Assembly (NCBI GenBank): GCA_028698335.1
Contig: JAQVDP010000017.1
Location: 1 to 64,000 of the forward strand
Source of the DNA: Nevskiales bacterium
Lineage (GTDB): Bacteria > Pseudomonadota > Gammaproteobacteria > Nevskiales > Nevskiaceae
Length of the DNA: 64,000 nucleotides
Direction of reading: 5' to 3'
Shown: piece by piece, positions 1-64,000 of the stretch
How the letters are laid out: every line of letters begins with the position of its first letter
Position numbering within the stretch: the stretch's first letter is position 1
Made by a program: the position numbers and the translations under genes
The notes under the pieces: generated by a model
What the model was told of the DNA's origin: nothing
The model's input: only the letters and a program-made list of their open reading frames with translations
The model's database searches: none

Positions 1-261
1 CCGTGCGCTCTCTACTCAGAAACGGGTTCGATCACCCCAGCACGTACCAAGCTGCACGGGCCGGTCTGGCCGTCTTATCGACGCTCAGACTCTACCGTGA
101 TGGTCTGCTCTGAACATACAAGCACCGGCGTCGGATCGACGCCCTCGAGGGCCGACGGCGCTGACGGATTTCCGTCACCCGCGTTGCGAAAACCGGCGTC
201 GGAAAACCGTCCATCCCCGTTCGGGGCCGCGTTGATCGCCTTCTGCCGCAAGCGGCATTCG
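1..261. other. Left flank without a recognised gene
   Basis: No reading frame here looks like a real protein; frames on both strands lack family resemblance and the minus-strand ones run through fliL. A perfect 7-bp inverted repeat (GGCGTCG, GAT loop, CGACGCC) sits at 127-143 without a following T tract, so a terminator for whatever lies to the left is possible but unproven. The region leads into the sigma-54 promoter of the flagellar operon. Confidence 0.5.
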
Positions 262-277
262 TGGAACAGGACTTGCT
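262..277 (+). promoter_or_regulatory. Sigma-54 promoter of the fliL flagellar operon
   Basis: TGGAACAGGACTTGCT matches the -24/-12 consensus TGGCAC-N5-TTGCT, with GG at 263-264 and GC at 275-276 separated by exactly 10 bases. Transcription would begin near 288, about 30 bases before the chosen fliL start. In polar flagellates such class II flagellar promoters are driven by RpoN with FleQ or FlrC; that activator assignment is inference. Confidence 0.75.
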
Positions 278-317
278 CGGACCGGGCATCGATTCCCGAT
301 CCATGGAGCGGTCCGCA

Positions 318-848
318 ATGGCACAAGACGATTCCGACGACGCAACCCCCACGGCCGCTCCGGCGAAGAAGGGGGGTGGGCTGCTGGTCGTCGTTCTGGC
401 GGTGATCCTGTCGGCCGGGGCCGCCGGTGGCGTCAGCTGGTTCGTGGCCCAGCATTTCATGAACGAACTCAAGCCCGCGGTCGAAGGCGAAGACGGCGAG
501 GCCGCCGAGGAGGAGGCCGCGCCCAAGGATCCGGCGCACTACTTCGCGCTCGAGCCGGCGTTCGTCGTCAATCTCGACGACGAGCACGCGCAGCGTTTCC
601 TCCAGGTACAGGTGCAGGTGATGACGCGCAACGAGGCGCTGCTCGAGGAGATCGAGCGGCATGCGCCGCGCATCCGCAGCGCGCTGCTGCTGCTGTTCGG
701 CCAGCAGAAGGCCGAGAACCTCGTGTCGCGAGCCGGCAAGGAGCAGCTGCAGGCCGATGTGCTGGCCGAAGTGCAGCGGATCATCAAGGAGGAGACCGGC
801 GAGGACGGTATCGAGGCGGTCTACTTCACCAGCTTCGTCATGCAGTAG
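318..848 (+). CDS. fliL: Flagellar basal body-associated protein FliL
   Basis: FliL is an inner-membrane protein that surrounds the stator at the basal body and supports motor torque. The 176-residue product has a short Ala/Lys-rich cytoplasmic N-terminus, one transmembrane helix at about residues 21-43, an acidic linker and a conserved periplasmic FliL domain ending in FVMQ. I chose the ATG at 318 because GGAG lies 9 bases upstream and the sigma-54 promoter would start transcription near 288; an ATG at 303 is the alternative. It is the first gene of a tightly packed flagellar operon and is followed 8 bases later by fliM. Confidence 0.9.
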   Translation: MAQDDSDDATPTAAPAKKGGGLLVVVLAVILSAGAAGGVSWFVAQHFMNELKPAVEGEDGEAAEEEAAPKDPAHYFALEPAFVVNLDDEHAQRFLQVQVQVMTRNEALLEEIERHAPRIRSALLLLFGQQKAENLVSRAGKEQLQADVLAEVQRIIKEETGEDGIEAVYFTSFVMQ

Positions 849-856
849 GCCCGGCC

Positions 857-1861
857 ATGAGTTCTTCCAACGATCTGCTGTCCCAGGACGAAATCGACGC
901 GCTGCTGCACGGCGTCGACAGTGGCGATGTGGACACCACGCCGCCGCCGGCCGCGCCCGGGGAGGCGCGCCCGTTCGACTTCACTTCTCAGGATCGCATC
1001 GTCCGCGGGCGCATGCCGACCCTGGAGATGGTCAACGAGCGCTTCGCGCGCCTGTTCCGCATCTCGCTGTTCAACATGCTGCGGCGCTCGCCGGAGCTGA
1101 CCGTGGTCGGGATCGAGACCGCGAAGTTCAACGAATACACGCACTCGCTGTTCGTGCCGACCAACCTGAATCTGATCCGGGTCAAGCCGCTGCGCGGCAC
1201 CGCGCTGTTCGTGTTCGAGCCGCGCCTGGTGTTCACCGTGGTCGAGAATTTCTTCGGCGGTGACGGCCGGCTCAACACCAAGATCGAGGGGCGCGAGTTC
1301 ACGCCGACCGAGATGCGCGTGATCCAGCTCATGCTCAAGCAGGCGTTCCAGGATCTGCAGGAAGCCTGGAGCCCGGTGATGAACCTGGATTTCGAATATC
1401 TGAATTCCGAGGTCAATCCGCATTTCGCGAACATCGTCTCGCCGAGCGAGATCGTCGTGGTGTCCAAGTTCAAGATCGAACTCGAGGGCGGCGGCGGTCA
1501 CCTGCACGTGACCTTCCCGTACTCGATGATCGAGCCGATCCGCGACCTGCTCGACGCCGGCATCCAGTCCGATCGCGCCGACAAGGACGAGCGCTGGGTC
1601 CACGCGCTGCGCGACCAGATCCGGGACACCGAGGTCGAGGTCGAGAGCGAGCTGGCCCAGGCGACGATCTCGCTGCGGGAACTGGCCAGGCTCAAGCCCG
1701 GTGACGTGATCCCGATCAAGCTGCCCAAGACCATCGACCTGTGCGTCGAGAAACTGCCGCTGTTCCGCGGCACCTTCGGCGTGTCCGGCGGCAAGAACGC
1801 CGTGCGCATCACCGAAGTGATCAAGCGTCAATCAAAGCCCTCCAACCGAGAAGCCGCATGA
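857..1861 (+). CDS. fliM: Flagellar motor switch protein FliM
   Basis: FliM forms the middle of the C-ring and binds phospho-CheY to reverse the motor. The 334-residue protein starts with the conserved CheY-binding N-terminal peptide (LLSQDEIDALL at about residues 6-16). This is followed by the CheC-like middle domain and a C-terminal SpoA/surface-antigen domain. Length is typical. The stop overlaps the fliN start (ATGA), indicating translational coupling. Confidence 0.97.
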   Translation: MSSSNDLLSQDEIDALLHGVDSGDVDTTPPPAAPGEARPFDFTSQDRIVRGRMPTLEMVNERFARLFRISLFNMLRRSPELTVVGIETAKFNEYTHSLFVPTNLNLIRVKPLRGTALFVFEPRLVFTVVENFFGGDGRLNTKIEGREFTPTEMRVIQLMLKQAFQDLQEAWSPVMNLDFEYLNSEVNPHFANIVSPSEIVVVSKFKIELEGGGGHLHVTFPYSMIEPIRDLLDAGIQSDRADKDERWVHALRDQIRDTEVEVESELAQATISLRELARLKPGDVIPIKLPKTIDLCVEKLPLFRGTFGVSGGKNAVRITEVIKRQSKPSNREAA

Positions 1862-2208
1862 ACAGCACTGCCGAGAAGCCGGCGACCGAAGCGTCGCGCG
1901 CGAATTTCGAAACCCTCGAGGACCGGGGTCCGGAGATGACCGACGGCGACGTCAATCTCGATGTGATTCTCGACGTGCCGGTGACCCTGTCGATGGAGGT
2001 GGGGCGTGCGCGCATTCCGATCCGCAACCTGCTGCAGCTCAACCAGGGTTCGGTCGTCGAACTCGAGCGCGGTGCCGGCGAGCCGCTGGACGTCTACGCC
2101 AACGGCACCCTGATCGCGCACGGCGAAGTGGTCGTGGTCAACGAGAAGTTCGGCATCCGGCTGACCGACGTGGTCAGCCTGAGCGAACGCATCAACAAGC
2201 TGCGCTGA
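1858..2208 (+). CDS. fliN: Flagellar motor switch protein FliN
   Basis: FliN forms the base of the C-ring and docks export substrates. The 116-residue protein has a short acidic N-terminal extension and a C-terminal SpoA domain (residues about 38-115) with the usual VPVTLSMEVGRARIPI, LLQL and GEVVVVNEKFGIRLTD segments. The start at 1858 overlaps the fliM stop by 4 bases. Upstream in-frame starts would run back through fliM and were discarded. Confidence 0.95.
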   Translation: MNSTAEKPATEASRANFETLEDRGPEMTDGDVNLDVILDVPVTLSMEVGRARIPIRNLLQLNQGSVVELERGAGEPLDVYANGTLIAHGEVVVVNEKFGIRLTDVVSLSERINKLR

Positions 2209-2212
2209 GACG

Positions 2213-2629
2213 ATGGCCCAGATCGCCAACATCGCCACCGATCCGGGAACCGTATCCGCCGCCGCGACCGGGGCCGCGGGTCTGTCCGGCGGCGGCAGCG
2301 TGCTGGAGATGATCGGCAGCCTGATGCTGGTGCTGGTCGTGATCTTCGCGCTGGCCTTCGTCGCGCGGCGGCTGCAGGGCGCGCATTTCTCGCGGACGTC
2401 CGCGCTGCGGCTGCACAGCGGCATCCAGGTCGGCGCCAAGGAGCGTGTCGTCATCGTCGATGCCGGCGGCCAGCAGTTCCTCGTCGGCGTCGCTCCCGGT
2501 TCGGTCCGCTTGCTGCACAAGTTCGACGCGCCGGTGGATACGGCCGCGGTCGACGTCGATGAGTCCGGCCCGGTCGAGCCGGGCTTCGCCGAACGCCTGC
2601 GCGAGGCGCTCGGAGGGCAGCGCGCATGA
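2213..2629 (+). CDS. fliO: Flagellar biosynthesis protein FliO
   Basis: FliO is a membrane protein that helps assemble the FliPQR export gate. The 138-residue product has a Gly/Ala-rich N-terminal stretch, one transmembrane helix at about residues 34-52, and a cytoplasmic FliO domain beginning with ARRLQGAHF. Family sequence conservation is low, so the identification rests on this architecture and its fixed place between fliN and fliP. It overlaps fliP by 4 bases. Confidence 0.9.
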   Translation: MAQIANIATDPGTVSAAATGAAGLSGGGSVLEMIGSLMLVLVVIFALAFVARRLQGAHFSRTSALRLHSGIQVGAKERVVIVDAGGQQFLVGVAPGSVRLLHKFDAPVDTAAVDVDESGPVEPGFAERLREALGGQRA

Positions 2630-3405
2630 ACGACCGGATCCGCCGGATGCGCCCGGCGGCGACGCTGCTGGGCCTGGCGGCGCTGCTGATCGGCATGCCG
2701 GTCTTCGCCGCCGACGTGCCGGGCCTGCCGGCGGTGACCGCGACGGCGGGCGCCGACGGCGGCACCGAATACAGCCTCAGCATCCAGGTGCTGCTGCTGA
2801 TGACGGCGCTGACCCTGCTGCCGGCCGCGCTGCTGGCGATGACCGCGTTCACCCGCGTGATCATCGTGCTCGGCCTGCTGCGCCAGGCGCTGGGGACCGG
2901 GCAGACGCCGACCAATCAGGTGCTGATCGGGCTGGCGCTGTTCCTGACCTTCTTCGTGATGACGCCGGTGATCGACAAGGTCTATACGGATGCGGTGCAG
3001 CCGTACATGGCCGGCGAGCTGGCGTTCGAGCCTGCGGTGCAGGCGGCCGCCCGGCCGGTGCGCGGCTTCATGCTGGCGCAGACCCGCGACACCGATCTGA
3101 TGACCTTCGCCAAGATCGCCAACGTCGGGCCGTTCCAGTCCGATGACGAGGTGCCGTTCACGGTGCTGGCGGCGTCGTTCCTGACCTCGGAGCTGACGAC
3201 CGCGTTCCAGATCGGCTTCATGCTGTTCATCCCCTTCGTGATCATCGACATGGTGGTCGCCAGCGTGCTGATGAGCATGGGCATGATGATGCTGTCGCCG
3301 ATGCTGATCTCGCTGCCGTTCAAACTGATGCTGTTCGTGCTGGTCGACGGCTGGTCGCTGATCACCGGCACGCTGGCGGCATCGTTCCGGGCGGTGAGCC
3401 CATGA
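2626..3405 (+). CDS. fliP: Flagellar export gate protein FliP
   Basis: FliP forms most of the export-gate pore together with FliQ and FliR. The 259-residue protein has a cleavable signal peptide (hydrophobic segment ending VFA|AD near residue 29), which is normal for FliP. Two pairs of transmembrane helices follow, with conserved LTLLPAALLAMTAFTRVIIV and PFVIIDMVVASVLMSMGMMM stretches. It overlaps both fliO and fliQ by 4 bases. Confidence 0.97.
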   Translation: MNDRIRRMRPAATLLGLAALLIGMPVFAADVPGLPAVTATAGADGGTEYSLSIQVLLLMTALTLLPAALLAMTAFTRVIIVLGLLRQALGTGQTPTNQVLIGLALFLTFFVMTPVIDKVYTDAVQPYMAGELAFEPAVQAAARPVRGFMLAQTRDTDLMTFAKIANVGPFQSDDEVPFTVLAASFLTSELTTAFQIGFMLFIPFVIIDMVVASVLMSMGMMMLSPMLISLPFKLMLFVLVDGWSLITGTLAASFRAVSP

Positions 3406-3671
3406 GTCCGGAAAGCGTGCTGACGCTGGGGCGCGAGGCGCTCTGGCTCGGTATCCTGATCGGCGCGCCGCTGCTGCTGACGGCGCTGGCCGTCGGCGTG
3501 CTCGTCGGCATCTTCCAGGCGGCTACGCAGATCAACGAGATGACGCTGAGCTTCATTCCGAAGCTGCTGGCGATGGCGGCGGTCGGCGTGCTCGCCGGAC
3601 CGTGGATGCTGCGCATGCTCACCGAGTTCACCCGCCGCCTGGTCGACAGCATCCCCGGCATGCTGAGCTGA
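3402..3671 (+). CDS. fliQ: Flagellar export gate protein FliQ
   Basis: This small two-helix membrane subunit of the type III export gate has 89 residues, the standard length. It contains the family signature QAATQINEMTLSFIPKLLA in the loop between the two helices. It starts inside the fliP stop (ATGA) and is followed by fliR 2 bases after its stop. Confidence 0.96.
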   Translation: MSPESVLTLGREALWLGILIGAPLLLTALAVGVLVGIFQAATQINEMTLSFIPKLLAMAAVGVLAGPWMLRMLTEFTRRLVDSIPGMLS

Positions 3672-3673
3672 CC

Positions 3674-4450
3674 ATGACGTTCAGCGAGGACCAGCTGATC
3701 GTCTGGCTGCAGCAGTACTTCTGGGTGTTCGTGCGCATGGGCGGCGTCATGGCGATCGCGCCGGTGCTCGGCGCGCGCTCGGTCGCCCCGCCGATCCGCA
3801 TCCTGCTCGCGCTGCTGCTGACCCTGCTGGTGGCGCCGCTGCTGCCCGAGCCGGCGAAAGTGGAACTGTTCGGCGCCAGCTGGCTGGTGGCGCTGGCGCA
3901 GCAGTTGCTGATCGGCGTGTCCGCCGGCTTCGTGCTGCTGCTGGTGTTCGAGGCCACGGTCCTCGGCGCCGAACTGATCTCGTACAGCATGGGGCTCGGC
4001 TTCGCCCAGCTTGCCGATCCCCTGCGCGGCGTGACCACGCCGGTGCTCGGCACGTTCCTGACCATCGTCACGACGTTGCTGTTCATCGCGCTCGGCGGCC
4101 ATCTGCTGCTGATCGAGACGATGGTGCGCTCGTTCCACACGCTGCCGGTCGGCAGCGTCGGCTTCGACGCCCGCGCGCTGGTGATGCTGCTGCAGTTCGG
4201 CAGCATCGTGTTCATCGGCGGTCTGCAACTGGCGCTGCCGGTGGTGATCGCGTTGCTGGTCGTCAATCTGGCGATGGGCGTGATCAGCCGCAGCGCGCCG
4301 ACGCTGAACCTGTTCGCGGTCGGCTTTCCGATGACGCTGATCGCCGGCCTGGTGCTGATCCATGCCGGACTGCCGGCGCTGCTCGACGGCGTCACCACGC
4401 TGTTCGACGACGCCTGGCTGATCCTCGATCAGGTGCTGAGGACGCCCTGA
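3674..4450 (+). CDS. fliR: Flagellar export gate protein FliR
   Basis: FliR is the single-copy membrane subunit that completes the FliPQR export gate. The 258-residue product has about six hydrophobic helices and the conserved region SYSMGLGFAQLADP near residues 104-117. The ATG at 3674 follows the fliQ stop by 2 bases; a longer frame would overlap fliQ and lacks family resemblance. The stop shares one base with the flhB start. Confidence 0.95.
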   Translation: MTFSEDQLIVWLQQYFWVFVRMGGVMAIAPVLGARSVAPPIRILLALLLTLLVAPLLPEPAKVELFGASWLVALAQQLLIGVSAGFVLLLVFEATVLGAELISYSMGLGFAQLADPLRGVTTPVLGTFLTIVTTLLFIALGGHLLLIETMVRSFHTLPVGSVGFDARALVMLLQFGSIVFIGGLQLALPVVIALLVVNLAMGVISRSAPTLNLFAVGFPMTLIAGLVLIHAGLPALLDGVTTLFDDAWLILDQVLRTP

Positions 4451-5586
4451 TGGCGGACAGCGCGCAGGACAAGACCGAACGTGCCACACCCAAACGCCTG
4501 CGCGACGCGCGCAAGCGCGGCGAGGTGCCGCGTTCGCGCGAGCTGGCGTCGTTCGTCGTCGTGACCAGCGGGCTGATGACGCTGCTGGCGATCTCGGCGA
4601 ATCTGGCGGGTGGCGCGGCGGACTGGATGCGCGCCGCGCTGAACATCGATCCGGAGGTGCTGGCGCAGCCCGACAGCCTGATCGGTGCGCTGGGCCGGCT
4701 CACCGGACAGGCGTTCGGGCTGGTGCTGCCGGTTCTCGGCGTCGGCTTCCTCGCCGGGTTTGCGGCGCCGCTGATGCTCGGCGGCTGGAACCTGTCGGCC
4801 GAGGCACTGCAGCCGAAGCTCGAGCGCATCGATCCGATCAAGGGGCTCGGGCGCGTGTTCTCCAGCAACGCCCTGGTCGAACTGGCCAAGGCGCTGCTCA
4901 AGGCCGGCGCGCTCGGCGCGATCGCCGCCGCCTACGTCTATTCGCACCTCGACGAACTGATGGCCCTCGGCCGCGAGCCGGTGGGGCAGGCGATGGCGCA
5001 CGGCCTGCAGCTCGCGATCGGCTGCCTGATGTGGATGTGCGGCGGCCTGCTGCTGATCGCGGCGATCGACGCGCCGTACCAGCTCTGGTCCTACGCCAAG
5101 AAGCTGAAGATGACCAAGCAGGAGGTCAAGCAGGAGTTCAAGGAGTCCGAGGGCAGCCCGGAGGTCAAGGGACGCCTGCGGCGCCTGCAGCAGGAGGTCG
5201 CGCAGCGGCGGATGATGCAGGACGTGCCGACCGCCGATGTCGTCGTCGTCAACCCGACGCATTACGCCGTGGCGCTGAAGTACGACACCCAGAAGATGCG
5301 CGCGCCGCGGGTGGTGGCCAAGGGCCGCGACCTGATCGCGCAGACGATCCGCGAGCTGGCCGAGCAGAACAAGGTGCCGCTGGTCTCGGCGCCGCCGCTG
5401 GCGCGCGCGCTGTACCGCGGCGCCGAACTCGGCGACGAAATTCCGGCGGCGCTGTATGCGGCGGTGGCCCAGGTGCTGATCTACGTCTACCAGTTGCGGG
5501 ACATCAAGGCCGGCAGGACGGCTGGCACGCCGCCTGCACCCCCGGTGATCGACGACGTCCCCGGTGGCGAACCCGACCCGACATGA
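4450..5586 (+). CDS. flhB: Flagellar export switch protein FlhB
   Basis: FlhB controls export substrate specificity, switching from rod/hook to filament substrates after self-cleavage. The 378-residue protein has a basic N-terminus (DKTERATPKRL), four transmembrane helices and a cytoplasmic domain. That domain carries the autocleavage motif NPTH at residues 268-271 (cut between N and P). The C-terminal tail is rich in Pro and acidic residues. It overlaps fliR by 1 base and flhA by 4 bases. Confidence 0.97.
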   Translation: MADSAQDKTERATPKRLRDARKRGEVPRSRELASFVVVTSGLMTLLAISANLAGGAADWMRAALNIDPEVLAQPDSLIGALGRLTGQAFGLVLPVLGVGFLAGFAAPLMLGGWNLSAEALQPKLERIDPIKGLGRVFSSNALVELAKALLKAGALGAIAAAYVYSHLDELMALGREPVGQAMAHGLQLAIGCLMWMCGGLLLIAAIDAPYQLWSYAKKLKMTKQEVKQEFKESEGSPEVKGRLRRLQQEVAQRRMMQDVPTADVVVVNPTHYAVALKYDTQKMRAPRVVAKGRDLIAQTIRELAEQNKVPLVSAPPLARALYRGAELGDEIPAALYAAVAQVLIYVYQLRDIKAGRTAGTPPAPPVIDDVPGGEPDPT

Positions 5587-7646
5587 ATCTCAACGATCTT
5601 CTGAACCGCATCCGTGAACTCGGCCGCAGCGGCCTGGCGGCGCCGCTGCTGCTGATGCTGATCCTGGCGATGATGGTGATTCCGCTGGCGCCAGCGGTGC
5701 TGGATCTGATGTTCACGATGAACATCACCCTGTCGATCACCATCCTGCTGGCGGTGATCTACGTGATGCGGCCGCTGGAATTCAGCGCCTTTCCGACCGT
5801 GCTGCTGTTCGCGACCCTGCTGCGGCTGTCGCTGAACGTGGCGTCGACCCGCGTGGTCCTCATCAACGGCCACGAGGGCAGCGGTGCCGCCGGTCGGGTG
5901 ATCGAGGCCTTTGGCGAATTCGTCATCGGCGGCAACTACGCGGTCGGCCTCGTGGTGTTCGTGATTTTGACGATCGTCAACTTCATGGTCGTCACCAAGG
6001 GTGCCGAACGCGTGTCGGAAGTGTCCGCGCGCTTCGTGCTGGATGCCCTGCCGGGCCGGCAGATGGCGATCGACGCCGACCTCAACGCCGGATTATTGAC
6101 GCGCGAGGAGGCCAAGCATCGCCGCGAGGAAGTCCGCTCCGAGGCCGACTTCTACGGCTCGATGGACGGCGCGAGCAAGTTCGTCCGCGGCGATGCCCTG
6201 GCCGGCATCCTGATCCTGCTGATCAACATCATCGGCGGTCTGCTGATCGGCACGATGCAGCACGACATGGCGCTGGGCGACGCACTGCGCAACTACGTGC
6301 TGCTGACGATCGGCGACGGTCTGGTCGCCCAGGTGCCGGCGCTGCTGCTGTCGACCGCGGTCGCGGTGCTGGTCACCCGCATGTCGCGGGCCGGCGACAT
6401 GTCGAGCCAGGTGCTCGGCCAGCTCTTCAATCAGCCGCGCGTGCTGGCGGTGACCGCCGGCGTGCTCGGCGTCGTCGGCATGATTCCCGGCATGCCGAAC
6501 CTGGTGTTCCTGCTGCTCGCCTCGATCTGCGGTGGCGCGGCGTGGCTGATGGCGCGGCGCGCCAGGGCCCGGGCCGAGGAGGCCCCGGAGGACGCCGAGC
6601 AGGCGCCGGAACCGCCGGCCGAGCTGTCCTGGGAGGACGTGCCCGGCGACGACATCCTCGGCCTGCAGGTCGGTTACCGCCTGATCCCGATGGTCGACAC
6701 GCGCCAGGGCGGCGAGTTGATGGGGCGGATCAAGGGTGTGCGCAAGAAGCTGACGCAGGAGCTGGGCTTCCTGATTCCGTCGGTGCACATCCGCGACAAC
6801 CTCGAATTGCAGCCCGGTGCCTACCGCCTGCTGGTGCACGGGGTGCCGGTGGCCGAGGGCACCGTGTATCCGGATCGCGAGATGGCGCTGAACCCGGGGC
6901 GTGTGTTCGGCAAGGTCGAGGGCATTCCGACCAAGGATCCGGCCTTCGGACTGGAGGCGGTGTGGATCGACAAGGGCGCGCGCGAGCACGCGCAGTCGCT
7001 GGGCTACACCGTGGTCGACTGCTCGACCGTCGTCGCGACCCATCTGTCCCATGTGATCAAGACCCATGCGCACGAGCTGCTCGGCCATGACGAGGCGCAG
7101 GCGCTGCTGCAGCAGCTCGGCAAGTCGGCGCCGAAACTGGTCGAGGACCTGGTGCCGAAGCTGCTGCCGCTGTCGGCCTTCGTCAAGGTGCTGCAGAACC
7201 TGCTGTCCGAGCGCGTGCCGATCCGCAATCTGCGCGTGATCGCCGAATGTCTGGCTGCCCATGCCGGCAAGAGTCAGGATCCCGTCGTGCTGTCGGGCCT
7301 CGTCCGCGTCGCGCTGGGTCGCCAGATCGTTCAGGAAATCAATGGTTTGAGCCCTGATCTTCCCGTCATCACGCTGTCGCCGTCGCTGGAACAGGTGTTG
7401 CAGGACAGCCTTCAGAGCGGTGGCGCTGCAATCGAACCGGGGCTGGCGGAACGCATGCACCGGTCGCTGTCGGAGCAGACGCACAAGCAGGAGACCTCGG
7501 GTCAGCCGGCCGTGCTGTTGGTTCCGCCGCCATTGCGGCCGCTGCTTGCGAGGTTCACCCGGCAGACCATTCCCGGACTGCACGTGCTGGCCTACGACGA
7601 GGTGCCGGATACCAAACAGATCCGGATGGTTGGAGCAGTGGCATAG
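5583..7646 (+). CDS. flhA: Flagellar export protein FlhA
   Basis: FlhA forms the nonameric export ring and uses proton motive force. The 687-residue protein has an N-terminal half with about eight transmembrane helices, including the FHIPEP-family region rich in LRLSLNVASTRVVL. A cytoplasmic linker follows (about residues 320-360), then the C-terminal chaperone-docking domain. The start at 5583 overlaps the flhB stop. A frame open further upstream is a shadow of flhB. Confidence 0.97.
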   Translation: MNLNDLLNRIRELGRSGLAAPLLLMLILAMMVIPLAPAVLDLMFTMNITLSITILLAVIYVMRPLEFSAFPTVLLFATLLRLSLNVASTRVVLINGHEGSGAAGRVIEAFGEFVIGGNYAVGLVVFVILTIVNFMVVTKGAERVSEVSARFVLDALPGRQMAIDADLNAGLLTREEAKHRREEVRSEADFYGSMDGASKFVRGDALAGILILLINIIGGLLIGTMQHDMALGDALRNYVLLTIGDGLVAQVPALLLSTAVAVLVTRMSRAGDMSSQVLGQLFNQPRVLAVTAGVLGVVGMIPGMPNLVFLLLASICGGAAWLMARRARARAEEAPEDAEQAPEPPAELSWEDVPGDDILGLQVGYRLIPMVDTRQGGELMGRIKGVRKKLTQELGFLIPSVHIRDNLELQPGAYRLLVHGVPVAEGTVYPDREMALNPGRVFGKVEGIPTKDPAFGLEAVWIDKGAREHAQSLGYTVVDCSTVVATHLSHVIKTHAHELLGHDEAQALLQQLGKSAPKLVEDLVPKLLPLSAFVKVLQNLLSERVPIRNLRVIAECLAAHAGKSQDPVVLSGLVRVALGRQIVQEINGLSPDLPVITLSPSLEQVLQDSLQSGGAAIEPGLAERMHRSLSEQTHKQETSGQPAVLLVPPPLRPLLARFTRQTIPGLHVLAYDEVPDTKQIRMVGAVA

Positions 7647-7674
7647 GCGGTCGCGCTAAGGAGCGTGCACGGAT

Positions 7675-8943
7675 ATGAAGATCAAGAGATTTCTGGCAGG
7701 CAGCATGCGGGAGGCGATCCGCATGGTGCGCGAAGAGCAGGGGGCTGACGCCGTCATCCTCTCCAACCGGCGGGTCAGCGGCGGCGTCGAAGTCGTCGCG
7801 GCGACCGACTACGACGCCGCGCTGATCCAGGCCGCGAGCCGCCGTGAGCCGGCGCCGCCGGCGCCGGCAGCCGAAGAGCCGTCAGCGGCCGAGGCCGAGG
7901 CGGCACGGGCCGAGGCGCCCGCGCCGGCCGCGAAGACCGCGTCGGCGTCCGCCGCGGCCCCCAGACCGGCCGCCCGCAAGGCCGCGCCCGCTGCCGAGCC
8001 GGTACTGCCGTCGCCGGAGGTCCAGCAGCTGCGGCGCGAGCTGGGCGGCATGCGCAAGATGCTCGAACAGCAGATGGCGGGGCTGGTCTGGCGCGACATG
8101 AACGAGCGCCAGCCCGAGCGCATGGCCGCGTTGCGGACCATGGTCAATCTCGGGCTCGAACCGAAACTGGCCCGCGAGATCGCCGCCGAGCTGCCCAACG
8201 GCACCGATGCCGAGCGGGCGAGGTTCCTGCCGCTGGGCCTGCTGGCGCGGCGGATTCCGGTGGCCAAGTCCGACGTGATTCTCGACGGCGGCGTGATCGC
8301 GCTGATCGGCCCGACCGGGGTCGGCAAGACGACCACGATTGCCAAGCTCGCGGCGCGCTTCGCCGCCAAGCATGGCACCCGCGATCTGGCGCTGGTCACG
8401 ACCGACCATTACCGCGTCGGTGCGCAGGAGCAGTTGTTCACCTACGGGCGCCTGCTCGGTGTGCCGGTGCATACGGCGTCCAATGCCAACGAGCTGCGCG
8501 GCATCCTCTCCCGCCTGGCGGACCGCAAGCTGGTGCTGATCGATACCGCCGGCATGGCGCCGCGTGACCGCAAGCTGGTCGCTCAGTTCTCGGAACTCAA
8601 GGCGGCTCGGCGGCCGATCCGCAGCTGGCTGGTCCTCGCCGCCAATGCGCAGGCCTGTGACCAGGACGAGATCCTGCGCCGCTTCGGCGCGATCGAGCCG
8701 GAAGCCTGCATCCTGACCAAGCTCGACGAAGCGTCGCGCATCGGCGGCGCGCTGTCCGCGACGATCCGCCACCAGCTTCCGATCCAGTACGTCTGCGACG
8801 GCCAGCGTGTCCCCGAGGACATGCAGCAGGCGCGCAGCGATCAGCTCGTGCTCAGAGCGATGCAGCTGTCGCGGCAGGCCCCGGCGGTCGTCGACGACAG
8901 CACCCTGGCTTTGCAGTTCGGAGTCGCACATGCAGGCATCTAA
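7675..8943 (+). CDS. flhF: Flagellar GTPase FlhF
   Basis: FlhF is an SRP-family GTPase that places and numbers polar flagella. The 422-residue product has an N-terminal B-domain (MKIKRFLAGSMREAIRMVREEQGADAVILS). An Ala/Pro/Glu-rich linker follows (about residues 60-115), then an NG domain with P-loop GPTGVGKTT at residues 212-220 and later DTAGM and TKLDEASRIG motifs. It follows flhA by 28 bases and overlaps flhG by 14 bases. FlhF/FlhG pairs mark polar flagellation. Confidence 0.96.
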   Translation: MKIKRFLAGSMREAIRMVREEQGADAVILSNRRVSGGVEVVAATDYDAALIQAASRREPAPPAPAAEEPSAAEAEAARAEAPAPAAKTASASAAAPRPAARKAAPAAEPVLPSPEVQQLRRELGGMRKMLEQQMAGLVWRDMNERQPERMAALRTMVNLGLEPKLAREIAAELPNGTDAERARFLPLGLLARRIPVAKSDVILDGGVIALIGPTGVGKTTTIAKLAARFAAKHGTRDLALVTTDHYRVGAQEQLFTYGRLLGVPVHTASNANELRGILSRLADRKLVLIDTAGMAPRDRKLVAQFSELKAARRPIRSWLVLAANAQACDQDEILRRFGAIEPEACILTKLDEASRIGGALSATIRHQLPIQYVCDGQRVPEDMQQARSDQLVLRAMQLSRQAPAVVDDSTLALQFGVAHAGI

Positions 8944-9844
8944 CGCGGGTTCGTCCGGTTCCTCCCCGGGTGGCGGTCTGCAGGCCACCGGCCTGCGGCG
9001 CCTGCGCAACCATCATCCGGTGCAGGTGATCGCGGTCACCAGCGGCAAGGGCGGCGTCGGCAAGACCACGACCTCGGTCAACCTGGCCGTGGCGATGGCG
9101 CTCGACGGGCGCCGCGTGATGCTGCTCGACGGCGACCTCGGCCTGGCCAACGTCGATGTCATGCTCGGCCTGCAACCGACCTACAACCTGTCGCACGTGC
9201 TCGAAGGCACCTGCAGTCTCGACGACACCCTGCTCGAAGGGCCGGCCGGGATCATGGTCGTGCCGGCATCGAGCGGCAAGCGCAACATGGCCGAGCTGTC
9301 GGGGGCCGAGCATGCCGGTCTGGTGCGGGCATTCTCCGATCTGCACAGTCCGCTCGACACCCTGATCGTCGATACCGCCGCCGGCATCGCCGACAGCGTG
9401 ATCACCTTCAGCCAGGCTTCGCAGGAAGTGATCGTGGTCGTCACCAACGATCCGCAGTCGCTGACCGACGCCTACGCGCTGATCAAGGTGCTGACCCGCG
9501 ACCATGGCCTCAAGCGTGTCCATGTCCTGACCAACCAGACCCACAGTCCGCACGAAGCCAGGGAAATCTTCGAGAACCTGCGGCGCGTGTCGGAACGCTT
9601 CCTCGACGTCACCCTCAACAACATGGGCACGGTGCCCCACGACGAATGGCTCAAGCGCGCCGTGCGCCGCCAGCGCGCGGTGGTCGAGGCCTATCCCAGC
9701 TCGCCGGCGGCGCAGGCTTACCGGCAGCTGGCCAAGCGCGCCGCCGGATGGGCGCTGCCCGAGGGCGCGCGCGGCAATCTCGAATTCTTCGTCGAACGCC
9801 TGGTCCGTCAGGGCCGGCCGGCGGCAATGGAGGTACCGGCATGA
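8930..9844 (+). CDS. flhG: Flagellar number regulator FlhG (FleN), MinD-like ATPase
   Basis: This MinD/ParA-type ATPase restrains flagellar number by stimulating FlhF GTPase and binding the FleQ-type master regulator. The 304-residue protein has the FlhF-activating N-terminal motif (QATGLRRL, residues about 18-25; family form DQAxGLR). The deviant Walker A SGKGGVGKTT is at residues 38-47, with conserved DGDLGLANVDVMLG and DTAAG. The ATG at 8930 lies inside the flhF end; its stop overlaps fliA (ATGA). Confidence 0.95.
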   Translation: MQASNAGSSGSSPGGGLQATGLRRLRNHHPVQVIAVTSGKGGVGKTTTSVNLAVAMALDGRRVMLLDGDLGLANVDVMLGLQPTYNLSHVLEGTCSLDDTLLEGPAGIMVVPASSGKRNMAELSGAEHAGLVRAFSDLHSPLDTLIVDTAAGIADSVITFSQASQEVIVVVTNDPQSLTDAYALIKVLTRDHGLKRVHVLTNQTHSPHEAREIFENLRRVSERFLDVTLNNMGTVPHDEWLKRAVRRQRAVVEAYPSSPAAQAYRQLAKRAAGWALPEGARGNLEFFVERLVRQGRPAAMEVPA

Positions 9845-10575
9845 CAGGGCAACTCCACGGCAGTCCCGCGGGCATTTCGGAAGACGATCTGGTCCTGCGC
9901 CACGCCGACCTGGTCAAGCGGATCGCCCATCACCTCGCGGCCCGTCTGCCGTCGAGTGTCGAGGTCGACGACCTGATCCAGGCCGGCATCATCGGCCTGA
10001 TCGAGGCCAGCCGCAATTACAGCGGCGATCGCGGCGCTTCGTTCGAAACCTACGCCGGCATCCGCATCCGCGGCGCGATGCTCGACGAGTTGCGGCATAC
10101 CGACTGGGCGCCGCGTTCGGTGCATCGCCGGCTGCGCGAGGTGTCGGAGACGATCCGTCAGATCGAGCAGGAAACCGGTCGCGACGCGCCGGAGCGCGAG
10201 GTCGCCGAGCGCATGGGGATCACCCTCGAGGAATATCGCGCGATCGTCGCCGACGGCGCCCGCTGCCAGGTGCTGAGCCTAGACGCCGGCGGTGAGAGCG
10301 GTGATGAGACCATGGATACCCCGGATCAGGACGCCGGACCGGTCGAGCATCTGCAGCACGACGAGTTCCAGGGCGCGCTGGCCGACGCGATCGACGAGCT
10401 TCCCGAACGCGAACGCATGGTGATGTCGCTGTACTACGACGACGAACTGAATCTGCGCGAGATCGGCGCGGTCCTCGGGGTCAGCGAGAGCCGGGTCTGC
10501 CAGATCCACGGCCAGGCCCTGGTGCGGCTGCGTGCGCGGCTCGAAGAGTGGAAGGAAATGGGTGCGGCGGCGTGA
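9841..10575 (+). CDS. fliA: RNA polymerase sigma factor for flagellar genes, FliA (sigma-28)
   Basis: FliA directs late flagellar and chemotaxis transcription at TAAA-N15-GCCGATAA promoters. The 244-residue protein shows region 2 (LIQAGIIGLIEASRNY, GASFETYAGIRIRGAMLDELR), region 3 and region 4 with a helix-turn-helix (LREIGAVLGVSESRVCQIHGQALVRLR). It overlaps flhG by 4 bases. A matching promoter is seen upstream of the transducer gene at 25111. Confidence 0.97.
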   Translation: MTGQLHGSPAGISEDDLVLRHADLVKRIAHHLAARLPSSVEVDDLIQAGIIGLIEASRNYSGDRGASFETYAGIRIRGAMLDELRHTDWAPRSVHRRLREVSETIRQIEQETGRDAPEREVAERMGITLEEYRAIVADGARCQVLSLDAGGESGDETMDTPDQDAGPVEHLQHDEFQGALADAIDELPERERMVMSLYYDDELNLREIGAVLGVSESRVCQIHGQALVRLRARLEEWKEMGAAA

Positions 10576-10641
10576 GTCCGACGCCGCAGCCGGATTTTGG
10601 TTGAACGCCTAGTTGCGCCGAGGGGCGCTCACGGAGGACTG

Positions 10642-11034
10642 ATGGACAAGAACATGCGGATACTGGTGGTGGACGACTTCTCGACGATGCGACGCATCGT
10701 CAAGAATCTGCTCGCCGATCTGGGATTCACCAACGTGGCGGAGGCCGACGACGGCAATACCGCGTGGCCGATGCTGGAGGCCGGCGGCTTCGATTTCGTC
10801 GTCACCGACTGGAACATGCCCGGCATGACCGGCATCGACCTGCTGCGCAAGATCCGCGCGGACGCCCGCATCGGCAAGACGCCGGTGCTGATGGTGACCG
10901 CAGAGGCGCAGCGCGATCAGATCATCGAGGCGGCCCAGGCCGGCGTCAACGGCTACATCATCAAGCCGTTCACCGCGCAGACGCTGAAGGAGAAGCTCGA
11001 CAAGATCTTCCAGCGCATCGAGGAAACCGCGTGA
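10642..11034 (+). CDS. cheY: Chemotaxis response regulator CheY
   Basis: Phospho-CheY binds FliM to change flagellar rotation. The 130-residue single receiver domain has the acidic pair DD near residue 12, phospho-acceptor Asp56 in [12 protein letters not shown], a conserved Thr in VTAEAQ and Lys108 in IIKPFTA. The ATG at 10642 has a strong GGAGG site 4 bases upstream. The gene overlaps cheZ and is the usual partner of the downstream phosphatase and kinase. Confidence 0.96.
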
Positions 11035-11753
11035 ACGCCACGGCGGCGCACCGCAAGGAGGTCGCCGAGACGCTGCGCGGGCTGATCGCCGCGCTGGAGG
11101 CGGGCGACGACGGCCGCTTCGAAGCCGGTCTCGACGCGTTGCTGCGCGCGCGCGAGGAGGGTCTGTTCGCCAATGTCGCGCGCCTGACCCGCGAGCTGCA
11201 CAAGGCGGTGCTGGAGCTGCGGCTCGACGAGCGTCTCGCGCAGGTCGCCGGCGACGAGATCCCCGATGCGCGCCACCGGCTCGACTACGTGATGCAGGTG
11301 ACCGAGAAGGCCGCCCACCGCACGCTCGATCTGGTCGACCAGGCGCGCACCGTCACTGTCGGCATGCAGGCCGCGGTCGAGCGCCTCGACGAGGCCGGCG
11401 CGCTGCTGCGCGAGGCCGACCATGCCTCGGTCGCGGTGATGCTGGGCGAGGTCCGCGAGACCCTCTCCGACCAGTCCGGGCATCTGCGCAGCACGCTGTC
11501 GGAGCTGGCGCAGGCTCAGGAATACCAGGACATCGCGGGGCAGATCATCAAGCGGGTGATCACGCTCGTCCGGAATGTTGAGACCGCTCTTCTGGAATTG
11601 CTGCGTGCCAGCGGTGCCGGGCTTCAGCAGCGCAGCGAGCGGCCGATACAGGCGCTGAACGGCGAGCTGCCCGGTCCGGCGGTGCCCGGGAACGGCCCGG
11701 CGGCCGCCAGCCAGGAAGACGCGGACGATCTGCTCGCCAGTCTTGGATTCTGA
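11031..11753 (+). CDS. cheZ: CheY-phosphate phosphatase CheZ
   Basis: CheZ dephosphorylates CheY. The 240-residue protein is mostly helical, with the catalytic-region helix containing [14 protein letters not shown] (the conserved D and Q active residues are present). It ends in the C-terminal CheY-docking peptide [11 protein letters not shown]. The start is GTG at 11031, overlapping the cheY stop (GTGA); no ATG is suitably placed. Confidence 0.93.
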
Positions 11754-11770
11754 ATAACGACCTTGAGCCC

Positions 11771-13813
11771 ATGAGCTTCGAAGACGACGACATCCGTGCC
11801 GATTTCCTCACCGAGGCCGGTGAGCTGGTCCAGAATCTGGGCGAGCAGCTGGTCGCGCTCGAGGCACGTCCGGACGATCGCGCGTTGCTCAACGACATCT
11901 TCCGGGCGTTCCACACGGTCAAGGGTGGCGCGGGTTTTCTCGAGCTGACCCCGCTGGTCGAGCTGTGTCATGCCGCCGAGGACGTGTTCAACGTCCTGCG
12001 CTCGGGACAGGCCGCGGTCAATGCCGAACTGATGGACGCGGTCCTGCAGGCCGTCGACTGGGTGCAGGCGATGATGGGCGCGGTCGCCCGGAATCTGGCG
12101 CCCGAGCCGGCGCCGGCGGAATTGATCGAAACGCTGCGGCGCCATGCGCGCGGCGAGGTGGCGCCGGCGCCGCAGCAGGCGGCGGACGTGGTGCCGCCGC
12201 AGCCGGCGACGCCGGAGGTGCCGGAGCCTGCGGTGGCGCCGGCCAAACCCAGGCGCAAGACCGGCGGGCGCAAGCGCGCCAGCGGCAAGTCGACATCGCC
12301 CGAGGCGACCGCCACGGCCGTGGACGACAACAGCATCAGCGAGGACGAATTCGAGGCCCTGCTGGACGAGCTGCACGGCAGGGGCAAGGCCCCGAAGGCG
12401 GCGGCCACGCCGGGTCCCGCGGCCGCCTCCGACGACAGCATCAGCGAGGACGAGTTCGAGGCCCTGCTGGATGAGCTGCACGGCAAGGGCAAGGCGCCCA
12501 CCGCCATCGAAGCTGCGGCCACGCCGGAGCCGACCCCGGCGCCGGCCGCCGCGGCCGCGCCCACACCGGCGCCCAGGCCGGTGCCACGTCCGGCGCCGCC
12601 CGCCACGCCTGCGCCCGCCGTGGAGACGTCGGTGCGCGTCGACACCGTCCGCCTCGACAAGATGATGAATCTGGTCGGCGAGCTGGTGCTGGTGCGCAAT
12701 CGCCTCAAGGATCTGCGCTCGCGCAACGCCACCGTCGAGCAGATGGCGCGAGCGGTCGGCGAACTGGACTTCATCACCCGTGGCCTGCAGAACGCGGTGA
12801 TGCAGATCCGCATGCAGCCGATCCGCAAGGTGTTCTCGCGCTTCCCGAAGATCGCGCGCGACGTCGCGCGCGGCCTGGGCAAGCAGGTCGAGGTCGAGCT
12901 GCAGGGCGAGGACACGGATCTGGACAAGAATCTGGTCGAGGCGCTGGCCGATCCGCTGGTGCACATGGTGCGCAACAGCGTCGATCACGGCATCGAGATG
13001 CCCGACGAGCGCGTGCGCCGCGGCAAGCCGCCGGCCGGCAAGCTGCAGCTGATCGCGCGCCAGGAAGGTGACCATATCCTGATCACGGTCCGCGACGACG
13101 GCGCCGGAATGGACGCCGACCGGATCCGTGCCAAGGCGGTGGAGAAAGGGCTGATCGGCACCGACGAGGCCGACGCGATGACGCCGGACGAGTGCCTGCA
13201 GCTGGTGTTCCTGCCGGGCTTCTCGACCAAGGAGCAGGTGTCCGATCTGTCCGGGCGCGGCGTCGGCATGGACGTGGTGATGTCGCGGATCAAGGCGCTC
13301 AACGGCCAGGTGCGGATCGAGTCGCGCATCGGCCTGGGCTCGTCGATCCATATCCGCGTGCCGTTGACCCTGGCTATCCTGTCGGCGCTGATGATCGAGG
13401 CGGATGGCCGCCAGTTCGCCCTGCCGCTGGCGCCGGTGCTCGATATCTTCGAACTCGATCCGGACCGGATCACCCAGCTCGACCGCTGGGACGTGGTGAT
13501 GACCCGGCGCGACAACCTGCGGCTGGTCTATCTGGATCCGTGGCTGTCGGGCGAGGAGCGCGGCGAGCTGCGCCACGTCGTCGTCACCCAGGTTGGCGAC
13601 GAGCGCTACGGTTTCGTGGTCAGCAAGGTGTTCGGTCGCGAGGAAATCGTGATCAAGCCGCTCGGCAGCGCGCTGCGCGGTCTCGCCGGAGTCGGCGCGG
13701 CCACGGTGCTGCCGGATGGCCGGGTCGCGCTGATCCTGGATTTCGCGGGGCTGGTCGAGGCCTATCGCAAGACGCTGCTGCGCGGCGCGCCGGTGGAGCC
13801 CGTCGATGGATAA
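11771..13813 (+). CDS. cheA: Chemotaxis histidine kinase CheA (flagellar operon copy)
   Basis: CheA autophosphorylates on receptor signal and passes phosphate to CheY and CheB. The 680-residue protein has an N-terminal HPt domain (FHTVKGGAGF, phospho-His near residue 46). A long Ala/Pro-rich linker follows, then the P3 dimerisation helices, the HATPase P4 domain ([24 protein letters not shown]) and a CheW-like P5 domain. The linker carries two copies of a short SISEDEFEALLDELHG motif (residues about 188-208 and 223-243) in place of a typical P2 domain. It overlaps motC by 8 bases. Confidence 0.96.
   Translation: MSFEDDDIRADFLTEAGELVQNLGEQLVALEARPDDRALLNDIFRAFHTVKGGAGFLELTPLVELCHAAEDVFNVLRSGQAAVNAELMDAVLQAVDWVQAMMGAVARNLAPEPAPAELIETLRRHARGEVAPAPQQAADVVPPQPATPEVPEPAVAPAKPRRKTGGRKRASGKSTSPEATATAVDDNSISEDEFEALLDELHGRGKAPKAAATPGPAAASDDSISEDEFEALLDELHGKGKAPTAIEAAATPEPTPAPAAAAAPTPAPRPVPRPAPPATPAPAVETSVRVDTVRLDKMMNLVGELVLVRNRLKDLRSRNATVEQMARAVGELDFITRGLQNAVMQIRMQPIRKVFSRFPKIARDVARGLGKQVEVELQGEDTDLDKNLVEALADPLVHMVRNSVDHGIEMPDERVRRGKPPAGKLQLIARQEGDHILITVRDDGAGMDADRIRAKAVEKGLIGTDEADAMTPDECLQLVFLPGFSTKEQVSDLSGRGVGMDVVMSRIKALNGQVRIESRIGLGSSIHIRVPLTLAILSALMIEADGRQFALPLAPVLDIFELDPDRITQLDRWDVVMTRRDNLRLVYLDPWLSGEERGELRHVVVTQVGDERYGFVVSKVFGREEIVIKPLGSALRGLAGVGAATVLPDGRVALILDFAGLVEAYRKTLLRGAPVEPVDG
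12332..12499 (+). repeat. Direct repeat in the cheA linker
   Basis: Two near-identical 63-base units at 12332-12394 and 12437-12499 begin 105 bases (35 codons) apart and encode SISEDEFEALLDELHG-(R/K)-GKAP. The unit is acidic, then amphipathic, resembling the short peptide motifs in the CheA linker of pseudomonads. A role in docking CheY or scaffold proteins is inference. Confidence 0.8.
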
Positions 13814-14546
13814 GCTCTCGGTCATCGGGGTGGTGCTGGCGCTGTTCGCGATCGTCGGCGGCAGCATCCTCAAGGGTGCCGGCGTCGGCGGTCTGGTCAA
13901 TCCCGCGGCGTTCGTGATCGTGCTGGTCGGGACCCTCGCGGCGATCATGCTGCACACGCCGATGGCGACCTTCCGGCACGCGCTGAAGATCCTGCGCTGG
14001 GCATTCAAGCCGCCGCAGCACGATCCCGAGCAGCTGATTTCGCGGGTCGTCGAGTGGAGCGGCATCGCGCGCAAGCAGGGTCTGCTGGCGCTGGAAGGCA
14101 CGGTCGAGTCCGAGCCCGACCCGTTCGTGAGGAAGGGCCTGCAGATGCTGGTCGACGGCGCCGAGCCGGAGGCGATCCGCAGCATCCTCGAGGTGGAACT
14201 GCAGACCCACGAGCACTTCGACCAGCAGGGCGCGAAGGTGTTCGAGGGCATGGGCATCTACGCGCCGACGCTGGGCATCATCGGCGCCGTGCTCGGACTG
14301 ATGGCGGTGATGAAGAACCTGGCCGATCCGAGCAAGCTCGGGCACGGCATCGCCGCCGCGTTCACCGCGACCATCTACGGCATCGCCTCGGCCAACCTGT
14401 TCTTCCTGCCGATTGCCAACAAGCTCAAGGCCGCGATCGCGGATCAGACCCGGGTTCGCGAGATGACCATCGAAGGTCTGATCTCGATCTCGCAGGGTGA
14501 GAACCCGCGCAACATCGAGTCCAAGCTCAAGGGCTACCTGCACTGA
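13806..14546 (+). CDS. motC: Flagellar motor stator protein MotC (MotA family)
   Basis: This is the MotA/PomA-type stator subunit forming the ion channel with its MotB-type partner. The 246-residue protein has four predicted transmembrane helices (about 5-22, 31-50, 150-170, 182-202), a cytoplasmic loop and the conserved GAVLGLMAVM and HGIAAAFTATIYGIASANL segments. The sequence and place next to motD suit MotC of pseudomonads. It overlaps cheA by 8 bases. Confidence 0.93.
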   Translation: MDKLSVIGVVLALFAIVGGSILKGAGVGGLVNPAAFVIVLVGTLAAIMLHTPMATFRHALKILRWAFKPPQHDPEQLISRVVEWSGIARKQGLLALEGTVESEPDPFVRKGLQMLVDGAEPEAIRSILEVELQTHEHFDQQGAKVFEGMGIYAPTLGIIGAVLGLMAVMKNLADPSKLGHGIAAAFTATIYGIASANLFFLPIANKLKAAIADQTRVREMTIEGLISISQGENPRNIESKLKGYLH

Positions 14547-14553
14547 GGCGGCG

Positions 14554-15498
14554 ATGGCGCGCAAGCATAAACACGAGGAGCACGCCAACCACGAGGCCTG
14601 GGCGATTCCGTATGGCGATCTGATCACGCTGCTGCTCGCGTTCTTCGTCGTGATGTATGCCGTCTCGTCGGTCAACGAGGGCAAGTACCGGGTGCTGGCC
14701 GACTCGCTGTCGTCCGCGCTGGGCGGGCCGCCGCGCACGCTCAAGCCGATCCAGGTCGGCAACCGCCCCGAAAAGGGCACCCAGACCGAATCGCTGTTCA
14801 ACACGGTGACGCTGCGCGGCTTCGAGCAGGAGCGCAGCGGTCTGGTGGCCGACGCGCCCGGCGCCCGCATGGGTGGCGAGGAGCTCGAGCCCGGACGCGA
14901 GGACAACAAGGGCGAGACCGCCGGTGCGCGCCAACTGCGCCAGGTCGCCGCGGAGGTGCAGGCGGCGATGAAGGATCTGATCGACCGCAAGCTGGTGATG
15001 GTGCGTCGCACCGAGCAGAGCCTGGAGATCGAGATCAACACCGACATCCTGTTCGCCAGCGGCGTCGCCGGGGTCTCCGAGCGCGCCCGCCCGGTGCTGA
15101 CGCAACTGGCCGGGATCATGCAGCCCTTCGACAGCAAGCTGCGCATCGAGGGGCATACCGACAACCAGCCGATCTCCACGGTCGCGTACCCGTCGAACTG
15201 GGAGCTGTCCGCGGCCCGTGCCGCCAGCGTCGTGCACCTGTTCGCCCAGCAGGGCGTCGATGCCGGCCGGATGACGGTGGTCGGCATGGGCGAGTACCAC
15301 CCGGTCGCCAGCAACGATACCGCCGAAGGCCGCAACCGCAACCGTCGCGTCGTCGTTGTCGTCGTCGCCGACGAAAACAGCCGCCAGCTCGCCGGCGCGG
15401 ACGTGACCGCGGCTGCGCCGGCGCCGCATCCACCGACGGGCTCCGTCGAGGTGCCTGCCGGAACACTCGATCAACTGCAAGGAGGGGCCGCGCCGTGA
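14554..15498 (+). CDS. motD: Flagellar motor stator protein MotD (MotB family)
   Basis: This peptidoglycan-anchoring stator subunit has 314 residues. It has a basic, His-rich N-terminus, then a single transmembrane helix with the ion-binding Asp (PYGDLITLLLAFFVVMY, Asp near residue 22). A periplasmic plug/linker leads to a C-terminal OmpA-like domain (IEGHTDNQPIS, NWELSAARA, NRNRRVVVVV). The start at 14554 follows the motC stop by 7 bases. The stop overlaps the next gene by 4 bases. Confidence 0.94.
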   Translation: MARKHKHEEHANHEAWAIPYGDLITLLLAFFVVMYAVSSVNEGKYRVLADSLSSALGGPPRTLKPIQVGNRPEKGTQTESLFNTVTLRGFEQERSGLVADAPGARMGGEELEPGREDNKGETAGARQLRQVAAEVQAAMKDLIDRKLVMVRRTEQSLEIEINTDILFASGVAGVSERARPVLTQLAGIMQPFDSKLRIEGHTDNQPISTVAYPSNWELSAARAASVVHLFAQQGVDAGRMTVVGMGEYHPVASNDTAEGRNRNRRVVVVVVADENSRQLAGADVTAAAPAPHPPTGSVEVPAGTLDQLQGGAAP

Positions 15499-15962
15499 CC
15501 GCCGTTGCCACACGTCGCAAGGACGACACCATTTCCCGCTGGGTGTGTTTCGAGACCGCGGGGCAGCACTACGGCCTGCCGATCCTGAGCGTGCAGGAAG
15601 TCCTGCGCGATGCCGAGATCGAGCCGGTGCCCGGGACCAGCGAGCAGGTGCTGGGCGTGATCAACCTGCGCGGCAATGTGGTCACCGTGCTCGATCTGCG
15701 TCGTCGCCTGAGTCTGGAGCCGGTGCCGCGCGGCCCCGAGTCGCGCATCGTCATCGTCGACCACGACGGCGAGAGCTACGGGCTGATGGTCGACCGCGTC
15801 GCCGACGTGCGCAAGGTCATCGACCTGGCGGTGAAGGCCGCCCCGTCGGTGGGGCCGGCGCCGGGTCAGTCCGGAGTCTCCGGCGTCTATGTCCGCGACG
15901 GCGATTTGTTGACGCTGCTCGATCCGGCGGCGCTGATCGACAACGCGCGCTTCCTGCCGTGA
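15495..15962 (+). CDS. cheW: CheW-type chemotaxis coupling protein
   Basis: CheW couples receptors to CheA in the signalling array. The 155-residue protein is a single CheW domain with typical GVINLRGNVVTVLDLRRRL and MVDRVADVRKVIDL segments. Translation starts at GTG 15495, which has AAGGAGG 9 bases upstream and overlaps the motD stop. As last gene of the flagellar-operon chemotaxis set it probably pairs with the CheA at 11771. Confidence 0.92.
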   Translation: MTAVATRRKDDTISRWVCFETAGQHYGLPILSVQEVLRDAEIEPVPGTSEQVLGVINLRGNVVTVLDLRRRLSLEPVPRGPESRIVIVDHDGESYGLMVDRVADVRKVIDLAVKAAPSVGPAPGQSGVSGVYVRDGDLLTLLDPAALIDNARFLP

Positions 15963-16163
15963 CGACGGATTGCCGTCGGGCGGTTGCGCAAAGGTGCCGC
16001 TTGACGGGTCGGGTGGGGCGCTCGTCGGGGGTCGCCTCAGGCTGGAGTGGCCGGGCCCGCTGACGGGGGTGGCGGGAACGGAAGTTGCTCGAAGCCGATC
16101 GAGCCGGGATGAATTCCGAACGCGGATTCCGGCACCTGTTTGAATCGCGATTGAGGAGTCGAG

Positions 16164-16487
16164 ATGTCCAAATCACCGAAGACAGCGACGAAGCCGGCGC
16201 CGCGCCGCGGCGTGCTGAAGCTGCCGGCCGATCTGGGCGTCGAGCACGCGCGCGACTTCCAGGAGAAGCTGGCGGGCCGGGTCGAAGACGCACGCACGAT
16301 CGTGCTCGACGCGCGGGAAGTGTCCCGTATCCACACCGCAGCCATCCAGCTGCTCTGCATCTTCTGCCAGGACCGGCGGAATGCGGGGCGGCAGACGCAG
16401 TGGCGTCAACCTTCCGACACCCTGCGCAGCGCGGCGTCGCTGCTGGGTGTCTCCACACTCCTTGAGCTTGCCCGGGAGGGCGCATGA
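16164..16487 (+). CDS. STAS-domain protein
   Basis: The 107-residue product has a basic N-terminal tail and a STAS (anti-sigma-factor antagonist-like) domain, visible as VKLPADLGVEHARDF-like and IVLDAREVSRIHTAAIQLL segments. STAS proteins of this kind are common at the head of proteobacterial che clusters and in MlaB. The usual Ser/Thr switch position appears as Thr in HTAAIQLL. GAGG precedes the ATG. It overlaps the next response regulator by 4 bases, so it is part of this chemotaxis unit. Its exact function is unknown. Confidence 0.8.
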   Translation: MSKSPKTATKPAPRRGVLKLPADLGVEHARDFQEKLAGRVEDARTIVLDAREVSRIHTAAIQLLCIFCQDRRNAGRQTQWRQPSDTLRSAASLLGVSTLLELAREGA

Positions 16488-16846
16488 GCAGAATCCTTGC
16501 CGTAGACGACTCGGCGTCGATGCGCCAGATGGTCGCATTCACCCTCAAATCCGCCGGCTATGACGTGGCCGAGGCGCCGGACGGTGCCGAGGCGCTGGAG
16601 ATGGCGAAGAAGGAGAAATTCAATCTCGTCCTGTGCGACGTGAACATGCCGAACATGGACGGGATCTCCCTGGTCAAGGCGTTGCGCCAGCTGCCGGACT
16701 ACAAGTTCACGCCGCTGCTGATGCTGACGACCGAGGCCGGTCCGGAAAAGAAGCAGGAAGGCAAGCAGGCCGGTGCGACCGGCTGGCTGGTCAAGCCCTT
16801 CAATCCCGAACAGCTGGTGACGACGATCCAGCGCGTCCTGAGCTGA
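16484..16846 (+). CDS. CheY-like response regulator of the second chemotaxis cluster
   Basis: This single receiver domain of 120 residues has DD near residue 8, phospho-acceptor Asp in LCDVNMPNMDG (about residue 52), Thr in LTTEAG and Lys in LVKPFNPEQ. No output domain is present. It lies between the STAS gene and the second cheA, so it is the likely phosphorylation target of that kinase. It is a PilH/CheY-like paralogue of the CheY at 10642. Confidence 0.93.
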   Translation: MSRILAVDDSASMRQMVAFTLKSAGYDVAEAPDGAEALEMAKKEKFNLVLCDVNMPNMDGISLVKALRQLPDYKFTPLLMLTTEAGPEKKQEGKQAGATGWLVKPFNPEQLVTTIQRVLS

Positions 16847-16859
16847 CCGCGCCGCCGTC

Positions 16860-18974
16860 ATGCCTCCGATCGACATCACCCGGTTTCACCAGACCTTCTT
16901 CGACGAGAGCTTCGAGGGGCTCGACGTGATGGAGTCCGGGTTGCTGCGCCTGGACCCCGACGCACCCGACGACGAGACGATCAACGCGATCTTCCGCGCC
17001 GCGCATTCGATCAAGGGCGGTGCCGGCACCTTCGGGTTTGCGACGGTTGCGGAGTTCACGCATCTGCTCGAGACCCTGCTCGACCAGATGCGTTCCGGCA
17101 ATCGTCCGGTGACATGCAAGGACGTCGACGTGCTGCTGCGCTCGGTCGACGTGCTGCGTAGCCTGCTGACGGCCGCACGCGACGGCAGCGAGGCGGATAC
17201 GGCCACCGCGCAGATGGTCAGTGAGGAACTCGGCGCGCTTCTCGCCGCTCCCGCGGCGACTGTCGAGGCACCCGCGCCGGCTCAGGCGGATGCGCCCGTG
17301 GCGGCGGCCCCGCGGGGCTGGCGGATCGAATTCATCCCGAAGCCGGAGCTGTTCGCCAGCGGCAACGACCCGCTGCGGATCATCCGCGAGCTGACGCTGC
17401 TCGGCCGCGCCGAAGTCATCTGCGATACCGACGCCCTGCCGATGCTGACCGAGGCGATGCCGGAGGCCTGCTACCTGAGCTGGCGGATCGACCTGCATGC
17501 CGATTGCGGTCGGGACGCCATCGCCGACGTCTTCGCCTGGGTCGAGGACGAATGCGATCTGAGCATCGAGCCGCTGGATGGCGACGTTGCGGAACCGACG
17601 GTCGATGCGGCTGCGGTGACCGGGACCGCGTCCGACGGCGGCGAGCAGGCGCCGGGCGCGGATGTCGACACTCCATCCACGCCGCCGGCTCAGGACCCGC
17701 CTGCCGCCGCAAGCGGCAAGCCCGAGCTGACCGTGATCAAGGGCGGTCGCCCGGCGGTGGCCGCGAGCCGCCCCGCGACGAGTGCCGAGCGCAGCGGCGA
17801 GGGCGGATCGATTCGGGTCTCGACCGAGAAAATCGACGCGTTGATCAATCTGGTCGGCGAGCTGGTGATCACCCAGGCGATGCTGCAGCAGACGGCGCAG
17901 CATCTCGATCCGGTCACCCACGAAGAACTGTTCAACGGTCTCAACCAGCTCAACCGCAATACCCGCGTGCTGCAGGAGGCGGTGATGTCGACGCGCATGC
18001 TGCCGGTCGAGTTCGTGTTCAGCCGCTTCCCGCGCGTGGTGCGGGATCTGGCCTCGAAACTCGGCAAGCAGGTGCAGCTGCAGACCGTCGGCGAGAAGAC
18101 CGAACTGGACAAGAGCGTGATCGAGCGCATCGCCGATCCGCTGACGCACCTGGTCCGCAACTCGCTGGACCACGGCATCGAGTCGCCGGAGCGGCGTACC
18201 GCGGCCGGCAAGCCGGCGACCGGCACGATCCGTCTGTCGGCGTCGCATCAGGGCGGGCACATCGTCATCGAGGTGTCCGACGACGGCGCCGGACTCGACC
18301 GCGAGCGCATTCTGTCCAAGGCGCGCGAGCGCGGAATCGCGACCAGCGACGGCATGGCCGACGAGGACGTCTGGCAGCTCATCTTCGAGCCGGGATTCTC
18401 GACAGCCGAACAGATCACCGACGTGTCCGGCCGTGGCGTCGGCATGGACGTGGTCAAGCGCAACATCGAAGCGCTCAGCGGCAGCATCGAGATCAGCTCC
18501 GAATCCGGACGCGGCTCGCGCATCCTGATCCGTCTGCCGCTGACCCTGGCGATCCTCGACGGCATGTCGGTCCGCATCGGCGGCGAGATCTTCATCGTGC
18601 CGCTGAACAACGTCATCGAGTCGCTGCAGCCACAGGCCGAGCAGCTCAAGTCGCTGGTCAACCAGGCGCAGGTGATTCGCCTGCGCGCCGAGTACGTGCC
18701 GCTGGTCAGGCTGCAGGAGCTGTTCGGCGTGCACGACGCGGTGCGCGATCCGCAGCAGGGGATCGTGGTGGTACTCGAGTCCGGCGGGCGCAAGATCGCC
18801 GCGCTGGTCGACGAGCTGGTCGGCCAGCAGCAGGTGGTCATCAAATCGCTGGAAAGTAATTACCGCAGGGTTCCCTGCGTCTCGGGCGCCACGATCCTCG
18901 GCAACGGCCAGGTCGCGCTGATCATCGACGCCGCCGAAATCGTCCGGCAGGGCGCACGCGCCAACGCGGCGTAA
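16860..18974 (+). CDS. cheA: Chemotaxis histidine kinase CheA (second cluster)
   Basis: This second CheA has 704 residues. Its HPt domain has [11 protein letters not shown] (phospho-His near residue 48). A regulatory/P2-like region (about 155-240) begins [20 protein letters not shown], which resembles the CheY-binding P2 domain of enteric CheA. It then has P3, HATPase ([24 protein letters not shown]) and CheW-like domains. Unlike the CheA at 11771 it has no repeated acidic linker motif. It is followed by cheW and a transducer, making a self-contained signalling set. Confidence 0.95.
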
Positions 18975-18992
18975 GGCAACAAGGAATTCGAA

Positions 18993-19505
18993 ATGATGGA
19001 AACGATCGAAGAGCAGCTCGAAGTCCGCAACGGCATTCCCGCCGACGAGGCCGCCGGTCCGGCGGGCGAGTTCCTGACCTTCAGGCTCGGCAGCGAGGAA
19101 TACGGTGTCGACATCCTCAAGGTCCAGGAGATCCGGGGCTACGACACCGTCACCCGCATTCCCGGTGCGCCGGAGTTCATCAAGGGCGTGATCAACCTGC
19201 GCGGCACGATCGTGCCGATCGTCGATCTGCGCTTGAAGTTCGATCTGCCCGAGGTCGTCTACAACGACTTCACCGTGATGATCGTGCTCAACGTGCTCAA
19301 CCGCGTCGTCGGCATCGTCGTCGACGGCGTCTCCGACGTGATCCAGCTCGAAGCCGGGCAGATCCGTCCGGCGCCCGAATTCAGCGCCGCGGTCAACGCC
19401 CGCAACATCATCGGCCTGGGTACCGTCGACTCCCGAATGCTGATCCTGCTGGACATCGAGAAGCTGGTTTCAGACCCGAATCTGCAACTTGTCGAAATTC
19501 ATTAA
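18993..19505 (+). CDS. cheW: Chemotaxis coupling protein CheW
   Basis: This 170-residue CheW domain protein has [24 protein letters not shown], the [26 protein letters not shown] core and a long C-terminal portion. It is a clear orthologue of classical CheW and more conserved than the copy at 15495. The ATG at 18993 is preceded by AAGGA. It sits between cheA and the PAS-containing transducer, so it is the adaptor of the second array. Confidence 0.96.
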
Positions 19506-19540
19506 TCAGGCCGTCCGCGCCAACGCAATGGAGTCTAACG

Positions 19541-22360
19541 ATGCGAAATAATCAACCGGTGACGGGCAAAGAGGTTCAGCTCAGCGATACGACGATGATC
19601 GTGTCGCGCACCGACGCCAAGGGAATCATCCAGTACATCAACCGCGATTTCATCGAGATCAGCGGATTCACCGAAGCCGAACTCATCGGATCGCCGCACA
19701 ACATCGTGCGGCACCCGGATATGCCGGTCGAGGCCTTCGCGGACTTCTGGGGCACCCTCAAGGCGGGCAAGCCGTGGACCGGAATGGTGAAGAACCGCTG
19801 CAAGAACGGCGATCACTACTGGGTCGAGGCCAATGCGACCCCAATCCACGAAAACGGATCGCTGTCCGGCTACATGTCGGTCCGACGCCGGGCGACGCGC
19901 GAACAGGTCGAGGCAGCCGAGCTGGCCTACCGCCAGTTCCGCGAGGGCAACGCCAAGGGGCTGGCCATCCACCGTGGCAAGGTGGTGCGCAATAACGTCC
20001 TGGCCAGGCTGCAGCGCCGCTTTTCGCAAACGTCGATCAAGGCGCGCGGACTCGGTCTGGCGGCGCTGTTCGCGGCACTTCAGGTGATCATGCTGGTGGT
20101 CGGTCAGGCCGAACACCTGGGGGCGGTACCGGCCGGTGCGGCGATGCTCATCGGCCTCGGTGCTGCATTCGGGCTTTGCTGGGCCTTCGTACGCAGCGTC
20201 ACCGATCCGGTGCAGCGCGCTTACGTCCATCTGCAGGGGATGAGCGAAGGCAAACTCAATCAACGGATCGAAGTCAGCAGTGAGGATGAAGTCGGTCAGC
20301 TGCTCAATGCGGCACGCACGATGCAGATCAAGCTCGGCTTCGACATGGCCGAGGGCAAACGTCAGGCGGACGAGACCGCTCGTATCAAGCAGGGGCTCGA
20401 CGTGGTTGCGACCAACGTCATGGTCGCCGACTCGGATTACAACATCGTCTACCTGAATGATTCGGTGCGCGAGATGCTGCGCGAGGCCGAGGACGACATC
20501 CGCAAGGATCTGCCGGAGTTCCGGGCCGACAAGGCACTCGGCTCCAACATCGATGTGTTCCACAAGAATCCGGAGCATCAGCGAGGATTGCTGAACAAGC
20601 TCGCCGGCACCCATCGGGCCAATCTGAAGATCGGCGGACGCACGTTCTCACTGATCCTCAACCCGATTATCGGAGACCATTCCGAACGTCTGGGCATCGT
20701 CGTCGAGTGGAAGGACATGACCGCTCAGCTGGCGGCCGAAAAGGCGGAGCAGGAGCGTCTGGACGTCGAAAAGCGGCTTGCCGACGAGAACCTGCGGATC
20801 CGCAACGCGCTCGATAACGTCACCACCAACGTGATGATCGCCGACGGCGATCGCAACATCATCTACATGAACCGCTCGGTCATGGAAACGATGGTCAAGG
20901 CCGAGGACGATCTGAGGAAGACGCTGCCGAGCTTCGAGGCGCGTAATCTGGTTGGACGCAACATCGACGTGTTTCACAAGAATCCGGAGCATCAGGCCAA
21001 GTTGCTGTCAACTTTTCGTGAGCCGTACAGGACCCAGATCAAGGTGGGCCCGCGGACGTTCGCGCTGATTGCCGCGCCGATCTTCAACGAACAGGGTGAG
21101 CGTCTGGGGTCGGTCGTCGAGTGGGCCGATCGCACCGCCGAAGTCGCGGTCGAGGCCGAGGTGGGCGGGATCGTGCAGGCCGCGGCGGACGGCGACTTCA
21201 CGCAGCGCATCACGATGGAAGGCAAGGAAGGCTTCTTCGAACAGCTCGCGGTCAACATCAACAAGCTGCTTGAGACCAGCGAGGTCGGTCTCAACGAGAT
21301 CGCCCGCGTGCTGGCGGCGCTGGCCAAGGGCGATCTGACGCAGCACGTGTCGGGCGAGTTCAAGGGCACCTTCGGCAAGCTGCGCGACGACGCCAACGGC
21401 ACCGTCGAACAGCTCAAGTCGATCGTCGGCCAGATCAAGCAGGCGACCGACACGATCAACACCGCGGCTCGCGAGATCGCGTCCGGCAACACGGACCTGG
21501 CGTCGCGCACCGAGCAGCAGGCGGCCAGCCTCGAGGAGACCGCCTCCAGCATGGAGGAGCTGACCTCGACGGTGAAGCAGAACGCCGAGAACGCCAAGCA
21601 GGCCAACCAGCTCGCGATCGGCGCGGCCGACGTCGCCGGCAAGGGCGGATCGGTGGTGTCCGAGGTGGTCGACACGATGGAGGCGATCACCGAGTCGTCG
21701 AAGAAGATCGTCGACATCATCAGCGTCATCGACGGCATCGCCTTCCAGACCAACATCCTCGCCCTCAACGCCGCGGTCGAGGCCGCGCGTGCCGGCGAGC
21801 AGGGCCGCGGCTTCGCGGTGGTGGCCTCCGAGGTGCGCTCGCTGGCGCAGCGCTCGGCGGCCGCGGCCAAGGAGATCAAGACCCTGATCGGCGATTCGGT
21901 CGAAAAGGTCGAGAACGGCAGCAAGCTGGTCGAACAGGCCGGCGACACGATGAACGAGATCGTGACCAGCGTGAAGCGGGTCACCGACATCATGGCCGAG
22001 ATCACCGCGGCTTCGCAGGAGCAGAGCCAGGGCATCGAGCAGGTCAACCAGGCGATCACGTCGATGGACGAGGTCACCCAGCAGAACGCGGCGCTGGTCG
22101 AGGAAGCCTCGGCGGCGGCGCGCTCGCTCGAGGAACAGGCTGGTGGCCTCAGCGAGTCGGTGTCGGTGTTCCGGCTCGATGTCGGCGGCTCGCCCGCGGC
22201 CCGCATCGCCGTCCCGGCAGGCGCTTCCGTCGCGCAGAAGCCGGCCGGAAATGGTGCCGCGGTTGCCGCGCCCCGGCCCGCGAAGGCGGCTCCGGCGCCG
22301 AAGGCCAAGCCGGCGGCAGCGGCGGCCAGCGGCGGTGACGACCACTGGGTCGAGTTCTGA
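19541..22360 (+). CDS. Aer-like methyl-accepting transducer with three PAS domains
   Basis: This 939-residue chemoreceptor begins with a cytoplasmic PAS domain of the Aer type (about residues 8-115). Two closely spaced transmembrane helices (about 165-215) flank almost no periplasmic loop. A HAMP domain, two duplicated PAS domains (about 280-405 and 415-530) sharing [12 protein letters not shown], a second HAMP and the MCP signalling domain follow. It ends in an acidic/aromatic HWVEF tail resembling the CheR/CheB-tethering pentapeptide. The lack of a periplasmic sensor suggests internal redox or energy sensing. It is the only large receptor in the window. Confidence 0.92.
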
Positions 22361-22402
22361 GCCCGGGCCTGGCGCCGGCACGAGACGACAAGGAGACGAT
22401 CG

Positions 22403-22501
22403 ATGAATCGCTATCTGCGCTGGTTCGGTGACTTCGGCCTGAGCATTGCCGGCTTCGGATGGGTGCCGGTCGCGGGGACTGCTGCCGGAGACGGTGCTTG
22501 A
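22403..22501 (+). CDS. Small ORF (32 residues) translationally coupled to cheR
   Basis: A 32-residue frame starts at ATG 22403 with an excellent AGGAG 7 bases upstream. It ends at TGA 22499-22501, overlapping the proposed TTG start of cheR (TTGA). The peptide is aromatic and Gly-rich (begins MNRYLRWFGDFG) with no charge clusters. I recognise no family. It may be a leader peptide that feeds ribosomes to the weak TTG start. It could also be chance, though the good ribosome-binding site and coupling argue otherwise. Confidence 0.45.
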   Translation: MNRYLRWFGDFGLSIAGFGWVPVAGTAAGDGA

Positions 22502-23364
22502 GCCGCGACAAGGCCATCAACGCCGATCGGGAATTCAGCTTCACTCCGCGCGATTTCCAGCGGGTCCGGGGGCTGATCTACGAGCGCGCCGGGATCTCCC
22601 TGGCCGACGGCAAGCAGGATCTTGTCTACAGCCGCCTGGCGCGTCGCCTTCGGGCGACGCGGCACGGCGTCTTCGCCGACTATCTCGATGCGCTGGAAGC
22701 CGATGCGGCCAGTCCCGAGTGGGAGGCGTTCACCAATGCCCTGACCACCAACCTCACGTCGTTCTTCCGTGAGGCCCATCATTTCGACATGCTCCGGGAT
22801 CAGCTGCTCAGGTTGCCCCGGGGGCAGCGCGCGCTGATCTGGTCCTGCGCCGCGTCGACCGGGGAGGAACCGTACTCGATCGCGATGGTCGCGGCCGAGG
22901 TCTTCGGCAGCCTCAATCCGCCGGTCTCGATCCTGGCCACGGATATCGACACCAACGTACTGGCGACCGGCCAGCAGGGCATCTATGCACTCGATCGCAT
23001 CGCCGGGTTGTCGCCCGAACGCGTCAAGAAGTTCTTCCGGCGCGGCACCGGTGCCAACGAGGGAAAATGCCGCGTCGTCGACGAGCTGCGCGGCCTGATC
23101 ACGTTCCGGCGCCTGAATCTGCTCGACGCGAGCTGGGGCCTGAAGGGGCCGTTCGAGGCGATCTTCTGCCGCAATGTGATGATCTACTTCGACAAGCCGA
23201 CCCAGCAGCGCCTGCTCGGCAAGCTGGTGCCGCTGCTGGCGGATGACGGGCTGCTGTTCACCGGACATTCGGAGAGCCTGTTCAACGTCGCCGAGCTGCT
23301 GACCATGGCGGGACGGACCGCGTACCGGCCCCGCGCGAGAAGGCGGACCGGTGTCCCGGCATGA
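22498..23364 (+). CDS. cheR: Chemoreceptor glutamate methyltransferase CheR
   Basis: CheR methylates receptor glutamates with S-adenosylmethionine. The product has the helical N-terminal domain, the SAM-binding motif WSCAASTGEEPYSIAM, ATDID and the CRNVMIYFD motif. The start is uncertain. TTG at 22498 has GGAG 7 bases upstream and overlaps the small upstream frame, giving 288 residues; ATG at 22459 has no ribosome-binding site. The cheD start overlaps the stop by 4 bases. Confidence 0.92.
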   Translation: MSRDKAINADREFSFTPRDFQRVRGLIYERAGISLADGKQDLVYSRLARRLRATRHGVFADYLDALEADAASPEWEAFTNALTTNLTSFFREAHHFDMLRDQLLRLPRGQRALIWSCAASTGEEPYSIAMVAAEVFGSLNPPVSILATDIDTNVLATGQQGIYALDRIAGLSPERVKKFFRRGTGANEGKCRVVDELRGLITFRRLNLLDASWGLKGPFEAIFCRNVMIYFDKPTQQRLLGKLVPLLADDGLLFTGHSESLFNVAELLTMAGRTAYRPRARRRTGVPA

Positions 23365-23984
23365 CCGCAGCGCTGCGACATGCATGGGATGCCCGCGTCG
23401 GGCAGGGGATCGCGCCGCGTTACCACGACCGGCAGTTGCGCTGCGACGTCATCAAGGTCATGCCCGGGGAATACGAGGTGACCGACGGCGAGGACGCGCT
23501 GGTGACCCTGCTGGGGTCCTGCGTGGCGGCCTGCGTGCGTGATCCGGCGCTCGGGCTCGGTGGCATGAACCATTTCATGCTGCCCGACGACGAGCGCGGT
23601 GGCGGCACCGCCAACGCCCGCTACGGCGCCTACGCCATGGAGGTTCTGATCAACGAACTGATCAAGCGCGGCGCCCAGCGTCGGCGACTGGAGGCCAAGG
23701 TCTTCGGCGGCGGCAACGTCATGCGCGGCTTCACCCAGAACCGCGTCGGCGACCGCAACGCCCAGTTCGTCCTCGAGTACCTCGAAAGAGAACAGATTCC
23801 GGTCGTCGCCCAGGACCTGGGCGACGCCTACGCCCGCAAGGTCGCGTTCTGGGTCCGCACCGGCCGCGTGCTGGTCCGCCACCTGCCGATGGCGGCAACC
23901 GCCGCCGATCTGGCCGCCGAGCAGGCCTACGAGCGCGAGCTCAAACAGCAGCCCGTGGACGGCGACGTGGAGTTGTTCGACTGA
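23361..23984 (+). CDS. cheD: Chemoreceptor glutamine deamidase CheD
   Basis: CheD deamidates receptor glutamines. The 207-residue protein has the catalytic Cys54 in [10 protein letters not shown], the conserved His in GMNHFMLP and the Thr/Ser-bearing C-terminal core (KVFGGGNVM). Length is within the family range, with a C-terminal tail of about 25 residues. It overlaps both cheR (4 bases) and cheB (1 base). Confidence 0.95.
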
Positions 23985-25030
23985 TGGCGATCAAGGTTCT
24001 CATCGTGGACGACTCCGCGCTGGTGCGCGGCGTGCTGTCCGAAATCCTGTCCGAGGATCCGGAGCTGGAGGTGGTCGGCACCGCGTCCGACCCGCTGATC
24101 GCACGGCAGAAGATCAAGCAGCTCAATCCCGACGTCCTGACGCTGGATGTCGAGATGCCGCGCATGGACGGGCTGACCTTCCTCGAGAACCTGATGCGCC
24201 TGCGGCCGATGCCGGTGCTGATGGTGTCGTCGTTGACCGCCAAGGGCGCGGAAGTGACGTTGCAGGCCCTCGAACTCGGGGCGGTGGATTTCGTGACCAA
24301 GCCGTCGCTCGACGTCAAGGCCGGGCTCGAGGGCTATGCGCAGATGCTTTGCGAGAAGGTCAAGGCGGTTGCGGGCTCGCATCCGCGCAGCGGTGCGCCG
24401 TTGCCGCGACCGGCCGCGCCCGCCGTGGCGGCCGCGCCGAAGCGGCCACGGCGCTTCCTGACCACCGAGAAGATCATTGCCATCGGCGCGTCGACCGGCG
24501 GGACCGAGGCGATCAAGGCGGTGCTGACCGCGATGCCACCGGACTGTCCGGCGATCGTCATCACCCAGCACATTCCGCCGATGTTCAGCGGGCCCTTCGC
24601 CGAGCGCATGAACCGGTCGTCGGCAATGTCGGTGTGCGAGGCGCAGGACGGCCAGCAGATCGTGCCGGGTCACGCCTACATCGCGCCCGGCAGCCACCAT
24701 CTGCTGATCGAGCGCAGCGGTGCGCGCTACCTCTGCCGGCTCTCCGACGCGCCGCCGGAAAACCGCCACCGGCCGAGCGTCGACACGATGTTCCGGTCGG
24801 TCGCCGACAACGTCGGCACCAACGCCGTCGCCGCGATCCTCACCGGGATGGGCGATGACGGCGCGCGCCAGTTGCTGGAGCTGCGGCAGCTGGGCGCCCA
24901 TACGCTGGTCCAGGACGAGGCCAGCAGCGTGGTCTGGGGCATGCCGGGCGCCGCCGCGCGCATCGGCGCCGCGGAACGCATCTTGCCTCTGGACCAGATA
25001 GCCGGACAGCTGCTGGCATGGACGCGTTGA
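23984..25030 (+). CDS. cheB: Chemotaxis response regulator/methylesterase CheB
   Basis: CheB removes methyl groups from receptors when phosphorylated by CheA. The 348-residue protein has an N-terminal receiver (phospho-Asp in [12 protein letters not shown], about residue 54; Lys in DFVTKPS) and a methylesterase domain with the Ser in GASTGGTEA, His in ITQHIPP and Asp in LTGMGDDGA. An Ala/Pro-rich linker joins the two. It ends the cheR-cheD-cheB unit and is followed by a sigma-28-like promoter. Confidence 0.97.
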
Positions 25031-25046
25031 TCGTCGACGACCGGGC

Positions 25047-25073
25047 TAAAGGTCTGCCCGTGCCGGTCGATAT
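25047..25073 (+). promoter_or_regulatory. Candidate sigma-28 (FliA) promoter for the transducer at 25111
   Basis: TAAA at 25047-25050, a 15-base spacer and GTCGATAT at 25066-25073 match the flagellar sigma-28 consensus TAAA-N15-GCCGATAA with two mismatches in the -10 element and exact spacing. It lies 38 bases before a transducer gene, the expected type of target for FliA. Confidence 0.6.
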
Positions 25074-25110
25074 TCCGTTCTAGAGATTTCAGGTTCGCTG
25101 GAGCCCCCAA

Positions 25111-26259
25111 ATGCAAGCTACACAATGGAAACCGCTGATCGTACCCGCCGGGGTCACGCTCGCTCATGTTCTGGTGCTGCTCAGCGGTGCCGGTAGCGGC
25201 ATCGTCTGGCTCAGCGGCATCGTCGCCGCTGCGGCCTGGGCCTGGGTGGCCTGGCGCCAGCATCGTCTGCTCGGCGCGGCCGAGGCGGCGCTGGCCCGTC
25301 ACGAGGAGCAGGCGCGCAACCGCCGCAAGGCGCTCAGTGAACTGCGCGAGGGCTTCGTCGCCGAGATTGGCGGCGTCGAGACCGAGGTCGGGCGCGTGCG
25401 CAGGCTGATCGCCGAGGCGGTGCAGGAACTCGGGCAGGCCTTCGATGAAATGACGCGCTATTCCAAGTCGCAGGAAAAGGCGGTGTCGCAGATCCTGACG
25501 CATACCGGCGGCGACGGCGGCGGCATCGACGTGCGCCGCTTCACCGACACCGCGTCCAAGCTGATGAACAGCCTGGTCGAGTCGCTGGCGCAGGTCAGTC
25601 GCGAAAGTTCGGCCACCGTTCGTCAGATCGACGAGATGGTCAAGCAGATGGACGCGATCTTCGATCTGCTTGGCGACGTCAAGTCGATCGCCGACCAGAC
25701 CAATCTGCTCGCGCTCAATGCCGCGATCGAGGCGGCGCGCGCCGGGGAGGCCGGTCGCGGCTTCGCGGTGGTGGCCGAGGAAGTGCGCAACCTGTCCGAG
25801 CGCTCCACCAGCTTCAACGAGCAGATCCGCTCGCTGGTGTCGAGCTCGAAGGAAGCGGTGGCGGCGGTGCGCGAGACCGTCGGCGAGATGGCGTCCCGCG
25901 ATGTCAGCCTGGCCGAGGGCGCGCGCGACGAGGCCCACGGGCTGCTGCAGCAGGTCGACGGCATCAATTCCAAGCTCGCCGAGGGCATTCGCGAGGTCTC
26001 GACGGCGCGTGAGTCGATCAGTGTCGCGGTCGGCCGCGCGGTGCGCTGCCTGCAGTTCGAGGACATCTCGACCCAGGCGCTGGCATCGGCCGAGAAGCAC
26101 GCACACCGGATCGAGGCGATCAACGCCGAGGTCATCGAGGCGGGTGGCGGCGAGGCGCCGAGCGCGCTGCCGAACCGGCCGCGCGAGGACTGGCGCGAGG
26201 CGCAGCACAAGCCGGTGGCGCAGGTGTCGATGGATTCCGGCGCGGTCGAACTGTTCTAG
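25111..26259 (+). CDS. Short membrane-bound methyl-accepting chemotaxis protein
   Basis: The 382-residue receptor has two adjacent N-terminal hydrophobic helices (about 10-30 and 32-50) with almost no periplasmic part. A coiled-coil stretch follows, and then a compact MCP signalling domain with the hairpin tip [24 protein letters not shown]-type sequence. There is no HAMP or ligand-binding domain that I can see. It probably senses membrane or cytoplasmic signals, or acts as an array scaffold. Its own FliA-like promoter separates it from cheB. Confidence 0.85.
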
Positions 26260-26279
26260 CCCGACGGGGGCGCGGACGC

Positions 26280-26927
26280 CTAGCGCGCCGCGCCCTGCAG
26301 CAGGCGCGAACCGGCGCGGATCAGGCGGGTCTCGACCTCCTGTTCCGGCGCGAATCCGCGGATGAATACCCGGGTCACGAACGCGGCGCAGTCCTCGGGG
26401 CTGCGCCGGGGTTGCGAGGCGATCAGGCGTGCCATCTCGTAGGCCGCGCCGAAGGTGATCGCGGTCATCATGTCCACGTCGAGTTCCGGCAGCAGGCCGC
26501 GCACGATGGCGTTCTGCATGTCGGCCCGCAGCGACTGCATCAGCAGACTCAGCAGATTGTCGCTGTAGAACGAGCGCACCGCGCGTTCGTTCTGGAACAT
26601 CAGCTGGAAGAAGTCCGGATTGGCCCGGACCTGCCGGAACGTCGCGAGGAACGATTCGTAGAAGAACGAATCGAAATCGGCCGCGTGCTCGCGCGCCGCG
26701 TGGATCTCGTCCTGCAGCGTCGTCAGCTGCGTTTCGGCCAGCGCCCGGAACAGACTTTCCTTGTCGGGGAAGTAGTTGTAGAAGGTGCCGGCGGCGAGTC
26801 CCGAATGGCGGATCACGTCGCGGATGGTGACGGCTTCGTAACCCTGGTCGAGGAAGCAGCGCCGCGCCGCATCGAGGATGGCCGAGCGATTGGCGATCTT
26901 GTTGCGCTCACGCTTGCTCAGCGACAT
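26280..26927 (-). CDS. TetR/AcrR-family transcriptional regulator
   Basis: The 215-residue protein has the TetR N-terminal helix-turn-helix (AARRCFLDQGYEAVTIRDVIRHSGLAAGTFYNYF, about residues 18-52), followed by a ligand-binding domain with no recognisable specificity. Its end faces the end of the transducer at 26259. The neighbouring minus-strand genes (phosphatase, crotonase, thioesterase) could be targets, but no operator was found. Confidence 0.9.
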   Translation of the reverse strand: MSLSKRERNKIANRSAILDAARRCFLDQGYEAVTIRDVIRHSGLAAGTFYNYFPDKESLFRALAETQLTTLQDEIHAAREHAADFDSFFYESFLATFRQVRANPDFFQLMFQNERAVRSFYSDNLLSLLMQSLRADMQNAIVRGLLPELDVDMMTAITFGAAYEMARLIASQPRRSPEDCAAFVTRVFIRGFAPEQEVETRLIRAGSRLLQGAAR

Positions 26928-27063
26928 CCGCAGTCTCCGGTGCGGTGTGCGTCCAAACCGGAATGGGGGCCCCGGGGGATCAGGTCTGTCATCTGCTGGA
27001 TCGGAAAATCGGCTTTCGCAATCAGTGCGTTAGGGGCGATCCTGCGCAACCGCGGTGCCGGCG

Positions 27064-27837
27064 TCAAGTTTCCGGCGCCAGCCAGCGGTCGCGCAGCCGT
27101 TCGAGCGCGGCCGCATCAATGCCGGCGTGCCGCCGCAGATATCCCTCGACTGAATCGTAGCGGCGCTCGATGGCGGCGAAGGCCGCGCGCAGATACGCCG
27201 GGCGGGCATCGAGGATCGGCGCCAGCGTGTCGGCATCGACGTCCAGGCCGAACATCGTCGCGAAGGCTTCGCGCATTTCGGCGAGATGCGGATAGGGTTC
27301 CCGCGGTGCCGATCGCAGATAGTCGGCCTCGATCCGCCCGGGCGCGACGCCGAGCGCGTGCAGCAGCAGCGCCACCACGAAGCCGGTGCGGTCCTTGCCG
27401 GCCGCGCAGTGGATCAGCAGGGCGTCGTCGCGGCGGTCGATTGCGCGGAACAGGGCGGGCAGCTGCGGCGCGAAGGCGTCGGCGAAGTCCGCGTAGATCC
27501 GCAGCATCAGGCGTTCTGCGCCCGCCGGCGTCGGATCCTCGGCGAGGGTGCGGGCGTAGCGCGGATTGCCCTGCAGGTCGTTGCGCAGCTCCAGCCACAG
27601 CTGATCGGCGCCGACATGAATCGGAATCCGGTTCGGCCGGCGCCGGCGTTCGTTATCGCTGCGCAGGTCGCAGACCGTGCGCAGGCCGATCCGTGCGAGC
27701 TGCCGCCAGTCGTCGTCGCTGACCTCGCTCAGGCGTCCGGACCGCAGCAGGCGATGGGCGCGGATGCGGCGGCCGTCGGCCGCCGGCATCCCCGCAAGAC
27801 TGCGGAAGTTGCGCAGGCTGTCGAGGCGCAACGACAT
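27064..27837 (-). CDS. Tyrosine phosphatase-like protein (Y_phosphatase3 family)
   Basis: The 257-residue protein carries the Cys-based phosphatase signature HCAAGKDRTGF (C-X5-R) and the family's N-terminal FRSLAG and LRSGRLSEVSDDDW motifs with LRTVCDLRSDNER. These proteins dephosphorylate tyrosine or phospholipid substrates; the actual substrate is unknown. I chose ATG 27837 because the homologous region begins there; an upstream start at 27882 adds 15 unconserved residues. Confidence 0.87.
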   Translation of the reverse strand: MSLRLDSLRNFRSLAGMPAADGRRIRAHRLLRSGRLSEVSDDDWRQLARIGLRTVCDLRSDNERRRRPNRIPIHVGADQLWLELRNDLQGNPRYARTLAEDPTPAGAERLMLRIYADFADAFAPQLPALFRAIDRRDDALLIHCAAGKDRTGFVVALLLHALGVAPGRIEADYLRSAPREPYPHLAEMREAFATMFGLDVDADTLAPILDARPAYLRAAFAAIERRYDSVEGYLRRHAGIDAAALERLRDRWLAPET

Positions 27838-27907
27838 GTCGTTCGCGCCGTCACCCGCAGCTGGACCGGGGCGGACCACCACGCTCGCCGAGCCCGGACG
27901 TCCGGCT

Positions 27908-28687
27908 TCAGCTGAAGTTGCTGAAGTCCGGCTTGCGCTTCTGCATGAACGCGGTCAGCGCTTCCTTGGCTTCCTCGCCCTGCAGCATCGACATGAAGTG
28001 CACCGCCTCGGCCGGGATGATTTCGTCGATCAGATCGCGGCGCCAGCGCTTGAGCAGCTCCTTGGACGTGCGCAGCGCGGCCGGCGGCTGCTCGGCGAGG
28101 CGGCGTGCCTTGGCCAGCGCGTGCTCGTAGACCTCGGCGTCGGGCAGCACCGCGTTGATCAGGCGGTAGTCGACCGCATCGGCGGCGGTGAAGGCTTCGC
28201 CCAGCAGCATCAGCTCGGCCGCCTTGACGTGGCCGATCATGCGCGGCAGCAGGTAGGTCGACGCGTATTCCGGGCAGATGCCGATATTGACGAAGGGCAT
28301 CTGGAAGCGTGCCTTCTCGCCGGCGTAGGCAAGATCGACATGCAGCAGCACCGTGGTGCCGACGCCGATCGCCGGGCCGTTGATCGCGGCGACCACCGGC
28401 TTGGTGACGTGCGCCAGCGTCTTCATGAAGCGCAGCACCGGCACATCGTCGGACGGCGTGATCGTCTTCATCTGCAGGAAGTCGGCAATGTCGTTGCCGC
28501 TGCAGAAGCAGTCCGGGGTGCCGGTGAGCAGGATGCTGCGCACCTGCGGGTCTTCGTCGGCCTGTTTCAGTGCGTCGGTCAGCGCCGTGTACATCGCCTG
28601 GGTCAGGGCGTTCTTCTTCTCGCCGCGATTGAGGCGGACCACCATCACGCTGTCGACCAGTTCGGTCAGGATGTGTTCGCTGCTCAT
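27908..28687 (-). CDS. Enoyl-CoA hydratase/isomerase (crotonase) family protein
   Basis: The 259-residue crotonase-fold protein has the oxyanion-hole segments CFCSGNDIADF and GPAIGVGTTVLLHVDLAYAG. The first catalytic Glu of classical hydratases is not seen in its usual place (RFQMPFVNIG). A Glu is present in ICPEYAS, which fits delta3,delta2-enoyl-CoA isomerase-like members better. The C-terminus carries a helical cap with MQKRKPDFSNF. The ATG at 28687 is preceded by 41 bases separating it from the thioesterase gene. Confidence 0.9.
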   Translation of the reverse strand: MSSEHILTELVDSVMVVRLNRGEKKNALTQAMYTALTDALKQADEDPQVRSILLTGTPDCFCSGNDIADFLQMKTITPSDDVPVLRFMKTLAHVTKPVVAAINGPAIGVGTTVLLHVDLAYAGEKARFQMPFVNIGICPEYASTYLLPRMIGHVKAAELMLLGEAFTAADAVDYRLINAVLPDAEVYEHALAKARRLAEQPPAALRTSKELLKRWRRDLIDEIIPAEAVHFMSMLQGEEAKEALTAFMQKRKPDFSNFS

Positions 28688-28728
28688 CTTTGGATTTTCT
28701 AATGAATTGTTGAGGGGGGCGTTGGATT

Positions 28729-29253
28729 CTAGCGTGATCCCCCGCGCTTGCGGTCGCGGTCGGCGGAGCCGGTCGTCGCCGCGGGTGCGCCGGTGCGACG
28801 CGGCGACAGGTACATGGTGATGTCGGCCTCCATCACGATCTCGTCGCGACGGTTGCGCACCCGCACCGGGACCCGCAGATCCCCCGTGTAGTCGTCGGCG
28901 ATCGGCGTCGCCAGCGTCGCCCGTGCGCTCAGGTCGGTGTCGGCCTTCTGCAGGTAGCGCACGGTCATGCCGCGCGGAATCCAGCGCAGCCCCGGCGGCA
29001 GCGAGGACTCCAGCATCGTACCGGCGGCCAGTTCGCACATCGCGCACATCGCGATCGCGTTGACCGTTCCCAGGTGATTGTGGACCGCGCGGCGGTCGCG
29101 GATCGCAACCTCGCAGCGTCCCGCCTCCAGCTCGACGAAGCGCGGCGCGATCGAGGCGAAGTAGGGCGCGCGGGCGGTGACCACCCTGGAAAACAGGCGC
29201 GCGCCGAGCGGGTAGCGCCGCATGCGGGCGAAGATTTCAGCCGGATTCGCCAT
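28729..29253 (-). CDS. Hotdog-fold thioesterase-like protein (DUF4442 type)
   Basis: The 174-residue protein resembles the DUF4442 hotdog family: VELEAGRCEVAIRDRRAVHNHLGTVNAIAMCAMCELAAG forms the central helix region, followed by WIPRGMTVRYLQKADTDL. Such proteins act on acyl-CoA or related thioesters. The C-terminus is a charged, low-complexity tail. It begins 2 bases after the stop of the interrupted hydrolase, so the two were probably one operon with the crotonase. Confidence 0.75.
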   Translation of the reverse strand: MANPAEIFARMRRYPLGARLFSRVVTARAPYFASIAPRFVELEAGRCEVAIRDRRAVHNHLGTVNAIAMCAMCELAAGTMLESSLPPGLRWIPRGMTVRYLQKADTDLSARATLATPIADDYTGDLRVPVRVRNRRDEIVMEADITMYLSPRRTGAPAATTGSADRDRKRGGSR

Positions 29254-29255
29254 GT

Positions 29256-30134
29256 TCAGGCCGCCTCACGCCGGTTGCCGGGCAAGGCCTCGACGAGCCA
29301 GTCGGCACTGCTCTGCCACAGTCGCCGCGGCATCGCGCTGCGGAAGAACCCGAAGTGGCCGATGCTTTCGACGCCGGCGTCCGCCGGGCTGATCGTGTCC
29401 AGCTCGACGTCGGCGTGGGTGTACATGCGCGCCAGCGCCGCGACTGCGTCCGGCGGCGCGTAGAACGCATCGTCCGCGATCGCGATCAGGCGCATGCGGC
29501 CCCGGTAGCGTTCGAACCCCGCGCGCAGTGCCCTGCCGCGCGCGTCGACGATGAAGTCCGGATGGCGGCACCAGCGCGCCCATTCGCGCGCGATGTCACG
29601 AGGCAGTTCCGCGCCGAGCAGGCGCGCCGGTGTCGGATCGGTCAGGCGCGTCGCCACCGGCACGGCCAGATACCAGATCGCCAGCATCGCCGGCTGCAGG
29701 TGCCGGGGCCAGTGCCCCCAGTAGCCGGCCTGCGATGCGATGCCGAGCGCGGCACTGAGCTTGTGGTTGTTGGGCGCCAGACCGAGCAGTTGTCCGCCGA
29801 CCGAATGTCCGACCGCGAGCAGCGGCAGGCGCGGATAGCGGGCGTGCAGATGGTCGAGGACCGCCGCGTAGTCGCGCTCGCCCTAGGCGCGCATCGACAG
29901 GTGCGGCCGCCGCGACGGCATGAAGCGCGAATCGCCGATGCCGCGATAGTCGTAGCAGATCACGGCAAAGCCGCGTTCGGCGAGGAATCGGGCATAGGTC
30001 CGGTAATAACGTCGCGGGACGCCGGTCGCGGAATTGATCTGCACGGCCGCCAGCGGCGGACGTAGGGGTTCGAACAGTGTCGCCGCCAGCGGGTGGTCGT
30101 CGGTCGCCGACAGGGTCAGGTGGATTTCGCGCAT
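29256..30134 (-). pseudogene. Alpha/beta hydrolase interrupted by an in-frame amber codon
   Basis: One continuous minus-strand frame from ATG 30134 to the stop at 29256 (about 292 residues) is broken by a single TAG at 29883-29885. Before it lie CYDYRGIGDS and the SMRA segment. After it the same frame continues GERDYAAVLDHL, then the nucleophile motif GHSVGG and a His in ESIGHFGFFR. In relatives a Trp commonly occupies the stop position (TGG to TAG is one base). The truncated 83-residue product would lack the catalytic Ser and His. The break could be a recent nonsense mutation or a sequencing error. Confidence 0.8.
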
Positions 30135-30241
30135 GCCGCGCTCCGAAAAGGGCTCGTGTCGAGCCTAGGCAAGGCGCCGGGTGCGGACAAACGAAATCGG
30201 CGCCGCCTTCGGGTGAAATCAATTCATCCGAAGACGGCGGC

Positions 30242-31150
30242 TCAGGTCTCGCCGATGCCCGCCTGGTCGAGGATCGCCTTGAGCCAGCGGCGGAACGCGA
30301 GGATTTCGGGGCGATCGCCCTCGCTGGCCCGGTACAGCAGGTAGTAGGCCTGCGGGACCTGCATCCGCAGCTCCGGCCACGGCGCCGTGAGCTTGCCGGC
30401 GTCGAGCAGGGCCTGGACCATCGGCACCAGCCCGAGCGCGAGACCGACGCCCTGTTCGGCCGCGCGCAGGATCGCGAGGTAGCTGTCCAGCCAGATGTCG
30501 CGTTTCGGCGTGCCGAGTTCGACGCCCGCGGCGGCGGCCCACATCGGCCAGCCTTCCGGCATCGGCGACGAGTGAATCAGCACGACGTCGTCGAGGCGTT
30601 GCGGGCCGCTGCGGCGCAGGCGGCGTGCCAGCGCCGGCGTGCACACCGGCACCGCGGCGACGCGCATCAGACGGTCGGCGCCGAGGTGTTTCCAGTGGCC
30701 GCCGCCGAAACGCAGGGCGATGTCGGTGTCCTCGTGCAGGAGGTCGACGGTGCGCAGATCGGTGTCGATGCGTACGTCGATGTCCGGGTGGGCTTCCTGG
30801 AACGATGGCAGCGCGGGGACGATCAGCTCGCTGGCGATGAACGGACCGGCGCTGATCTTCAGCGACGCCCGGGCGTATTGCTGCGAGACGCGGGCGCTGC
30901 CGCTGCGCAGCCGCGACAGGGTGTCGCGCACCACGGCCAGGTACGCGCGGCCGCCGTCGGTCAGCTCCAGCGAGCGGTTGCCGCGCCGGAACAGCTCGAA
31001 GCCGAGGAAGGTTTCGAGTGCCTTGATCTGGTGACTGATCGCCGACGGCGTCAGGTGCAGCTCCTGCGCGGCCAGCTTGAATGCGCCACGCCGGGCGGCC
31101 GCTTCGAAGGCTTCGAGGCTGTGCAGCGGCGGTAGGCGACGGAACTTCAT
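30242..31150 (-). CDS. LysR-family transcriptional regulator (GcvA-like)
   Basis: The 302-residue protein has a LysR helix-turn-helix (LHSLEAFEAAARRGAFKLAAQELHLTPSAISHQIKALE, residues about 8-45) and a periplasmic-binding-like effector domain of the GcvA type (SAGPFIASELIVPALPSF, ALRFGGGHW). It starts 18 bases after modE on the same strand, downstream of the TonB receptor, so it is probably cotranscribed with them. Its effector and targets are unknown. Confidence 0.9.
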   Translation of the reverse strand: MKFRRLPPLHSLEAFEAAARRGAFKLAAQELHLTPSAISHQIKALETFLGFELFRRGNRSLELTDGGRAYLAVVRDTLSRLRSGSARVSQQYARASLKISAGPFIASELIVPALPSFQEAHPDIDVRIDTDLRTVDLLHEDTDIALRFGGGHWKHLGADRLMRVAAVPVCTPALARRLRRSGPQRLDDVVLIHSSPMPEGWPMWAAAAGVELGTPKRDIWLDSYLAILRAAEQGVGLALGLVPMVQALLDAGKLTAPWPELRMQVPQAYYLLYRASEGDRPEILAFRRWLKAILDQAGIGET

Positions 31151-31168
31151 CGTCGGTCCGGCGACGCG

Positions 31169-32068
31169 TCAGTGCGCGCCGGGGAGTCGCACCAGCAGGA
31201 CGCTCTTGGGTTCGAAGCGGGCGATGGCCTTGCGCCCGGCGCGCAGGGTGGACGCCGCGGTGTCGTCGACGACCGCGGTGATCGAGCGGCCGCCGGGCAG
31301 ATCGATGATGACCTCGCTGCGTCCGCCTTCCTGGCTGCAGCGCGCGATCGTGCCGGCCAGCCGGTTCGGCGCGTCGTCGCTGCCGCGGGTGTCGGCTTCG
31401 ACGCGCACCGCGACGGCCTTGACCAGCACGGCGACGTCGATGCCCGGTTGCACGCCCAGGCGTCGCGCGCTGTCAGTGGTGATGTGGGCGACGATATGCA
31501 GCCGGGCGTCCAGCGCGATCTCGACCTCGGTGCGCACGCGGTCGGCGCGGACGGCGCTGATCGTACCGACCCAGTGGTTGCGCGCGCTGGTCTGCAGCGA
31601 GAAGCGCTGCAGCAGGCGCTGATACTCGGCCAGCGCCGTGCCGCTGCCGCCGACCTTCTCGTTGAGCAGCGTCAGCGCCTGCTGGTATTCCTGTTCGATC
31701 GCGCGGACCAGCGCGACCACGCGCTTGCCGTAGTCGGTCAGATGCGTGCCGCCGCCCCGGCGGCCGCCCGGGGTGCGGGCGACCAGGGCCTCGTCGGCCT
31801 GGTTGTTCATGGTGTCGATCGCATCCCAGGCGCCCTTGTAGCTCATGCCGACGGCCTTGGCGGCCTGGCTGATCGAGCCGTGAAGATCGACCGCTTCGAG
31901 CAGGTCGATGCGCCCGGCGACGAGGAACGGCGCGCCGTTCTTTTCGACCAGCAGGCTGCCGCGATAGGTCGACGGCGCCCCGCCGGCGGTGTTGCCGGCG
32001 GGACGGGTGCGCGCCGCGGCCTTGCGGGCCGGGCGGGCAGGCGGTTTCGGAGTCGGTTTGCGAGGCAT
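31169..32068 (-). CDS. modE: Molybdate-responsive transcriptional regulator ModE
   Basis: ModE binds DNA when loaded with molybdate. The 299-residue protein has a basic Ala/Pro-rich N-terminal extension of about 33 residues and a winged helix-turn-helix (SISQAAKAVGMSYKGAWDAIDTMNN). Two molbindin (TOBE) domains follow; the first has the signature SARNHWVGTIS. The extension is longer than in E. coli ModE. Candidate operators lie at 34225-34242 and 34531-34548, and a third at 55240-55257. Confidence 0.94.
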   Translation of the reverse strand: MPRKPTPKPPARPARKAAARTRPAGNTAGGAPSTYRGSLLVEKNGAPFLVAGRIDLLEAVDLHGSISQAAKAVGMSYKGAWDAIDTMNNQADEALVARTPGGRRGGGTHLTDYGKRVVALVRAIEQEYQQALTLLNEKVGGSGTALAEYQRLLQRFSLQTSARNHWVGTISAVRADRVRTEVEIALDARLHIVAHITTDSARRLGVQPGIDVAVLVKAVAVRVEADTRGSDDAPNRLAGTIARCSQEGGRSEVIIDLPGGRSITAVVDDTAASTLRAGRKAIARFEPKSVLLVRLPGAH

Positions 32069-32118
32069 CCGTCATTGTTGCCGAAATCCGCATGCGATCG
32101 CACCGTCACGCGGCGGCG

Positions 32119-34185
32119 CTACAACGCCGCCTCGATGCGCAGGGAGTAGCTGCGCCCCGGTTCCGGATAGCCCTCGCTGTAGGCGTAGCGCCGGTCGGTC
32201 AGGTTGTGCGCGCCGAGGCTGAGGCTGTAGGCCTGGCCGAAACGGTAGCGCGTGGAAACGCCGAATACGGCGAAGCCGGCGGCCCGCTGCGACCCGTCGC
32301 TCGACGAATAGCGTCCGGACATCGCATCGGCGTTGGCGCTGAGCGACCAGCTCGGGGTCGCGTGCCAGCGCAGCGACGCGAAGCCCTGGTGGCGCGGTGC
32401 GTCGGTCAGCCGGATGCCGGGGTCGGAGCGGTTGCTGCGGTCCAGATAGCTGTAGTTCAGGACGTAGTCGAGTGTCTGCCAGCCGCCGTGCAGCCCCATA
32501 TCCACGCCCTGCGCGCGGACCTTGCCCACATTCTGCTGTTGCGAACACGGCGGGCTGCTGCAGGCATCGTCGCTGATCCGGACCTGCTGGATCAGGTCGT
32601 CGATATTGCTGTAGTAGACCGCGATGTCGGCATGCAGCGTGTCGCCGATCTGGGTCATGTAGCCGAGCTCGAAATGATCGGCGGTCTCGCTGCTCAGGGC
32701 TTCGTTCGGGATCGCGGTGCCGAGCCGGTACGAGTAGCGGTCCTTGATCGTCGGGAAGCGGTTGCGATGTGAATAGGTCGCCCGCAGCCGCGTGTCGGCT
32801 GCCGGTTCGTAGAACACGCCGAGCTGTCCGCTGAGCGCGTCGTTGTCGCTGCGCGCGAAGTCGACGATCGCGCCGCTGCCGTCGTCGTAGTCCTCGGCCT
32901 GCAGGCTCTGGCGCGCTTCGTGGGCCAGTCCGCTGACCAGCGACCAGCCCGGTGCCAGAACCTGCGTGTCCTCGGCCGCGAGCGTCCAGGTGCGGTCCTT
33001 GAAGTGGCGGATCGGCTCGCCGGCGTCGTGCTCGCGGTGCACGTCCTCCTTCCAGGTCGCGGCCAGGCGCAGGCGGTTGCCGGCGGTGACCTGAAGTCCG
33101 GCCTCCACCGCCGCGCCGTTGCTGTAGTCGTCGTACCAGCTGCGGAACGCGTACGGCCGGGTGATGCTGGTGTAGGTCGCGTCGTCGTAGGAGTACAGCG
33201 AGTTCTCGAAGGTGTCGTGGTAGGCACGGACCTTCAACTCGTGCGCGCCGAAGACGGTGCGGGTCATCAGATACGCACTCTGCTTGTCCCAATACGGCCA
33301 GCGCCAGTAGCGCGCACGCACGCCGTCGACACTGCCGGCGTAGGGCGGTGTGCCCTTGTCGCCATCCTGGCGGTTGTAGCCGAGTACGTATTCATCGCCG
33401 TCGCGCGGGGTCCAGCCGAGCTTCAGCGAGATGCGACGGTCGGTCGAGTCGCTGTTGTCGCGATCGTCCCCGTCCTCGACGGCGGTCGGCGCGTAGTCGC
33501 CGGGCAGGTCGTAGTGATCCTGGTCGCGATAGGCGACGCCGAGCTGGCCGTACCACTGGCCCTGGCGGCTGCCGAGGTTGGCGTAGAGGTTGTGGCGGAT
33601 CGCGTCGCCGTCGTCGCTGAAATCCTGTTGCGCGCCGGCGTCGATCTCGAGCGCCGCGGTCGGCCGGCGGCTGATCAGGTTGATCGCGCCGCCCAGCGTA
33701 TTGGCGCCGTAGATCAGCGAGCCGAAGCCGCGGGCGATGTCGATGCGCGCGAGATCGGCGGTGGTGAAGCGGCCGAGGTCGACATAGCCGTCATAGGGGA
33801 CGTAGACCGGGAGGCCGTCGATGAACAGCGGGACCTGACGCAGGTCGAAGCCGCGGATGTAGGCGACTTCCTCGTTGCGCGCACCGACGCGCCCCACGTA
33901 GACGCCGGGCGCGAGGCTGACCGCGGCGCCGACGGTCTGCCGGTCCTCGGCGCGGATCTGATCGATGCCGAGCTGAACCTGGCTGTCGGTGTCGAGGTCG
34001 GGACGGGTGCCCTCGACCTCGATGCTGCCGAGCGTGAACACCGGATCGGCGGCATCGTCGGCGCGGGCGTCCGCATGCGCCAGGGCCGAGGCGGCTGCCA
34101 GTATCGCGGCGGCGTGGAGGCGGAGGGGGCGTCGCGCCGAAGTCTGCGGCCGGTGCATCGGGGATGGAGCGTGCATGGATCTCAT
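32119..34185 (-). CDS. TonB-dependent outer-membrane receptor, candidate molybdenum uptake receptor
   Basis: The 688-residue protein has a signal peptide (cleavage near ADARA|DD), a TonB-dependent plug domain (AAVSLAPGVYVGRVGARNEEVAYIRGF, YGANTLGGAINLISRRP) and a beta-barrel. It ends in the aromatic-flanked C-terminus of outer-membrane proteins. Such receptors import siderophores or other chelates using TonB energy. It is divergent from modABC across a ModE-type operator at 34225-34242 and is followed 51 bases later by modE. This suggests that it imports a molybdenum (or tungsten) chelate; that substrate is inference. Starts at 34176 or 34158 are possible alternatives. Confidence 0.88.
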   Translation of the reverse strand: MRSMHAPSPMHRPQTSARRPLRLHAAAILAAASALAHADARADDAADPVFTLGSIEVEGTRPDLDTDSQVQLGIDQIRAEDRQTVGAAVSLAPGVYVGRVGARNEEVAYIRGFDLRQVPLFIDGLPVYVPYDGYVDLGRFTTADLARIDIARGFGSLIYGANTLGGAINLISRRPTAALEIDAGAQQDFSDDGDAIRHNLYANLGSRQGQWYGQLGVAYRDQDHYDLPGDYAPTAVEDGDDRDNSDSTDRRISLKLGWTPRDGDEYVLGYNRQDGDKGTPPYAGSVDGVRARYWRWPYWDKQSAYLMTRTVFGAHELKVRAYHDTFENSLYSYDDATYTSITRPYAFRSWYDDYSNGAAVEAGLQVTAGNRLRLAATWKEDVHREHDAGEPIRHFKDRTWTLAAEDTQVLAPGWSLVSGLAHEARQSLQAEDYDDGSGAIVDFARSDNDALSGQLGVFYEPAADTRLRATYSHRNRFPTIKDRYSYRLGTAIPNEALSSETADHFELGYMTQIGDTLHADIAVYYSNIDDLIQQVRISDDACSSPPCSQQQNVGKVRAQGVDMGLHGGWQTLDYVLNYSYLDRSNRSDPGIRLTDAPRHQGFASLRWHATPSWSLSANADAMSGRYSSSDGSQRAAGFAVFGVSTRYRFGQAYSLSLGAHNLTDRRYAYSEGYPEPGRSYSLRIEAAL

Positions 34186-34224
34186 GTCGGAAGTCCTGGA
34201 TGGGAAGGCGGATCGATCAGAATA

Positions 34225-34242
34225 TATATAGTCAACTATATA
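34225..34242. promoter_or_regulatory. ModE operator, TonB-receptor side
   Basis: TATATA-GTCAAC-TATATA matches the ModE consensus of two TATATA half-sites separated by about 6 bases. It lies 40 bases upstream of the TonB receptor start in otherwise GC-rich DNA. Binding of Mo-ModE here would repress the receptor-modE-lysR unit when molybdate is plentiful. Confidence 0.8.
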
Positions 34243-34530
34243 GATAGATGCTCAAGCAACCATGGTGCCAATCGGCGGCGAAGGGGGCGGGGTGTGTGCT
34301 CCGGATTCCGAAAAAGCCTTTCCGGTCGGGCGCGATGCGGGGCCGCCGCCGTGACCGGACGATCGCCGGGAGTCGCGATGGCCGCGCGAATAGAGCCGCC
34401 TCGGCGCGGTGTATGTCGCAAAGCGGACAATTCGCACACTTCCGGCCGGTGATCCGTCGCGGCGCGCGCCGCAGCGTCGGCGGTGCGGCGCTGGCACCGT
34501 CCTTGCGTTGACGTCGGTACCGTCAACCGT

Positions 34531-34548
34531 TATGTAGTCAACATGATA
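34531..34548. promoter_or_regulatory. ModE-like operator, modA side
   Basis: TATGTA-GTCAAC-ATGATA is a degenerate ModE site flanked by CGT on the left and TCG on the right, giving CGnTAT-type half-sites. It shares the central GTCAAC with the site at 34225. It covers the ATG at 34543, which argues that modA translation begins downstream at GTG 34576. Confidence 0.65.
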
Positions 34549-34575
34549 TCGAGCATTCGTGAAGGTCGGACCGAG

Positions 34576-35358
34576 GTGCGGGGGCGGCGACGGTCGCCGC
34601 TGCTGCGGCTGGCGACGTTGCTGCTGGGGCTGGGGATGGCCTGGGCGGCGTCGGCCGAAGCGCCGGTGCGCGTGTTCGCCGCCGCCAGCCTCAAGGACGC
34701 CATGGACGAGGTGGCCGCGGCCTGGGCCGACGCCAGCGGCCAGCGCGCGCTGGTCACCTACGCGGCGACCAGCACGCTGGCGCGCCAGATCGAGCAGGGC
34801 GCGCCGGTGGATCTGTTCGTGTCGGCGAACCAGCGCTGGATGGACTATGTCGCCGAACGCAAACGGGTCCGGGCGGACAGCATCCGGCCGTTGCTCCGCA
34901 ACGCGCTGGTGCTGGTCGCGCCGGCGGATTCGGCGACGGCACTGGAGATCGCGCCGGGCTTCGACCTGCTCGGCGCCCTCGGTGGCGGCCGACTGGCGAT
35001 CTGCAACCCGGCGGTGCCGGCGGGCAGCTACGGCCGCCAGGCGCTGCAATCCCTCGGGGTCTGGGATGCGCTCCGGACCCATGTGGTGCTGGCCGAGAAC
35101 GTACGCGCGGCGCTGCGGCTGGTGTCGCGGGGTGAAATGCCGCTGGGCGTGGTCTACGCCTCGGATGCCGTCGCCGATCCGCAGGTCCGCGTCGTCGACG
35201 TGTTTCCGCAGGACAGCCACGAGGCCATCGTCTATCCCGCGGCGCTGATCGACGGATCCCGCCATCCGCAGGCGCGGGCGCTGCTCGATTACCTTGGCGG
35301 CGCGAGCGCGCAGGCGGTATTCGAGCGCTGGGGCTTCGCCCCCGCGGCGGCGCGCTGA
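34576..35358 (+). CDS. modA: Molybdate ABC transporter substrate-binding protein ModA
   Basis: ModA binds molybdate in the periplasm and delivers it to ModBC. The product (260 residues from GTG 34576) has a signal peptide (RGRRRSPLLRLATLLLGLG, cleavage near ASA|EA). It shows the ModA motifs FAAASLKDAMDEV, ATSTLARQIEQGAPVDLFVSAN and VPAGSYGRQAL. GTG 34576 is preferred: GAAGG lies 10 bases upstream, the n-region is normal and the ATG at 34543 sits inside a ModE operator. ATG 34543 would add 11 residues. Confidence 0.92.
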   Translation: MRGRRRSPLLRLATLLLGLGMAWAASAEAPVRVFAAASLKDAMDEVAAAWADASGQRALVTYAATSTLARQIEQGAPVDLFVSANQRWMDYVAERKRVRADSIRPLLRNALVLVAPADSATALEIAPGFDLLGALGGGRLAICNPAVPAGSYGRQALQSLGVWDALRTHVVLAENVRAALRLVSRGEMPLGVVYASDAVADPQVRVVDVFPQDSHEAIVYPAALIDGSRHPQARALLDYLGGASAQAVFERWGFAPAAAR

Positions 35359-35371
35359 CAGTGGACGCCCG

Positions 35372-36061
35372 GTGCTGAGTCCGGACGAGTGGACCGCGCT
35401 GGCGCTGTCGTTGCGGGTCGCGGCGGTGGCGGTGCTGGCAAGCCTTCCGCTGGCGGTGCTGGCGGCGTATCTGCTGGCGCGCTGGCGCTTCCCCGGTATC
35501 GCGATCGTCGACGGGCTGATCCATCTGCCGTTGACGCTGCCGCCGGTGGTCACCGGTTATCTGCTGCTGCTGCTGTTCGGCACGCAGGGGCCGCTCGGAC
35601 GCTTTCTGTCGGAACAGCTTGGCGTGGTGCTCGCGTTTCGCTGGACCGGCGCGGCGCTGGCCGCGGCGGTGATGGGGTTTCCGCTGATGGTGCGATCGAT
35701 CCGCCTGTCGCTGGAGGCGGTCGACCCGCGACTGGAGGAAGCGGCGGCGACACTCGGTGCGCGGCCGTTGTGGGTGTTCGCGACGGTGACGCTGCCGCTG
35801 ATCGGGCCGGGCATCGTTTCGGGGATGATCCTGGCGTTTGCGCGGGCGATGGGCGAGTTCGGCGCCACCATCACCTTCGTGTCCAACATTCCGGGTGAGA
35901 CGCAGACGCTGGCCAGCGCCATCTACACCTACACCCAGGTTCCCGGCGCCGACGCGCAGGCGCTGCGCCTGACCGCGGTTGCGGTCGCGGTGTCGATGGT
36001 CGCGCTGGTGGCGTCCGAGTGGCTGGCGCGCCGCGGTCGCCGCCGGGTGGCGGGGCTATGA
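35372..36061 (+). CDS. modB: Molybdate ABC transporter permease ModB
   Basis: This inner-membrane permease of the molybdate importer has 229 residues, the same length as E. coli ModB. It has about five transmembrane helices and the cytoplasmic EAA-loop EEAAATLGARPLWVFATVTLPLIGPGI that docks ModC. GTG 35372 is the start that gives family length; it is 13 bases after modA. It overlaps modC by 4 bases. Confidence 0.93.
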   Translation: MLSPDEWTALALSLRVAAVAVLASLPLAVLAAYLLARWRFPGIAIVDGLIHLPLTLPPVVTGYLLLLLFGTQGPLGRFLSEQLGVVLAFRWTGAALAAAVMGFPLMVRSIRLSLEAVDPRLEEAAATLGARPLWVFATVTLPLIGPGIVSGMILAFARAMGEFGATITFVSNIPGETQTLASAIYTYTQVPGADAQALRLTAVAVAVSMVALVASEWLARRGRRRVAGL

Positions 36062-37146
36062 GCCTGCAGGTCGAGATCGTCCACCGTCAGGGCAGCTTCG
36101 AGCTGCGCGGCGGCTTCGATGCGCCTCAGGGGCTGACGGCACTGTTCGGTCCGTCGGGTTCAGGCAAGACCACCCTGGTCCGTGCGATCGCCGGACTGCT
36201 GAAACCGCAGCAGGCCCGCATCGCGGTGGACGGCGCGGTGCTCGTCGATACCGCCGCCGGCCTGTGCCTGCCGGCACACCGGCGCCGCATCGGCTATGTG
36301 TTCCAGGAGCCGCGCCTGTTTCCGCATTTCACCGTGCGCCAGAACCTCGGCTACGGACGCTGGTTCGCGGGTGAGGCAAAGGCGGCGGACGATGCGCGGC
36401 TGATCGATCTGCTCGACATCGGGCCGCTGCTGGCGCGCTATCCCGGGCGCCTGTCCGGCGGCGAACGCCAGCGCGTGGCGATCGGACGCGCGCTGCTCAG
36501 CGCACCGCGCCTGCTGCTGATGGACGAACCGCTGAGCCAGGTCGATGCGGTGCGCAAGGCCGAGATCCTGCCGTACATCGAACGCCTGCGTGACGAACTC
36601 CGGATCCCCATCGTCTATGTCAGCCACGCGCTGGACGAGGTCGTGCGCCTGGCGGGGCACCTGGTCTGTCTGTCTCAGGGCGGCTTCGTCGCGGCCGGGC
36701 CGACCGCGGAGGTCCTGACCCGCACCGACCTGACGATGTTCGCGCAGCGACCGGATGCCGGTGCCGTGGTCGCGGCGACGGTGCGGCGGCACGATCCCGA
36801 ATACCGGCTGACCGAACTGGCCTGTGCCGCGGGTTCGCTGTGGGTGCCGCAGCTCGGGCACGCCGTGGGCAGCCCGGTCCGGGTCTGGGTCCGCGCGCAG
36901 GACGTGACGCTGGCGCTGCAACCGCCGCGGGAGGTCAGCGCGCTGAACGTGCTGACCGGCACGATCGCGTCGATCGGCCATGCCGATCCGAGCACCGCGA
37001 TGGTGGCGGTGGACTGCGGCGGCGTGACGCTGCTGGCGCGCGTCACCCATTTTTCCGTCGACCGTCTGCAACTCCGCGCCGGATTGCCGGTCCATGCGCT
37101 GGTCAAATCCGTCAGCTTTCCGATCGCCGGACACGCGATGAGTTGA
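36058..37146 (+). CDS. modC: Molybdate ABC transporter ATP-binding protein ModC
   Basis: This ATPase of the molybdate importer has 362 residues, with Walker A GPSGSGKTT (residues about 32-40), Q-loop FQEPRLFPH, signature LSGGERQRVAIGRALL and Walker B LLLMDEPLSQVD. A C-terminal molbindin/TOBE domain (SALNVLTGTIASIG) is typical of ModC. Its start overlaps the modB stop, completing a modABC operon. Confidence 0.95.
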   Translation: MSLQVEIVHRQGSFELRGGFDAPQGLTALFGPSGSGKTTLVRAIAGLLKPQQARIAVDGAVLVDTAAGLCLPAHRRRIGYVFQEPRLFPHFTVRQNLGYGRWFAGEAKAADDARLIDLLDIGPLLARYPGRLSGGERQRVAIGRALLSAPRLLLMDEPLSQVDAVRKAEILPYIERLRDELRIPIVYVSHALDEVVRLAGHLVCLSQGGFVAAGPTAEVLTRTDLTMFAQRPDAGAVVAATVRRHDPEYRLTELACAAGSLWVPQLGHAVGSPVRVWVRAQDVTLALQPPREVSALNVLTGTIASIGHADPSTAMVAVDCGGVTLLARVTHFSVDRLQLRAGLPVHALVKSVSFPIAGHAMS

Positions 37147-37206
37147 GCCTGCGCTCACGTTCGTCGACCGCGGAATGGCGGGCTGGTCATGGATTGACCG
37201 GAATCG

Positions 37207-37234
37207 TTGCGTGCTGACGCCGGATCGCTACACT
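37207..37234 (+). promoter_or_regulatory. Candidate sigma-70 promoter of the antiporter gene
   Basis: TTGCGT at 37207-37212 and TACACT at 37229-37234 are separated by 16 bases and lie 48 bases before the antiporter ATG. The match is moderate; no other element is visible between modC and this gene. Confidence 0.45.
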
Positions 37235-37281
37235 ACGCGCCGCATACGGCCCCGTGCCGCCCCCCGACTGCAAAGAGATTC

Positions 37282-38529
37282 ATGGAAACCTCGCCTTCAC
37301 TGGAAGCGGCGAAAGCCCTGCTGCAGGCTTTCGGCATCATCCTGGCCGCCGGATCTCTCGGCGGCGTCATCGCCAAACGGCTGAAGGTTCCGGATGTCGC
37401 GATCTTCCTGCTGATCGGCATCGCGCTGGGGCCGCACGCGCTGGGGATGATCGACATTTCCGCCGGCGGTGCGCTCAACCAGATCATCCTGATCTTCGGG
37501 TCCTGCTACATCCTGTTCGACGGCGGCGCCTCGCTGCGCTTCCGCGTACTGCGTGAGGTGTGGGTGACGATCGCGATCATCGCCACCGTCGGCGTGCTGA
37601 TCACCGCGTCGATCACGACGCTGGCGGCACACTGGATTCTCGGCCTGCCACTGGTCGTTGCTGCGCTGCTCGGAGCGGCGACGTCGTCGACCGACCCGGC
37701 GACGCTGGTGCCGATCTTCAAGCAGATCCCGATCAAGGAACGCATCTCGCAGACGGTGATGTCGGAGTCGGCGTTCAACGACGCCATCGGCGCGATCCTG
37801 ACCTTCACGGTGCTGGCGCTGGCGATGGGGCACGGCTCGTTCTCGCTGTCCGGATCGCTGCTGGAACTGCTCAAGCAGGCGAGCCTGGGCATCCTGATCG
37901 GCAGCGTGGTCGGCTATGCGGCGGCGCTGCTGCTCGGGCACGAGCGCTACGCCTTTCTCGGCGAGTTCGGGCCGATCGTGACGCTGATGGCGGTGGCCGG
38001 GGCCTACCTCGCCGCCGACAACTACCATGCGTCCGGCTTCATGGCGGTGTTCGTGTTCGGCATCCTGATCGGCAACAAGGAATCGCTCGGCCTGCGGATG
38101 CAGCCGTCCGAAGCCGAGAAGATGGAGAACTTCGTCGCCGAGATGGCGCTGATCATGCGCCTGATGATCTTCGTGCTGCTCGGTTCGCAGGTCGACTTCG
38201 GCCTGATGGAGCGCTACTGGGCGCAGGGCCTCGCGCTGGTCGCGATCCTGATGTTCATCGGCCGGCCGCTGACGGTGTTCATCTGCACCTGGCCGGACCG
38301 GCGTGCGCGCTGGACCTTCAAGGAACGCCTGTTCATGTGCTGGACGCGCGAGACCGGCGTGATCCCGGCGGCGCTGGCGGGACTGCTGGTCGGCATGAAG
38401 GCGCCCGGTGCCGAGATCATCGCGTCGGTGACCTTCGTCGCGATCCTGGCGACGATCCTGCTGCAGGCGACGACCACGCCATGGCTCGCGGCCAAGCTCG
38501 GCATGCTGGTCGAGGACTGGCAGGACTGA
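37282..38529 (+). CDS. Cation/proton antiporter (CPA family, NhaP-like)
   Basis: This 415-residue membrane protein has about 12 hydrophobic helices. The ion-binding region contains TSSTDPATLVPIF and SESAFNDAIGAILTFTVLAL, the usual Asp-bearing motif of CPA1-type exchangers. It should swap Na+ or K+ for H+ across the inner membrane. There is no regulatory TrkA domain. It stands alone with its own candidate promoter, so a link to the neighbouring mod genes is not implied. Confidence 0.88.
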   Translation: METSPSLEAAKALLQAFGIILAAGSLGGVIAKRLKVPDVAIFLLIGIALGPHALGMIDISAGGALNQIILIFGSCYILFDGGASLRFRVLREVWVTIAIIATVGVLITASITTLAAHWILGLPLVVAALLGAATSSTDPATLVPIFKQIPIKERISQTVMSESAFNDAIGAILTFTVLALAMGHGSFSLSGSLLELLKQASLGILIGSVVGYAAALLLGHERYAFLGEFGPIVTLMAVAGAYLAADNYHASGFMAVFVFGILIGNKESLGLRMQPSEAEKMENFVAEMALIMRLMIFVLLGSQVDFGLMERYWAQGLALVAILMFIGRPLTVFICTWPDRRARWTFKERLFMCWTRETGVIPAALAGLLVGMKAPGAEIIASVTFVAILATILLQATTTPWLAAKLGMLVEDWQD

Positions 38530-38720
38530 GCCGGGCCGGTCCTGCCGCCGCCGGGGCGGCTGCGTCCGGTTTGTCGGAAGTCCGACGTGGCGGCTGCTGA
38601 TCGCGTGCCGGCCGGGCCGGTTCCGCCGCGTGCAGGGCAGCTCCTCAGGCTTCGGTACAGGCTTTGCTTGTAAGCTCGGGCTGCGAGTTTTCTTCCACCC
38701 AGCCACAGGACGCACTGCCC

Positions 38721-39755
38721 ATGTCGGATGTCATCCCCGCTACCCTGATCCCCGGCGACGGAATCGGCCCGGAAATCGTCGAGGCGACCCTCGCGGCGAT
38801 CGAGGCGCTCGGCGTGCCGTTCGACTGGGACGTCCAGCAGGCCGGACTCGCCGGCATCGAGGCGGCGGGCGACCCGCTGCCGGACGCGACGCTCGACAGC
38901 ATCCGGCGCACGCGGCTGGCCCTGAAGGGGCCGCTGGAGACGCCGTCCGGCGGCGGGTACCGCTCCAGCAACGTCCGTCTGCGCGAGGCGTTCAATCTCT
39001 ACGCCAACCTGCGTCCGGCGCGCAGCATCATGCCCGGCGGGCGCTACGAGAATATCGATCTGGTCATCGTCCGCGAGAACATCGAGGGGCTGTACATGGG
39101 GCACGAACACTTCGTGCCCATCGACGGCGATCCGCGCGCCATCGGCATGTCCACCGGCATCAACACGCGCCAGGGCTGCCGGCGCATTCTGGAGTACGCG
39201 TTCGAGTACGCCATCGCCCAGGGCCGGCGCAAGGTGACGGTGGTGCACAAGGCCAACATCATGAAGGCGCTGACCGGCATCTTCCTGGAGACCGCCCGGC
39301 AGCTCTATGCCGAGAAGGGTTACAGCCAGCATGTCGAGATGGACGAGGTCATCGTCGACGCCTGCGCGATGAAGCTGGTGCTCGATCCCTGGCAGTTCGA
39401 CGTGCTGGTCACCACCAACCTGTTCGGGGACATCCTGTCGGACCTGATGGCCGGCCTGGTCGGCGGGCTCGGCATGGTGCCGGGCGCCAACATCGGCCAG
39501 GACGCGGCGATCTTCGAGGCGGTGCACGGATCTGCCCCGGACATCGCCGGCCGCGGCGTCGCCAATCCGGTCGCGCTGATGCTGGCCGCGGCGATGATGC
39601 TCGACTACATCGGCCGCGCGGACGACGCGACGCGTCTGCGCACGGCGATCGACGCCACGCTCAACCTCGATCAGGTCCGCACGCGCGATCTCGGCGGCAG
39701 CGCCGACACCCGCACGTTCACCCGCGCGTTGTGCGCGCGCATCGCCAACGCCTGA
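38721..39755 (+). CDS. Isocitrate dehydrogenase family protein, probably NAD-dependent
   Basis: This 344-residue beta-decarboxylating dehydrogenase has LIPGDGIGPEIVEA, the substrate loop PSGGGYRSSNVRLREAFNLYANLRP, RENIEGLYMG and a C-terminal NAD-type binding region (EAVHGSAPDIAGRGVANPVALMLAAAMMLDY). The serine-containing substrate loop fits IDH3-like isocitrate dehydrogenase; homoisocitrate dehydrogenase is an alternative. It would make 2-oxoglutarate, the nitrogen-status metabolite. It lies next to the nif island but not in an operon with it. Confidence 0.85.
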   Translation: MSDVIPATLIPGDGIGPEIVEATLAAIEALGVPFDWDVQQAGLAGIEAAGDPLPDATLDSIRRTRLALKGPLETPSGGGYRSSNVRLREAFNLYANLRPARSIMPGGRYENIDLVIVRENIEGLYMGHEHFVPIDGDPRAIGMSTGINTRQGCRRILEYAFEYAIAQGRRKVTVVHKANIMKALTGIFLETARQLYAEKGYSQHVEMDEVIVDACAMKLVLDPWQFDVLVTTNLFGDILSDLMAGLVGGLGMVPGANIGQDAAIFEAVHGSAPDIAGRGVANPVALMLAAAMMLDYIGRADDATRLRTAIDATLNLDQVRTRDLGGSADTRTFTRALCARIANA

Positions 39756-39780
39756 GGAAGCGCGGGGGCAACCGGCCGGT

Positions 39781-39799
39781 CGGCGCCGCCGTGGCGCCG
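39781..39799. terminator. Candidate hairpin between convergent genes
   Basis: CGGCGCC, a 5-base loop and GGCGCCG form a perfect 7-bp GC stem between the ends of the dehydrogenase (plus) and PAS gene (minus). No T tract follows, so it is only a possible bidirectional terminator. Confidence 0.35.
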
Positions 39800-39808
39800 G
39801 AGCATCGC

Positions 39809-40258
39809 TCAGCAGTCTTCCGGCGCGGCCGGTTCGATCAGCGCGGCCGTCCACAGGCCGCTGTCGGTTGTGAACGGGGTCAGTTCGATCTGGACGCAGA
39901 ACGCCTCGCCGCTGTCGTGCTGCGCCAGCAGATAGGGATAGCGGCCCATCGGGCGTGCCGTGGGCATGGTCCCGTATACGGCGCGGTACACCCGGTGCGC
40001 GTCCCGCAGGTTCGGCGGCAGCAGCTCCTCGATCATCCGCCCCTCGAGGACGCGCTCGCCGAACAGCTGCTGCGCGGCCCGGTTGGCGCACACCATCCGT
40101 CCGGCGGCATCCACGATCAATGCGCCGACCTCCAACTCTCCGATCAGCTCGCGCAGCGCATCCGGGTCGACCGCGCGGGGCGTGGCCCGGGACGGCGCGG
40201 CGTCGTTCGGCACGATGCGGTCGTCGACAACGGCGATCGGCAGCAGGGTCTGTCTCAC
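39809..40258 (-). CDS. Stand-alone PAS domain protein next to the nif island
   Basis: The product (149 residues from GTG 40258) is essentially one PAS domain (LEVGALIVDAAGRMVCANRAAQQLFGERVLEGRMIEELLPP, ending IELTPFTTDSGLW). It has no kinase, HTH or other output domain. It might bind flavin, haem or a small ligand and act by protein contact, as NifL-type PAS modules do, but no functional residue can be assigned. The start is uncertain: TTG 40315 extends it by 19 residues. A near-perfect FNR-type box at 40351-40364 precedes it. Confidence 0.72.
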   Translation of the reverse strand: MRQTLLPIAVVDDRIVPNDAAPSRATPRAVDPDALRELIGELEVGALIVDAAGRMVCANRAAQQLFGERVLEGRMIEELLPPNLRDAHRVYRAVYGTMPTARPMGRYPYLLAQHDSGEAFCVQIELTPFTTDSGLWTAALIEPAAPEDC

Positions 40259-40350
40259 TAAGTCGGGATGAAGGGAGGCGGCGGGTGGAAGGCGGGAAGA
40301 TCGGGTCGCGAACAAGCGGGGCAGTCTGAGGGTCGGGCCGGGTCCCGGCG

Positions 40351-40364
40351 TTGACCTGGATCAA
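40351..40364. promoter_or_regulatory. FNR/ANR-like box upstream of the PAS gene
   Basis: TTGAC-CTGG-ATCAA matches the FNR consensus TTGAT-N4-ATCAA with one mismatch. It lies 93 bases before the chosen PAS start on the minus strand. It has the same inner bases (CTGG) as the perfect box at 57575-57588, supporting oxygen-responsive control. Confidence 0.6.
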
Positions 40365-40430
40365 TGCCGATCGTCAGCGAAGCTGATAATGGGATTGGGA
40401 ACGGACGCGTGCGACAGGCGTCGACAGCCG

Positions 40431-40446
40431 TGTCGCAAACCTCTCA
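40431..40446. promoter_or_regulatory. Imperfect NifA upstream activator site for nifX
   Basis: TGT-N10-TCA differs from the NifA enhancer TGT-N10-ACA by one base and lies about 73 bases upstream of the -24 element of the nifX promoter. No perfect site was found in this region. Confidence 0.35.
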
Positions 40447-40517
40447 AACCCGCCGAAGCCGCCGCTCGGCTCCGGGCTGGGATTTCGCAAGTAATTGATA
40501 AAAAAATAGAAAAAAGT

Positions 40518-40533
40518 TGGCATTGATCCTGCT
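40518..40533 (+). promoter_or_regulatory. Sigma-54 promoter of the nifX operon
   Basis: TGGCATTGATCCTGCT has GG at 40519-40520 and GC at 40531-40532 with exact 10-base spacing. It follows an A-rich tract. It lies 100 bases upstream of the nifX ATG. Confidence 0.75.
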
Positions 40534-40632
40534 CCCGAGACGCTGAGGGCCCGCTGTGGCGGGTCCGCTACGGTGGGCCGCGCAGCGGGCGGGGCCCGCA
40601 TTGGCGCAATGACCGATTCGGGAGGATCGCGC

Positions 40633-41043
40633 ATGAAGGTCGCTTTCTCGACGCAGGATCTGGCGCATGTCGATGCGCATTTCGGCTGGGCCAAGCACAT
40701 CGTCGTCTACGACGTCACTCCCGACGACACGGCATTCGTCGAGACTTTCGATTTCGACGGCGAGCTCGAAGAGGACGGCAACGAGGACAAGCTCGCGCCG
40801 AAGCTGGCGGCGATCGGCGACTGCGCGATCATGTACTGCGCGGCAATCGGTGGCTCGGCGGCGGCACGCGTGGTCGCGGCGAAGATCCATCCGATCAAGG
40901 TCGCCCAGCCCGAGGCGATCGACGGGATCCTCGTCAAGCTGCAGGACGTCCTCAGGGGCACCCCGCCGCCATGGTTGCGCAAGGCATTGTTGAAGGGGCA
41001 GCCGGCCCGGTCCGACTTCGAAGACGAGGCCGCCCATGTCTGA
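40633..41043 (+). CDS. nifX: Nitrogenase cofactor carrier NifX
   Basis: NifX binds NifB-cofactor or VK-cluster and passes it toward the NifEN scaffold. The 136-residue protein has the NifX/NafY core: [21 protein letters not shown] with conserved His residues, then [15 protein letters not shown] and [14 protein letters not shown]. The ATG at 40633 has GGAGGA 7 bases upstream. It heads a sigma-54 operon and overlaps nafX by 8 bases. It is not preceded by nifEN as in most diazotrophs. Confidence 0.92.
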
Positions 41044-41527
41044 GCTGGCAACGGAGGTCGCGCCGAAGATCGAGCGCAGCGAGGCCGAACTGCTGGCAAC
41101 CCCGTTCGTGCGCGAGCTGATCAAGCAGATCCGGGCCCAGGACACGCATGGCGTGTGGGACGGCAAGTCCGACATGGCGCTGCTCGGGCCCTACATCCTC
41201 AGCGCCGAGCAGCGCCGGGCGCTGCCGATGATGGGCGATCCCGATCCCGACACGCTGTGGCGGCTCGAGCTGTTCTACAACGCCGTCGGCCTGTCGATCG
41301 AGCGCCAGACCGGGGTCATCGCCTCGCCGATGCTGAAGATGCACCACGAGGGCTTCGGCCGCATGGTGCTGATCGCGGGGCGGCTGGTCGTCGTCAACAA
41401 GCATCTGCGCGACGTTCATCGCTACGGCTATCCCAGCCTCGCCAAGCTCGCCGACACCGGCGGCAAACTGGTCGCCGACGCGGTCGCGATGATCGAGCAG
41501 TTTCCCGAGGCCGCACGCTACGGCTGA
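41036..41527 (+). CDS. NifX-associated nitrogen fixation protein (DUF269)
   Basis: The 163-residue protein matches the DUF269/NafX family found directly downstream of nifX in many diazotrophs: [66 protein letters not shown]. Its role in cofactor trafficking is not established. It overlaps nifX. Confidence 0.9.
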
Positions 41528-41572
41528 GCCGGGGCTGCGACCGATCGTTCACCCACGAGGATCGACCCGCAC

Positions 41573-41770
41573 ATGGAAAGCGTCGAAGAACTCAAAGCCC
41601 GGATCAGGAAACTCAATGCCCGCGCCACCCAGGCGAAGATGGATCTGCACGATCTGTCCGAGGAGCTGCCGACCAACTGGGAACAGATTCCGGACGTCGC
41701 GGCGCGTGCGCATACGGCGTATCAGGAGCTGCTGGCCGCGCGCCGGACCCTGGCCGCGGTAGAGGCCTGA
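41573..41770 (+). CDS. Small nif-associated protein (DUF683, CCE_0567 family)
   Basis: The 65-residue, strongly helical protein (VEELKARIRKLNARATQAKMDLHDLSEELPTNWEQI) belongs to the small DUF683 family seen between nafX and fdxB in nif clusters. A cyanobacterial homologue is a metal-binding coiled-coil protein. It lies 45 bases after nafX and 11 bases before the ferredoxin gene. The precise role is unknown. Confidence 0.88.
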   Translation: MESVEELKARIRKLNARATQAKMDLHDLSEELPTNWEQIPDVAARAHTAYQELLAARRTLAAVEA

Positions 41771-41781
41771 GGACCGCGGCG

Positions 41782-42087
41782 ATGGGCGAATTCACGATCA
41801 CGCTTCCGTCCGGCGAAAGCTGGACGCCGACGTACGTCGAGAGCCTCAACCAGGAGACCTGCATCGGCTGCGGGCGTTGCTACAAGGTCTGTCCGCGCGG
41901 GGTGCTCGAGCTGATCGGACTCGACGAGGATGGCCAGCCGATCGCGCTGGATCCGGACGACGACGATGACGAGGAGTACGAGAAGAAGGTGATGACGATC
42001 GCGCACCGGCAGCTGTGCATCGGCTGTACGGCCTGCGCGCGCATCTGTCCGAAGAAGTGCTACACGCACGCACCGGCGGTGGTATAG
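41782..42087 (+). CDS. fdxB: Nif-specific ferredoxin III (FdxB type)
   Basis: The 101-residue protein carries two cysteine clusters for 4Fe-4S centres: CIGCGRCYKVCPRG (C-X2-C-X2-C-X3-C) and CIGCTACARICPKKC. An acidic Asp-rich insert lies between them (about residues 60-70). This spacing and insert are typical of the nif-linked ferredoxin III family. It may donate electrons to nitrogenase or cofactor assembly. It sits in the nifX operon. Confidence 0.92.
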   Translation: MGEFTITLPSGESWTPTYVESLNQETCIGCGRCYKVCPRGVLELIGLDEDGQPIALDPDDDDDEEYEKKVMTIAHRQLCIGCTACARICPKKCYTHAPAVV

Positions 42088-42100
42088 GCGGGCTTCCGGC

Positions 42101-43375
42101 ATGAACGGACCGATGCCGATCTATCTCGACAATGCCGCGACCACGCGTGTCGACGATCGCGTCGTCGATGTGATGCTGCCGTATCTGCGCGAGCACTACG
42201 GCAATCCGGCGTCGGCGACGCATGCCTATGGCTGGGCGGCGGAAGCCGCGGTCGAACACGCGCGGGCCGAGGTCGCCGCGCTGATCGGCTGTGACGCCGC
42301 GGAGCTGATCTGGACCTCCGGCGCCACCGAGAGCAACACGCTGGCACTGCGCGGCCTGATCGGCGGTCTGACGCCCGCGCAGACCCAGGGACGGCGGCCG
42401 CACGTCGTCACCCAGCGCACCGAGCACGCCGCCGTTCTGGCGCCGCTGCGCCAGTTGCGCGCCGACGGCGCGATCGAGCTGACCGTGCTCGACGTGGCGG
42501 CGGACGGCCGTCTCGATCCGCGCGCCGTCGTCGATGCGATCACCGGTCGCACCGCGCTGGTGTCGGTGATGTGGGTGAACAACGAGACCGGTGTGGTCCA
42601 GGACATTGCGGCCATCGCGGCGGTATGCGCCGCCAGCGGCGTCGCCCTGCATGTCGATGCGGCGCAGGCGGCGGGCAAGCTCGGGATCGAGTTGTCGGCG
42701 CTGCCGGTGACGGCGCTGTCGCTGTCGGCCCACAAGCTTCACGGACCCAAGGGGGTCGGCGCGCTGTTCCTGCGGACGTCCGGGCGCCATCGCATCGAGC
42801 CGCAGCAGCTCGGCGGTGCCCAGGAGCGTGGACTGCGCGCGGGAACGCTCGCGGTGCACCAGATCGTCGGCTTCGGCGCGGCCTGCCGGCTCGCGCGCGC
42901 CGAGATGCCGGTGGAACGCCAGCGCATCCGCCTGCTGCGTGACCGGCTCTGGGACGGGCTGTCGGCGTTGCCGGGCGCGTTCCGCAACGGCAGCGCCGAG
43001 CATTGCGTCGCCAACACCCTCAACGTCGGCTTCGACGGGGTCGAGGCCCTGGCGCTGGTCGAGCGCCTGGCACCGGATCTGGCGCTGTCCACCGGCGCCG
43101 CCTGCGCGTCGACCCGGGTGGCGCCGTCGCCAGTCCTGCGCGCGATGGGACGCAGCGATGCGCAGGCGTTGGCGTCGCTGCGTTATTCGCTGGGCCGGTT
43201 CACCCGCGACGAGGACATCGACCGCGCCGTCGAGCTGACCGCGCAGGCCCTGCGTGGCGTGCGCCACGCCGCGTCGCGGAGCGGTGGCGGCGAAGACAGG
43301 GATTGCCCGATGAAACGTCTGCGCCGCCGGCGGGCGCGCATGGCGATGGCGGCCATGGCGGCCGATCCAACCTAG
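42101..43375 (+). CDS. Cysteine desulfurase (NifS/IscS family)
   Basis: This PLP enzyme takes sulfur from cysteine for Fe-S clusters. The 424-residue protein has the PLP-binding Lys in SLSAHKLHGPKG, the N-terminal IYLDNAATTRVDD and the active-site Cys in STGAACAST. It resembles NifS, but a second family member starts at 63055 nearer nifB. The C-terminus has an unusual basic tail (RLRRRRARMAMAAMAA). It is followed by two A-type carriers, indicating Fe-S assembly for nitrogenase proteins. Confidence 0.9.
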   Translation: MNGPMPIYLDNAATTRVDDRVVDVMLPYLREHYGNPASATHAYGWAAEAAVEHARAEVAALIGCDAAELIWTSGATESNTLALRGLIGGLTPAQTQGRRPHVVTQRTEHAAVLAPLRQLRADGAIELTVLDVAADGRLDPRAVVDAITGRTALVSVMWVNNETGVVQDIAAIAAVCAASGVALHVDAAQAAGKLGIELSALPVTALSLSAHKLHGPKGVGALFLRTSGRHRIEPQQLGGAQERGLRAGTLAVHQIVGFGAACRLARAEMPVERQRIRLLRDRLWDGLSALPGAFRNGSAEHCVANTLNVGFDGVEALALVERLAPDLALSTGAACASTRVAPSPVLRAMGRSDAQALASLRYSLGRFTRDEDIDRAVELTAQALRGVRHAASRSGGGEDRDCPMKRLRRRRARMAMAAMAADPT

Positions 43376-43384
43376 GAGAGCGGC

Positions 43385-43789
43385 ATGACGGAAATGGCAC
43401 AAGGCGATGCGCCGCTGGCGTTCTGCGACGCGGCGGTGGCGAAGGTGGCGGAGCTGATCGAGGAGAGTGATTCCCCGGGATTGATGCTACGGGTCTACGT
43501 CACCGGCGGCGGTTGCTCCGGATTCCAGTACGGCTTTTCCTTCGAAGGCAGCGCCAACCCGGACGATGTCCGGGTCGAACGCAACGGCGTCATCCTGCTG
43601 GTCGATCCGATGAGCCTGCAGTACCTCGGCGGCGCGGAGATCGACTTCGAGGACGGACTCGAGGGCGCACGCTTCGTGATCCGCAATCCGAATGCGGTCA
43701 GCACCTGCGGCTGCGGCAGTTCGTTCTCGATCGATGGCCAGGCGTCCCCGTTGCCGGAAGGAGGCTGCAATGTCGGTTCTTGTCACTGA
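43385..43789 (+). CDS. A-type iron-sulfur carrier (IscA/ErpA family), first copy
   Basis: The 134-residue protein has the three carrier cysteines: one in [11 protein letters not shown] and two in [11 protein letters not shown]-terminal extension ends CNVGSCH, adding two cysteines not usual for the family. It likely carries Fe-S or iron from NifS-type desulfurase to nif targets. It overlaps the next carrier by 20 bases in another frame. Confidence 0.88.
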
Positions 43790-44093
43790 AGCCGCGGCGC
43801 GGCAGATCCGCCGGACCATCGACCAGCGCGGCAGCGGTATCGGCCTGCGCCTTGCGGTCAAGGCCGCGGGCTGTTCGGGTCTGTCGTATGTGATCGCGAT
43901 CGCCGACGAGATCGGCGCCGCCGATACCTGCTACGACAGCCAGGGCGTCAAGCTGGTGGTCGATGCCAACAGCCTGGCGATGCTGCAGGGGGTGGAGATC
44001 GACTTCGTGCGCGAGGGCCTGAACGAAGGCTTCAGGTTCCACAATCCGAACGCCACCGGCACCTGCGGCTGCGGCAGCAGCTTCGCCGTCTGA
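43770..44093 (+). CDS. A-type iron-sulfur carrier (nif IscA), second copy
   Basis: The 107-residue protein has [19 protein letters not shown] and [11 protein letters not shown] with the three conserved cysteines, and is close to the standard IscA length. It shares clear similarity with the copy at 43385. The ATG at 43770 is preceded by GGAGG within the upstream gene. Tandem A-type proteins in a nif operon suggest specialised delivery. Confidence 0.9.
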
Positions 44094-44104
44094 GGCGGGC
44101 CGCC

Positions 44105-44527
44105 GTGGCCCGCGTCGTGTTCTACGAGAAGCCCGGTTGCGCCGGTAACGCACGGCAGCGGGCGCTGCTGAGAAAGGCCGGGCACGACGTCGAGGTTCGC
44201 GATCTGCTGCGCTGGCCCTGGACCGCGGAGCGACTGATGGCGTTTCTGCAGCCGCTGCCCACCGCGCAGTGGTTCAATCGCGCCTCGCCGCGAATCAAGT
44301 CCGGCGAGATCGATCCCGACGCCGTCGATCGCCCATGGGCATTGTCGTTGCTGCTCGCCGATCCGCTGCTGATCCGGCGGCCGCTGATGGAATGCGAGGG
44401 TCGTCATTGCGTCGGCTTCGACGCCGCCGCGGTGGACGCCTGGATCGGCTTGTCCGCCGACGCGCCGCGGAGCGACCTGGAGGGCTGCGCCGCGCGCAGC
44501 ACCGGCGCCACCTGCGCCGGATCCTGA
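44105..44527 (+). CDS. ArsC/Spx-family nitrogenase-associated protein (NifO-like)
   Basis: The 140-residue thioredoxin-fold protein begins VVFYEKPGCAGNARQRALLRKAGHDVEVRDLL, typical of the ArsC/Spx family, and is found in nif clusters as NifO or nitrogenase-associated protein. It keeps one Cys in the first motif (KPGC), then PLMECEG. It has no confirmed reductase function. GTG 44105 is the start nearest the preceding stop. A Cys-rich C-terminus (GCAARSTGATCAGS) is present. Confidence 0.82.
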   Translation: MARVVFYEKPGCAGNARQRALLRKAGHDVEVRDLLRWPWTAERLMAFLQPLPTAQWFNRASPRIKSGEIDPDAVDRPWALSLLLADPLLIRRPLMECEGRHCVGFDAAAVDAWIGLSADAPRSDLEGCAARSTGATCAGS

Positions 44528-44558
44528 CCTTCGTTTTCGAATCGCCTTCCCACGCCCG

Positions 44559-44582
44559 CGCGGCACCGGCCCGGGTGCCGCG
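44559..44582 (+). terminator. Candidate hairpin after the nifX operon
   Basis: CGCGGCACC, a 6-base loop and GGTGCCGCG form a perfect 9-bp stem 32 bases after the NifO-like stop. There is no T tract, so intrinsic termination is uncertain. Confidence 0.4.
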
Positions 44583-44615
44583 ACGCTGCGCCGCTGCGAG
44601 CACGCAAGGGCGTGC

Positions 44616-44631
44616 TGTTGCAAAGGCGACA
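44616..44631. promoter_or_regulatory. NifA upstream activator sequence for nifV
   Basis: TGT-TGCAAAGGCG-ACA is a perfect TGT-N10-ACA NifA enhancer. It lies about 84 bases upstream of the -24 element at 44715, within the normal enhancer distance. Confidence 0.78.
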
Positions 44632-44713
44632 ATCCAAACAGCGGCGTCGGACAGCCCTTCCCGGACAGGCAGGGTGTTCTGTAAAAACGTCTTAAAAACA
44701 ATACATAACGTGA

Positions 44714-44729
44714 TGGCACGGGCCTTGCG
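44714..44729 (+). promoter_or_regulatory. Sigma-54 promoter of the nifV operon
   Basis: TGGCACGGGCCTTGCG is a near-perfect -24/-12 element: GG at 44715-44716 and GC at 44727-44728, 10 bases apart. It lies 25 bases before the nifV ATG, so the leader is very short (about 14 bases). Confidence 0.9.
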
Positions 44730-44753
44730 GTAGAGGCCTTTAGAGAGGTCGAT

Positions 44754-45893
44754 ATGAGCCAGTCCATCACCATCAACGACACCACCCTGCGCGACGGCGA
44801 GCAAGCCGCCGGGGTTGCGTTCAGCGCGGTCGAGAAGTGTGCGATCGCCGGGGCCCTGGCCGCGGCCGGCGTTCCGGAAATGGAGATCGGCATCCCGGTC
44901 ATGGGCGCGGCCGAGATCGGGCAGATCGAGCAGGTCGCGGCGCTGGGGCTGCCGGTGCGGCTGATGGTGTGGGCGCGGATGTGCGACGCCGATCTGCGCG
45001 CCGCGCTGTGCTGCCCGGTCGACATCCTCAATCTGTCGATCCCGGTTTCCGATCTGCATATCGAGCACAAGCTCCGGCGCAGCCGCGCATGGGTGCTCGA
45101 GCAGATCCGCCACTACGTGGGCATGGGGCAGAGCGCCGGCCACGCGATCAGCGTCGGCTTCGAGGACGCGTCGCGCGCCGATACCGATTTTCTGATCGAG
45201 GCGGCACGGGCCGCGGAGCGCGCCGGCGCGCAGCGGGTGCGCTTCGCCGACACTCTCGGCGTGCTCGATCCGCTCACGACCTACGTGCAGATCGCCGCGC
45301 TGCGCGAGGCGATCGACATCGACATCGAGATCCACGCCCATGACGACCTCGGGCTGGCGACCGCGAACACGCTGGCGGCACTGCGCGCCGGCGCGACGCA
45401 TGCCAATACCACGGTCAACGGTCTCGGCGAACGCGCCGGCAACGCGGCGCTGGAGGAGGTGGTCATGGGCCTGCGGCATCTGCACGGCATCGACATCGGC
45501 GTCGATTCACGTTGTCTGACCGACATCTCGGCGCTGGTCGCGGCCGCGTCCGGCCGTCGCGTCGAAGCCGGCAAGAGCGTCGTCGGCGAGGCGGTGTTCA
45601 CGCACGAATCCGGTCTGCACGTCGACGGCCTGCTGAAGAACCCGCGCAACTACCAGCCCTTCGATCCCGCCGAACTCGGGCGCGCGCACCGGATGGTGCT
45701 CGGCAAGCATTCAGGCTCGCACGCGGTCGCCGCGGCGCTCGCGGAGCTGGGGCTGACGATCGGCGAGGGCGATGTCGAGGCGATCCTGGCGCGGGTGCGC
45801 ACGCACGCGACGGCCTGCAAGCGCGCGCCGACGCCCGACGAGCTGCGCGGCTTCTACCTGGAAGTGGCCGAACCCGCCGGAGCGCTGTCATGA
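44754..45893 (+). CDS. nifV: Homocitrate synthase NifV
   Basis: NifV condenses acetyl-CoA and 2-oxoglutarate to homocitrate, the organic ligand of FeMo-cofactor. The 379-residue TIM-barrel protein has [18 protein letters not shown] at the N-terminus, [19 protein letters not shown] and [20 protein letters not shown] metal-binding motifs. A C-terminal domain follows. It is the first gene after the sigma-54 promoter and overlaps cysE by 4 bases. Confidence 0.95.
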
Positions 45894-46723
45894 GTGCGAC
45901 CGGAAGCTGCGTGGATGCGCAGGTGTCCGCGGCGGTCGCGCCGGGACTGTTCGGCCGCCTGCGCGAGGATCTGCGCTGCGTCGCCGACCGCGATCCGGCG
46001 GCGCGTGGCCGGCTCGAGATCCTGACGATCTATCCGGGGGTGCAGGCGGTGGTCGTGTACCGGATCGCCCACGCGCTGTGGCAGCGCCGGCTGCGCTATA
46101 CCGCAAGGCTGCTGTCGTATCTGGCACGGCTCTGGACCAACGTCGAGATCCATCCGGCCGCGAAGATCGGACGGCGTTTCTTCATCGATCACGGTGCCGG
46201 CGTCGTCATCGGCGAGACCGCCGAGATCGGCGACGACGTCACCCTGTATCACGGCGTCACGCTCGGCGGCACCACCTGGAACCCGGGCAAGCGCCACCCG
46301 ACCCTGGGCGACGGGGTCGTCGTCGGCGCCGGCGCCAAGATCCTCGGTGCGATCACGGTGGGCGCCGCCGTCCGCGTCGCCGCCAATTCGGTGGTGATCG
46401 ACGACGTGCCGGACGGCATGACCGTGGTCGGCATCCCGGGGCGTGTGGTCGTGCCGGTCGAGCACCGCCGCATCGCCGCGCCGGGGATCGATCTCGACCA
46501 TCACCTGATGCCGGATCCGGTCGGCAAGGCGATCGGCTGCCTGCTGGAGCGGATCGCCGATCTCGAGCTGGAGCTGGCGCGGATGCAGGGCGCGGTGCCC
46601 GCCGGCGCGGAGACGGACGACGCCTGCGTCGCCTGCGCAGATGCCTGCACCGAACCGCCGTTCGGCCGGCAGACCCGCCAGCCGTCCACGAATCCCCACG
46701 ATGGAGTCCGCGCGCATGGATGA
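45890..46723 (+). CDS. cysE: Serine O-acetyltransferase (nif-linked CysE)
   Basis: CysE makes O-acetylserine for cysteine, the sulfur source for NifS. The 277-residue protein has the SATase N-terminal helices ([20 protein letters not shown]), then hexapeptide-repeat left-handed helix with [30 protein letters not shown] long tail follows. It carries an unusual C-X2-C-X3-C motif (CVACADAC) near residues 245-252 that standard CysE lacks. The tail overlaps nifW by 8 bases. A nifV-cysE-nifW order is also known in Azotobacter. Confidence 0.9.
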
Positions 46724-47078
46724 GTTCGATCGCCAGCTGTCGCATCTGTCCGCGGCCGAGGAGTTCTTCCACTTTCTCGGCGTGCCCTTCGAGCAGTCGG
46801 TCGTCAACGTCAACCGGCTGCACATCCTCAAACGCTTCAACCAGTACCTGCGGCGCGACGGGCGCGGCGAGCAGCTCGACGCCGAAGCCCGGGTGGCGCA
46901 TTACCGCGGCCTGCTGTGTCGGGCCTACGAGGACTTCGTCCGCTCCAGTCCGGCGCAGGAGAAGGTGTTCAAGGTCTTCCAGGACGCCGACGGCCGCAGC
47001 GTGTCGCTGGACGCGGTCAGGGCCACGCTGCCGTCGCAGCGCGGCGAACCGGCCGATGGCCGCGTCGTGAATTCATAG
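46716..47078 (+). CDS. nifW: Nitrogenase-stabilising/protective protein NifW
   Basis: NifW is a small protein linked to protection or maturation of the MoFe protein. The 120-residue product has the NifW signature [38 protein letters not shown], then [22 protein letters not shown] chose ATG 46716 because GGAG lies 9 bases upstream and the start overlaps the cysE stop. ATG 46701 is an alternative. Confidence 0.92.
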
Positions 47079-47091
47079 GAGCGCATCGATC

Positions 47092-47940
47092 ATGCATATC
47101 GTCGTTTGCATCAAGCAGGTTCCGGACTCGGCGCAGATCCGTGTCCATCCGGTCACCAACACCATCATGCGGCAGGGCGTGCCGGCCATCGTCAATCCCT
47201 ACGACCTGTTCGCGCTGGAGGAGGCCCTGCGCCTCAAGGACCGCTTCGGCGGGCGGGTCACGGTGCTGTGCATGGGGCCGCCGCAGGCCGAGGACTCGCT
47301 GCGCAAGTGCGTGTCCTTCGGCGCCGACGACGCGATCCTCGTCACCGACCGCGCCTTCGCCGGCGCCGACACGCTGGCGACCTCGTACGCGCTGGCGTCG
47401 GCGATCCGCCAGATCGGGCGCGAGCAGGCGGTCGACCTGGTGTTCACCGGCAAGCAGACCGTCGACGGCGATACCGCCCAGGTCGGGCCCGGTATCGCCA
47501 AGCGCCTGGGCCTGCAACTGCTGACCTACGTGTCGCGCATCGTCGAACTCGACATGGACGCGAAGAAGATCGTGATCGAGCGGCGCGCCGAAGGCGGCGT
47601 GCAGGTGCTGCGCACCGCGGTACCGTGCCTGATCACGATGCTCGAGAACACCAACGAACTGCGCTTCGCGAGCATGCCGAGCATGATCAACGCCGCCCGC
47701 GTGCCGATCCGGCGCTGGAACAAGGACGACGCCGGCATCGAGGACATCGAGAAGATCGGCCTGAAGGGATCGCCGACCGTCGTCAGCAAGGTCTTCGGGC
47801 CGACGCCGCGCACCGAGAAGGCCGAGATGCTGGCGGTCGAGGAATCGTCGCTGCGCGACGTGTCCCTGAACCTGATCCAGCGCCTGTTCACCCGCCACCC
47901 CGGACTCGAGCAGCAGCTGCTCGAACGGTCCGACGCCTGA
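47092..47940 (+). CDS. fixA: Electron transfer flavoprotein beta subunit FixA
   Basis: FixA is the beta-type ETF subunit of the FixABCX electron-bifurcating complex, which oxidises NADH and delivers low-potential electrons to ferredoxin/flavodoxin for nitrogenase. The 282-residue protein starts [20 protein letters not shown] and has [20 protein letters not shown] and [16 protein letters not shown], both typical. It follows nifW by 13 bases. Confidence 0.95.
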
Positions 47941-47953
47941 GGAGCTGGACGCC

Positions 47954-49060
47954 ATGAATCAAGCCACAGTCAAGAGGCCCGCCGGTCGCGGTGGCCGCAA
48001 TCTGGAACTGCCCGAGCATCTGAAGCGCTACAAGGGCGTCTGGGTGTTCATCGAACACGACCGCGGGCACGTGCATCAGGTGTCGTGGGAGCTGATGGGC
48101 GCGGCGCGCCAGCTCGCCGACACGCTGGGCGCGGAGGTTGCCGGCGTGCTGATGGGTGGACCGGACGAGCCGCTGGAGACCTTCGCCCAGGAGGCGTTCG
48201 GCTACGGAGCGGATCTCTGCTACGTCACGCGCGCGCCGGTACTGGCCGGGTACCGCAACGAACCGTTCACGCGCGGCCTCACCGAACTGGTCAATACCTA
48301 CCAGCCGGAGATCATGCTGCTCGGCGCGACGACGATGGGGCGTGACCTCGCCGGATCGGTGGCGACGACGCTGCAGACCGGACTGACCGCGGACTGCACC
48401 GAACTCAACATCGACCCGACCTCGCGTGCGCTCGCGGCGACGCGGCCGACCTTCGGCGGCTCGCTGCTGTGCACGATCATGACGCTGGCGTACCGGCCGC
48501 AGATGGCGACGGTGCGTCCGCGCGTGATGCCGATGCCGAAGAAGGACGCCACCCGCAGCGGCCGGATCATCGAAGGCACGCTCGACTTGGCCGAGAGCGA
48601 GATCGTCACCAAGCTGCTCGACTTCATTCCGGACGCGAGCAGCAACAAGATCAACCTGGCCTATGCCGACATCATCGTGTCCGGCGGCAAGGGCATGAAA
48701 AAGCCCGAGAACTTCGAGCTGATCTGGAACCTGGCGCGGGTGCTCGGCGCCGAGGTCGGCGCCACCCGGCCGGTGGTGCAGGCCGGATGGGTCGAGGCCG
48801 AGCGCCAGGTCGGCCAGACCGGCAAGACGGTGCGGCCCAAGCTCTACATCGCCGCCGGCATCTCCGGCGCGATCCAGCATCGTGTCGGCATGGAGGGCGC
48901 GGACGCGATCGTCGCGATCAACAGCGACCCGAACGCGCCGATCTTCGACTTCGCGCATTACGGCATCGTCGGCAACGCGATGACGGTCCTGCCGGCGCTG
49001 ACCGAGGCCTTCCGCGCGCATCTCGCGGCGCGCTCGGCCGGCGGCGTGGTTGCAGCCTAG
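47954..49060 (+). CDS. fixB: Electron transfer flavoprotein alpha subunit FixB
   Basis: FixB is the alpha-type ETF subunit that binds FAD with FixA. The 368-residue protein has an extended N-terminus ending [23 protein letters not shown] and the FAD-binding C-terminal region ([36 protein letters not shown]). It follows fixA by 13 bases. Confidence 0.95.
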
Positions 49061-49070
49061 GGGAACAGTC

Positions 49071-50375
49071 ATGAAGGAAAAGTTTGACGCCATCGTCGTC
49101 GGCGCCGGCCCCGCCGGTAACGCCGCCGCCTACACACTGGCCAAGGCCGGCCTGTCGGTCCTGCAGATCGAGCGCGGCGAATATCCGGGTTCGAAGAACG
49201 TGCAGGGCGCGATCCTGTACTCGGATGCGCTGGAGAAGATGATTCCGGACTTCAGGGAGGACGCGCCGCTCGAGCGCCACGTCATCGAGCAGCGCCAGTG
49301 GGTGCTGAGCAAGGACTCCTACGTCGGCGCGCACTACCGCTCGGACGCGTTCAACCACGAGCCGTACAACCGCTACACGATCATCCGCGCGCAGTTCGAC
49401 AAGTGGTTCTCGTCGAAGGTGCGCGAGGCCGGCGCCCTGGTGATCTGCGAAACCACGGTCGATCACCTGATCATGGACGGCGAGCAGGTCGTCGGCGTGC
49501 AGTGCGATCGCGAGCACGGAGACGTCTACGCCGACGTGGTGATCCTCGCCGACGGCGTCAATTCGGTGCTGGCGCGCAAGGCCGGGTTCCATGGCGAGAT
49601 CGAGGCCGCGAACGTCGCGCTCGCGGTCAAGGAAATCCTGTTCATGCCCGAGGAGACGATCCAGGAGCGCTTCAACATCGGCGAGGAGGAGGGCGTCGTC
49701 ATCGAGATGATCGGCTCGATCACCGACGGCATGATGGGCACCGGCTTCCTCTACACCAACAAGGAATCGCTGACGATCGGCGTCGGCTGCATGCTGTCCG
49801 ATTTCAAGACCAGCCCGAACCGCACCTCGCCGTACGCGATGCTCGAACAGATGAAGCGCCATCCGTCGATCGCGCCGCTGATCGCCGGCGGCGAGATGAA
49901 GGAATACTGCGCGCACCTGATTCCCGAGGGCGGCTACCGGGCGGTGCCGAAGGTGGCCGGCAACGGCTGGATGATCGCCGGCGACTCGGGCGGCTTCGTC
50001 AATGCGGTGCATCGCGAAGGCTCCAACCTGGCGATGACCACGGGCCGCGTCGCCGCGGAGACATACATCGAGGCACGCGCCGCCGGCAAGCCGATGACCG
50101 AGGCGACGCTCAGGGCCTATCCGGAAAAGCTCAAGAACAGCTTCGTGATGAAGGATCTGCACAAGTATCGCGACATGCCGCAGATCTTCCACCACAACAA
50201 ACAGTTCTTCACGACCTATCCGGATCTGGTCAACGACGCCGCCCGCACGATGCTGACGGTCGACGGCGTCGACAAGAAGACCAAGGAGAAGGCGGTCATG
50301 TCGAGCTTCCGCAAGGCGCGCGGACTGCCCGGCATGTTCGGTGATGCATTCAAGTTCTGGAGGGCTGTCCGGTGA
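49071..50375 (+). CDS. fixC: Electron-transferring flavoprotein oxidoreductase FixC
   Basis: FixC is the quinone-reducing flavoprotein of FixABCX. The 434-residue protein has an N-terminal FAD-binding Rossmann motif (AIVVGAGPAGNAAAYTLAKAG) and the family regions SKNVQGAILYSDALE and GDSGGFVNAVHREGSNLAM. The ATG at 49071 is preceded by GGGGAA; a frame opening at 49050 overlaps fixB and was rejected. It overlaps fixX by 4 bases. Confidence 0.95.
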   Translation: MKEKFDAIVVGAGPAGNAAAYTLAKAGLSVLQIERGEYPGSKNVQGAILYSDALEKMIPDFREDAPLERHVIEQRQWVLSKDSYVGAHYRSDAFNHEPYNRYTIIRAQFDKWFSSKVREAGALVICETTVDHLIMDGEQVVGVQCDREHGDVYADVVILADGVNSVLARKAGFHGEIEAANVALAVKEILFMPEETIQERFNIGEEEGVVIEMIGSITDGMMGTGFLYTNKESLTIGVGCMLSDFKTSPNRTSPYAMLEQMKRHPSIAPLIAGGEMKEYCAHLIPEGGYRAVPKVAGNGWMIAGDSGGFVNAVHREGSNLAMTTGRVAAETYIEARAAGKPMTEATLRAYPEKLKNSFVMKDLHKYRDMPQIFHHNKQFFTTYPDLVNDAARTMLTVDGVDKKTKEKAVMSSFRKARGLPGMFGDAFKFWRAVR

Positions 50376-50680
50376 GTACCGCAACGTTTCCGATCGTCAA
50401 CGTCGAAGAGAAGCTGTTCCAGAACCGCTACCGCGTCGATCACGGCCGGCCGCATATCCAGATCAAGGACGCGCGGATCTGCCAGTCGCAGTGCGAGAAC
50501 AAGGCCTGCACCTTCGTCTGCCCGGCGTCCTGCTACAAGGCCGAGGGCAACGGTGCCGTCACCCTGATCACCGACGGCTGCCTCGAATGCGGCAGCTGCC
50601 GGATCATCTGCACCGAGCACGAGAACGTGGCCTGGGAGTATCCGCGCGGCGGACACGGCGTGCTGTTCAAGTTCGGCTGA
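50372..50680 (+). CDS. fixX: Ferredoxin-like protein FixX
   Basis: FixX is the ferredoxin-like subunit that partners FixC. The 102-residue protein has CENKACTFVCPASCYK and CLECGSCRIIC cysteine groups. It starts with GTG overlapping the fixC stop (GTGA). It completes the fixABCX set in the nifV operon. Confidence 0.93.
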   Translation: MSTATFPIVNVEEKLFQNRYRVDHGRPHIQIKDARICQSQCENKACTFVCPASCYKAEGNGAVTLITDGCLECGSCRIICTEHENVAWEYPRGGHGVLFKFG

Positions 50681-50696
50681 TTCGCCGCACCGCGAC

Positions 50697-50726
50697 GGGC
50701 GCCCGGCCGGAGGCGGCGGGGCGCCC
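50697..50726 (+). terminator. Candidate hairpin after fixX
   Basis: Two copies of GGGCGCCC at 50697-50704 and 50719-50726 could pair in an 8-bp GC stem with a 14-base loop just after fixX. No T tract follows; it may attenuate rather than terminate. Confidence 0.3.
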
Positions 50727-50746
50727 GCGATACCAGGATGATGATC

Positions 50747-51205
50747 ATGGACAACCTGCAGCTGTTTCTGGCGCACGCCATCGAGCTGGAGCGCGACGCC
50801 GCGCGGCGATACGAGGAGCTGACCGAGGCGATGCGTACCGCGGGCAATGCCGAGGTCGAGGCCTTCTTTAAGCAGATGGCGCATTTCTCCCGGCGTCACC
50901 TCAAGGAGGCGATGCAGCGCGGTGGCTTCCACATGTTGCCGGCACTGGCGGCGGACCAGTGGCAGTGGCCGGACGGAAGCAGTCCCGAGGCCGCCGCGTG
51001 GGAAGGGGTGGACGGCCTGATCGACGCGCAGGCCGCGATCGGGATCGCGCTGGACTCCGAGCGCCGCGGCCTGAGCTACTACCGGGCGCTGGCGGCATCG
51101 AGCACCGATGCCGAGGTGCGCCACATGGCGCTGGTGTTTGCCGGCGAGGAAGCCGAGCACGTCGAGCAACTCGAGGCCTGGCAGCAGCGCCTGCTCGAAG
51201 CCTGA
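50747..51205 (+). CDS. Ferritin-like/rubrerythrin-type di-iron protein
   Basis: The 152-residue helical protein has ferritin-like signature residues: AIELERDAARRYEEL on the first helix pair, HFSRRHLKEA, and EEAEHVEQLEAW on the last helix, giving the Glu and His ligands of a carboxylate-bridged di-iron site. ATG 50747 has AGGA 8 bases upstream; in-frame ATGs at 50738 and 50741 are alternatives. Its place after fixX suggests a role in oxidative protection or iron supply for nitrogenase, which is inference. Confidence 0.78.
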   Translation: MDNLQLFLAHAIELERDAARRYEELTEAMRTAGNAEVEAFFKQMAHFSRRHLKEAMQRGGFHMLPALAADQWQWPDGSSPEAAAWEGVDGLIDAQAAIGIALDSERRGLSYYRALAASSTDAEVRHMALVFAGEEAEHVEQLEAWQQRLLEA

Positions 51206-51219
51206 CGCGGCGGGGCCTC

Positions 51220-51729
51220 GTGAATCTGCTCACCGGCGAGGTTTCGCGGGCGCTGTTCGGCGACGGTGCGATGCCGGCGTCGGTGCGGCGGCTGGTGGAT
51301 CTGGCGCAGTCGGCGCCGCCGAACCAGCGCGAGGCGCTGCTGTGGACCGCGCGCGCATCCGCGCCGGAGTCGCTGGCGGTCTGTTACCTGCTCTACAAGC
51401 ACTATGCGACGCAGCGCAATCTGGTCGAGGCCGAGCGCGCGGCGCGTGCGGGACTCGCCGAGGCGGCGCGGCAGGCCGGACTCGACGCCGACTGGAAGCG
51501 GGTCCTGCCGCGGCAGGCGGCGTTCGACCGGCCCGGGCCGGCGCGCTTCTGGCTGTTCACGCTCAAGGCGCTGGCGTTCCTGCGCCTGCGCGCCGGCGGG
51601 GGCCACGAGGCGCGTGCGATGCTGGCCCGCCTGCGCGTGCTCGACCCCGGCGACAGCGTCGGCGGCGACGTCGTCGCGGCGCTGGCCGACGCCGCGTTTC
51701 CGCGGCGGGGGACGCGTGGCGGCCCCTAG
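51220..51729 (+). CDS. TPR-like nif-linked protein, copy 1
   Basis: The 169-residue helical protein (GTG 51220) contains tetratricopeptide-like helices. It is a clear paralogue of the gene at 60712: both share RF-x-LF-x-LK-x2-A-x-L-x-LR-x-G and a C-terminal LD-P-x-D-x-VGG stretch. No catalytic residues are visible. It starts 14 bases after the ferritin-like gene. A scaffold or chaperone role in nitrogenase assembly is possible but unproven. Confidence 0.75.
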   Translation: MNLLTGEVSRALFGDGAMPASVRRLVDLAQSAPPNQREALLWTARASAPESLAVCYLLYKHYATQRNLVEAERAARAGLAEAARQAGLDADWKRVLPRQAAFDRPGPARFWLFTLKALAFLRLRAGGGHEARAMLARLRVLDPGDSVGGDVVAALADAAFPRRGTRGGP

Positions 51730-51744
51730 CCGGGCAGCCACCGG

Positions 51745-52323
51745 CTATTCGGGACCGAAGCACTCCTCGTAGTCGTCGCAGGCGCCGCATGACGGCGCCC
51801 GGCAGACCATGCCGGCACGCTCGCACAGCTGTTTGTAGAAAAACGCCTTCCAGCGCATGTTGCCGGTGTTGCGCGCGGCCAGCGCCGGGAAGCGCTGCTG
51901 CAGCAGCGCGGACAGCGCGCGGCGGTCGGGCAGGCGCAGGTCCTGCCAGAGGTGATTGTCGAACAGGGCCGCGGTGGCGACGGCGCAGGCCAGCCAGCGG
52001 CTTTCGGGTGTACGCGGTTCGGCGGCCTCCAGCAGCAACTGCAGCAGGTCGTCGAATTCGGTGCCCAGCTCGTCGTCGGGTGGGGTGGCCGCGGGCATCG
52101 GTCCGCCGGTCGCGGCGCGTGAGCCGGGAAACAGCGTGTCGAGCATGCGGGCGCACTCATCCGGATCGAGTCCGCGCAGCCACAGCGCAGGAGGAAGGGC
52201 GTGGGCCTCGGCGGTGGCGATGGTGCCGGCAATCGCGAGCGTTTCCAGTGCATCCGGGTCGCGCGCATGCCGGAGCAGGGGCGTCGTGGCGATCTCCGGC
52301 AACGGGTCGGGAACTGCGGACAT
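51745..52323 (-). CDS. nifQ: Molybdenum delivery protein NifQ
   Basis: NifQ carries a Mo-Fe-S cluster and supplies molybdenum for FeMo-cofactor synthesis. The 192-residue protein ends with the NifQ signature MRWKAFFYKQLCERAGMVC followed by the C-X4-C-X2-C-X5-C motif (CRAPSCGACDDYEEC) that binds the cluster. The ATG at 52323 has GGAGGG upstream. It is convergent with the TPR-like gene and divergent from nifA, with its own sigma-54 promoter. Confidence 0.93.
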   Translation of the reverse strand: MSAVPDPLPEIATTPLLRHARDPDALETLAIAGTIATAEAHALPPALWLRGLDPDECARMLDTLFPGSRAATGGPMPAATPPDDELGTEFDDLLQLLLEAAEPRTPESRWLACAVATAALFDNHLWQDLRLPDRRALSALLQQRFPALAARNTGNMRWKAFFYKQLCERAGMVCRAPSCGACDDYEECFGPE

Positions 52324-52393
52324 GTCGGGAACCCTCCATAACGGACAATTGCACCGGGCAACGGGGCCGTTTCGGCCCGTTCGGGAGCTGAGG

Positions 52394-52409
52394 CGCAAGT
52401 TGTGTGCCG
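52394..52409 (-). promoter_or_regulatory. Sigma-54 promoter of nifQ
   Basis: On the minus strand CGGCACACAACTTGCG gives GG at 52408-52407 and GC at 52396-52395 with 10-base spacing, a good -24/-12 match (GGCAC and TTGC). It lies about 70 bases before the nifQ start and points away from the nifA promoter. Confidence 0.72.
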
Positions 52410-52433
52410 GATCGCGCGGCAACGCCGTCCGGA

Positions 52434-52449
52434 TGGAACGGTGTTTGCT
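52434..52449 (+). promoter_or_regulatory. Sigma-54 promoter of nifA
   Basis: TGGAACGGTGTTTGCT has GG at 52435-52436 and GC at 52447-52448, exact spacing and a perfect TTGCT. It lies 86 bases before the nifA ATG. The -24 elements of nifA and nifQ are only 26 bases apart, and no TGT-N10-ACA lies between the genes, so the activator site is not evident. Confidence 0.75.
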
Positions 52450-52534
52450 TCGACATATCGCGGATGCGCCCCGTCGGCGCGGTGCCCGTTCCGGGGCCGA
52501 AGCGGCGGCGGGGCATGACGAGGTGGAGAGTGCG

Positions 52535-54253
<1,719 letters not shown>

Positions 54254-54270
54254 AAACCCAGAGGGGCATC

Positions 54271-55059
54271 GTGAGCCAGGAATGCAACAGGCCGCAGCCG
54301 CGCGACCCGCTGCGCAGCGGAGACGATTGGATCGGTCACCAGCGTCTGCGCTGGCTGTTCGACGCGGCCGGTTTCGACGTCCTGCCGGTTCGCGAGCACG
54401 AAGCCGCGTCGGCGCGCGGCGCGGTGCAGGAGATGAACAACCTCGCCGGTGAGCCGCTGGCCGAATGGCTCGAAGGCGACATCGGCTGCGGAATCCGCCT
54501 GACCGCCCGCGGACGCCGGCTGTCGGTGGCCCTGAGCGTGGTGCGCGAAGCGGAGGCCCGGCTGCTCGAGGAGTTCGGCGGCAGCTTCGCCGACGACCTG
54601 CGTCTGCTCGACCGCGTCACCGTCAGGACCAGTGCCCGCAACCAGTTCTTCGCGCGGGTCGAGACGCTGTCCGGAGGGGCCCTGCAGGACCACGTCGTCC
54701 TGCGCCTGCCGAGCGGACATCGCATCGTCGCGCTGATCACGCGCAGCAGCGTCGAGGCGCTCGCACTCGGGCCCGGCATCGACGTGGTGGCGCTGATCAA
54801 GGCGCCGTCGATGCGGGTCGTGAGCGCGGAGGGCCAGGCGCAGCCGCCGCAGTCCGTCGGCGGCGAGGTCAACGCCCTGGACGGCGTGGTCCGCAGCATG
54901 AGCCGGGATGACTGCTACACCGAGGTGCTGGTCGACATCGGTGCGGATCTGAGCGCGGTCGCGGTGGCGGCGACTGCCGAGATGCCGCCTATCGGTATCG
55001 GACAGCAGGTCTGGCTGCGCTTCTCGACGGCGTCGGTCATCGTCGGCGTTCCGGCCTGA
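54271..55059 (+). CDS. ModE-like protein with a diverged DNA-binding domain
   Basis: The 262-residue protein (GTG 54271, GAGGGG upstream) aligns in layout with ModE. A winged-HTH-like N-terminal domain has lost the usual recognition helix sequence but keeps the MNN-x-AG-x-PL and LTARGRRL features. Two molbindin/TOBE domains follow, the first starting SARNQFFARVETLS. It may bind molybdate but is unlikely to bind the standard ModE site. It lies 17 bases after nifA on the same strand, so it is probably coexpressed with it. Confidence 0.78.
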   Translation: MSQECNRPQPRDPLRSGDDWIGHQRLRWLFDAAGFDVLPVREHEAASARGAVQEMNNLAGEPLAEWLEGDIGCGIRLTARGRRLSVALSVVREAEARLLEEFGGSFADDLRLLDRVTVRTSARNQFFARVETLSGGALQDHVVLRLPSGHRIVALITRSSVEALALGPGIDVVALIKAPSMRVVSAEGQAQPPQSVGGEVNALDGVVRSMSRDDCYTEVLVDIGADLSAVAVAATAEMPPIGIGQQVWLRFSTASVIVGVPA

Positions 55060-55215
55060 GGTCGGCGCCGGCCGCGTGACGGCGGCTTTCCCAGATATCG
55101 TTATGTGACGGGCTTCCGACAAAGCCGACATCGGATCACGCGCCGTGAGCCGGACCGATTCTGCCGTCATCCGATTAATCTAACAAAAACAATATCCTGA
55201 AGATCGGGTCGGTCC

Positions 55216-55231
55216 TGGCATGCTCCGTGCG
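55216..55231 (+). promoter_or_regulatory. Weak sigma-54 promoter candidate
   Basis: TGGCATGCTCCGTGCG has GG at 55217-55218 and GC at 55229-55230 with 10-base spacing, but the -12 is GTGC rather than TTGC. It is immediately followed by the ModE-type box, which would overlap the transcription start. Confidence 0.4.
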
Positions 55232-55239
55232 ATAAGCGC

Positions 55240-55257
55240 TATATAGCGTAATATATA
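55240..55257. promoter_or_regulatory. ModE operator upstream of the periplasmic redox unit
   Basis: TATATA-GCGTAA-TATATA has the same half-sites and 6-base spacing as the operator at 34225-34242 and is flanked by CGC on the left and AACG on the right, as in the ModE consensus. It lies 61 bases before the GTG of the next gene. Molybdate repression or activation of that gene is predicted. Confidence 0.72.
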
Positions 55258-55317
55258 TAAACGTGGCTTCGTGCCGCGTGTTCCGAGCCGAGTCGAGACC
55301 CCCTCAGGAGTGATGCC

Positions 55318-55860
55318 GTGCCGATCCGATTCCCCTTGTCCATTCGCCGCAGCGCGGTTGCCGTCGTCGTCGGGTGCTGCCTCCATGGCGCGCCGGCGCT
55401 GGCCGATGATGCCTGTGACGGCTTTCGTGCCGAGTTCGCGTCGACGCGGACGCAGTACGCCGGTGACGCGCAGACGTTGCAGGCGGGGAGCGACGTCGAG
55501 TCGGCGCCGACGGTCATGCCCGGGCGGCCTTATGCGCTGGCGCTGTCGCCGCTGTCCGGGGTGACGCTGGCGGCTGCGCCGGGCAAGCCGATGCTGCCCG
55601 ACGGTGCCGCCGGCGGCATGGTGCGGTTCGAAGTGCCGGAAGCGGGTGGCTATCACGTCGCGATCGGCAGCAATCACTGGATCGACATCGTCGACTCCGG
55701 GACGCTGATCGCGTCCAGGGATTTTCAGGGAGTGTTCGGGTGCTCGGCCCCGCACAAGGTCGTGGTCTACGAACTGCCCGCCGGCCGCGAGCTGGTGTTG
55801 CAGTTCAGCGGCAGCCCGACGGATGCGACGCGCCTGCTGATCAAGGCCGCGACGCCATGA
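55318..55860 (+). CDS. Secreted protein of unknown function, Mo-box-preceded
   Basis: The 180-residue product (GTG 55318, AGGAG 7 bases upstream) has a signal peptide cleaved near ALA|DD. The mature domain is beta-rich, with VRFEVPEAGGYHVAIGSNHWIDIVDSG and a lone Cys in GVFGCSAPHK. His and Cys residues might bind metal, but no family motif is recognised. It is translationally coupled (ATGA) to the di-haem protein gene and preceded by a ModE-type operator. Confidence 0.75.
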   Translation: MPIRFPLSIRRSAVAVVVGCCLHGAPALADDACDGFRAEFASTRTQYAGDAQTLQAGSDVESAPTVMPGRPYALALSPLSGVTLAAAPGKPMLPDGAAGGMVRFEVPEAGGYHVAIGSNHWIDIVDSGTLIASRDFQGVFGCSAPHKVVVYELPAGRELVLQFSGSPTDATRLLIKAATP

Positions 55861-57224
55861 CGGCGGCCCGTGCCCGGCACCGGTCACGGTGGGCGTCGGC
55901 GGCCGCGTGTCTGCTGTCGGTGTCGGCGGCCGCCGCCGGCGGATCCGCGGAAGGACCGGGCGATGTGTCGTTCGCGGCGGTCCGCGTCGCGGCACAGACC
56001 CGGTTCGAGCCGGTGGCGTATGCCGCGCTCGACGGCGACCAGCAGCGGCGCTACGCGCTCGGTCTGGCGGTCTTCAACACGCATTGGGTCGCCGCCGGGA
56101 CCGCGCAGGCCGCGCGCATCGACGGTGTCGGTCCGCTGCACAACGCGCCGTCCTGTGACGCCTGCCACAACAGCGGTGCGCGCGGCCGTGGTCCCGAGGG
56201 GGATGGTGCGCTGCCGATCGGCCTGGTGATCGCGGTGTCGCCGGCTGGGTCGGCGGGGCCTCATCCGCGCTACGGCCATGTGCTCAACCCGTCGGGCCTG
56301 GATCGGGTTCCGGCCGAGGCGCAGCTGCGGGTGCGCTATCGCATGCTGGAGGGGCGCTATCCGGACGGCGCCCGGTGGCAGCTGCGGGATCCGCGGTATC
56401 TCGTCGAGGCGCCGGGCTATGGCGCACTCGCGGACGATACCGTGCTCAAGCCGCGGCTTGCGCCGGCGCTGTTCGGTGCCGGCCTGCTCGAGCGCGTGCC
56501 GGTCGACTGGCTGCGGCGGCGCGAGGCGCGCAATGCCGAGCGGACCGACGGCGTACGCGGGCGGATCGCCTGGCGCGAATTCGACGGGCGGAAGATGCCG
56601 GGACGCTTCGACTGGCAGGGCGACGCGGTCTCGGTCGCTAACCAGACCGGGCGTGCGTTCGCGCGGGAAATGGGCCTGAGCAATCCGCTGCAGCCCGCCG
56701 ACGACTGCACCGCGACGCAGGCGGCGTGCCGGAAGGCCGCATCCGGCGGCAGCCCCGAAGTCGATCCGCAGTTGTTTGCCGCGGTCGAGGCCTTCCAGCG
56801 CTGGCTCGCGGTACCGGCGGTCGCGCGCGACGGCGGGATCGAGGCGGACGGAGCGGCGCTGTTCACGGCCACCGGCTGTGCCGACTGCCACGTGCCGGCG
56901 CTGCCGGTCGAGATCGATGGCGCCGGCCCGGCGCAGCTGCCCGCGTACTCGGACCTGCTGGTGCACGACCTCGGGTCCGGACTGGCCGATCGCGATCTGC
57001 GCGGGCAGGCGGTTCCCGGCGCCTGGCGAACCGCGCCGCTGTGGGGCTTGGGCTACGCCGTGCAGCGCGGCGGCGCGCTAGGCCTGCTGCACGACGGCCG
57101 CGCCCGCTCGGTCGAGGAGGCGATCCTCTGGCACGGCGGCGAGGCAGCCGCGGCGCAGGCGCGCTTTGTCGCGTCGACGCCCGGGCAGCGTGCGCTGCTG
57201 CTGCGCTGGTTGGAGACGCGCTAG
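55857..57224 (+). CDS. Di-haem c-type protein (DUF1111, putative thiol oxidoreductase/peroxidase)
   Basis: The 455-residue protein has a signal peptide and two haem c motifs: CDACH within VGPLHNAPSCDACHNSG (about residue 102) and CADCH near residue 343. It matches the DUF1111/COG3488 di-haem family by the VGPLHNAPSCDACH and SNPLQPADDCT segments. Members are proposed periplasmic oxidoreductases with unknown substrates. It overlaps the secreted protein gene by 4 bases, so the two form one unit near Mo-binding proteins inside the nif island. Confidence 0.85.
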   Translation: MTAARARHRSRWASAAACLLSVSAAAAGGSAEGPGDVSFAAVRVAAQTRFEPVAYAALDGDQQRRYALGLAVFNTHWVAAGTAQAARIDGVGPLHNAPSCDACHNSGARGRGPEGDGALPIGLVIAVSPAGSAGPHPRYGHVLNPSGLDRVPAEAQLRVRYRMLEGRYPDGARWQLRDPRYLVEAPGYGALADDTVLKPRLAPALFGAGLLERVPVDWLRRREARNAERTDGVRGRIAWREFDGRKMPGRFDWQGDAVSVANQTGRAFAREMGLSNPLQPADDCTATQAACRKAASGGSPEVDPQLFAAVEAFQRWLAVPAVARDGGIEADGAALFTATGCADCHVPALPVEIDGAGPAQLPAYSDLLVHDLGSGLADRDLRGQAVPGAWRTAPLWGLGYAVQRGGALGLLHDGRARSVEEAILWHGGEAAAAQARFVASTPGQRALLLRWLETR

Positions 57225-57282
57225 CAGCGGGAGGGTGCGGACCGGGCGGCGCCTTCATCCGGCGGCGCCGCCCGGAACGGCC

Positions 57283-57489
57283 TCATTTGCCGACGATCAC
57301 GTCCGAGGATTTGACGATGGCGGTGACGGTGTCGCCGACCTTCAGGTCGAGGTCCTCGGCCGCGTCGTTGGTGATCGACGAGGTCAGATGGATCCCGTGG
57401 CCGACGTCGATGTGCACGGTCGTCGTGACCGCGCCCTTGGTGATCTTCTCGATCTTGCCCTTGAGGGCGTTGCGTGCGCTGAGTTTCAT
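57283..57489 (-). CDS. mop: Molbindin (Mop), molybdate-binding protein
   Basis: Molbindins oligomerise and bind molybdate in the cytoplasm as a buffer or store. The 68-residue protein is a single TOBE domain (SARNALKGKIEKITKGAVTTTVHIDVG...VIVGK) with the signature SARN. ATG 57489 gives standard length. It is convergent with the di-haem gene and has its own sigma-54 promoter at 57524-57539. In nitrogen fixers such proteins help store molybdenum for cofactor synthesis. Confidence 0.93.
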   Translation of the reverse strand: MKLSARNALKGKIEKITKGAVTTTVHIDVGHGIHLTSSITNDAAEDLDLKVGDTVTAIVKSSDVIVGK

Positions 57490-57523
57490 GTTGCGAGTTC
57501 CGTTCAGGTGGGCGATGTCAGCA

Positions 57524-57539
57524 TGCGAATGCCGCGCCA
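57524..57539 (-). promoter_or_regulatory. Sigma-54 promoter of the molbindin gene
   Basis: On the minus strand TGGCGCGGCATTCGCA has GG at 57538-57537 and GC at 57526-57525 with 10-base spacing, a good -24/-12 match. The start codon of mop is 35 bases downstream. The NifA enhancer at 57648-57663 lies about 110 bases upstream. Confidence 0.72.
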
Positions 57540-57574
57540 GTTTTCGACGTCGGCGCCAGTGTGTTTCGCGTGCA

Positions 57575-57588
57575 TTGATCTGGATCAA
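57575..57588. promoter_or_regulatory. Perfect FNR/ANR box between divergent sigma-54 promoters
   Basis: TTGAT-CTGG-ATCAA matches the FNR consensus exactly and is palindromic. It is centred between the molbindin promoter (minus) and the FmdB promoter (plus). It would allow oxygen-dependent control of this divergence, in addition to NifA. Confidence 0.78.
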
Positions 57589-57605
57589 TCGATGCGGCGC
57601 TTCGG

Positions 57606-57621
57606 GGGCATCCTTCTTGCT
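57606..57621 (+). promoter_or_regulatory. Sigma-54 promoter candidate of the FmdB gene
   Basis: GGGCATCCTTCTTGCT has GG at 57607-57608 and GC at 57619-57620 with exact spacing, GGCA in the -24 element and a perfect TTGCT -12. It lies 51 bases before the FmdB start. Confidence 0.6.
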
Positions 57622-57647
57622 GCCCAGGGGGATATCGGCCTTCCCCG

Positions 57648-57663
57648 TGTCGCAATCAGGACA
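57648..57663. promoter_or_regulatory. NifA upstream activator sequence near mop and fmdB
   Basis: TGT-CGCAATCAGG-ACA is a perfect TGT-N10-ACA NifA enhancer. It ends 8 bases before the FmdB start, so it is well placed for the molbindin promoter on the minus strand and downstream of the FmdB promoter. Confidence 0.75.
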
Positions 57664-57671
57664 AACCCGTC

Positions 57672-57902
57672 ATGCCGCTCTACGACTATCGCTGCCCGCG
57701 CTGCCAGGAAGTATTCGAACTGCTGGTCAGCGCCTCGACCAAACCGCGCTGTCCGCACTGCGGGGGGCGCAAGCTTGAGCGGCTGATGTCGGCGCCGGCC
57801 GCACCGGGGCGCTCGGCGCAGATCATCAAGCAGGCGCGCCGCCGCGCGGCGCAAGAGGGCCACTTCAGCCATTACGCCCCACACGAGCGGCCGCGCCGCT
57901 GA
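57672..57902 (+). CDS. FmdB-family zinc ribbon protein
   Basis: The 76-residue protein has two CxxC pairs (CPRCQEVFE and CPHCGGR) of the FmdB regulatory zinc ribbon, then an Ala/Arg-rich tail. In other bacteria such proteins sit near formamidase, nitrile and nif genes, but their role is not clear. It begins the plus-strand stretch leading to the [2Fe-2S] ferredoxin and nifB. Confidence 0.85.
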   Translation: MPLYDYRCPRCQEVFELLVSASTKPRCPHCGGRKLERLMSAPAAPGRSAQIIKQARRRAAQEGHFSHYAPHERPRR

Positions 57903-57979
57903 CAGCGCCGGTGCGCTTACCTCGGCGCGAGCGGAACGTCGCGCCGGTCCATTCCCCTTGACGTTTTAGGGAGAGCCTC

Positions 57980-58312
57980 ATGAGCCTCGAACTTCCCCAG
58001 GTCTATCGCCATCACGCCATCTGCTGCGCACAGCAACGCCCGCCGGGCCATCCACACGGCAGCTGCGCGACATCGGGTGCGCATCCGCTGTGGGGGCGCC
58101 TGAGCGAGCAGGTGCAGTCGCGCCAGCTCGCGGATGTCGGCGTCACCGCCAGCGGCTGTCTCGGATTCTGCCAGGCCGGCCCGTTGATGGTCGTGTATCC
58201 CGAAGGCATCTGGTACCAGCCGCGCACAGCGGCGGATATCGACGAGATCGTGCAGTCGCACTTCGTCGAAGGGCTCCCGGTCGAGCGCCTGATCGTCGTT
58301 CCGCATCTGTAG
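57980..58312 (+). CDS. Thioredoxin-like [2Fe-2S] ferredoxin
   Basis: The 110-residue protein has HAICCAQQRPPGHPHGSCA and the later ASGCLGFCQAGP pair, which together form the C-X10-12-C and C-X3-C arrangement of thioredoxin-fold [2Fe-2S] ferredoxins (as in NuoE and Shethna-type). GGGAGAG lies before the ATG. It sits between the FmdB gene and nifB, and may protect nitrogenase from oxygen (Shethna-like) or donate electrons; both are inference. Confidence 0.83.
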   Translation: MSLELPQVYRHHAICCAQQRPPGHPHGSCATSGAHPLWGRLSEQVQSRQLADVGVTASGCLGFCQAGPLMVVYPEGIWYQPRTAADIDEIVQSHFVEGLPVERLIVVPHL

Positions 58313-58359
58313 CCGGACCTGCGCCCGCGGGCGTCCGGGATCGGACGGGATGTCGCAAA

Positions 58360-58375
58360 TGTCGGGAAAATCACA
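58360..58375. promoter_or_regulatory. NifA upstream activator sequence for nifB
   Basis: TGT-CGGGAAAATC-ACA is a perfect TGT-N10-ACA NifA enhancer, 45 bases upstream of the -24 element of the nifB promoter. An A-rich tract (about 58389-58418) that could bind IHF lies between them. Confidence 0.78.
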
Positions 58376-58419
58376 TCGCGACGACTATAAAAAAACAAAT
58401 AAAAACAATACATAAAAGA

Positions 58420-58435
58420 TGGCACGACCTTCGCA
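58420..58435 (+). promoter_or_regulatory. Sigma-54 promoter of the nifB operon
   Basis: TGGCACGACCTTCGCA has GG at 58421-58422 and GC at 58433-58434, exact 10-base spacing and a perfect TGGCACG -24. It lies 46 bases before the nifB ATG. Confidence 0.88.
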
Positions 58436-58480
58436 AAGCAAGACCCTGAATCCGCCTTGCACGCGTTCAGGAGTGCCGCG

Positions 58481-60067
58481 ATGTCCCTTACCCGTACGCC
58501 CGCTGCGTCTGCGTCCAGCTATATCTCGCTGGACGATCTGCTGAAGTTCGGCAAGGCCGTCACCGACAGTGGCGGCGGGGGCTGCTCCACCAGCGGCGGC
58601 GACGGCAAGGCGAGCTGCGGCTCGTCCGACGGGCCTGCCGACATGCCGCCGGAGATCTGGGAGAAGGTCAAGAACCATCCCTGCTATTCGGAGGAAGCCC
58701 ATCACCACTACGCGCGCATGCACGTGGCGGTGGCGCCGGCCTGCAACATCCAGTGCAACTACTGCAATCGCAAGTACGACTGCAGCAACGAATCGCGGCC
58801 CGGCGTGGTGTCGCAGAAGCTGACGCCGGAACAGGCGGTGAAGAAGGTCGTCGCCGTCGCCAGCGAGATTCCGCAGATGACCGTGCTCGGCATCGCCGGC
58901 CCCGGCGACTCGCTGGCGAGTCCGTCCAGGACCTTCGAGACCTTCCGGCTGCTGCAGGAGCAGGCGCCGGACATCAAGCTGTGCATGTCGACCAACGGCC
59001 TGGCGCTGCCGGACATGGTCGACGAGATCGCCAGATACAACATCGATCACGTGACGATCACGATCAACATGGTCGACCCCGAGATCGGCGAGAAGATCTA
59101 TCCGTGGATCTTCTACAGGCACAAGCGCTGGACCGGGCGCGATGCCGCGAAGATTCTCACCGAGCGTCAGCTCGAGGGACTGGAGAAGCTGACCGCGAGG
59201 GGCATCCTGACCAAGATCAACTCGGTGCTGATTCCCGGCGTCAACGACGAGCACCTGATCGAGGTCAACAGGGCGGTCAAGGCGCGTGGTGCGTTCCTGC
59301 ACAACATCATGCCGCTGATCTCCGAGGCCGAGCACGGCACCTATTACGGACTCAACGGCCAGCGCGGGCCGACCGCGCAGGAACTCAAGGCGGTACAGGA
59401 CGCCTGCTCGGGCGGTGCCAATCTGATGCGCCACTGCCGGCAGTGCCGGGCCGATGCGGTGGGCCTGCTCGGCGAGGATCGCAGCGACGAGTTCACGCTC
59501 GAAAAGATCGAGCAGATGGAGGTCGTCTACGACATCGACAAGCGGCGCGCGTACCAGGCCAGCGTCGAATCCGAACGTCAGGCGCAGCGCGCGGCCAAGG
59601 CGCATGCGCTGGCGGTGCAGTCGCCGGACGCCGCCGCGGACACCGACGCGATCAAGCTGCTGGTGGCGGTCGCCACCCAGGGTCAGGGACGCGTCAATCA
59701 GCATTTCGGACACGCCACCGAATTCCAGATCTTCGAGGTGTCGGCGGCCGCGGCGGTGTTCGTCGGCCACCGCCGCGTCGATCTCTACTGCCAGGGCGGC
59801 TACGGCGAGGACGAGCAGCTGCCGTCGATCGTCGACGCGATCAACGACTGCCACGCGGTCCTGGTCGCGAAGATCGGCGCCTGCCCGCGCGAGGAACTCG
59901 AGCGTGCCGGCATCGAGCCGGTCGATGCCTACGCCCACGATTTCATCGAACACGCGGCGCTGAGCTGGTTCGCCGACTACCGGGCGCGTGTCGCCCGCGG
60001 CGAGCTGACGCATCAGGCGCGCGGCGACGCCGCCATCCGTCAGGGCGCCTACACCGCGGCCGCCTGA
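58481..60067 (+). CDS. nifB: Radical SAM FeMo-cofactor biosynthesis protein NifB
   Basis: NifB makes NifB-cofactor, the Fe-S core with interstitial carbon that precedes FeMo-cofactor. The 528-residue protein has the radical SAM motif ACNIQCNYC (C-X3-C-X2-C), extra cysteines for auxiliary clusters and the AGPGDSLAS region. A C-terminal NifX-like domain ([29 protein letters not shown]) completes it. ATG 58481 has AGGAG upstream; a TTG at 58457 has none. It is the first gene of a long operon. Confidence 0.95.
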
Positions 60068-60107
60068 CCGCTTTTCGTTCCTTCCACAGCTCCACAGGAG
60101 AAGACCC

Positions 60108-60305
60108 ATGGCTCTGAAGATCATCGCCTCGATGTGCACCGGCTGCTCGGCTTGCGAGCCGGAATGCCCGAACGTCGCCATTCGCGAGAAGAACGGCACC
60201 TTCATCATCGACCCGAAGAAGTGCACCGAGTGCGAAGGGCACTTCGACGCGCCGCAATGCATCGCGGTGTGCCCGGTCGATGGCTGCATCAAGAAGGCGG
60301 CCTGA
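60108..60305 (+). CDS. fdxN: Bacterial-type 4Fe-4S ferredoxin (FdxN)
   Basis: The 65-residue ferredoxin carries two 4Fe-4S clusters, with [13 protein letters not shown] and [22 protein letters not shown]. It is the usual FdxN partner located just after nifB and supplies electrons to NifB or nitrogenase. AGGAG precedes the ATG. It lies 40 bases after nifB. Confidence 0.92.
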
Positions 60306-60328
60306 GCCGCGCGCACCGGAACCGGACC

Positions 60329-60691
60329 ATGACTGCATTTCAGGTGACGCCGGCGGCGGGCAAATTCATCGGCCGCATGATCCGCTTCGGCGGCAAGGGC
60401 GCAGCGGCGGGCTTCCGCCTGTCGGTGTCGGCCGGCGGCTGTTCGGGTCTCAACGCCGAGTTCAGTGTCGAGGCCGAGCCTCTGGCCGGGGACCAGGTCT
60501 TTGACGTCGCTGGCGTGCGCCTGTTCCTGCCGGCCGAGAGTCGGCTGCTGCTCGACGGCGTGACGATCGACTTCGTCGACACGCCGACACAGAGTGGGCT
60601 GAGCTTCGTGGATCCCAAGGCCAGCGGCTGCGGCTGCGAGTCGTCCTCGGCGAGCGCCGACACCTCGGATCTGGTTCAGATCTCGGCCTAG
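60329..60691 (+). CDS. HesB/IscA-family protein downstream of nifB
   Basis: The 120-residue A-type carrier has SVSAGGCSGLNAEFSV with the first Cys and SGCGCESSS with the last pair, so all three cysteines are kept. A C-terminal Ser-rich tail follows. It is the third such carrier in the nif island and is less similar to the two at 43385 and 43770. The ATG at 60329 is 23 bases after fdxN. Confidence 0.87.
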   Translation: MTAFQVTPAAGKFIGRMIRFGGKGAAAGFRLSVSAGGCSGLNAEFSVEAEPLAGDQVFDVAGVRLFLPAESRLLLDGVTIDFVDTPTQSGLSFVDPKASGCGCESSSASADTSDLVQISA

Positions 60692-60711
60692 GTCGAAGGT
60701 CGGATGCGGGC

Positions 60712-61263
60712 GTGAGCATGGACCTGGCCGATTTCGAGGACGCGGTTTTCGGCGGCGGTCTGCCCGAAGCCGCGCAACGGCGCCTGCAGGATGCCGGGCG
60801 CCTGCGCGGCAGCGATCCGCAGGCCGCGCTGCTTCTCCTCGAGCAGGCCCGGACACTGGCGCCGCAGCATCCGGCGACGCTGATCGCGCTGTACCGCTTC
60901 CACTTCTACGGCCACCGCCTGCGCGAGGCGCGGTCCGTCGCCGAGCGGTCGCTGGCGCTGGGCGCGCAGACCCTGGGGCTGGGCGGACATTGGCGGGACA
61001 CGCCGCCGGTGCCGATGGGCGGTGCGCGCTTCGATCCGGCGACCCGATTCTTCCTGTTCGCGCTGAAGGGCTATGCCTACCTGAGCCTGCGCATCGGCGA
61101 TACCGACGCCGCGCGTCCGGCGCTGACGCTGCTCAAGGCGCTGGACCCGGACGATCGCGTCGGCGGCGCGTTGCTTGGAGAGGTGCTGGCGCGGGCCGAA
61201 TCCGGACTCGACGACGACGCCTGCGAAGACGCGATGTGCGTGGACGGAGGCACGGTCCGGTGA
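60712..61263 (+). CDS. TPR-like nif-linked protein, copy 2
   Basis: The 183-residue protein has TPR-like helices (ALLLLEQARTLAPQHPATLIALYRFHFYGHRLREARSVAERSL). Its C-terminal half matches the paralogue at 51220: RFFLFALKGYAYLSLRIGDTDAARPAL and LDPDDRVGG. It ends with an acidic Cys-bearing tail (CEDAMC). The start is GTG 60712 or ATG 60718. It overlaps the next gene by 4 bases (GTGA). Function unknown. Confidence 0.78.
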   Translation: MSMDLADFEDAVFGGGLPEAAQRRLQDAGRLRGSDPQAALLLLEQARTLAPQHPATLIALYRFHFYGHRLREARSVAERSLALGAQTLGLGGHWRDTPPVPMGGARFDPATRFFLFALKGYAYLSLRIGDTDAARPALTLLKALDPDDRVGGALLGEVLARAESGLDDDACEDAMCVDGGTVR

Positions 61264-62066
61264 GTCTGCTCCCGTCGGCACCGGACGTGGCGGAGGCGGC
61301 CATCGCCGCCGTCGACTGGTGCGGCCGGCCGGTCGACTGCGGGCACTGCGACGCCGGAGGCGCGGCGGGCCTGCGCTGCGAGCGCGGTCGCGCCTGCGTG
61401 CACGACCGTTACGCACGGCGCATCGATCGCTACTTCAACTGGAACCCGCAGACCGCAGACCGCTGGTTGACCCATCCGTATTTCGAGGTCCGCGCGATCG
61501 CGGTGCGCCACGCCAGCGTCTTCCGCCTGCCCGAAATGATGGCGGACCCGGACGAGACCGTGCGCCTGTCGGTGGCGATGCGTCTGCCGCAGCGTCAGCT
61601 GCGCAAGCTGATGAACGACCCGCATCGCGAGGTGCGGATCCGTGTCGCCGGCCGGCTCGATCCGGATGCTTTGACGAAGATGTGCGACGACGACGATTAC
61701 TACGTGCGCCTGCAGGTGGCACGGCGCCTGCCTGTTGCGCTGCTGGCGCGGATGGCGGCCGATCCCGATCCGCAGGTGCGACGCACCGTCGCGCTGCGCC
61801 TCGATCCGGCGGCGCTCGGACGTATGGCGCAGGACGGGGAAGTGGGCGTGCGGCGCATCGTCGCCGCCCGTGCCTTGCCACCGTTGCAGCAGGCGCTCGC
61901 GGCCGATCCGGCCTGGGAAGTCCGCCGCGAGGTGGCCCTGCATGCCGGCCGGGCGCTGGCCGCCGCATTGAGCGCCGATCCGGAGCCGGAGGTCGTGGCC
62001 GCGGCGGAGCAGCGGCTGGCTGCGCTCGACGCCGGTATCGGGGCGGAGGCAGGCGGCCATGACTGA
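61260..62066 (+). CDS. LRV-type [4Fe-4S] leucine-rich variant repeat protein
   Basis: The 268-residue protein (GTG 61260) has an N-terminal Cys-rich segment (WCGRPVDCGHC, then CERGRAC), followed by about eight tandem 24-residue helical repeats (FEVRAIAVRHASVFRLPEMMADPDETVRLSVAMRLP and similar). This is the architecture of the leucine-rich variant protein with a 4Fe-4S cluster described from the Azotobacter nif region. Its function is not established. It overlaps nifZ by 8 bases. Confidence 0.85.
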   Translation: MSLLPSAPDVAEAAIAAVDWCGRPVDCGHCDAGGAAGLRCERGRACVHDRYARRIDRYFNWNPQTADRWLTHPYFEVRAIAVRHASVFRLPEMMADPDETVRLSVAMRLPQRQLRKLMNDPHREVRIRVAGRLDPDALTKMCDDDDYYVRLQVARRLPVALLARMAADPDPQVRRTVALRLDPAALGRMAQDGEVGVRRIVAARALPPLQQALAADPAWEVRREVALHAGRALAAALSADPEPEVVAAAEQRLAALDAGIGAEAGGHD

Positions 62067-62439
62067 CATCCGCCGCGACGACGACGTGGTCGAACTGGCG
62101 CTGCCGCCGCGCTACGCCATCGGCGAGCGTGTCGTCAGCCGGAGCACGGTCCGCAACGACGGGACGTTTCCGGGACGCGAGATCGGCGACGAGCTGGTGC
62201 GAAAGGGCGACGTCGGCTACGTCACGTCGATCGGCAGCTTCCTTCAGCAGTACTACATCTACGCCGTCGAATTCGTCGACCGCGGCTATCGGGTCGGGAT
62301 GCGCGCCAAGGAGTTGATGAGCCTGGACGATCTGCCGGAGGACATCCTCGCGGCGCTCGGTCCGGACAAGGTGCGGCAGCTCGATCGGATCGGGCGCGGC
62401 GCGGCGGCGGCCGATCCGTCGGGTGGAGGCGCGTCATGA
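62059..62439 (+). CDS. nifZ: Nitrogenase maturation protein NifZ, first copy
   Basis: NifZ supports formation of the second P-cluster in the MoFe protein. The 126-residue product has PPRYAIGERVVSRSTVRNDGTFPGREIGDELVRKGDVGYVTSIGSFLQQYYIYAVEFVDRGYRVGMRAKEL, typical of NifZ with the conserved GDVGYV. It overlaps the LRV gene and the next nifZ-like gene (4 bases). Confidence 0.92.
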   Translation: MTDIRRDDDVVELALPPRYAIGERVVSRSTVRNDGTFPGREIGDELVRKGDVGYVTSIGSFLQQYYIYAVEFVDRGYRVGMRAKELMSLDDLPEDILAALGPDKVRQLDRIGRGAAAADPSGGGAS

Positions 62440-62717
62440 TCGATCTGCAGGAACCGCGATTCGAGTGGGGGCAGCGCGTCAGCGCGCGTGCCGATCTCTA
62501 CAACGACGGCGGTTTCCCGGACCAGCCGCCCGACGCGCGACTGGTGCAGGCCGGCGAGCACGGCGAGATCGTGCAGGTCGGCATGCACGAGCAGAGCCGG
62601 ACGCCGCTGTATCTGGTCGAGTTCGCGGTCGGCGTGGTCGGCTGCCTCGAGGACGAACTCGAGGCGCTGTTGCCCGGGGTCTCGGAGCCGATGCCGCCGG
62701 CCGGGGCGCGCCGATGA
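62436..62717 (+). CDS. nifZ: NifZ-domain protein, second copy
   Basis: The 93-residue protein is a second NifZ domain (FEWGQRVSARADLYNDGGFPDQ, GEHGEIVQVGMHEQSRTPLYLVEFAVGVVGCLEDEL). It keeps the G-x-x-G-x-I/V strand and the V-E-F strand but is shorter and more diverged than the copy at 62059. It starts inside the stop of the first nifZ (ATGA), indicating tandem duplication. Confidence 0.85.
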   Translation: MIDLQEPRFEWGQRVSARADLYNDGGFPDQPPDARLVQAGEHGEIVQVGMHEQSRTPLYLVEFAVGVVGCLEDELEALLPGVSEPMPPAGARR

Positions 62718-63058
62718 ACGTCGCAACCGACGGCGCACCGCCGCGGCGCGATTCGGAGACGTTCGAGCGGCGCTGCATCGAACGCGCCCTGCGCGATCGC
62801 GAACGCTACCGCTACGTGCATCCGCGGCTGCAGTACGAGGACAGCGGCTGGCGGGTGCGCAGCCCCTGCTGCTCCCGCCGGATCGACGCCGAAGGCGGCG
62901 AGATCGACATCGCCCGGCTGCAGCCGGTCGACGTGCGACGCTGGCGCCTGTATGCGCGCGAGCATGCGCTGGCGTCCTGGCGGCTGGTGCAGGAGGGCGC
63001 GCTCGGCGAGCTGCTGCAGCGCCTGCGTCTCGATCCGCTGCGCGAGTTCTGGCCATGA
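62714..63058 (+). CDS. Conserved-looking nif-linked protein of unknown function
   Basis: The 114-residue protein has YVHPRLQYEDSGWRVRSPCCSRRIDAEGGEIDIARL and RRWRLYAREHALASWRL. Two adjacent Cys (SPCCSRRID) recall a short metal-binding ribbon, and the layout recalls DUF3024-type nif-linked proteins, but I cannot confirm the family. It is overlapped by nifZ (ATGA) and nifS (ATGA) on either side, so it is an integral member of the operon. Confidence 0.7.
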   Translation: MNVATDGAPPRRDSETFERRCIERALRDRERYRYVHPRLQYEDSGWRVRSPCCSRRIDAEGGEIDIARLQPVDVRRWRLYAREHALASWRLVQEGALGELLQRLRLDPLREFWP

Positions 63059-64000
63059 ACGGCGCGGCGATCTATCTGGACAACAACGCCACGACCCGGC
63101 CGGCACCGCAGGTGGTCGAGGCAGTCGCCGAGGCGATGCGGTCCTGCTGGGGCAATCCGGCGTCCGCGCATCCGGGCGGGCAGGCGGCCAAGCGCCTGAT
63201 GGCGCAGGCGCGCAGGGCGGTGGCCGGCCTGCTCGGGGCGGCGCCGACCGAGGTGCTGTTCACCAGCGGTGCGACCGAAGCCAACTGCGCGGTGCTGGAG
63301 GGTGCCCTGCGGCGCCGGTCCGCGGACGGCGACGTCGCGCCGCTGCTGATCCTCAGCGCGATCGAGCACGCGGGCATGTTGCGGGCGGCGCGGCGCCTGG
63401 CGGCCGAGGGACGCGCGCGCCTGCGGCTGCTGCCGGTGGACCCGGCCGGTCGCGTCGACCCCGACCGTGCCGGCGCGCTGATCGAGCCGGGCGCGGCGCT
63501 GGTTTCGGTGATGGCCGCCAACAACGAAACCGGGGTGCTGCAACCGGTCGCGGCGATCGCGGCGCGGGCACGCGCCGCCGGCGTCCCGATGCACGTGGAC
63601 GCTACCCAGGTCGCCGGACGCGTCCCTTTCGATTTTTCGCGGCTCGGCATCGATCTGGCCTCGGTCTCCGCGCACAAGCTGCATGGCCCCAAGGGCTGTG
63701 GCGCGCTGTTGCAGCGCAAGGGACTGAGCTGGCCGGAGCTGATTCCGGGCACGCAGGAGCGCGGGCGCCGCGGCGGCACCGAGAACCTGTTCGGGATCGC
63801 CGGGTTCGGTGTCGCCGCGGCACTTGCCGCCGTCGACCTGGAGCGGGAGCGGACGCGCATCGCCGCGCTCAGGGACCGCTTCGAGCAGGCACTCGCGGCG
63901 AGACTGCCGGTGCGGGTCTTCGGCGCCGCTGCGTCCCGTCTGCCCAACACCAGCTATCTGCGCATCGCCGACCTCGACGCCGACCTGGTGCTCAACCGTC
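63055..64000 (+). CDS. nifS: Cysteine desulfurase NifS (5' part, runs off the window)
   Basis: NifS supplies sulfur for nitrogenase Fe-S clusters. The visible 315 residues include IYLDNNATTRPAPQVV, TSGATEANCAVLE, VMAANNETGVLQPV and the PLP-lysine motif SAHKLHGPKG. The C-terminal active-site Cys lies beyond the window end. The LDNNATT form fits NifS better than IscS. It overlaps the preceding gene by 4 bases. Confidence 0.92.
   Translation, partial: MNGAAIYLDNNATTRPAPQVVEAVAEAMRSCWGNPASAHPGGQAAKRLMAQARRAVAGLLGAAPTEVLFTSGATEANCAVLEGALRRRSADGDVAPLLILSAIEHAGMLRAARRLAAEGRARLRLLPVDPAGRVDPDRAGALIEPGAALVSVMAANNETGVLQPVAAIAARARAAGVPMHVDATQVAGRVPFDFSRLGIDLASVSAHKLHGPKGCGALLQRKGLSWPELIPGTQERGRRGGTENLFGIAGFGVAAALAAVDLERERTRIAALRDRFEQALAARLPVRVFGAAASRLPNTSYLRIADLDADLVLNR

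Follow-up and report, generated by a model that had tools for sequence, protein, structure and literature searches.

Molybdenum (Mo) supply limits nitrogen fixation as well as other Mo enzymes, and two described systems, i.e., the ModE regulon, with the operator consensus CGnTATATA-N6-TATATAnCG, and MolBC-A, reportedly a BtuCD-type molybdate ABC importer, provide points of comparison for the locus reported here. The window (i.e., the whole stretch of 64,000 nucleotides analyzed, from a Nevskiales bacterium) shares with the ModE regulon the shape of the operator and the regulator, but its putative operators precede a gene for a TonB-dependent receptor and an operon encoding a 180-amino-acid secreted protein (S180) and a di-heme protein (DHOR; PF06537, DUF1111) instead. 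Small secreted proteins paired with di-heme enzymes, often near a TonB receptor, are likewise described as MbnP/MbnH in a passage on methanobactin and copper loci (PMC3621798). The MbnP/MbnH and window pairs have the same enzyme superfold; however, neither S180 nor DHOR matched the MbnP/MbnH models TIGR04052/TIGR04039 at E-values up to 1, and the regulator signature and the linked genes of the window pair point to Mo. As the same genome encodes its own MbnP/MbnH pair elsewhere (G000:C42:76431-78436; above both NCBIfam cut-offs), the two systems coexist.

Imelysin (PF09375)-DHOR loci also combine a PF06537 protein with a periplasmic partner, and a passage of PMC3143127 treats DUF1111 together with imelysins and iron. 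Loci of the window type differ from these in their partner (S180 or a solute-binding protein, SBP), in their ModE-type box and in their DHORs, which fall mostly in another group of the DHOR tree. With regard to receptors, a remark on one genome in PMC4465626 places a TonB receptor next to modG, modE/G and modA1B1C1, as in the window, although the passage in question, unlike the window, contains no S180, DHOR or ModE box, and a passage of PMC9542535 describes VnfA1-dependent TonB receptors of A. vinelandii in operons with putative ABC components. Our search of the open literature, mostly at surface level, found no description of an S180-DHOR unit. The features of the window are given in Table 1.

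Table 1. Regulatory sites and genes of the window considered in this study.
Feature	Position	Strand	Remarks
ModE, helix-turn-helix and Mop/TOBE domains	31169..32068	-	presumed regulator of both boxes; adjoins receptor gene
TonB-dependent receptor	32119..34185	-	PF07715 plug and PF00593 barrel, both above cut-off
Putative ModE operator (second exact box), TATATAGTCAACTATATA	34225-34242	.	between receptor gene and modA; 12/16 consensus positions
modA, modB, modC, molybdate ABC importer	34483..37146	+	ModA by NCBIfam; ModB and ModC by frames and place
ModE-like protein with Mop domain	54271..55059	+	just downstream of a nifA-like frame
Putative ModE-type operator, CGCTATATA-N6-TATATATAA	55237..55260	.	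14/16 consensus positions; best 24-mer of the window
S180, 180-aa secreted protein, unnamed family	55318..55860	+	reading frame, alignment
DHOR (PF06537, DUF1111), 455-aa di-heme c protein	55857..57224	+	start overlaps S180 stop
Mop (molbindin), 68 aa	57283..57489	-	profile match

We propose, with a probability of roughly 0.6, that these genes represent ModE-controlled, TonB-dependent Mo acquisition in which the pair acts in the periplasm on an imported complex, either freeing or capturing its molybdate. The S180-DHOR pair would form the periplasmic half and the receptor the outer-membrane half of this system. When Mo is scarce, ModE, to judge from ModE biology, would leave both boxes and both units would be expressed; the receptor would then carry Mo into the periplasm as a chelate or another complex whose size excludes it from porins; there, S180, or an SBP, would bind either this complex or the oxyanion once freed, and a redox step performed by DHOR on the ligand or the metal might release molybdate to ModA, with ModABC as the presumed importer of the freed molybdate. 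That the system serves the acquisition of Mo (or tungsten) is very probable, and we favor the view that the imported complex gives up its molybdate, by release or capture, in the periplasm, while redox release as the actual role of DHOR is tentative, with the odds somewhat against it. The broader proposal, i.e., a new TonB-dependent, ModE-controlled Mo system that joins the receptor with an interchangeable S180 or SBP, each with a molybdate-releasing DHOR, to supply ModABC, is put forward as a possibility slightly short of even chances. Comparison of loci revealed a shared ModE-type box, linkage of receptor, S180 and DHOR, and exchangeable partners: an SBP of 400-450 amino acids takes the place of S180 in some loci, and BtuC-like ABC genes, once with ModD, occur in loci without the pair.

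The exact pattern TATATA-N6-TATATA occurs at 55240-55257 (TATATAGCGTAATATATA), approx. 70 bp before the GTG of S180, and at the second box; these are the only two exact copies found by a pattern scan of the whole 4.3 Mb assembly. The preliminary description had recognized both boxes and their common geometry, and also the coupling of the secreted protein to a protein with two CxxCH motifs, the DUF1111 identity of the latter and the molbindin, all of which were borne out by the frames, motifs and profile matches reported here. When up to 3 mismatches were allowed, the window contained 9 matches, against an expectation of 0.09; most represent the two boxes in shifted registers, and one is at 58386. 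One genome site, on C42, had a single mismatch; as the reversed pattern, used as a control, gave 4 matches with at most 1 mismatch in the whole genome, a site is informative only through an exact match and through its position. Boxes were further scored with the 24-mer of the consensus (16 scored positions), which yielded 1 forward site and 1 reversed-control site in the window's own genome. A simple scan found no sigma-70 promoter between 55050 and 57300. The boxes at 55237-55260 and 34225-34242 are putative ModE operators, to which ModE would bind.

The protein encoded at 31169-32068 is likely to be the ModE of the window, as suggested by its matches to HTH_1 (34 bits; cut-off 26.6) and Mop (79 bits; cut-off 55) and by a score slightly below the cut-off of the ModE DNA-binding model (92 bits; cut-off 98.5). 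A second, shorter ModE-type frame is present in the genome on C44. The protein at 54271-55059 was described as ModE-like in the preliminary description. Although a Mop/TOBE domain was recognized in it (72 bits; cut-off 55), its score of only 15 bits against the ModE DNA-binding model (cut-off 98.5) makes a DNA-binding ModE improbable. This protein has a degenerate ModE N-terminus without a recognized DNA-binding domain. The modA product scores above its NCBIfam cut-off. Outside this genome, short ModE-type frames (approx. 130-190 amino acids) adjoin the system in four loci (L017, L019, L035 and L122); as their matches cover the DNA-binding domain only, a regulator lacking Mop may serve there.

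S180 starts with GTG, has AGGAG 6 bases upstream and ends in the sequence ATGA (55857-55860), in which its stop overlaps the DHOR start. The protein had no Pfam (at E-values up to 1), NCBIfam or PDB match, and its predicted fold is a beta-sandwich resembling collagen-binding/PPC domains. In 29 of 34 S180 sequences that were aligned (i.e., all but L125, L129, L133, L137 and L138), C33, W121, D123 and C142 are identical in all 29 rows and K147 is kept in 28. DHOR matches PF06537 with an E-value of 7.4e-40 (137.3 bits; cut-off 22), carries CxxCH motifs at residues 100-104 and 341-345 and is predicted to adopt the fold of MauG and bacterial cytochrome c peroxidase. At the second heme, a His is aligned where the peroxidase BccP has a Met, which we take to be the sixth ligand of that heme in BccP; in MauG, this ligand is a Tyr. 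The candidate sixth ligand in DHOR is His426, which lies 14 residues from the His of the HDG motif, as counted in BccP, although HMMER placed a gap there. A second DHOR with a PF06537 score of 643 bits is encoded outside the window (G000:C16:156967-158457).

Kynurenine is formed from Trp in MbnP- and CorA/MopE-type proteins, and the most interesting alternative to our proposal is a maturation of the MbnP/MbnH kind, in which DHOR would oxidize a side chain of S180 (e.g., Trp121) to create a metal site and the modified S180 would be the Mo carrier. We consider this reading unlikely; its standing is lowered by the conservation of Trp121, which is just as invariant in S180s from genomes without a PF06537 match, while the His aligned at the second heme and the use of SBP partners, which show no S180 signal, in other ModE-linked loci also argue against it.

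A search with the single S180 sequence found homologues in 6 of 61 genomes (the window's own and its relatives), all of family f1, which is probably Nevskiaceae given the nearby Hydrocarboniphaga and Nevskia rows in the DHOR tree. An S180 profile matched 25 of 398 Pseudomonadota genomes (own genome counted). Among 369 genomes sampled from the class, the own genome was the only match, which shows S180 to be rare in organisms close to that of the window. In a DHOR-profile scan of named genomes, S180 was found next to DHOR in 8 of the best 80 of 561 confirmed stretches (L015, L016, L017, L019, L020, a Nevskia MAG, L021, Luteimonas, L022, Hydrocarboniphaga effusa, and L035, an Alcanivorax MAG). 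Five relatives (L007-L011) and the window itself bring the number of pair loci to 14; gene starts and box-to-start distances in the relatives are approximate, as they come from a home-made gene caller based on a codon-position score.

A receptor homologue adjoins S180-DHOR in 9 of the 13 related pair loci, on the same strand in seven (L007, L008, L010, L011, L020, where its frame is in two pieces, L021 and L035) and convergently in two (L017, partial, with 27% identity, and L022). The window, with its receptor 21 kb from the pair and behind a box of its own, thus represents a split form of this arrangement, and the link to the TonB receptor that had been suspected from box geometry proves to be real. 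No receptor was found within the stretches fetched for L009, L015, L016 and L019 (4.6 kb for the last). The genome of L009 (G001) is split like the window, with a receptor homologue elsewhere (L171; 42% identity over 439 residues) behind its own box; its modA also has a box. G253 (L122), a genome without a PF06537 match, shows the order ModE-receptor-S180. An ABC ATPase-type match lies a few kb from the pair in L010 and L011.

ModE-type palindromes (at least 12 of 16 positions and among the three best sites of the whole locus) were found upstream of S180 or of the receptor in 12 of the 14 pair loci, window included; in the other two, L008 and L020, the best site has 8 of 16 positions and a ModE gene lies directly upstream instead. 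The Mo link of the unit, advanced in the preliminary description, is thereby well supported at the level of gene and site comparison, and the pair was not seen to be common without Mo genes or boxes. A special tie to nitrogen fixation was not supported: nifH lies on the window's contig at 72026, 8 kb past the window end, but of 14 genomes that carry the receptor, S180 or both, only two (G000, the window's genome, and G223) have nifH above its cut-off. A xanthine-dehydrogenase-type Mo hydroxylase is encoded near L007, and L017 has homologues by clustering. The receptor/S180-DHOR system thus appears not to be nif-specific and would serve a general Mo need.

Among 18 S180-system promoters (those of the 14 pair loci and G253 and the separate receptor promoters of the window, L021 and L022), 16 had a best site within 400 bp with 12-15 of 16 positions, ranking among the locus's three best. 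The corresponding sites of seven SBP-type operons had 11-15 of 16 positions and ranked fourth or better. Outside the class, S180 promoters from 10 of 19 loci were scored, and one (L136, 12/16) has such a site; the other nine reached 8-10 of 16, with 10 to 219 equally good windows in the locus. The 24-mer, with one position relaxed to R and at most 2 mismatches, was also searched through the full sequences of six genomes, with 1 to 5 forward sites per genome as compared to 0 or 1 reversed-control sites. The forward sites represent 12 loci, a count that does not include three G005 sites (C9:73696, C9:94809 and C11:169290); four are S180 systems (G000, G005, G006 and G007). Five of the other eight match modA, modB or modC, in four kin genomes (L164 and L172 in G001; L167 in G006; L168 in G007; L170 in G005, 29-34% identity), two match a TonB receptor (L171 and, weakly, L161 in G012, 33% over 136 residues), and in L169 nothing was recognized. 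As the palindrome is common to mod genes in four kin genomes, we refer to it as a putative ModE operator.

In seven loci, the gene before DHOR encodes an SBP, mostly of 400-450 amino acids (L032, L042 (Dyella), L044, L054, L061 (Methylophaga), L065 (Pseudothauera) and L070 (Azomonas); assigned by Pfam for L032, L042, L065 and L070 and by alignment with those for the others). In Methylophaga lonarensis (L061), ModA directly follows DHOR (307 bits; cut-off 264), in L065 modE and mod-type ABC genes precede DHOR, and in L070 an NMT1-type binding protein follows DHOR. Overall, 75 of 84 DHOR loci had a called same-strand upstream gene, the largest cluster of partners comprising 36. In a tree of 85 DHORs (84 loci and the window; L062 gave no DHOR), the 14 S180-linked rows are on one side of a branch (100/98) together with two rows without S180 (L018 and L023), and the S180-linked and seven SBP-linked rows fall within a group of 28 (97/96) opposite the other 57. 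The group of 28 also contains L028 (ABC genes), L036, L048 (RCC1 gene), L085 (imelysin) and L086, while the partners scanned among the 57 are an imelysin (L027), a multicopper oxidase (L055) and a ferritin-like protein (L059). The last two suggest further types of DHOR partners.

These data bear on whether the unit could be an iron system like the imelysin-DHOR pairs that lies near Mo genes by chance. According to a passage of PMC3143127, DHOR/DUF1111 accompanies imelysin-type proteins at loci implicated in the uptake of iron, imelysins were found in both members of the largest partner cluster that were scanned (L027 and L085), the second of which lies in the same group of 28, and the NCBIfam matches of the window receptor are to general siderophore, heme and B12 receptor models, all below cut-offs. 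We nevertheless regard an iron system as very improbable, as ModE-type boxes, common to mod genes, occur at these operons in many genomes, as the DHORs linked to S180 or an SBP are separated in the tree from the 57 others, and as genomes that lack DHOR have S180 next to modABC or a tupA-like gene. No imelysin lies beside the window DHOR, its upstream neighbor being S180, without a Pfam match.

Outside the class, 20 stretches with S180 from 19 survey genomes, which appear to be mostly alphaproteobacteria, were available (weaker-matching genomes G274, G088, G301, G289 and G315 set aside); one is G253, which leaves 19 loci. In eight of these, a mop, modABC or tupA-like gene adjoins S180, i.e., modABC by BLAST in L124, L127, L131 and L138, Mop in L126, L136 and L139 as well as L127 and L131, and a TupA-like gene in L132 (246 bits; cut-off 400). 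No adjoining Mo gene was found in the other 11, six of which, from one genus (L125, L128, L129, L130, L133 and L137), lie near DoxX, glyoxalase and MTTB-type genes; the rest are L134 (GGT, TauE), L135 (HlyD-type), L141 (GlpX), L123 and L140. PF06537 had no match in 12 of 16 S180-bearing genomes searched (the 19 fetched except G115, G183 and G231), including all seven behind the eight Mo-linked loci. These genomes and the ModE-receptor-S180 operon of G253 indicate that S180 can act without DHOR. S180 homologues beside mop, modABC or a TupA-like gene represent an unannotated secreted companion of molybdate/tungstate importers.

Tungstate is also sensed by ModE-type proteins, and the TupA-like neighbor in L132 is consistent with a unit that handles tungstate, or else thiomolybdate that DHOR oxidizes. 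Such a role seems improbable, however, as the linked genes are mostly of the molybdate type (modA in the window and L061, ModD in L160, modABC in L124, L127, L131 and L138).

A profile built from 13 receptors, and searched without selection through DHOR, matched 9 of 398 Pseudomonadota (E-value of at most 1e-100), two already known (the window and G253) and seven new. Five of the seven new loci carry a Mo signature (a box with at least 12 of 16 positions and/or ModE, modABC or ModD) and two do not. L154 combines the receptor with ModE, modABC and a 12/16 site; L155 has a 14/16 site followed by receptor, SBP and DHOR; in L156, a 14/16 site is accompanied by a divergently oriented ModE gene and a BtuC-like permease; L157 has weakly BtuF-like and BtuD-like genes, its best site (11/16) being directly upstream; L158 combines a 12/16 site with a binding protein of weak BtuF similarity; and L159, on a short contig, has the order SBP-DHOR-receptor with a best site of 10/16. 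In L160, ModD (390 bits; cut-off 179) and a BtuC-like permease separate the receptor from a 16/16 site approx. 4.4 kb upstream of it, the closest called gene of this run being 1.1 kb from the site. All BtuC/BtuF/BtuD-like matches at receptor loci are below cut-offs, and the receptor boxes of L154 and L156 lie within the longest frame, before the called start. Receptors with BtuC/F/D-like genes (L156, L157, L158 and L160), which recall the BtuC-type molybdate transport of MolBC-A, constitute a second architecture, in which the Mo complex may enter whole.

BtuC/BtuF/BtuD-like importers are of the kind that moves whole complexes, and their presence in these four loci, where no DHOR was seen, would also fit a reading in which the Mo complex is imported intact and the role of the pair is limited to storage, sensing or protection (e.g., by peroxide removal), with no release. 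This reading is rather unlikely in our estimate, as no such ABC set was recognized by eye beside the window unit, which also sets it apart from MolBC-A, as modABC lies beside the window receptor, and as ModA comes after DHOR in L061. We retain ModE-controlled Mo acquisition with periplasmic release or capture as the favored explanation. Points that speak against it are the rarity of S180 near this organism, the 11 S180 loci with no adjoining Mo gene, the S180-bearing genomes and the G253 operon without DHOR, the weak sites of L008, L020, L157 and L159, the equal numbers of forward and reversed-control sites in the window's own genome, and the imelysin partner of L085.

How bound or scarce Mo passes the outer membrane of bacteria is, in our judgement, poorly known. 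The loci compared here offer a defined receptor subfamily, an unnamed periplasmic family and a di-heme enzyme with a common regulatory signature, and the question can be tested in isolates, i.e., Hydrocarboniphaga effusa for the S180 type and Azomonas agilis, Methylophaga lonarensis and Dyella amyloliquefaciens for the SBP type. To our knowledge, this is the first lead to a substrate for a branch of DUF1111.
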